From: a virus
Direction: 5' to 3' (one strand)
Length of the DNA stretch: 24,775 nt
IMG/VR virus record: IMGVR_UViG_3300020444_000008
Location: 1 to 24,775 of that record
Part shown: one piece after another, positions 1 to 24,775 of the stretch
Numbering within the stretch: position 1 is the first letter of the stretch
Layout: every line of letters begins with the position of its first letter
Program-made: the position numbers and the translations under genes
The notes under the pieces: model-generated
What the model saw: the letters and a program-made list of their open reading frames with translations, nothing else
Databases searched by the model: none
Told to the model about the DNA's origin: nothing

Positions 1-218
1 CCAAGGTGGCGGCTTGACTTAAACCAAACAGCCTCCGCGAAACCCGGGGCGGTTCACCTCGGCAATATCAACAACAGGTCTACTCGACTAAACCGCGCGT
101 GGATGCTGGAAGACAGATACGGTAGCCAAATTTCCACGCTGCCATAAGTGAGCGATACCCAGCCGCGCCAGAAGTCCCGATGAACCAGTAGTCCAAGCAA
201 ACGCCAATGGAGATCACC

Positions 219-695
219 ATGTCTAGATACGAACAACTGAGAAGCATTGAGAGGGCACGGGTAGAGCGAGAGAATGCCTACTGGACCCCTCTGCAAGAAG
301 CCGCTGGCTCCACCGTCAAAGCAGTTGAGGACTACCTTGAGCTGCCGTCAAAAGCCTTCGAGCTACAAGGCAAGGCAGAGCGCTATGTCTCTCTAGGACT
401 TTACAGCGCCGGAGATTTTGAAACCCTCCGCCCATTCCAACTCTCCGGAGAAGATGGACTAGTCCCGTTTAACATAGCAGTTGCAATTGAGACCGCACCC
501 AACGCGTACCCAAAACGCAAAGTGATCATCAATTTCGAAGCCAGCTACGACGACAAGGACTTATTTGTCAGCATCCAGCCTGGAGACGAGCTCGAGGAAC
601 ACATCCAAATCACAGGACCGGAAAGCTATCAAGCAGTAGCAGAGGCCGTATACGGCCTTATTGAAAGAAGCATTGATATGCAGTACCCAGACTAA
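219..695 (+). CDS. Hypothetical cytoplasmic protein, orphan accessory gene
   Basis: This 158-residue protein is not recognised. It has no signal peptide or membrane segment. The N-terminus is rich in charged residues and probably helical (residues 1-55). The middle has a beta-like stretch with KRKVIINFEASYDD, and the C-terminus is acidic and ends in QYPD. The start at 219 is preferred over the in-frame ATG at 207 because GGAG at 209-212 is well placed as its ribosome binding site. It is the only convincing plus-strand gene in the window and converges on the spanin genes, separated by a hairpin at 709-732. It is visibly more AT-rich than the late genes, as is common for accessory 'moron' genes or a prophage/host junction. 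The 218 bases upstream hold no gene or promoter I can support. The coding call is fairly secure; the function is unknown. Confidence 0.7.
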   Translation: MSRYEQLRSIERARVERENAYWTPLQEAAGSTVKAVEDYLELPSKAFELQGKAERYVSLGLYSAGDFETLRPFQLSGEDGLVPFNIAVAIETAPNAYPKRKVIINFEASYDDKDLFVSIQPGDELEEHIQITGPESYQAVAEAVYGLIERSIDMQYPD

Positions 696-708
696 CCAGC
701 ATATGAAT

Positions 709-732
709 AGAAGCCCACCTAACAGGGCTTCT
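709..732. terminator. Hairpin between convergent genes, possible bidirectional terminator
   Basis: An 8-bp perfect inverted repeat (AGAAGCCC at 709-716 and GGGCTTCT at 725-732) encloses an 8-base loop. It lies just after the plus-strand orphan gene and overlaps the stop codon of the Rz gene. The plus-strand downstream sequence (ACTTTCTG) is only weakly T-rich, so termination is likely but not strong. Confidence 0.5.
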
Positions 733-1279
733 ACTTTCTGCACTCCCTCGCATAACCCTGCAAATAAACCAGCTTCTCCCTATCCTCGATCATTCCTGCT
801 CGGATATCCCAAACAGCTTGTCCAGCTGCTCCACTGAGTTCGAGGGTGGCGACATCGCCCATGCTGCAGGCGCCGGAGTCGGCAAGGGCTCCGGCGACAC
901 GAGCGTCAGCTCGGGCGACTTTGACTTCGATGCGCAGCCGGCGGCGCTCATTATCAGCATCACTGTAACTGCGACGCAGGCTTTCGTTTTCAGCTTTTGC
1001 ATCTTCCAGCTCCTGGTAGTGCTTCGTGTCGAGCGCCTGCAGGCGTGCTTGCTGGGCAACGTATAGTTCCTGCTGCTGCCGCAGCTGCTGCGCCCCGGCT
1101 CGGGCAATCTCGCCCAGCGTGTCCGAGTGCAGCTTCTCAGCGGCAGCAACGTCAGCTCGACCATTTGCACCACTCCAGCTCCAGCCAGCCCAGAAGCCCG
1201 ACCCGACCAGGCCGATCAGCAGCAAGACGGTGAAGCCAATCTGCGCTGCCAGCTTGTACTTGCCAGGTAAGCCCATCAT
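731..1279 (-). CDS. Rz: Rz-like inner-membrane spanin (i-spanin)
   Basis: This protein of about 182 residues has one N-terminal membrane segment (about residues 11-33) followed by a long charged helical region, rich in Q, E, R and A, that should form a periplasmic coiled coil. This is the i-spanin design: together with an outer-membrane lipoprotein it fuses inner and outer membranes at the end of lysis. The start at 1279 overlaps the endolysin stop as ATGA; a longer reading to 1348 lies inside the endolysin gene and is not needed. The partner Rz1 is encoded inside this gene in another frame (1002-790). The late part carries AGACSMGDVATLEL-like sequence and ends in CRK. The call rests on architecture, neighbours and the nested Rz1 rather than on a strong sequence motif. 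Confidence 0.87.
   Translation of the reverse strand: MMGLPGKYKLAAQIGFTVLLLIGLVGSGFWAGWSWSGANGRADVAAAEKLHSDTLGEIARAGAQQLRQQQELYVAQQARLQALDTKHYQELEDAKAENESLRRSYSDADNERRRLRIEVKVARADARVAGALADSGACSMGDVATLELSGAAGQAVWDIRAGMIEDREKLVYLQGYARECRK
790..1002 (-). CDS. Rz1: Rz1-like outer-membrane spanin lipoprotein, nested in Rz
   Basis: This 70-residue lipoprotein is encoded completely within Rz in a different frame. The start at 1002 is chosen because AGGAG stands 7 bases upstream of the ATG. A charged start (MQKLKTK) leads into a hydrophobic stretch and a lipobox-like SAAGC, so Cys23 is the expected lipidated residue. The mature part is about 48 residues and has the proline-rich tract EPLPTPAPA typical of Rz1 proteins. 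In the family, Rz1 is anchored in the outer membrane and binds the C-terminus of Rz across the periplasm. Automatic gene callers often miss it because it lies wholly inside another gene, and a longer reading of the frame to 1173 hides the true start. Confidence 0.88.
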   Translation of the reverse strand: MQKLKTKACVAVTVMLIMSAAGCASKSKSPELTLVSPEPLPTPAPAAWAMSPPSNSVEQLDKLFGISEQE

Positions 1280-1767
1280 GCGTCGACCGCTCCATAACGT
1301 AGGTTGCCAACCACCCGCCGCGCCCAGCCCTTGCCAAACTGCGGCCAAGTGGAGAGCTTGGTGTAGAACTGCAGGCGCTCGGCGTTGAAGCGCATCAGCA
1401 CATCCGTGACGGCCATTGCTCGCACCGCATTGAGCGTGATGCTGCCCACGTCACCGTCATCGGCAACATCAACTGCGCGCTGCAGGAACCGCACCGCGTT
1501 CTCAATGCCGTGATTCACCGCCGCATCGAACAGCTGGAATCCGATAGCGCCGTCATATTCGTCGGCCCGCGCTCGACCCCAATAGGCGACCCGGTAAATC
1601 TCTTTGGCCTGACTGCGCGTCAGCTGCCGCATGTCATCCAGGTACCCATGCGCCCGAGCCACCCGCTCAGTGATACCGAAGTTGGTGGCACCGCCCGGGT
1701 CAGCGGGGTGATTGACGTACCCGCCCTCATGACCGATCAGCCGGTCAAAGGCTTCATCAAAATCCAT
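1276..1767 (-). CDS. Endolysin, glycoside hydrolase family 108 (N-acetylmuramidase)
   Basis: This 163-residue enzyme should cut the glycan strands of peptidoglycan. Near the N-terminus it has the family signature EGGYVNHPADPGGATNFGIT, in which Glu14 is the expected catalytic acid. It then has YW(G)RARAD and FDAAVNHG motifs, and the C-terminal half matches the peptidoglycan-binding part of this family (FLQRAV, GWARRV). The length is normal for GH108 phage lysins. There is no signal peptide or signal-anchor, so it should need a holin to reach the wall; holin-like genes are at the other end of the late region. GAGG just upstream serves as ribosome binding site. Its stop overlaps the Rz start by four bases (ATGA), so lysin and spanins are translationally coupled. 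Confidence 0.95.
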   Translation of the reverse strand: MDFDEAFDRLIGHEGGYVNHPADPGGATNFGITERVARAHGYLDDMRQLTRSQAKEIYRVAYWGRARADEYDGAIGFQLFDAAVNHGIENAVRFLQRAVDVADDGDVGSITLNAVRAMAVTDVLMRFNAERLQFYTKLSTWPQFGKGWARRVVGNLRYGAVDA

Positions 1768-1782
1768 TGGAACCTCGATAGG

Positions 1783-1803
1783 AAAAGCCGCCCTGCGGCG
1801 GCT
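1783..1803 (-). terminator. Intrinsic terminator upstream of the lysis cassette
   Basis: Read on the minus strand, a 7-bp stem (AGCCGCC/GGCGGCT) with a 4-base loop is followed by TTTTCC. It lies 16 bases before the endolysin start, so it would cut lysis-gene transcription from the tail operon unless antitermination is active. Confidence 0.65.
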
Positions 1804-1939
1804 GTTGTGATGGGGTTATCATTTGCTGTTTTTTGCCAGCGACAGTGTCGGCGCGGGCAGGCACTATCGGCTGGCTCTACACGGATGTGGGCATGTACCG
1901 AAGTACCGCCGGGTTTTGTAGTACCGGCAACCCTCCCCG
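1804..1939. other. Intergenic stretch before the lysis cassette, with GTACCG repeats
   Basis: No convincing gene is seen between the small tail gene and the terminator. The hexamer GTACCG occurs three times (1895-1900, 1903-1908, 1921-1926), and the minus strand contains an A-rich tract. No clear sigma-70 promoter could be assigned. Confidence 0.4.
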
Positions 1940-2176
1940 CTATACCTCAATGTCGTACTGCGGCAGGCTTGGCGCTTGGCCGGTGATGCTGCCGTCTGTG
2001 ATGAACGCCTTTTGTCCTACTCCCACGCCAGTGCCCTGCACTACCACCTGAACGCCATTGCGCAGAGTGACGGTGCTGGTACCGGTTACGTTGTTGACGC
2101 TAGCCACGGTGCCGACTGTGCGGCTGCCGCCTGGCAGCAGGCCGATGAAGCGCTTCCAAGGGTTTACCGTTGCCAC
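1940..2176 (-). CDS. Small tail-tip associated protein, function unknown
   Basis: This 78-residue protein starts with GTG at 2176. The start is favoured because GGAGG lies about 8 bases upstream and the GTG overlaps the TAG of the preceding gene by one base. A longer reading to 2269 would overlap that gene by over 90 bases. The sequence begins ATVNPWKRFIGLLPGG and then runs as a V/T/G-rich beta-type stretch (TVASVNNVTGTSTVTL, VVVQGTGVGVGQKAFI), suggesting a small barrel-like fold, perhaps OB-like. Its place as the last gene of the tail operon, coupled to a hub-like gene, suggests a virion tail-tip component or assembly factor. No family is recognised with confidence. Confidence 0.75.
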   Translation of the reverse strand: MATVNPWKRFIGLLPGGSRTVGTVASVNNVTGTSTVTLRNGVQVVVQGTGVGVGQKAFITDGSITGQAPSLPQYDIEV

Positions 2177-3936
2177 TACGCGCCCTCCGCGTGATGCCGC
2201 TCTAATCGCAGCGTTTGCTTCACTCGGCTCGCGCCGATGCCCTCTGCGGTAATCTCTGTGCTCAGACAAAGGCCGCGCCAGGTTTCATCAACGTCGCGTA
2301 CTTCACACAGCTGCGCTGGCGTGACCAGACCTGGCGCAGTCTCTGCCGGAAACAGCGGCAGGTTCAGGGTAACAATCTCCTGGTTGCCGCCCTTGCAGAT
2401 CTCGGCAATGCCTCTGCTGCGGGCCGGGTCGGTGCCGGTCATCCAGTCGGTGAACACGTCCGGCGCGGGGTTGTCGCCTGCGGTACCGGCCCGGCGCACA
2501 TCGACCGATACGCCGTAGTTGGTGCCACTGACATAGCAGCCGTTCCAATCCGGTTGCGGCTGCCATTCGCTGCCCCAGTCGCTGACGATAGCTGCAGGAA
2601 TGATGCGATCCATCACCGCGCTGGACCACTGCCAGACCGGCGCACGGTAGCGCGGCAAGATGGTCAGCTCATCACTGGCCATCGCGGGGCTGACAACGCC
2701 GCCTGCCGTCTCGGCCAGTGAAGCGATCACCTGCATTGGCGTCTGGCTCTGGTAGCTGAACGCGCCAGCGGGCAGGGTCCAGTCTGGCGGGCCGAGGGTG
2801 TAGCTATCCCAGTTAAGGGTAAAGCCAGTGTTGAGCAGCTCATTACTGGCCGCCAGCTCGGCGTTGATCGCTGCCGTGTTCACCTGACTGCGGGTTGGCG
2901 CATAGGGCGCGGCCAGCAGCTGCGTGCGGCTTACCCCGGTGACGGTGTAGGTTTCTTTGCCCAGCTGACCAGCGCCGCTGTAGCGCTCAATCAGGAACAC
3001 CCAGGCGTGGCCATTAATGGTGACCTCTACCGTTTTTGGGCCACCGGCGTCTGGCCGCACCTGGTTAAGCGACGTGCGCCCGAACAAATTGGCCGAGAGC
3101 GTCCAGGCGAAGCTGTCGATATCCAACCCAAGGCGCAGGTTTGTTGCGTCCAGCGGCACACGGTCGGGCAGCACCACAACGCTGACGCTGTTGGCGATCA
3201 TGTAGGTCTCCAGAATATCCGGCTCTGCCGGCGGTGGTTCGATGACCGTAACGGGGCCATCGTAATCGGGGTATTCAACGCCGGTGGGCACTGGGTCCAG
3301 CGCTCTGGCGCGCCCCCACAGCAGTTGCAGGAACCGGCCAATCTGGCGCGCGCTGCTGACCTGCAGCGCGGTCGAACTGTCTACCGGCTGAATAACCCGC
3401 GCCGGCGGCACATAGCGAAAGTCAAAGAACACACCCGGCGTGCTCGCAGGGGTATATCTGCCGCCGGCAAAGTTGAACGCCAGCAGCGTGCCGGGCACAT
3501 ACAGGCTGCGGTCCCGCTCCAGGGCGGCATCGTAGCGGGGGCCGTGTTCATCCACACGGTGGTACCGGGGGGCGGCCTCCGCATCCTTGCGCGCCGGCGC
3601 CGGGTTGTAAGCCACGATGATCCGCAAGTCCACACGTTGGATGCTTTGGTCCCAACTTCCACCCAGACGCAGATCCAGCGCGGGCACATCGCCGAACGGC
3701 AGCCCGGCAGCGTCATCGCGTGCCTGACTGCCTCCCCAGGCCAACACTGAGGCATCGTCCTTTGCTTCATGCCCTGCCCATTGCAGCGCCGCGCCGCCCT
3801 CCAAGGCATCCGCCCGCCCCCAGTTGCCAGAGCAAGCAACCTGCGCGACCGCCATGCTACCCCAAGCTGAGCGGGCAGCAGGCACACGAAGGCGCCGCGC
3901 TCGGCTCCAGCCGGCGCGGATATCGGTTATCAGCAT
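2176..3936 (-). CDS. Large tail-tip/hub-like structural protein
   Basis: This 586-residue protein is the last large gene of the tail operon. The region from about 255 to 340 (LRLGLDIDSFAWTLSANL, then TVEVTINGHAWVFLIERYSG and TYTVTGVSRTQLLA) resembles the beta-rich hub domains of phage tail-tip and baseplate proteins. The C-terminus (TAEGIGASRVKQTLRLERH) is likewise of the kind seen at the end of hub proteins that carry alternating beta strands. The N-terminal part is W/G/A-rich and not assigned. The ATG directly follows the stop of the preceding gene, indicating coupling. The hub assignment is inference from position after the tape measure and from these beta patterns; it could also be another central tail-fibre or receptor-contact protein. 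Confidence 0.8.
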   Translation of the reverse strand: MLITDIRAGWSRARRLRVPAARSAWGSMAVAQVACSGNWGRADALEGGAALQWAGHEAKDDASVLAWGGSQARDDAAGLPFGDVPALDLRLGGSWDQSIQRVDLRIIVAYNPAPARKDAEAAPRYHRVDEHGPRYDAALERDRSLYVPGTLLAFNFAGGRYTPASTPGVFFDFRYVPPARVIQPVDSSTALQVSSARQIGRFLQLLWGRARALDPVPTGVEYPDYDGPVTVIEPPPAEPDILETYMIANSVSVVVLPDRVPLDATNLRLGLDIDSFAWTLSANLFGRTSLNQVRPDAGGPKTVEVTINGHAWVFLIERYSGAGQLGKETYTVTGVSRTQLLAAPYAPTRSQVNTAAINAELAASNELLNTGFTLNWDSYTLGPPDWTLPAGAFSYQSQTPMQVIASLAETAGGVVSPAMASDELTILPRYRAPVWQWSSAVMDRIIPAAIVSDWGSEWQPQPDWNGCYVSGTNYGVSVDVRRAGTAGDNPAPDVFTDWMTGTDPARSRGIAEICKGGNQEIVTLNLPLFPAETAPGLVTPAQLCEVRDVDETWRGLCLSTEITAEGIGASRVKQTLRLERHHAEGA

Positions 3937-4701
3937 TCAGGTCATCTCAACGGTGATAGGGCCGTGGGCCAAGGGGCGGTAGTAGCGCACGGCCTGCAGG
4001 CGTGCAGTGCCCGCTAGGCGGGGCGGGTTATCGCCCTCAATCGGCCACCAGGCCGGCTCAGACTCCGGCAAGGTGCCAGCCTCGGTGACGTCATACAACC
4101 AGCCCCGGAACACCGAGGGGCGGATGCGCTGGCCTACGGTGACAGCCAGGCCAGATTGATAGGGCATGCCGTAGTCATCCAGGCCGAGGGCATAAACCAG
4201 CCCACCCGACACACGCATGTTGAGGTCATCACTACCAATTTCCTCAAACCCTGCGACGCGCCACTCCCCTGTCGTCGTCTTCTCTAACGCCACAATCTCT
4301 CTGGACTGGATTTGACTATCTACCCGCACCACGGCAGGCACCAAGGCCGGATTGCCAGAAGGCCCGGAACTACCCGTGCCATCATTCAGGTCAATAGCAA
4401 ACACCACATCACCTGCGATATCAGGCGTACGCACCGCCGCGTAGGGCTTGGCATCAAAATCGTAAAGCATCACTGCCCTAATACCATCAACCGCCGACGC
4501 AACGACGCGCTCAGTAGCTGTAAGCCCATCACGCAATGAAAAGAACACAAGCGGGCGCCGATCATGGACGCTCGCCCAGAGCACCGCTTCTTTGTAGTCA
4601 GGCGTTTCTTCGCCATCGCGCGTGGCGTTGACCACAAGCTCGCGCAGAGGCGGCGCCACGAAGCCCAAACTGGCCGGAGAGTAAACCGCAACAAACGCCA
4701 T
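3937..4701 (-). CDS. Tail-associated structural protein, unknown family
   Basis: This 254-residue protein has no signal peptide, membrane segment or coiled coil. It has short hydrophobic beta-like strands (LVFFSL, VVASAVDG, GDVVFAIDL) and a G/S-rich linker near residue 110. The C-terminal half has SGGLVYALGLDDYG and RGWLYDV. It sits between two virion-type genes with a gap of 4 bases on one side and none on the other, so it belongs to the same translational unit. It is most likely a minor tail or tail-tip protein. No specific family is recognised. Confidence 0.75.
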   Translation of the reverse strand: MAFVAVYSPASLGFVAPPLRELVVNATRDGEETPDYKEAVLWASVHDRRPLVFFSLRDGLTATERVVASAVDGIRAVMLYDFDAKPYAAVRTPDIAGDVVFAIDLNDGTGSSGPSGNPALVPAVVRVDSQIQSREIVALEKTTTGEWRVAGFEEIGSDDLNMRVSGGLVYALGLDDYGMPYQSGLAVTVGQRIRPSVFRGWLYDVTEAGTLPESEPAWWPIEGDNPPRLAGTARLQAVRYYRPLAHGPITVEMT

Positions 4702-4705
4702 AGGA

Positions 4706-5686
4706 TCACCAAAACGCCACGTTATCAGTCATAAGAAACCCACCGTGGTAACCCTGGGCGTGGGCGTAGTTGGCTCCATCAACGTTCACGACCTTCCCTG
4801 AGTCGGTAAAATCGCTACCGGAGAAGCCCAGTGCTTTTGCATAGGCGGCCCAACCGTGCAGAGCCAAAACGTCGTCATACACGACACCTCGCAGACGCCC
4901 CGCATAGCCGTCACCTACCGCCAGTCTGGGCTGCTGCAACTGCACTCGCCCTGGCACCTGACCAGCCAACCCAGAATTAATGTACTGAGTGCGGTTGTTC
5001 AGGAAGGGCTGAGCCTGCGTAGCGATAAACTCGGCAACGCCTGTCGCCTGGTTGCGCGGTGCGGTAAACCCACCACACAGCGTATAAACGCCGGAGTTTC
5101 CGTTGTAGTTCGCGTAGTCGCCCCCAAGAGCAACAAACCTGTTACTCACTCCCATGTCGTTGTCTACGTCACCAAAATACAGCGTCGTCTGGTAATACTG
5201 GTTTGCAGTGCCTGATGCACTGGTGACCGATATAACTGCCGTTTTATCGTCCGCTACCACTGTCCACCGCGAGGTGGAAAGCTGCGCCTCAATCGGCCAT
5301 AGGCTCAGCAAGTGGCGGCGGTACGGAGATACGTCGACACCACCGACACGGTATTCTCCCGAACACACGTTCGCTCCAACGACGAAAGGCCCATCAGTCC
5401 CGGTCATCGACTCAGCAACATAGATGTGAATCGCGTATCCATTCATAGCTGGGTACGGAGACGATGCAGCCAGGTCGGAAACAAAATTTATAAAGCTCGA
5501 CCCATTACTCAACGCGAAGCCGTTGGCATGTTCGTGCTCAAGGGTCCACCCAGCCCCTGGCTTGGAGCCATAGCCAGTGACCAAGCACGGCACCAGGATT
5601 TGCTTAAGCATGCTCTGCAGGTTGCCGCTCAAGTTGCGGCCAGGGCTGCCTGTGTCATCCCAGGAATAGAAACGCGGCGCTCCCAT
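4706..5686 (-). CDS. Virion structural protein with GYGSKPGAGW motif
   Basis: This 326-residue protein begins with MGAPRFYSWDDTGSPGRNLSG and contains LVTGYGSKPGAGWTLEHE near residues 35-52. From memory, this pattern recurs in structural proteins of several Pseudomonas and related phages, but I cannot name a family. The rest is rich in aromatic, glycine and asparagine residues (QYYQTTLYFGDVDNDMG, GGDYANYNGNSGVYTLCGG), typical of exposed, beta-rich virion proteins. GAGG precedes the ATG at good spacing. It lies in the middle of the tail-tip gene block and may be a surface, adhesion or tip-decorating component. That role is inference. Confidence 0.8.
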   Translation of the reverse strand: MGAPRFYSWDDTGSPGRNLSGNLQSMLKQILVPCLVTGYGSKPGAGWTLEHEHANGFALSNGSSFINFVSDLAASSPYPAMNGYAIHIYVAESMTGTDGPFVVGANVCSGEYRVGGVDVSPYRRHLLSLWPIEAQLSTSRWTVVADDKTAVISVTSASGTANQYYQTTLYFGDVDNDMGVSNRFVALGGDYANYNGNSGVYTLCGGFTAPRNQATGVAEFIATQAQPFLNNRTQYINSGLAGQVPGRVQLQQPRLAVGDGYAGRLRGVVYDDVLALHGWAAYAKALGFSGSDFTDSGKVVNVDGANYAHAQGYHGGFLMTDNVAFW

Positions 5687-5707
5687 ACTTCCACCTCACG
5701 CTGTGCA

Positions 5708-7279
5708 TCAGTCCGCGTCGCCGCGAACCTGCAAATTAAACTGATCGTCCTCGACGGTGCCTTGGCCACTCAACACCGTGCGCACCACCCACATCGGCCC
5801 CAGGCAGGCATCAGTGTTGAAGCGCACCGCGTTGCCAGCAGCCCAGCCCGTGCCCCAGCCTTCCTTGCGGATCGTGAAGTAAGGCGTGCCGGTGGCCGGA
5901 TTGATGGGCGCGCAGTCGTTGGCAAGCGTGCCCGTGCTGATCACGCCGAGCTGCTGCTCAACGACGTTGAAGGTAGTGGCCCCGGTAAACACCAGCGCCC
6001 ACTTCCCGGCAATCGCACCCTGGTTGGTGATCACAACAGGCCAGTTCAGCAGGTTGTATTGAGCGGTGGTGCTGTTGCCGCTGGGCTCGTCACCCCAGTT
6101 GGGGGCGCCGGTGTTCCAGGTTTGCTGGGTGAACCAGCGAAATACACGGGCCTGCAGATCGCCCCAGGTCACCGCGCTGCTGACTCGCGTTTCGCCGGCG
6201 GGCAGATCCCAGGGCACGGGGGAGCCGATGCCCAGCGCGCCAGTGATCTGCACCTCTGAGCACACGGTCATGTGCTCCACGCGGTCACGGATGTACAGCG
6301 GGCTGACCAGCGGGTTGCCTTCGGCATCTTCCAGCAGCACCGGGTTGGCCCAGGTGAGCGAGCCCAGCTCCCGATCTGTGCTGTATTGCGCGGGGTCCAT
6401 CAGCACCCCAGCAGCATCCACCACCTCAATGACTGCCTGATAGGCGCGGTCCAGAACTACCGTCTGCCCCGCTGCCGGCGTGACCTCCTGCTCAGCCGTG
6501 TGATGGACGACGAGCACATCACCCTCTCGGTAGATCGGCACACGGCCATCCGCCGGCAGGCGCACAGGGTCCAGCCCCAGCAGTTCTGCCGACATAGGCA
6601 GGCTGGTCTGCACCACGGCGTTGTAGGAGACCAGTGACGCGATGACGGGGACGCTGGCAGCACCAGTGACATCCAGCGGGTCCGTGGTAAAGCGCAACCG
6701 CACAATGCCGGTCTGGATATCCACCGTGCCATTGATGATGCCGCCCACCACATTGCCATTCAGGTCAGCGGTGGCCGTCACTATCTCTGCGGTGTCTGCA
6801 CGCACCACGGTGATCTGCAAGCTGGCCGGGCGCAGCGGCGCACCGGGTGTGCGAAACACCAGCTCGGTGGTGCTGAATCCGGCACTGCTGGTCAGGCAGG
6901 CTACCCGCGTAACGCCAGCACTGATGCCAGCCGGGTAGCTCGATAGCGTGGCCTTGCGACCAGCGTAGTCCACCGTGCCCACTGCCGCACCGGCGTTGGT
7001 GCTGGTATTGACCGCGCGGAACAGCACACCAGCACGATCGATGTAGGTCTCGCCGCCCCATTGCACCACCAGGCTGCCCGGCACGATGGGGTCAGCCACG
7101 CCCGGCAACAGGTGCAGCTCCAGCGCCGGCGTGTTGACCGAGTGCGTCTGGCTGTCGTAACTGGCGCCGGCCTCTTGGGCGCGCACCATGAGGGTGCCGC
7201 CGAACACCTCCTGACGCGGCACAACGGTGGTCACCGTGCGCGGCGTGCTCTTGTATCGTTTACCCGCGACAACGCCCAT
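5708..7279 (-). CDS. Tail structural protein with two copies of a beta-rich module
   Basis: This 523-residue protein carries two copies of a module also found in the preceding gene: an entry of the PGSL-VVQW or PASLQITV kind, a central turn, then GTVDYAGRKATL or NGTVDIQTGIVRL. The copies span about residues 65-115 and 149-220. The second half differs: it contains LDRAYQAVIEVVD near 275-290 and a W/T/G-rich C-terminal domain (FRWFTQQTWNTG, WPVVITNQGAIAGKWALVF, KEGWGTGWAAGNAVRF) that looks like a carbohydrate- or surface-contact fold. AGAGG stands 7 bases upstream of the ATG, inside the end of the preceding gene. It is probably part of the tail shaft or tip next to the hub; the exact role is unknown. 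Confidence 0.8.
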   Translation of the reverse strand: MGVVAGKRYKSTPRTVTTVVPRQEVFGGTLMVRAQEAGASYDSQTHSVNTPALELHLLPGVADPIVPGSLVVQWGGETYIDRAGVLFRAVNTSTNAGAAVGTVDYAGRKATLSSYPAGISAGVTRVACLTSSAGFSTTELVFRTPGAPLRPASLQITVVRADTAEIVTATADLNGNVVGGIINGTVDIQTGIVRLRFTTDPLDVTGAASVPVIASLVSYNAVVQTSLPMSAELLGLDPVRLPADGRVPIYREGDVLVVHHTAEQEVTPAAGQTVVLDRAYQAVIEVVDAAGVLMDPAQYSTDRELGSLTWANPVLLEDAEGNPLVSPLYIRDRVEHMTVCSEVQITGALGIGSPVPWDLPAGETRVSSAVTWGDLQARVFRWFTQQTWNTGAPNWGDEPSGNSTTAQYNLLNWPVVITNQGAIAGKWALVFTGATTFNVVEQQLGVISTGTLANDCAPINPATGTPYFTIRKEGWGTGWAAGNAVRFNTDACLGPMWVVRTVLSGQGTVEDDQFNLQVRGDAD

Positions 7280-7281
7280 TG

Positions 7282-9291
7282 TTATACCTCTACCATGTCG
7301 TATTGCACTTCGTGCTCCACGTAGTCGTAGAGCTGCTCTACCTGCAGGCTGAACGCCCCAGTGCTGTAGTTGACGCTGCCGCTGAAGCCAATCCAGTTGC
7401 CGGCGCCATCGTCATTGGCTTCATGCTCAACCATCTGCACGCCACTGTAGGTGCCGCCATCCGGCCCAGCCTGTGACGGCACCTGCGCCTGGCGCGTGGA
7501 CTGCCAGCGCACGTTGACGCTGCCCGGTTTGAGAGGGGCACCCGGAATCACACCACTGACAACACCACCAGCGTCGGGCAAGGCAGTAAGCGGTGTGTCT
7601 ACATCGAACGCCGCCTGGTCGTACACAAACCCAACTGCGCTACCGCTATCGGGAGTGGCCACCAGCAACAGCGAGACCTGACCGCTGCCATAAGCCACGG
7701 TGCCGGTGCCGGCATCGCCAGACAGCGTGCCATCGCCGTTGTCAGTCATGCCCTGCTCAACGCCCGCAATCATCACCGTCACGGCAAGCGTGCCGGGCTC
7801 GATACCCTCATGCGGTAGCTGGTGCTCTACCCGGATAAGCGGGGCCGCGCCTGCGCCAACGTGGGTTTGCAGGTTGTCGTCAATCTGCCCCACGTAGGCA
7901 TACACCAGGCTGGTACCCACATCCGGCAGGGCGTTGAGGCTGATGCTCACAGCGCCACTGGCAAAGTCCACGGTGCCGCTGCCCTCCCCGGCCAGCTCGC
8001 CGTTGCCCAGGTCACGCAGCTCATACCACTTGCCCAAGGCCATAAAGCTGACCGACAACGTGCCAGGGCGCGGCTTGGCATCTGCCAGATTCAAGGTGTA
8101 GGCAAAGCCGCGGCTGCCCAGCGTGATCTCAACCTCACCGGTGATGGACTGCCCGGTGATCGACGCCGCCGGCACATAGGAGGCATTGGCCGTGCCGGTG
8201 AACGTGGTTGGCCGGTAGGCGTTGACCTCGCCGGTCTCATAATCAACAGTGATACGCGTGAAGCTGTTAGTGCCGCTGCGGTGGGTCAGCTCGCCCTGGC
8301 CGTTGTCGGCATACACGCCGCTGGCAATGCTGAGTGAAACCGACTGCAGAGCCGCACCCGTTGTCAGAAACGCCCTGCTCTGGCCCGCAGTGACCTGCAC
8401 AAAAGCGAGCGCTACCGTGCGGGCGTTCGGGCTGGAGGCCACGGTGTAACGCTTGCGCGCACCGCCCAGCTGATTGACCAGCGCGCTCTCACGCGTCGCG
8501 CTGGGTACCAGGTGGGCATACACCGACTCCACATTCAGCGTCAGGTCGCCTGCTGTTACCGGCTGGGCCAACGCGCTAATGCCGGCGTAGCGAGAGGCGT
8601 CCGCCACCTGCGTAGACAACACACTGGCCTTTGGCTCGCCGCTCAAGTTGTTCGCCGTGGTGCCGGTTGGGTGTGCCTGTCCGCCGGGATACTTGCGCTC
8701 CAGCGGTGAGCTGATACTCAACGCCAGGCGCCGGCGGGTAAAGTTCACAAAGTTGCCGTTGCCGTAGTCGTGCACAAACTCTTCAATGCTCGGCTCGACC
8801 GACTGAATGCGCACATACTGCGTGTTGCCACCGGCAGCAAGCTGGTAGACCTCACCCACTTCCGGGGTGCGGGCCTCAATGCGTTGGATGCAGGTCAACG
8901 CTCGCTGGCCGGCGTATTGATCGCCCAGCAGTTCAAACGGCGCAGTCGTGCTGGGCACCACGTACCCCTCAATCAGTGAGCGGGCATCTGCCCGTTCATC
9001 CGTCTGGCTACCCGAGTTGAACAGCAGCACGCTGACGCGCGGATCAGCAGGTGCCTCTGTGACGATAGAGTGCGCCCCCAGGTATGGGTCAGCGTTATCG
9101 GTCATCACACCCGCGAACACCTTGCGCAGGTTGATCCGGCCAATGGTGCGGTCCAGTCGGCTGATGTCGGGGAACAGGTTGTTCATCTCGCCGTCGACGA
9201 CCGCATCGCCGGTGGCGCGTCCACCGCCGTCGTCTTCGTCTGTCAGGCGCTGGGACTTGAGGATTTTCACGTCATCGACGGTGATGGTCAT
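7282..9291 (-). CDS. Large tail structural protein with four repeated beta modules
   Basis: This 669-residue protein starts at 9291 (MTITVDDVKI), where GGAG gives a ribosome binding site; an upstream start at 9321 would begin inside the terminator hairpin. From about residue 314 it carries four copies of a module of roughly 60 residues. Each has an opening PGTLSVSF-type strand, a turn such as DNGDGTLSG or DLGNGELAG, a GTVDFASGAVSISL-type strand pair and a closing Y-V-Q-type strand. Approximate positions are 314-375, 406-469, 497-559 and 587-664. The N-terminal half is less repetitive. Modules of this kind would stack as a rod or ring of beta domains. A tail-fibre, tail-sheath-like or tip role is inferred from its place after the tape measure. 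Confidence 0.8.
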   Translation of the reverse strand: MTITVDDVKILKSQRLTDEDDGGGRATGDAVVDGEMNNLFPDISRLDRTIGRINLRKVFAGVMTDNADPYLGAHSIVTEAPADPRVSVLLFNSGSQTDERADARSLIEGYVVPSTTAPFELLGDQYAGQRALTCIQRIEARTPEVGEVYQLAAGGNTQYVRIQSVEPSIEEFVHDYGNGNFVNFTRRRLALSISSPLERKYPGGQAHPTGTTANNLSGEPKASVLSTQVADASRYAGISALAQPVTAGDLTLNVESVYAHLVPSATRESALVNQLGGARKRYTVASSPNARTVALAFVQVTAGQSRAFLTTGAALQSVSLSIASGVYADNGQGELTHRSGTNSFTRITVDYETGEVNAYRPTTFTGTANASYVPAASITGQSITGEVEITLGSRGFAYTLNLADAKPRPGTLSVSFMALGKWYELRDLGNGELAGEGSGTVDFASGAVSISLNALPDVGTSLVYAYVGQIDDNLQTHVGAGAAPLIRVEHQLPHEGIEPGTLAVTVMIAGVEQGMTDNGDGTLSGDAGTGTVAYGSGQVSLLLVATPDSGSAVGFVYDQAAFDVDTPLTALPDAGGVVSGVIPGAPLKPGSVNVRWQSTRQAQVPSQAGPDGGTYSGVQMVEHEANDDGAGNWIGFSGSVNYSTGAFSLQVEQLYDYVEHEVQYDMVEV

Positions 9292-9307
9292 GCTTTTCTC
9301 CGGGCGT

Positions 9308-9330
9308 AAAAAAGCCCGCACGCGGCGGGC
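9308..9330 (-). terminator. Intrinsic terminator between tail genes
   Basis: On the minus strand GCCCGC and GCGGGC pair around a 5-base loop and are followed by six T. It lies between the 145-residue tail gene and the 669-residue structural gene. The sequence continues into GCCCGGAGAAAA, the ribosome binding site of the next gene. Confidence 0.75.
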
Positions 9331-9343
9331 CTCTGGTGTCGGT

Positions 9344-9781
9344 TCACGTTTCAGGGTCTGGTTCAGGCTCTGGCGGCGCGGCCACGGTTATCAGCCGTAA
9401 CGTCAGCTCATACACGGTGTCGGCCATATCCTGCGAGCGGATGACCTGCTTTGCGGCCAAAGGCGAACCGTTCTCGCGGTTCCAGGTCACCCAGTACTGA
9501 TCGCCGCGCGGCAGCACCAGTTGCATCACTGCGCCGGGCTGGTCGCGCAGCGCTTCCAGCGCCCGGACGGTGGCCAGGGTGAACCAGGCCCCGCCGTTGC
9601 TCTGCAGAGTGATGGGGCGGCCATGCAGCTTGACGCCCTCCTGAATCAGCAGCGCGCCGGTGAGGCCGCGCTCCTGGCTTTGGGTGATGGTGTCCCAGTC
9701 AAACTCGTCTACCCATTCCATCTGGTCACCGGCCAGGTCCGGATCAGCTGCCAGATCCACTGCGCCAAGGGTTAATGGCAT
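9344..9781 (-). CDS. Minor tail protein following the tape measure, unknown family
   Basis: This 145-residue protein is encoded directly after the tape measure. The stop of that gene and this ATG overlap (TGATG). A GTG three bases earlier is possible, but AGGAG is better spaced for the ATG. The protein has DQMEWVDEFDWDTITQSQ early, GAWFTLATVRALEALRDQ in the middle, and ends in a proline/glutamate tail (PPEPEPDPE). Proteins of this size in this position often sit at the distal tail or initiate tail assembly, comparable in position to lambda gpM. That comparison is from gene order only. An intrinsic terminator follows the gene. Confidence 0.8.
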   Translation of the reverse strand: MPLTLGAVDLAADPDLAGDQMEWVDEFDWDTITQSQERGLTGALLIQEGVKLHGRPITLQSNGGAWFTLATVRALEALRDQPGAVMQLVLPRGDQYWVTWNRENGSPLAAKQVIRSQDMADTVYELTLRLITVAAPPEPEPDPET

Positions 9782-12700
9782 CACAAACTCCTCAATCCAG
9801 CCTGCTCAAGAATCCCCAGAAGGTCGCCCTCCTGCCCTGCTGGCACGCTGACATCCACAGAGCGGCCCTGCGCAGATTCCAGCCTGATGATCTTGCTGGG
9901 GCTGGGCGCAGCTTCCGGTGCTGCGGCTGCGACGGCGTCACGCCGCTGCTGCCGGGCTTCGGTTTGGCGGGCCAGCTCAGTCTCGGACTGGATAGACCGC
10001 AGCATGCCGAGGGCTTGCCGTAGGTCTGCAACGGCGGCCTGATTGCCCGCCGCCTGCGCCTCGGCAATCTGGGCCTGCAGCTCAGCCTGCCGGCTTTGCA
10101 TACGCCGGCGCTCGATCGCCTCCTCATTGCCGCGCACTTTGTCCAGCTCGTCCCTGATGCTGGCGAGCGTGCCTTTGGCGCTATCGGCTACCGACTCAAA
10201 CTGCTGCCTGACCGACGCCAGTGCGCTATCCAGCTCAGAGAAGTCGCTGGCATCCAGCAGGTCGAGACTGCTCTTTAGCCCCAGCGCTTGCACCTGAAAG
10301 CTCGATAGCGTGATGGCGCCCTTGTCGTAGCTGTCCATCAGCTGCTGCAGTTGGAGCTTCTGCTCCAGAAACTGCTGCTGCAGCTGACGGCTGGCATACA
10401 TGGTTTCGTCTGCCCAGCGAGCGAACGGCCCACGGAACTGATCGTCCAAGTCCGCCTGCAGCCCAGCCAGGCTATCCCGAACGATAGCCAGCGATGCTGC
10501 CGTACCCTCCAGGCTACTGGTGTCCAAATCAACGTCGACACTGCTGATGCCCTTGAGCGAATCGAATGCCTCCAGCGCCTTGTCGCTCAGCTCGGCCAAC
10601 GGCGTTCGCGCTGCAGTCACCACCTCGTCAAAGAAGGTACTGAACGCGTCGCGGAAGACCGCCTGCTGTTCGGCTCGCGCGTCGGCGGCTGCTTGCTCTG
10701 CCGCAGCCTGCTCGGCCAGTGCATCGGTCACGGACTGCAGTTGCTTTTCCAAGTTGGACTGAGCATCTGCCTGCGTGCCGGTGGAGTCGGTCAGCTTATC
10801 CTGCTGTTTCTCCAGATCCTTGATGGCTTTGTTGTACTGATCAACCGTGAGCTTGCCATCCTCATACAGCTTGCTAATGGCGGTGCGCAGCTTGCTGATA
10901 TCTACATCAGTCTTGGCGTTGCTGATGGCCTTCTGAACGCCGGCGAAGTCTTCCAGCTCATCGATCACATCAGAGAGGGACTTGGCGGTTATCTCGGCTT
11001 CGCCCCCTACTTCATCCAGCTTGTCAGCGACGATGCCCAGCCCGGCTGCGTACTCCTGCTGGGTGATAGCCCCGTCTTGATACGCCCGCAGCATGGCCGT
11101 GCGCAGGCCTTGCAGCTGCTCAACCGTAGTGGCAGTATCGATCAGCTTTTGGGCTTCGGCAAAATCGACAATGGCCTGGGTGCCGGCGATGGCGGCATCA
11201 ATGGCCGCGCTCTTCATCACCTGCTGGGCGATGACCATTTCATCAGCCAGCGCCTGATTCATCATGCGCTGCTGATCGGTCTCGCTTTTGACGGCCTGGG
11301 TTACCTCCCGAGCGCCCTGCACCTGATGCCGCGTGGTGACGTCCCACGCGTTGCGGATGCTTTCGCCAGACTGGGCAATCTGGTCGACCAACGCGCCCTG
11401 CAGGTTGGTGATCTCCGCACGGGCACCACTGATGCGCTCCTTCAGCGCGTCCAGCCCAAAGGCATCGGCAATGGCCTGCCCTGCTGCCAGGAACGGATCA
11501 ACCACCGCCTTGGCCAGCGAGATCGCAGCCAGCCCCACCGTCGCAAAGCCCGCCACCAGCCCATGGAACAAAGTGGTAAACGGCGCGATAAACAGCTCAA
11601 CACGCATGCGCGCATCGTCTAGCTTGGCGCCAAAGTCGCCCAGCCAATCCCCGGCTTTGTCAGCCAGGTTGCCAAAGTCCACCTCAGCGACATCAGTAAC
11701 AAACCGCTTGAGCCACTCCGAGGCCTGAATGAACGCATCAGAGAGGGACGCAGCCAGGCGATCAAGGCGTCCATCTTTATCCATCTGATCGATGGCATCT
11801 GCTACGCCCAGCAGCTGCCGCTTGACGTAATCCAGCGCCCCGCTTTTTGCGATTCGATCAAGAAAGTCGCCAGCAACATCGCGCAGGTTACTGACGATGC
11901 CGGTAAGGCGCGTCATGTTTGCAGCAGCAGAACCGTCTGCCGCCGCACCGATCTCTTTGATCAGGTCACTGATTACATCGCGGCCCAGCTTGCCCGCGCT
12001 GCTCAGACTTTGCAGCTGCTCGGTGTTCTTGCCGGTCACCTTCTCTAGCAGATCCCACACCGGCACACCGCGCTCAACCAACTGCAGAATCTCTTCACCC
12101 TGCAGCTTTTGCTTAGCCCAGGCCTGACCGAGCGCCGATGAGATGCCTGTCAGCTTCTCCATCCCGCCGCCCAGCTTCTCAGACTGGTCGGTGATGGCCT
12201 GCAGCGTGCCGTCCATAGGATCAAGGCCAAACGCCTTGAGCAACGTGAACGCTTCAGTTACGTCTTGCAGCTGCAGTGGCGTATCACGGGTGAATTTCTT
12301 GATCCACTCGGTCGCCTGCTCGCCGCCCTCAATGGAGCCCATCAGCGCCGTTAGCTGGGTCTGCATGCCCTCAAACTGATCGCCGGTAGACAGCATCGAA
12401 AGAATGCCATCACGCAAGTACCCCACACCGGCACCCAAACCCTGCAGGGCTTTGTCTACCAGGTAGATACTGACCAGCCATTTGCCGAAGCGGATCGTTG
12501 CATCAGATACGCCAGTGCGCACCCCCTGCACTGTGCGCTGATACTCATCTGCTGAACGGGTGGCGCTGCGCTGCTGCCGCTCAAGATCCCGCAACTCTGT
12601 GGTGTTGTCTTTAAGCGCACGCTTGGCCTCGTCAACATCAGCAGCCAGGCGCCGCTCTTCGTCTGCCAGTTTACTGGTATCCACCCCGGCATCTTTTGCA

Positions 12701-13074
12701 GCTTTCTCAAGCGCTTGGGCTTCAGCGGTAAGCTTGTCAAGCTGACGGGCAGCGCGTGATGCTTCTTTCTCGGTTTCGCGCAGTGATATCTGTAGTCCTT
12801 TACTACCGGCGTTTCTCTCCAGTTCATCGCGCAGCTCTGCAGCACGCTTTTCGGTGCGCTCCAGCGTGCTGCGCACTCGGTCAGCAGCATCACTAGTGGT
12901 ACGAAAAGCCGTTGCCAGGCCTTGGGCTGACTTAGCTTTGTCGAATTCGTCACGCAGCCCCTGGCTTTTGCTTTGCACATCCTCAAGCGCCTTTGAGACC
13001 TTGCGCGCCTCGGGCGACATCTCGTCTTTGCCACGCAGGATGAACTGAATCAGGCGGTCTTTGATGCCAGCCAT
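9781..13074 (-). CDS. Tail tape measure protein
   Basis: This protein of about 1097 residues sets tail length and probably leaves the tail with the DNA. Residues 1 to about 190 are an almost continuous coiled coil rich in K, E, A and R (VRSTLERTEKRAAELRDELE). Residues about 215-420 match the conserved tape-measure N-terminal domain (FEGMQTQLTALMGS, TEAFTLLKAFGLDP, LGQAWAKQKLQGEEILQLVE). A hydrophobic stretch follows near 495-540. The C-terminal half carries repeated helical hairpins (LRTAMLRAYQDGAITQQEY, LRTAISKLYEDGKLTVDQY and a weaker third copy). The start at 13074 has GGAG upstream; the longer reading to 13092 is not needed. By the lambda ratio its tail would be of the order of 160 nm. 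It is coupled to the next gene by a TGATG overlap. Confidence 0.96.
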   Translation of the reverse strand: MAGIKDRLIQFILRGKDEMSPEARKVSKALEDVQSKSQGLRDEFDKAKSAQGLATAFRTTSDAADRVRSTLERTEKRAAELRDELERNAGSKGLQISLRETEKEASRAARQLDKLTAEAQALEKAAKDAGVDTSKLADEERRLAADVDEAKRALKDNTTELRDLERQQRSATRSADEYQRTVQGVRTGVSDATIRFGKWLVSIYLVDKALQGLGAGVGYLRDGILSMLSTGDQFEGMQTQLTALMGSIEGGEQATEWIKKFTRDTPLQLQDVTEAFTLLKAFGLDPMDGTLQAITDQSEKLGGGMEKLTGISSALGQAWAKQKLQGEEILQLVERGVPVWDLLEKVTGKNTEQLQSLSSAGKLGRDVISDLIKEIGAAADGSAAANMTRLTGIVSNLRDVAGDFLDRIAKSGALDYVKRQLLGVADAIDQMDKDGRLDRLAASLSDAFIQASEWLKRFVTDVAEVDFGNLADKAGDWLGDFGAKLDDARMRVELFIAPFTTLFHGLVAGFATVGLAAISLAKAVVDPFLAAGQAIADAFGLDALKERISGARAEITNLQGALVDQIAQSGESIRNAWDVTTRHQVQGAREVTQAVKSETDQQRMMNQALADEMVIAQQVMKSAAIDAAIAGTQAIVDFAEAQKLIDTATTVEQLQGLRTAMLRAYQDGAITQQEYAAGLGIVADKLDEVGGEAEITAKSLSDVIDELEDFAGVQKAISNAKTDVDISKLRTAISKLYEDGKLTVDQYNKAIKDLEKQQDKLTDSTGTQADAQSNLEKQLQSVTDALAEQAAAEQAAADARAEQQAVFRDAFSTFFDEVVTAARTPLAELSDKALEAFDSLKGISSVDVDLDTSSLEGTAASLAIVRDSLAGLQADLDDQFRGPFARWADETMYASRQLQQQFLEQKLQLQQLMDSYDKGAITLSSFQVQALGLKSSLDLLDASDFSELDSALASVRQQFESVADSAKGTLASIRDELDKVRGNEEAIERRRMQSRQAELQAQIAEAQAAGNQAAVADLRQALGMLRSIQSETELARQTEARQQRRDAVAAAAPEAAPSPSKIIRLESAQGRSVDVSVPAGQEGDLLGILEQAGLRSL

Positions 13075-13093
13075 TGGGTTTTCTCCGGGCAAT

Positions 13094-13115
13094 AAAAAAC
13101 CCTGCCGGGGCAGGG
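13094..13115 (-). terminator. Intrinsic terminator between the DUF4124 gene and the tape measure gene
   Basis: On the minus strand CCCTGC and GCAGGG pair (the flanking AAA/TTT extends the stem) and are followed by six T. It ends the DUF4124 gene's transcription unit and stands just before the tape measure ribosome binding site GCCCGGAGAAAA. Confidence 0.8.
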
Positions 13116-13135
13116 TTTGCTAAATCGTCACGTAG

Positions 13136-13810
13136 CTATCTAGCCCGTGAAATACTCACATCACGCAACCTCTCGCCAGAGAAGTCGCACCGAATATCAA
13201 ACTTGGTCTCCACGCCGAAAGCGTTCTCGGCGGTGAAGCTGCTGAGCACCGTGCTCTCGCCATTGGGTCTAGTGTTGAAAGCGAGATCCAAAATCCGCGA
13301 GAAGTCCACCGAGTCACCTCGATAAGCCCGGTCTCGGGCCTCCTGCTCGCAACGACCTATCGCAGCTCGCCTTTCAATCTGAACAGGTACGGCAATACTG
13401 CCCCTGCCGTCGATATCCCGCATGGAAAACCTGACGACCGTGGGAACTTGGCGATCACCACATTGAACGAAGAAAGAGGGGTTCTCAGGTGTACTGTAAT
13501 CCCGCGAAACGCCGGCAGTCTCCGGGGACATGCGCTCACGGCATTGCGCGTGCTCGGTCGCCAGGCGATTAAGCATCCGGGCAACCTTTACCCGGTACTG
13601 CGACTCCATCAAATACAGTTGCTCCGGCCTGATCGGCCCGCCCAGGTCTTCGGCCTGGCCGCCAGCCTCTTGCAGCTCGCCAGCACACGGCTTGTCGGTA
13701 AAAACCGCTCGACCGTTCTGGTCTTTGCATTGATAAACCTGCGCATACCCCGGCGCGTGCAGCGCCAATGCAGCCAATCCAGCAACAACGCATCCCATCC
13801 TTGCAGACAT
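13136..13810 (-). CDS. Exported DUF4124-type protein, probable moron gene
   Basis: This 224-residue protein starts at 13810, with AGGAGG seven bases before the ATG. Residues 1-23 form a signal peptide (VVAGLAALALHAPGYA), with cleavage expected before QVYQC. Residues about 24-45 match the DUF4124 domain: VYQCKDQNGRAVFTDKPC, with paired Cys28 and Cys42. The rest is R/E/D-rich and has four further cysteines, giving an even number as expected for a disulfide-containing periplasmic protein. DUF4124 proteins are common exported proteins of gammaproteobacteria and have no known role in virions. The gene sits between tail tube and tape measure, has a hairpin over its ribosome binding site and a terminator after it. 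This fits a cargo gene added to the late operon. Its effect on the host is unknown. Confidence 0.85.
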   Translation of the reverse strand: MSARMGCVVAGLAALALHAPGYAQVYQCKDQNGRAVFTDKPCAGELQEAGGQAEDLGGPIRPEQLYLMESQYRVKVARMLNRLATEHAQCRERMSPETAGVSRDYSTPENPSFFVQCGDRQVPTVVRFSMRDIDGRGSIAVPVQIERRAAIGRCEQEARDRAYRGDSVDFSRILDLAFNTRPNGESTVLSSFTAENAFGVETKFDIRCDFSGERLRDVSISRAR

Positions 13811-13841
13811 AAGGCGCCCTCCTTTTGACAGAGGGCACCTT
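13811..13841 (-). promoter_or_regulatory. Hairpin abutting and partly covering the SD of the DUF4124 gene
   Basis: Two 11-base arms (13811-13821 and 13831-13841) are complementary with a single G-U pair and a 9-base loop. The stem ends exactly next to the ATG at 13810, and half of the AGGAGG sequence lies inside it. There is no T-run after it, so it looks like a translation-limiting RNA structure rather than a terminator. A weak promoter-like TTGATG and TAAGGT pair (15-base spacing) lies just upstream. Confidence 0.55.
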
Positions 13842-13859
13842 AGCACATCGGTCACCGCA

Positions 13860-14603
13860 TCAAGCCGCCATATCCATCTGGCAGAACTTGCTGATGCCGG
13901 TACCGGTGATGCGGTCGTCCGCCAGCGCTTCACCGGGCACCTCCAGCTTCAGGTACTCCTGACCGAAGGCTTGCAGCTGGCTGACCAAGCCCAGCTTCAC
14001 GCGATGCACACGCAAGCTGTAGGGCTCGCCCGACTGGGCGTCGTTCAGACCGGCAATGTAAATCTCCAGCTCGACCGCAGGCGCCGTCAGCATCTGAATG
14101 ACGCTTGCACCGCGCGGAGTGTAGCTGGCTTTGACGCCGGCGCTGGTGATGTTGGTAGTGCTCAGCACGATGATGCCGTGTGGGTTGAGAAGGTAATCGG
14201 TACCCGCAACCAGCGCAGTGTCTGACGCTGTTTTCAGCACCGGCGCGACCGACAGGTCCGGCAGGTGGTTGAACGGAATCAGCTCACCCAAAACACCGCC
14301 ACAGGCCAGGGCTTCATCAACGATGGGGGTAACGTCCACCTCAGTCACCGTTGAGCGAGTTGCCCAGGCGACGTTCTTTGGCGTCAGGTCAAACAGGCCG
14401 ATGGTGGTGTTCACATCCGTTACGCGGTCGCGGACGTTGCGGTTACCACCACCGCCGCGGTAGTTCGGCAGGGCAATGCGGTTGGTTTGGTAAGAGATGT
14501 TGAAGACATCGCAGTTGCCGATATCCACCAGTGCATCTTGGCTCTGATAGGCGCGGGCGTAAGCGATGCCCTCACCGATAAACGAACGGTCTACTTGTGC
14601 CAT
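13860..14603 (-). CDS. Major tail tube protein
   Basis: This 247-residue protein is close in length to lambda gpV (246) and is located between the terminator-type proteins and the tape measure. It begins MAQVDRSFIGEGIAYARAYQ and contains VFNISYQTNRIALPNYRGGGGNRN and VRDRVTDVNTTIGLFDLTPKNVAWATR, a strongly beta-type pattern for a tube-forming protein. The glycine-rich loop near residue 50 could be the flexible inter-ring loop of tail tubes. The C-terminal half (VELEIYIAGLNDAQSGEPYSLRVHRVKLG) is also beta-rich. GAGGG precedes the ATG at normal spacing. I assign the role from size, order and pattern; the call as tail tube is strong. Confidence 0.88.
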   Translation of the reverse strand: MAQVDRSFIGEGIAYARAYQSQDALVDIGNCDVFNISYQTNRIALPNYRGGGGNRNVRDRVTDVNTTIGLFDLTPKNVAWATRSTVTEVDVTPIVDEALACGGVLGELIPFNHLPDLSVAPVLKTASDTALVAGTDYLLNPHGIIVLSTTNITSAGVKASYTPRGASVIQMLTAPAVELEIYIAGLNDAQSGEPYSLRVHRVKLGLVSQLQAFGQEYLKLEVPGEALADDRITGTGISKFCQMDMAA

Positions 14604-14618
14604 GGTTGGTCCCTCGGC

Positions 14619-14816
14619 TTATTGCTTGGCAGCGGGCTCGACCTTCTCAGGCGTGGCCGGCTGCTTGGCGGTTGCTGTGGCGGGCTTGGCAACAAACCCG
14701 TTCTTGATGGCGTGGGCGGCCACATCCGGCGGCAGGTTCTGCTCGCCCGTTTTGTAGGCCACGACCTTGCCGCCCGCATTCCAGTTAAATGGCGCGGTGA
14801 CGTTGTGCTTCGGCAT
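14619..14816 (-). CDS. Small phage protein between the terminator-like gene and tail tube
   Basis: This 65-residue protein has GGAGG five bases before its ATG. It reads MPKHNVTAPFNWNAGGKVVA, then DVAAHAIKNGFVA, then an A/K/P-rich tail. Short proteins with an HAI-NGF-type motif occur in the same place in other tailed phages. From order it may assist tail assembly or bind the tail tube. No enzymatic motif is seen. Confidence 0.72.
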   Translation of the reverse strand: MPKHNVTAPFNWNAGGKVVAYKTGEQNLPPDVAAHAIKNGFVAKPATATAKQPATPEKVEPAAKQ

Positions 14817-14828
14817 GAATGCCTCCGG

Positions 14829-15266
14829 TTATTTGAGGGGTTGTTGGTAGTTGATTTGCAGCTGCATGACGTGGGCGGCCCACTGACGCCCGGGCGCTGG
14901 CGGCAACGGGGACTCACTCGGCATGGCAACCTGCTGCACACCTTGAACAGTCAGCCCCGCCTTTGGCCCTGCCAGCGCGACTTTCACTGCAAGTCGCCCG
15001 GACCGCAGCGCCGGCGCGAACGCCCGCAGCTTGGTGACCAAGGTGACGCTGACCGTGGTTTGCTCGCGCACACCGGCTGGGCCGACGCGCTCCAGCTCCT
15101 GCGTGTCGCCTGGCTGCAGGATGATGAAACTGTCCGGCAGCGCGGGATCGGCCTCATCCAGCACCCGTAGCACGCTGTCTTCAAACACCAGCGCGCCGAA
15201 GTCGGGCACCACCGCCAGCCGTTGCTCCAGCTCTGCCAGCAGCAGGCTTTGTACGTCAGCAGGCAT
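14829..15266 (-). CDS. gpU-like tail terminator / head-tail joining protein
   Basis: This 145-residue protein follows the gpFII-like gene and precedes the tail tube gene, the position of gpU in lambda. It starts with a helical segment (SLLLAELEQRLAVVP) typical of tail terminators. Beta strands follow (DSFIILQPGDTQELE, TTVSVTLVTKLRAF, GRLAVKVALAGP), and it ends QLQINYQQPLK, similar to the C-terminal strand of gpU-type proteins. GAGG stands seven bases before the ATG. A tail terminator caps the tube when the tape measure length is reached and provides the surface that joins the head. The assignment is by order, size and secondary-structure pattern; sequence similarity cannot be tested here. Confidence 0.75.
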   Translation of the reverse strand: MPADVQSLLLAELEQRLAVVPDFGALVFEDSVLRVLDEADPALPDSFIILQPGDTQELERVGPAGVREQTTVSVTLVTKLRAFAPALRSGRLAVKVALAGPKAGLTVQGVQQVAMPSESPLPPAPGRQWAAHVMQLQINYQQPLK

Positions 15267-15267
15267 A

Positions 15268-15609
15268 TCAGGGCCTCACGTAGAAGGTGATAAGGGAACC
15301 ATCATCAGATTCGATGCCGTCCAGGTGCATGGTCTTGCCAGCGATCAGCTTGACCGGCTCGCCCGCATTGCTGCGGAACGCGCCCTTGCGGTCATAGCTG
15401 CCCAGCGCGCCTTTCAGCACGCAGATGGTGACCACGCGATCAACCGCACCAGACAGATCATTGATGCGCTCAACGTCCTGCTCGACGATGGCATCGAGCC
15501 CCTCAACCGCCACCGAACCGGATGCGGTGAGGAAGTCGACGCGCCCATCCTTGAGCGAGTCCAGCAGGGTGGCGTCCATGTCGTCTGCCAGATCAGCGAA
15601 GCTGGCCAC
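15268..15609 (-). CDS. gpFII-like head-tail connector protein
   Basis: If translated from the GTG at 15609, just two bases after the capsid stop, this protein has 113 residues, close to lambda gpFII (117). It starts ASFADLADDMDATLLDSLKDG, the helical opening seen in the phage attachment protein family. Beta strands follow (FLTASGSVAVEGLDAIVEQD, RVVTICVLKGALGSYDRKGAF, GEPVKLIAGKTMHLDGIESDD). Such proteins close the portal after packaging and form the tail docking surface. No good ribosome binding site is visible, so translation may depend on coupling to the capsid gene; a longer reading starts at 15651 (GTG). It lies between capsid and gpU-like genes exactly as in lambda. Confidence 0.8.
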   Translation of the reverse strand: MASFADLADDMDATLLDSLKDGRVDFLTASGSVAVEGLDAIVEQDVERINDLSGAVDRVVTICVLKGALGSYDRKGAFRSNAGEPVKLIAGKTMHLDGIESDDGSLITFYVRP

Positions 15610-15611
15610 GG

Positions 15612-16610
15612 TTAGATGGTCAGCGTGCGCACCGCCAGCGGCTTGGTGCACAGGTGCAGCGGGTTGGACTGCGCCTCGCCCGCGATGCCCTTGTCAAAGG
15701 GCATACGCTCCAGCTTGGCGTAGTACGGCAGGCCCTCGGTGTTGACCGTTTCCATGTAGTCCGCCGGGGCGAAGGCACTGATGAACAGGTCCGGCACACC
15801 CTCCGGCACCAGACGGGCCTCGTTGTCAGCCACAAAGGGCTGACCGCTCAGCTTGCCGCGATAGCGCTCCCAGAGGATGCCGCCGAACTCGAACGCCTGG
15901 CGACGGTCACCGCGCAGCGCACTAGCCGCTTCACTGGCAAGGTAGGTCTCGCGCACGTTCTTGTGGGAGATCAGCTTGTTCCAGAAGGTCTTGCCGCACC
16001 ATGCCCGTGCGCCGGTACCGGTGAGCGCTCCCAGCGCGTCCTCCTGAATATCCAGAACCTCAACGCACTTGACGCTGACGTCGGTGGCTTCGTTGTTCAG
16101 TTCAAAGGAGAACGCCTTCGGACGGGTCAGGCCGAAGCGTTGGAAGATATCCAACAGGACTGTCTTGCCATCGGCATCCAGCACCAGGCCGTTGACCGCA
16201 CCGACGCGCTGATACTCGTGAGTGACATCCAGGTTCATCTGCGCTTTGTTCAGGCGGCGTTCGATAACTCGCTGAGCCTGCTGCAGCTCGGTAGTGCTGC
16301 CCACCGCGCGAATGCCCTGGATCTCATCAGCGAGAACCTTAAAGGTCTGCGGCAGGTGCACGGTGTTGAACGGGATCAGTTGACGCTTGTCGGCCAGCAC
16401 GGCCATGCCAACGCTACCGCGCTCGCCCGCGGGCACGAGTGCCAGAGTGGTGCCGTCCTTTTCGATCTGAACAACAGTGGAGTTGACACCCTGCTCAGAG
16501 AACAGGCCCGAGGCACCGATCTGGCCGGCAACCTGCGGAGTGTCATTGATGACAGCCAACAGCGCCATTACGCCGAAGGCTTCATCTTCAAAAAGGGAAA
16601 TCTCAGCCAT
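15612..16610 (-). CDS. Major capsid protein, lambda gpE-like
   Basis: This 332-residue protein is near the length of lambda gpE (341). It begins MAEISLFEDEAFGVMALLAV and has the family-type stretches RQLIPFNTVHLPQTFKVLADEIQGIR, EYQRVGAVNGLVLDADGKTV, FGGILWERYRG and GVPDLFISAFAPADYMETVN. The last also carries the C-terminal strand pattern of gpE capsids. It assembles into the HK97-fold icosahedral shell around the portal and scaffold, is expanded on packaging, and is stabilised by the decoration protein encoded just before it. AAGGAG lies upstream of the ATG. The gene is separated from the decoration gene by an intrinsic terminator, which may lower or time its expression relative to the head genes read earlier. 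Confidence 0.95.
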   Translation of the reverse strand: MAEISLFEDEAFGVMALLAVINDTPQVAGQIGASGLFSEQGVNSTVVQIEKDGTTLALVPAGERGSVGMAVLADKRQLIPFNTVHLPQTFKVLADEIQGIRAVGSTTELQQAQRVIERRLNKAQMNLDVTHEYQRVGAVNGLVLDADGKTVLLDIFQRFGLTRPKAFSFELNNEATDVSVKCVEVLDIQEDALGALTGTGARAWCGKTFWNKLISHKNVRETYLASEAASALRGDRRQAFEFGGILWERYRGKLSGQPFVADNEARLVPEGVPDLFISAFAPADYMETVNTEGLPYYAKLERMPFDKGIAGEAQSNPLHLCTKPLAVRTLTI

Positions 16611-16627
16611 GGTGGGCTCCTTGCAAT

Positions 16628-16649
16628 AAAAAACCCCGCGAGAGCGGGG
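16628..16649 (-). terminator. Intrinsic terminator between decoration and capsid genes
   Basis: On the minus strand CCCCGC and GCGGGG pair around a 4-base loop (TCTC) and are followed by six T, then ATTGC and the AAGGAG of the capsid gene. Read in the direction of late transcription it would lower capsid-gene transcription unless antitermination is active. Confidence 0.8.
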
Positions 16650-16688
16650 TTGAGGGGTAAACAGTCAGATCAGCTCTGCTGGTTTGGG

Positions 16689-17324
16689 TCAGGGCCGGAT
16701 GACGATGCCAAGGGCTGACAGATCAGCGCGCCCGTTAGCGTCTAGGCCAGTCAGCAGGCGCTCGGTGACCTCCGCGTCGCGCACGATGCCGACTGCCATG
16801 ACATCCACATCAGTGGCGTCCACCGGGCCATACAGAATGGCGGAAGCGGTGCGGCGGCCATCGTCCGTGCCGTCATCGTCGTAGGGCACGTATTCGTCCA
16901 GGTTGGCCGTCACCGCCAGCGTGAAGGCATCGCCCTCGGCAAAGTCGGTGCTGCCATCAGCCAGGGTGAAGCCAATGCCTGCAGCCTCAAAGGCAACACC
17001 AACCTCGCCGGTACCGATGACCGCACCGCTCGAGGAGGTGACCTCAAAGGTGCCGCCGTTGGCCGCAGCCTCGGTGATGGTCAGCAGGTACGTGCCAGAT
17101 ACCGCCTCACTGCTGATAGCAATGCTGCCGATGGTGCCGTTGCCGGTGTTGCCACCTGCCGCCGTTGGCACCATGGCGTTGGCCGCGGTGATCATGGCCA
17201 GCAGGGTACCGGCGGCCAACTTGCCGGCCCCGGTGACGATCACAATGTTTTCTCGGCTACGCGCACCGTTGGCCTCCGAAAGGAGGAATTCACCGGCGTG
17301 CACGCCTTCGGTTTTAATACTCAT
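16689..17324 (-). CDS. Head decoration protein, gpD-like with a large insertion
   Basis: This 211-residue protein stabilises the expanded capsid in the lambda gpD manner. Residues 1-50 (GEFLLSEANGARSRENIVIV, KLAAGTLLA) and 143-211 (RTASAILYGPVDAT, RDAEVTERLLTGL) match the two halves of the roughly 110-residue gpD core. Between them lies an insertion of about 80 residues, G/T/S-rich and beta-type (TGNGTIGSIAISSEAVSGTY to FAEGDAFTLAV), that would project from the trimer. Its ATG overlaps the stop of the protease gene (ATGA), and AGGAG precedes it at good spacing. The order protease, decoration, capsid matches lambda C/Nu3-D-E. The insertion could be a display-like surface domain; its role is unknown. 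Confidence 0.9.
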   Translation of the reverse strand: MSIKTEGVHAGEFLLSEANGARSRENIVIVTGAGKLAAGTLLAMITAANAMVPTAAGGNTGNGTIGSIAISSEAVSGTYLLTITEAAANGGTFEVTSSSGAVIGTGEVGVAFEAAGIGFTLADGSTDFAEGDAFTLAVTANLDEYVPYDDDGTDDGRRTASAILYGPVDATDVDVMAVGIVRDAEVTERLLTGLDANGRADLSALGIVIRP

Positions 17325-18526
17325 GCTTGCGCTCCTTTCGAGGCAGTTTGCTGATTACGCCGCTTGGCATACACGGCGCCAGGGTCGACCGCCTTCGCAC
17401 TGGGCGCTGGCTGATCGTCCACCTTGGGGTGGTTGGTGAGTTCAACCTGACCGCTGTTTGCGACCAGCTTGTCGAAGAGCTTGCCTCGGGCCACGTCCAC
17501 CGTAGCGCAGGCCTTGATCAGGTCAGGCGCCATGGCTGCTTGCTTCGCAAGCACACAAAGGGCTTTCACGTCCTTGGCCTGTTTCACGGCAGCCATGACG
17601 GCGGCCTCATCCTTCAGCCCACTGGCCTTGATGATCACGGCAGCGTGGTCAGCGATACCGGCTTTACTGCACTCCGCAACGGCGAGCGCTGCGAGGGCTG
17701 CTTTCTCCGGATCATCGCTGTTCTGCGGATCAGTGGTGGCAGGGTCATCCGTTGCAGGAACATCAGGCTCGGTAGGCTGCTCCGGCTCCTTCTCAACCTG
17801 CGCACGTACCGAGTCAGGCATGTTGCGGTAGCGGTTAAGCACCCGCAGGCCTGCGCTGTTGCGCAAGCTACCAGCGCCGCTGAGCACCTCGTCCACAAAG
17901 CCCATGTCTTTTGCTTCTGCCGCCGTGAGCCAGGTTTCGGCGTTGATCATGCGGCGCAGCTCGGCGTCGTCCACCGTGAGGTTGGGCCGGTGTTTGAAGC
18001 TGGCGATGATGCCCTCCAGCATCTGATCCATGATGTCCGCGAGCTTGCGAAACTCCTCGCTGTCGCCAGCAGCCCAGGCCCAAGGGTTGTGCATCATCAA
18101 CATGGCGTTGTCGTGCATCTGGACCTTGTGGGCGCCCATCGCCACGACGCCGCCCGAGCTGAGGGCAAAGCCGTCGATGCGTGCGGTTACCCGTTCACCC
18201 AAACGCTGCAATGCGTTGTGGATGGCAAAGCCGTCGCCCACCTCACCGCCTACGCTGTTGATCGCTACTACGATCTGGCGCTTCCCATCGTCAGCGGCCT
18301 TCAGCTCTGCCAGGAACTGAGCGGCGGTTTTGCCCCAAGAGCCGATCTCGCCGTAGATTTCGATCTCCAGCGGGGCGGACGGGTCATCGGCATCCATGTT
18401 GTTGATGCGGTACCAGCTGCCGTCCTGCGGCGTGGCATCCCCTTCGCCTTTGTTCATGATCTGCCACGGCACCGTGGCAGCAGCGGCCATTGCAACGGCA
18501 ATGGCACAGTGCAGTTGTTTCTTCAT
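17321..18526 (-). CDS. Capsid maturation protease, ClpP/S49-like, with possible scaffold tail
   Basis: This 401-residue protein cleaves head proteins during prohead maturation, the role of lambda gpC. The ClpP-like domain spans about residues 35-215: INSVGGEVGDGFAIHNAL, then GFALSSGGVVAMGA with Ser123 as the expected nucleophile, then MLMMHNPW with His146. The region WLTAAEAKDMGFVDEV closes the fold. The C-terminal 180 residues are A/K/D-rich and probably helical, ending in VDPGAVYAKRRNQQ, as expected of a scaffold-like part; a separate internal scaffold start could not be shown. The ATG overlaps the portal stop (ATGA), with GAGGAAG upstream. The first 20 residues look like an export signal (KKQLHCAIAVAMAAAATVP), unusual for a cytoplasmic head protein. 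Confidence 0.92.
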   Translation of the reverse strand: MKKQLHCAIAVAMAAAATVPWQIMNKGEGDATPQDGSWYRINNMDADDPSAPLEIEIYGEIGSWGKTAAQFLAELKAADDGKRQIVVAINSVGGEVGDGFAIHNALQRLGERVTARIDGFALSSGGVVAMGAHKVQMHDNAMLMMHNPWAWAAGDSEEFRKLADIMDQMLEGIIASFKHRPNLTVDDAELRRMINAETWLTAAEAKDMGFVDEVLSGAGSLRNSAGLRVLNRYRNMPDSVRAQVEKEPEQPTEPDVPATDDPATTDPQNSDDPEKAALAALAVAECSKAGIADHAAVIIKASGLKDEAAVMAAVKQAKDVKALCVLAKQAAMAPDLIKACATVDVARGKLFDKLVANSGQVELTNHPKVDDQPAPSAKAVDPGAVYAKRRNQQTASKGAQA

Positions 18527-19995
18527 GGTTTGTCTTCCTCGTCGGTGGTGCCCCCGTCGCCAGTGTCCTGAACAGCCGAGGTGTCGGTTTTGTAACTGAG
18601 GCCGAGGCGCTTGGCCCGGGCGTTGTCTTGGGCGTTCTCGTTGTCGATCACTTCCGCGTCGTACCCAGTGCGTAGCGCATGCTCGCTGCGGCTCAGTAGA
18701 CCCGCGCCAATCTCAAGGATCTTGCCCTGCACGTCCTGCACCGGGTGGTGGTATGCCCAGCCCTGCGGAATCCAGCGTGTACGCCGGTAATCCCGGTACC
18801 GAGTTGGGTACTCCGGCAGATCGAGCGCACCGGATAGGTATGCCGCGTCCAGCCAAGCAATACGCACAGGGCGACATAGCTGGTGCACGTAGACCGAGAA
18901 CTGCAACTGCTCAATGCGGCGACGGAAATCATTCAGCAGGATGCGCAGCACCCGATCGCTGATGTCCTTCATGTCGCCGGTGAGCAGTTCATAAGGCAGC
19001 TCTACACCAGCGGCGGCGGCCTGCAGTTGCTGCCGCATGAAGTCGACGTAGGTGTTGCCAGCGTCCGGCGGGTCGGAGAACTCAATCTCCTCGCCCTCCA
19101 GCAGCTCCTGCATTGAGCCCGGCTCCAGGGCAACCATCGGTGTGCCGTCAGCCGCGGTGACTATCCGCTCTCCGGTTACAGGGTCCACCTCTGGCGGGCC
19201 TTCCGACGGCGGCTTCTTGATGAAACCAGCAAACAGGTTGCTGACTTCCTGCCGGAACAACACCGCATCGTCGTAGTTATCCAGCGACTTGAGGCGCAGC
19301 AGTACGGGCGTCAGCCGCGGGATACCGCGTAGCTGGCCAGCCTCCAGCACCTCATAAACGTGCAGCACCTGGTCGGCAGGGATGCGGTGCAAGACATTGA
19401 AGCCAGCCAGCTGCGCACCGCTGTCACCGGGGTTCTGCTGATACATCCAGTACGCGACGCGCTTGCCGACCGCATCAAACTCGATACCGGCCCGCACCAC
19501 GTTGCCGCGCTTGGTTTTGAAGTTGCGATCAATCGGCACAAACTCCGCCGGCAGCACCTGCAGCTGGAAAGGCACAGCAAGCCCGTCACTTTCGCGTCGG
19601 TACCGGTACCGCACGAAGCACTCGCCGGCCTCTTCCACCATCCGGCCAATCAAGGCCTGCAAGCCGTAGAAGTCGGTTCGGCCGTCGGCGTCGGCTTCGT
19701 CGCACCAGTCCTCCCATAGCTCCTGTAGCAGAGAGCGGATCGCATCGTCCTTGATCTGCGGCCGCGGCGTGATGCCGGTACCGATGATGTTGGTGACGCG
19801 CTTGCTGATGGCCGACAGTGCGTACGGGTCGTTTCTGACCGCCGCCCGGCTGCGTCGGCGAAGCAACGGCAGCGCTGGCAGCGCAACACTATTCAGCGCG
19901 GCAGCAGGTGCCTCCCAGCCCTTGGCACGGCGGCCAGTGCCTGCACCGTCATAACTGTTGCGGATGCGTTGTGGGGTAACTCGGAGTCTGCTCAT
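18523..19995 (-). CDS. Portal protein, lambda gpB-type
   Basis: This 490-residue protein forms the dodecameric ring at one capsid vertex, through which terminase packs DNA and the tail later joins. It has the lambda-portal family sequence: NDPYALSAISKRVTNIIGTGITPRPQ near residues 55-80, ELWEDWCDEADADGRTDFYGLQ, EEAGECFVRYRYR, and GFNVLHRIPADQVLHVYEVLEAGQLRGIPRL near the middle. The acidic C-terminal tail (GDGGTTDEEDKP) is common in portals. Length is in the usual range (gpB 533). It overlaps the gpW-like gene at the start (TGATG) and the protease gene at the end, so the head genes form one coupled unit. Confidence 0.95.
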   Translation of the reverse strand: MSRLRVTPQRIRNSYDGAGTGRRAKGWEAPAAALNSVALPALPLLRRRSRAAVRNDPYALSAISKRVTNIIGTGITPRPQIKDDAIRSLLQELWEDWCDEADADGRTDFYGLQALIGRMVEEAGECFVRYRYRRESDGLAVPFQLQVLPAEFVPIDRNFKTKRGNVVRAGIEFDAVGKRVAYWMYQQNPGDSGAQLAGFNVLHRIPADQVLHVYEVLEAGQLRGIPRLTPVLLRLKSLDNYDDAVLFRQEVSNLFAGFIKKPPSEGPPEVDPVTGERIVTAADGTPMVALEPGSMQELLEGEEIEFSDPPDAGNTYVDFMRQQLQAAAAGVELPYELLTGDMKDISDRVLRILLNDFRRRIEQLQFSVYVHQLCRPVRIAWLDAAYLSGALDLPEYPTRYRDYRRTRWIPQGWAYHHPVQDVQGKILEIGAGLLSRSEHALRTGYDAEVIDNENAQDNARAKRLGLSYKTDTSAVQDTGDGGTTDEEDKP

Positions 19996-20219
19996 CAGAT
20001 GCCCTTGCCCCCGTGATACAGCCGCACTGTGCGTGAGCGGCCGGCCTTGCCTGCGCTTTCGCGCGACAGTTGTTTGATGTACTCGGCCTCCAGCATCCGC
20101 AGGCTGGCCAGCTCGGCACGCTGCAGCTCGCGGTCGCCCTTGCGGGTACGCTGTCCCTTCTTCAGGACTTCATCGATCTGCGCCCGAACACCGTCCAGGC
20201 GCTGCTGTGCAGTGCTCAT
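19995..20219 (-). CDS. gpW-like head-tail joining protein
   Basis: This 74-residue protein between large terminase and portal occupies the gpW position of lambda (68 residues). It has two charged helical stretches (QRLDGVRAQIDEVLKKG, RAELASLRMLEAEYIKQLS) and a short basic strand near the end (SRTVRLYHGG), matching the small two-helix plus hairpin design of gpW. In lambda, gpW binds the portal after packaging and provides the site for gpFII. AGGGG precedes the ATG. Assignment is by position, size and pattern. Confidence 0.8.
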   Translation of the reverse strand: MSTAQQRLDGVRAQIDEVLKKGQRTRKGDRELQRAELASLRMLEAEYIKQLSRESAGKAGRSRTVRLYHGGKGI

Positions 20220-20234
20220 GATTTGCCCCTTGAT

Positions 20235-22235
20235 CTATCTGCGGGACAGATACCCGCTGCGTGAAGTGCGACGCCGCGCTGCAGCAGGTGCAGGCGCGGG
20301 AGGTTTGGGCTCTGGCTTACTAGGCGGCGCTGGCGATTCGGGTGGTTCGTCATCACCCGGCGTCTGCGCTGTGATCTCAGTCGGCTCGCTGAACAGGCTG
20401 CGTTGGTTGAACGCAGTGCGCAGACGCTCCCAGTCAGCCACGCTGTAACGCGGGATGCTCAGGTAATGCGCCATGGCGAGGTTGTAAACCAGTAGGTCAA
20501 GCCCTTCGTTTCTGTCAGCCTTGGCTTTGGTCCACTCCACGCGCCGGTACCCGCGCACATAGCGGGTGATCTTCCGTTCGGCCACGCACTGCGCGTAGAA
20601 GTCGTCCGGCAGGTCGCTGGAAAAGTGCAGCGCGCCCGGCCCTTCCTTGAGGCCGTAGCGGTTGTAGATCCAGTCCTTGGCGGTGTCGGTACCGATCAAC
20701 CACAGCTCAGCGCCCTCTTTCTCGGTGGTCCCCTTCCAGGTCACGTCGACCTTGGACGGTCGCTGTGCAATCACAGGCCGTCCGGTCTTGCTCGCGCCTT
20801 TCACCGCGAAGATGTTGCGCCAGCGCCGCAGACGGCAGAACTGGTAAACCTCTTGCGTGTGGTGGCCACCTGAGTCGACCGCTGCAGCACGAATCGACAA
20901 TTCAATGCCCGACGCGTGCAGGTACCGGCGCTTCAGCTCCTCATCGAGCAGCGCCCAGGTGCGGTCATCCTCTGGCCGACCCTGAATCACCTTGTGATCC
21001 ACAATCCAGCGCTCAAGCCCTTCGCCCCATCCGATCACCAGCATTTCAAGCCGGTCGTCTTGGGTATCCACGGCAGCAGTCAGCAGCATGGCCGGCGCCG
21101 GCACAGTACCCAGCCGATAATGCTCGGCCCGCTTCTGCAGCTCCTCGGCCTTGGTCATCTCCTGAGCGCTGTCCCAGACCTCTGCCAGGCGGGTGTTGTA
21201 GAACACCTGCATGGGCTCAAGGTCGCCCTTTGCCAGAGCAGCTGCGGCCTTGTCGTACTGACGGGCCAGATCTACCCAGCTTTTCCAGCCAAGCGGCATG
21301 TAGAGGGCAGACAGGGTGAAGCTGACCGTCTCGCCATCGCCTTCGGCATGGGCACGCCATTCGCCCTTGGCCAACATCTCGGCCTTGTGGTGCTCTTCGA
21401 TAAAAGCACCCTGACCGCTGCAGTGTTCGTTGCAGCAGACCATGCCAGCCCAGCTGTAGTCCTTTGCCCACTTGAGGTTCTGCCACTCCAGGTGCTGGTA
21501 CTCGCCGCAGTACGGGCAAGGCACGTAGTAGTGGCGCTGGTCACCTTGCTCAAACAGATCGGTGATGCGCGAGGCACCCTTAACCGTTGGCGAGCTGGAG
21601 AAATAGAACTTGGCGTTGCGGCCAAAGGTGGAGCCGCGCGCCTCGGCCAGCTCGACCGGGTCGCCTTCGTTCTGGACGTCAACGTCCCAGCGGTCCACCT
21701 CGTCGCCGTACACGTACCGGGCCGACACTTCTGCTAGGTTGGCAGCAGAGCCTGCCGTGGTGACGTACAGCGTGCCGCCCTCAAACTCCTTTGTGTCCAT
21801 CGTGTTGCGTGAGTCGCGTGACCGCGAAACCGCGACTTTCTCGCGCAGCGCTGGCGACGCCTTGACCGTCTTGTCGATACGACCGCTGACCCGCTTGGCC
21901 AACCCAAGGCTCGGCAGCAGCGTCAGGATGTTCGACGGCGCCATGTGAACAACGCCGCCAATCCAGTTCAGGGCGATCTGCGTCTTCATCATCTGCGAGG
22001 CGACCTTGGTCACCACGCGCTTGGCCGGGTGTGCCGGCGACAAGCAGCGCATCGGCTCGCGGGCGTAAGGCGTACGGTCAGTCCGATACGGGCCAGGCTC
22101 TGCTGCCCCGGTATCACGCGGAATCCGCATGTACTCGTCGGCCCACTCATCAATCCAGAGTTCGGGGTCTGGCTCCAGTCCACGACATAACGCCGAGCGG
22201 TACTGCTCGGCACCGTCCGCGTAGTCAATGTTCAT
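20235..22235 (-). CDS. terL: Terminase large subunit, lambda GpA-like
   Basis: This 666-residue enzyme packages DNA by ATP hydrolysis and cuts at cos. The ATG at 22235 (MNIDYADGAEQYR) is preferred; a longer reading to 22280 overlaps the small terminase. The ATPase half has the altered Walker A VASQMMKTQ (Lys84), Walker B YVYGDEVDRW (Asp178, Glu179) and coupling motif FSSSPT. A zinc-binding-type CPYCGEYQH at 240 and CCNEHC near 257-262 follow. The nuclease half has AAVDTQDDRLE (Asp390), AAVDSGGHHT (Asp454) and GLDLLVYN (Asp580), the expected RNase-H-like acidic residues. The C-terminus is proline-rich and basic, as in portal-binding tails. It starts five bases after the small terminase stop. 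Confidence 0.95.
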   Translation of the reverse strand: MNIDYADGAEQYRSALCRGLEPDPELWIDEWADEYMRIPRDTGAAEPGPYRTDRTPYAREPMRCLSPAHPAKRVVTKVASQMMKTQIALNWIGGVVHMAPSNILTLLPSLGLAKRVSGRIDKTVKASPALREKVAVSRSRDSRNTMDTKEFEGGTLYVTTAGSAANLAEVSARYVYGDEVDRWDVDVQNEGDPVELAEARGSTFGRNAKFYFSSSPTVKGASRITDLFEQGDQRHYYVPCPYCGEYQHLEWQNLKWAKDYSWAGMVCCNEHCSGQGAFIEEHHKAEMLAKGEWRAHAEGDGETVSFTLSALYMPLGWKSWVDLARQYDKAAAALAKGDLEPMQVFYNTRLAEVWDSAQEMTKAEELQKRAEHYRLGTVPAPAMLLTAAVDTQDDRLEMLVIGWGEGLERWIVDHKVIQGRPEDDRTWALLDEELKRRYLHASGIELSIRAAAVDSGGHHTQEVYQFCRLRRWRNIFAVKGASKTGRPVIAQRPSKVDVTWKGTTEKEGAELWLIGTDTAKDWIYNRYGLKEGPGALHFSSDLPDDFYAQCVAERKITRYVRGYRRVEWTKAKADRNEGLDLLVYNLAMAHYLSIPRYSVADWERLRTAFNQRSLFSEPTEITAQTPGDDEPPESPAPPSKPEPKPPAPAPAAARRRTSRSGYLSRR

Positions 22236-22239
22236 AGGT

Positions 22240-22821
22240 TCAGCTCTGTGGCTGCAGCACCCGCTCCAGATCCGCCGCACTCAGTCGGCTTGCATCCTCC
22301 AGCACTCGCCGCAGATGGGTAGTCAGTACCCGCTCCAGCTCCCACGGGTCAGTGATAGCCGCCAGCTCTGGCGCTATTTGCTTCGGCAGCCCCAGCACCA
22401 GATCGCGCAGCGCGCGCCCAGCAGCAAAGGCCGCTTCTTCCACCGCCTGACGCTCAACCAGGCTGCCCGCGGCCTTGCGGGCTTCGCTCTCGGCAAGCTG
22501 CGCCAGGTAGTGCTCACGCTGTGCGCGGGACGACTGGTAATCGTATTGGCCGGAGCCCTTCGGTGCCGGCGGAGTGGTATCTGCTGGGGCGGTAGGTGAT
22601 ACGTGAGTACCGACGCCTTTCTCCACCCGCACGCGCTGATGGCGCTCGGCAACCCCTGCTTTGCTCGGGTCCGCACTGGCCTCCAGCAGGGCGCGCGTCT
22701 CTTCGACCAGCACCCTGCCGGATTCATCCAGTACCAGCCGGTCTTGCTTCGCCAGCTTGGATACGTAGGCCTTGGAGCAGCCCATCAGCGCCGCGAATTC
22801 CGACTTGCTGGCTGTCTGCAT
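22240..22821 (-). CDS. terS: Terminase small subunit, Nu1-like
   Basis: This 193-residue protein should recognise cos and recruit the large subunit. The N-terminus (KSEFAALMGCSKAYVSKLAKQDRLVLDESGRV) is a winged helix-turn-helix of the Nu1 type, with the basic recognition helix near residues 15-25. A long charged helical region follows (SSRAREHYLAQLAESEARKAAGSL-like), and the C-terminal part (LGLPKQIAPELAAITDPWELERVLT) would bind the large subunit. Length is close to lambda Nu1 (181). The start is at the ATG at 22821, just downstream of the GTTAAC repeats; GGGTG is the only ribosome-binding-like sequence. It sits directly after a candidate cos region, exactly as in lambda. Confidence 0.93.
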   Translation of the reverse strand: MQTASKSEFAALMGCSKAYVSKLAKQDRLVLDESGRVLVEETRALLEASADPSKAGVAERHQRVRVEKGVGTHVSPTAPADTTPPAPKGSGQYDYQSSRAQREHYLAQLAESEARKAAGSLVERQAVEEAAFAAGRALRDLVLGLPKQIAPELAAITDPWELERVLTTHLRRVLEDASRLSAADLERVLQPQS

Positions 22822-22831
22822 ACCATCACCC

Positions 22832-22875
22832 GTTAACCGTTAACCAAACCCGGTTAACCAGTTCACCCTGTTAAC
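22832..22875. repeat. Cluster of GTTAAC repeats before the small terminase gene
   Basis: GTTAAC occurs at 22832-22837, 22839-22844, 22853-22858 and 22870-22875, plus the near match GTTCAC at 22861-22866. The first three copies are 7 and 14 bases apart. On the minus strand most copies fit TGGTTAACSGG-type sequence. Between cos-like sequence and the small terminase ATG, they are good candidates for terminase-binding sites (cosB) or an operator. Confidence 0.6.
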
Positions 22876-22992
22876 TAACTCTCACGCCCTCCCGCTAACG
22901 AGAAAACGCGAGCCGAATAACCCTTGCTGGTTTCGCCGCCCCAGGGGCCCCGGCCACCCTTCCGGATACCCCGGACGGGCGCCCCGCCAGCC
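22876..22992 (-). other. Candidate cos region (cosN-like motif)
   Basis: The minus-strand sequence GGGGCGGCGA (22933-22942) equals the start of the lambda cosN core GGGGCGGCGACCT. It is followed about 20 bases later by CTCGCGTTTTCTCG, like the lambda CTCGCGGGTTTTCG. It lies between the gpZ-like gene and small terminase, in the lambda order cos-Nu1-A. It contains no convincing gene. The cut position is not proven. Confidence 0.5.
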
Positions 22993-23727
22993 CTACCCCC
23001 CGAACCGCTCGATAGCCCGCCCGATGGCGTCTTCCACCAGCGCATCATTCTCCGCAACCCGCCGGACGACGCGATGGAAGTCAAAACGGGCCGAGTAGTT
23101 GGGTTGCCGTACGAACAGCAGCACCACAGCCAGGGTCTTGCCTCGCCGCTCTGCGATACCGATGGGGTTCTTGCCGCGCTTCATCACGAAGAACGCCTTC
23201 GCGTGGCCCTTCTTCAACGAGCGCCGGCTTTGGGTAGCGACCATGGTCGAGCCTGACGGGTTGTCCGCGCCGAGCCCCGACAGGATCTGCTGCATGTGAC
23301 CACGAGACATGTTGCCGTACGCGTCCAGCCGCGCGCCCGGCCCCGGCGCCAGGAACATGCCCGAAGGCAAAATGCCCTGCTCCCGCAGCCGGTACTCCGA
23401 CCGCTTGACCGAGCGCGCACCGCCGTATACCTGCGGCTCAAACCACGCCTCTGGCGCCTGGCCACCGCCTGCCCCGTCCTTCTCATCCTTCACCCAGACC
23501 GCTGCCTCGGGTGCCGATGGCTTAGCCCGTAGCAGCCTGAAGGCGTTCAGGGTAAAGCGCGTGGGCCGGTCGAATGCTCTACTCGCCTCGGTCTGCAGCT
23601 GCTTGATTGCTTCGCCGCCGACTTCGTTGACCGCCCAGGCCAATGCCGGGCTTGCTTGCTTGCCCAACCGGGCAAGGTCCGCCAACGCATCATCCAGGTC
23701 GGTGACCGCCAGGCCTGCGCCAATCAC
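22993..23727 (-). CDS. gpZ-like minor tail protein
   Basis: This 244-residue protein starts with GTG at 23727, supported by GAGGGG seven bases upstream. The N-terminus (LDDALADLARLGKQASPALAWAVNEVGGEAIKQLQTEASR) resembles the start of lambda gpZ-type minor tail proteins, which combine a helix, an A-rich turn and R/K-rich sequence. The C-terminus (RKGKTLAVVLLFVRQPNYSARFDF-like) is also of that kind. The middle is rich in G, P and basic residues. In lambda, gpZ sits between FII and U; here the only gpZ-like gene lies before cos, separated from the head-tail block. If correct, it completes the tail or the DNA-entry channel. The assignment is moderate; it could also be an HK97 gp10-type protein. 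Confidence 0.7.
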   Translation of the reverse strand: MIGAGLAVTDLDDALADLARLGKQASPALAWAVNEVGGEAIKQLQTEASRAFDRPTRFTLNAFRLLRAKPSAPEAAVWVKDEKDGAGGGQAPEAWFEPQVYGGARSVKRSEYRLREQGILPSGMFLAPGPGARLDAYGNMSRGHMQQILSGLGADNPSGSTMVATQSRRSLKKGHAKAFFVMKRGKNPIGIAERRGKTLAVVLLFVRQPNYSARFDFHRVVRRVAENDALVEDAIGRAIERFGG

Positions 23728-23731
23728 CGAT

Positions 23732-24025
23732 TCACCCCTCAGCCCTGCGCAGCACCGCTGCCACGTTCCCGCGTGAACGCCACACCATCACCGCGAGGAT
23801 GACGAACACGATCAACAGGAACGGGCTCACCGGCTCCACCGAGCGACCCGTAAGCGGTGCAAGAGCCACAGTCAGTGAATATCCGCCAGTGCCAACGGCC
23901 AGCAGGTATGCGCATACACTCATGCCAAAACGGTAGCGCGCACCCTGACGGCGAAACGTGGCAACGCGCCAACAGATGGCGCTGCACAACATGGCTGCGA
24001 TCAGGGTGGACAGGTCGATCATCAT
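23732..24025 (-). CDS. Small membrane protein, putative 3-TM holin-like
   Basis: This 97-residue protein has three hydrophobic segments at about residues 5-20 (LSTLIAAMLCSAICW), 34-56 (GMSVCAYLLAVGTGGYSL) and 67-84 (VSPFLLIVFVILAVMVW), joined by basic loops (RVATFRRQGARYRFG). This is the pattern of the putative 3TM holin family found in Pseudomonas-type phages. The start overlaps the stop of the upstream holin-like gene (ATGA). It may be a second holin or an antiholin. Function is inferred from topology and neighbours. Confidence 0.75.
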   Translation of the reverse strand: MMIDLSTLIAAMLCSAICWRVATFRRQGARYRFGMSVCAYLLAVGTGGYSLTVALAPLTGRSVEPVSPFLLIVFVILAVMVWRSRGNVAAVLRRAEG

Positions 24026-24384
24026 TTCTTACCGATGCCAGGGATAATGGATAGCCAGCCGGGCGCATTCCCTGTCTGCACAAACTCCATGATGCTCACG
24101 CAGAACGCTACGATGAACAGCCCGCCCAGCAAGGCCGGCAACGCCGAGGTAGTAGCCCACTCACGGGCCACAACCTCGGCAGCAAAGAAATATCCGCCAA
24201 TCCATGAGAACAGGAAGTTGGCAGCGCGAGCCTTCCAGCTCAGGTCCTTCGACATGACCATGAAGAACAGCGCCCCGGCAAACGCGCCGATCACCGCCTC
24301 AAGGTCGACACCGGGAATCAGGCTGGCAGCAGACACACCAACCAGCCCTGCCGCTGCGATACTCCCGCTGCTGATGTCGGTCAT
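24022..24384 (-). CDS. Holin-like membrane protein
   Basis: This 120-residue protein has hydrophobic segments at about residues 8-24, 28-45, 52-70 and 78-101 (GALFFMVMS, NFLFSWIGGYFFAAEVV, LPALLGGLFIVAFCVSIMEF), with a short basic C-terminus (GIGKK). It resembles phage holins of the multi-helix type, which open the inner membrane for the endolysin at a set time. GGAG stands eight bases before the ATG. It is the first gene after the candidate late promoter and terminator, and forms a coupled pair with the next membrane protein. The endolysin is at the far end of the late operon, so the lysis genes are split. Confidence 0.8.
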   Translation of the reverse strand: MTDISSGSIAAAGLVGVSAASLIPGVDLEAVIGAFAGALFFMVMSKDLSWKARAANFLFSWIGGYFFAAEVVAREWATTSALPALLGGLFIVAFCVSIMEFVQTGNAPGWLSIIPGIGKK

Positions 24385-24458
24385 ACTGGGTCTCCGTAGT
24401 GCGAGGCCACACGCATGAGGCCAAATCGATTGCTGCCGGCTGCCTGTACACCGGAAAT

Positions 24459-24481
24459 AAAAAAACCCCGCCGAAGCGGGG
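24459..24481 (-). terminator. Intrinsic terminator in the late leader
   Basis: On the minus strand CCCCGC and GCGGGG pair around TTCG, a stable tetraloop, followed by seven T. It lies about 90-100 bases after a candidate late promoter and before the first late gene, the arrangement of a tR'-type terminator. Confidence 0.85.
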
Positions 24482-24562
24482 TTTGGGGTTTGCTGGCAGC
24501 CAGTCCAGCAGGGGAAGCGTTGTGCGCTTGCTGCTTACGCACGAATCAAAAACTTAGCTGAC

Positions 24563-24591
24563 TTTTTACGCTAGACCGTCAAAGGCGTAAA
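24563..24591 (-). promoter_or_regulatory. Candidate late promoter with inverted repeat
   Basis: On the minus strand TTTACG (24586-24591) and TAAAAA (24563-24568) are 17 bases apart, a sigma-70-like but imperfect pair; an overlapping TTGACG could serve as an alternative -35. The sequence also contains the inverted repeat TTTACGC (24565-24571) and GCGTAAA (24585-24591), which could be an operator. No other promoter-like site in 24385-24696 is clearer. Confidence 0.35.
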
Positions 24592-24696
24592 CCGTCGATT
24601 AACGCCATTTTCGGTGCTTTGCGTGGGTGGTGTGTGCAAGGTGTGTTGAACATGGTTTGGCACCAAAAAACGCCCGACGAACGGTAGCAAGTATTT

Positions 24697-24775
24697 TCAA
24701 GAAGCCCGCTTCAACCACGGCAGGTCAGCAAGCAGTTGCGGCTCCAGCAGCACATGCAACTGGTGCAGCTTGCTG
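24697..24775 (-). CDS. C-terminal end of an upstream gene, partial
   Basis: The minus strand is open from the window end down to a TGA at 24697-24699 and gives 25 residues ending in LLADLPWLKRAS, with KLHQLHVLLEPQ before it. The composition, rich in leucine and charge, looks like real coding sequence rather than shadow, but the gene enters from outside. It would be the gene just before the late leader, the place where a Q-type antiterminator or similar late regulator is often found. Too little is visible to identify it. Confidence 0.45.
   Translation of the reverse strand, partial: SKLHQLHVLLEPQLLADLPWLKRAS

Follow-up and report, generated by a model that had tools for sequence, protein, structure and literature searches.

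What is a gene for an exported protein doing between the tail tube gene and the tape measure (TMP) gene of a phage? The window (the whole 24,775-nucleotide stretch of viral DNA analysed here) contains such a gene, directly downstream of the tube gene, and we have asked whether it belongs to the tail, how it may be expressed, and what its product might do. The features on which the argument depends are as follows.

9781–13074, minus strand: tape measure gene (TMP), the downstream flank of the slot (Pfam TMP_3, 3.5e-33)
13097–13118, minus strand: intrinsic terminator at the tube/TMP junction, a feature of the backbone (found in 80/84 loci)
13136–13810, minus strand: DUF4124 cargo (moron) gene, 224 aa, ATG at 13810 and TAG at 13136–13138 (ORF reading and translation, Pfam DUF4124, dN/dS about 0.06 against the homologue in locus L030)
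13145–13639, minus strand: module A, an alpha/beta domain at the C-terminus that includes four conserved cysteines (family alignment, HMM, AlphaFold2 model)
13679–13777, minus strand: DUF4124 match, residues 12–44 (Pfam PF13511, 1.3e-7)
13742–13810, minus strand: predicted signal peptide, residues 1–23, cleavage after GYA (sequence inspection)
13811–13822, minus strand: 3' arm of the hairpin, including the Shine-Dalgarno (SD) sequence GGAGGG at 13817–13822 (SD opening costs)
13830–13841, minus strand: 5' arm of the SD-sequestering hairpin, with the predicted transcription start near 13830 (stem search, folding)
13837–13845, minus strand: extended −10-like promoter element TGC-TAAGGT (TAnnnT conservation in slot cargo)
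13860–14603, minus strand: major tail tube gene, the upstream flank of the slot (phrog_807, 8.3e-55)

An earlier reading of the letters by themselves (the sequence-only reading) had placed the gene between tail tube and tape measure, and had credited its product with a signal peptide, a DUF4124-type pattern and six mature cysteines. The profile matches of the two flanking genes confirm the position, and the description of the protein is also borne out. The N-terminus, MSARMGCVVAGLAALALHAPGYA followed by QVYQC, reads as a signal peptide. The domain search that had been proposed gives a match to DUF4124 at residues 12–44, scoring 32.1 bits, where the curated cut-off is 22. Cysteines occur at positions 7, 28, 42, 90, 117, 154 and 208, and six of these are in the mature protein. 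Like other DUF4124 (PF13511) proteins, it has an N-terminal signal peptide and the motif YxCxDxxGxxxFTDxPC; unlike them, the larger part of it is module A, which lies outside the Pfam and NCBIfam models. The homologue in L030 is 86% identical, with dN 0.086 and dS 1.48, and the gene is therefore real and under purifying selection.

The AlphaFold2 model has a mean pLDDT of 73.6, with residues 147–222 modelled best, and the C-terminal domain is predicted to be alpha/beta. In a Foldseek comparison with viral models the C-terminal half resembles small phage lipoproteins and a zinc-ribbon phage protein, and comparison with the PDB gave nothing below 0.001. Searching solved structures by sequence gave nothing convincing. 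Module A is covered by none of the Pfam, NCBIfam or PADLOC models, and none of the known or candidate defence families in PADLOC matches the protein. It has no lipobox or outer-membrane signal, and from its sequence it looks soluble and periplasmic.

Elsewhere in the window, tandem holin-like genes matching Phage_holin_3_7 and Phage_holin_8 (Pfam) occupy 23732–24384. The endolysin and Rz genes are a long way off, at the opposite end of the window, where an Rz-like spanin is overlapped by a frame with a lipobox-like MSAAGC, probably a nested Rz1 (731–1348 and 790–1173, minus strand).

Related tails were collected by TMP search and tail tube alignment (80 loci), and the slot was surveyed in the 84 loci for which tube and TMP could both be located. 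These two genes are as little as 63 nt and as much as 4.9 kb apart. In 18 loci, almost all belonging to P. aeruginosa-type phages, the slot is empty; where phages of this type have a filled slot, the occupant is a ricin-type lectin, a DUF6694 lipoprotein or something else. In the window the gap is 785 nt, compared with 70–71 nt in 17 relatives, so that the gene is, as expected of a moron, an insertion between two genes that are otherwise adjacent. Within the window's tail-tube cluster, two of the four phages carry the DUF4124 gene and two carry other cargo; the close relatives without it have tail tubes that are 93–94% identical and slots with different contents. The TMP is 98.7–98.8% identical among L004, L010 and L072, in which the slot is empty, holds a lectin and holds a lipoprotein respectively, and 98.7% identical between L026, which has a WYL-like gene and an ISL3 transposase, and L030, which has the DUF4124 gene. 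The gene is absent from L026, L027 and the empty-slot phages, and is thus not the constant companion of its neighbours that a structural gene would be. Because it is swapped or missing beside near-identical TMPs, a required structural role is excluded and the definition of a moron fits. The gene is almost certainly cargo, as the sequence-only reading had proposed, a view supported by its presence and absence in relatives, by its swapping with unrelated envelope-type genes, and by the promoter-like leader described below. Cargo of the window type is rare among Pseudomonas genomes (only 1 of 399).

The same reading had given the gene a terminator of its own and a hairpin at its start, and here the outcome is divided. 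The terminator is real but stands at the same place before TMP in 17 of the 18 empty slots (80 of 84 loci overall), and is therefore part of the junction and not of the gene. The DUF4124 gene thus has no terminator of its own, and the terminator was rejected as a component of the moron. Its likely effect is to reduce read-through into the TMP gene from the tube message, which is abundant. The hairpin is equally real: it sequesters the SD sequence, is overlapped by the −10 box, and is common to unrelated cargo.

The contents of the slot are varied. In L026 and L027, whose tails are the closest to that of the window, the DUF4124 gene is replaced by an ISL3-type transposase together with a WYL-like gene (L026:6790–9676) or a SocA/Panacea antitoxin-like gene (L027:6925–9616). 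The slots of L009, L036, L046, L057 and L066 contain genes for Arc-like repressors or for AntA or Rha antirepressors, reminiscent of an immunity-I region. L010 (1942–2382), its relatives and many P. aeruginosa phages have a ricin-type lectin of 146 aa, which has no signal peptide and a different leader. No tail assembly chaperone gene was seen between tube and TMP in this tail type (13074–13860 in the window); a candidate for one does occur between these two genes in other phages that share the cargo leader. Judged from the loci compared, the tube/TMP junction is a hotspot that holds swappable envelope-type proteins and regulators.

Many of these proteins are related through their parts. Module A, the C-terminal stretch of about 165 residues, recurs in slot proteins of L009, L030, L037, L040, L058, L068 and L069, preceded either by DUF4124 or by a zinc ribbon and membrane helix. 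Remoter forms occur in Bcep176, in a Helicobacter prophage and in Pasteurella phage Pmp12, where the gene is again just before TMP. In other slot proteins the same anchors are joined to DUF2939, bPH_2, or a part that by eye was labelled SmpA-like or Ig-like. PDC-S55, a candidate defence family in PADLOC, is matched at 5e-48 to 2e-55 by three other slot proteins, each with a zinc ribbon, a membrane helix and DUF2939 (L028:6809–7567, L039:7105–7821 and L043:7523–8221). The comparison therefore supports a description of the slot cargo as modular envelope-type proteins, in which anchor modules are combined with exchangeable C-terminal domains.

How would such genes be expressed? Unrelated cargo genes have a common 5' leader, consisting of an extended −10-like box, nGnTAnnnT, followed by a hairpin with the SD sequence as its 3' arm. 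In a set of non-lectin slot cargo chosen by gene position only, TAnnnT is found 18–29 nt upstream of the SD sequence in 28 of 28 genes, and in 0 of 30 cases in the next upstream control window. The box is present in 26 of 26 cargo genes, compared with 2 of 110 other genes with a good SD sequence, 1 of 35 TMP starts and 0 of 38 tube starts, and a G occupies position −2 (the extended −10 position) in 25 of the 26, although these leader statistics include related genes. The mean cost of opening the SD sequence in the 26 cargo genes is 10.5 kcal/mol in read-through RNA and 4.4 kcal/mol in the short RNA, and in 19 of the 26, compared with 2 of 110 others, the short RNA is cheaper to open by more than 3 kcal/mol. 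For the window gene the corresponding values are 14.6 kcal/mol and, in the predicted short RNA, 1.7 kcal/mol. Two hairpin arms from one gene pair better than arms exchanged among genes (1 in 20,000 permutations, an inexact probability in that the genes are partly related). A simple count gives 91% of arm positions paired, compared with 87.7% in shuffles, for a set that was partly chosen by its hairpins, so that the permutation test is the fairer of the two.

The leader of the window gene matches no Rfam family, a sigma-70 scan called no promoter there, and the cargo leaders share no clear −35 sequence. In L032, L065, L066 and L067 the hairpin is weak or absent and the −10 box is retained. In L042, L043, L055 and L059 a gene on the opposite strand lies between tube and cargo, and for this reason the cargo in these loci needs a promoter of its own. 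We think it probable that the DUF4124 gene has its own promoter and an SD lock, with a predicted start site near 13830.

A strict form of the leader pattern, derived from the same phage group, was searched for in 2.9 million viral contigs, and of the 21 matches 18 are before cargo of this class, some being on contigs also in the slot survey. Several of the phages found differ in their TMP and have a chaperone-like gene in addition, and here too the cargo is directly behind a phrog_807 tail tube gene. In these phages the −10 usually lies 8–20 nt past the stop codon of the tube gene, and in tails with the chaperone-like gene the cargo is placed in front of it. A relaxed pattern gave 130 matches in viral contigs and genomes, most of them before no ORF or a short one, and in whole Pseudomonas genomes it showed no enrichment over the reversed control; the relaxed pattern alone is therefore not diagnostic. 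The same layout of TAnnnT and SD hairpin is seen before small lipoprotein genes at L145:12429, L160:6945, L189:3651 and L147:3622, of which the one in L145 has a tail protein gene on one side and a probable TMP gene on the other.

A leader of this kind is not without precedent. In T4 gene e, I-TevI and segB, and in mobE of Aeh1, the gene's own promoter overlaps the 5' strand of an SD-burying hairpin, so that translation is confined to short transcripts (PMC3014915, PMC2988022); this logic of own promoter and SD hairpin is established for T4 e and I-TevI (PMC3014915, PMC2988022). The window leader is similar by prediction: its hairpin and −10 positions fit the T4 type, and its start site is predicted from the sequence. 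The T4-type leaders use T4 late promoters, whereas the window type has a sigma-70-like extended −10, serves prophage cargo, and places one leader before unrelated genes.

The location of the gene has a precedent in HK97 gp15, a superinfection-exclusion moron placed in the same way just upstream of TMP, with a terminator between, and coding for an envelope protein as the window gene is predicted to do. HK97 gp15 blocks DNA injection, and hybrids carrying a different tail tube and TMP are not excluded (PMC10883804). Its leader (HK97 is L268 in the survey) has a TACGCT box 21 nt before a partly paired SD sequence, whose opening cost goes up from 3.9 to 6.8 kcal/mol because of a hairpin. The two differ in several ways: gp15 has 62 aa and is predicted to be in the inner membrane (PMC10883804), whereas the window protein looks soluble; the gp15 gene is behind chaperone genes; and exclusion by gp15 is a demonstrated phenotype. 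Homology was rejected, since neither BLASTP nor phmmer gave a match, and the resemblance is consequently one of context and not of family. TP-J34 Ltp and Tuc2009 Sie2009 are likewise prophage-encoded envelope proteins that block DNA injection (PMC10883804), as proposed for the window protein; they come from phages of Gram-positive hosts, unlike the window phage, and are likened to it here by context. Exclusion by Ltp is overcome by changes in the tape measure (PMC10883804). SNIPE is another membrane defence that meets the TMP (PMC13190303). In the P. aeruginosa prophage JBD26 the moron Tab lies in the late operon, has a promoter of its own and acts against the tape measure of other phages (PMC10884400); unlike the window gene, it codes for only 83 aa, is located between terminase genes on the opposite strand, and blocks tail assembly instead of DNA entry.

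Taken together, these comparisons suggest the following account. The prophage would carry a moron in the cargo slot directly behind its tail tube gene, and the lysogen would make the protein from the moron's own promoter. RNA started from the predicted −10 would begin within or just after the 5' arm of the hairpin, and without that arm would be translatable, whereas read-through RNA from the late tail operon would keep the whole hairpin and be translated poorly. Once exported, the protein would be in the periplasm, and there its C-terminal domain, rich in cysteines, would most likely hinder DNA entry by superinfecting siphophages. It may do so by acting on the tail tip, or on the tape measure during its passage through the periplasm, in the way proposed for HK97 gp15 and TP-J34 Ltp. 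The parts of this account are not equally firm. Swapping, modular proteins and the shared leader can be read from the sequences compared. The anti-phage role, which the sequence-only reading had already raised, is what we infer from the better precedents HK97 gp15, TP-J34 Ltp and P22 SieA, and exclusion at DNA entry is our best suggestion for the function, offered tentatively and with slightly less than even confidence. For the whole account, of a swapped moron expressed by its own promoter and SD lock and acting in exclusion at DNA entry, we regard the balance as even. Some occupants of the slot are not envelope proteins, namely the lectin without a signal peptide and the Arc, AntA and Rha regulators. 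The sequence-only reading had also offered a role in lysis, and nothing was found to support it.

The main competitor is a moron regulated in the same way whose product helps the lysogen otherwise, in envelope stress, adhesion, or periplasmic handling of redox or metals. DUF4124, DUF2939 and bPH_2 are bacterial domains with unknown or envelope roles, and a lectin and a lipase-like lipoprotein among the occupants suggest diverse functions. Fast swapping and the neighbourhood of the TMP point instead to conflict between phages, as do the defence-candidate family PDC-S55 in the same slot, and the antitoxin-like gene of L027 together with the precedents; we therefore consider a different benefit possible but rather unlikely. 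The exported protein might alternatively stop adsorption at the cell surface. Some lysogenic conversion proteins, those of the Cor type, are known to act in this way. Cor-like proteins are summarised in PMC10883804. The window protein has neither lipobox nor outer-membrane signal, and the inner-membrane zinc-ribbon forms with a matching C-terminal domain are poorly placed to mask a receptor, which makes this improbable, and a little more so than the doubt about the leader considered next.

The TAnnnT box may not be a promoter, and the hairpin alone may matter, either keeping translation low or answering a host factor. This would agree with the lack of a −35 and with the silent sigma-70 scan. 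It is nevertheless unlikely, given that four loci retain the box where the hairpin is weak or lost, that the G at the extended −10 position is nearly invariant, and that cargo behind opposite-strand genes needs a promoter. Least probable by a wide margin is a tail or assembly gene of this phage group, such as a chaperone or virion-associated protein. Many siphophages do encode assembly chaperones between tube and TMP, but the window protein has a signal peptide, the slot stands empty in phages whose TMPs are otherwise near-identical, and chaperone-bearing tails have cargo in front of the chaperone-like gene. The reading as a structural gene was rejected, the gene being absent or replaced beside near-identical TMPs.

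On balance we lean, by a small margin, towards a wider proposal: that the leader cassette, an extended −10 over an SD-locking hairpin, marks mobile, modular envelope-protein morons that dock directly behind the tube gene in several siphophage tail types that are unlike one another, giving expression in the lysogen and silence on read-through from the tail operon, and so would provide a sequence handle for new superinfection-exclusion genes. Such genes have usually been found singly, by phenotype. The shared leader and the fixed address, behind the tail tube and before the TMP, point to dozens of candidate envelope genes, most of them without a named function. The leader would also explain how a gene can lie inside a late operon without bulk production of its protein during lysis, and it gives DUF4124, the uncharacterised C-terminal domain, and the DUF2939 and bPH_2 fusions a phage context that can be tested.
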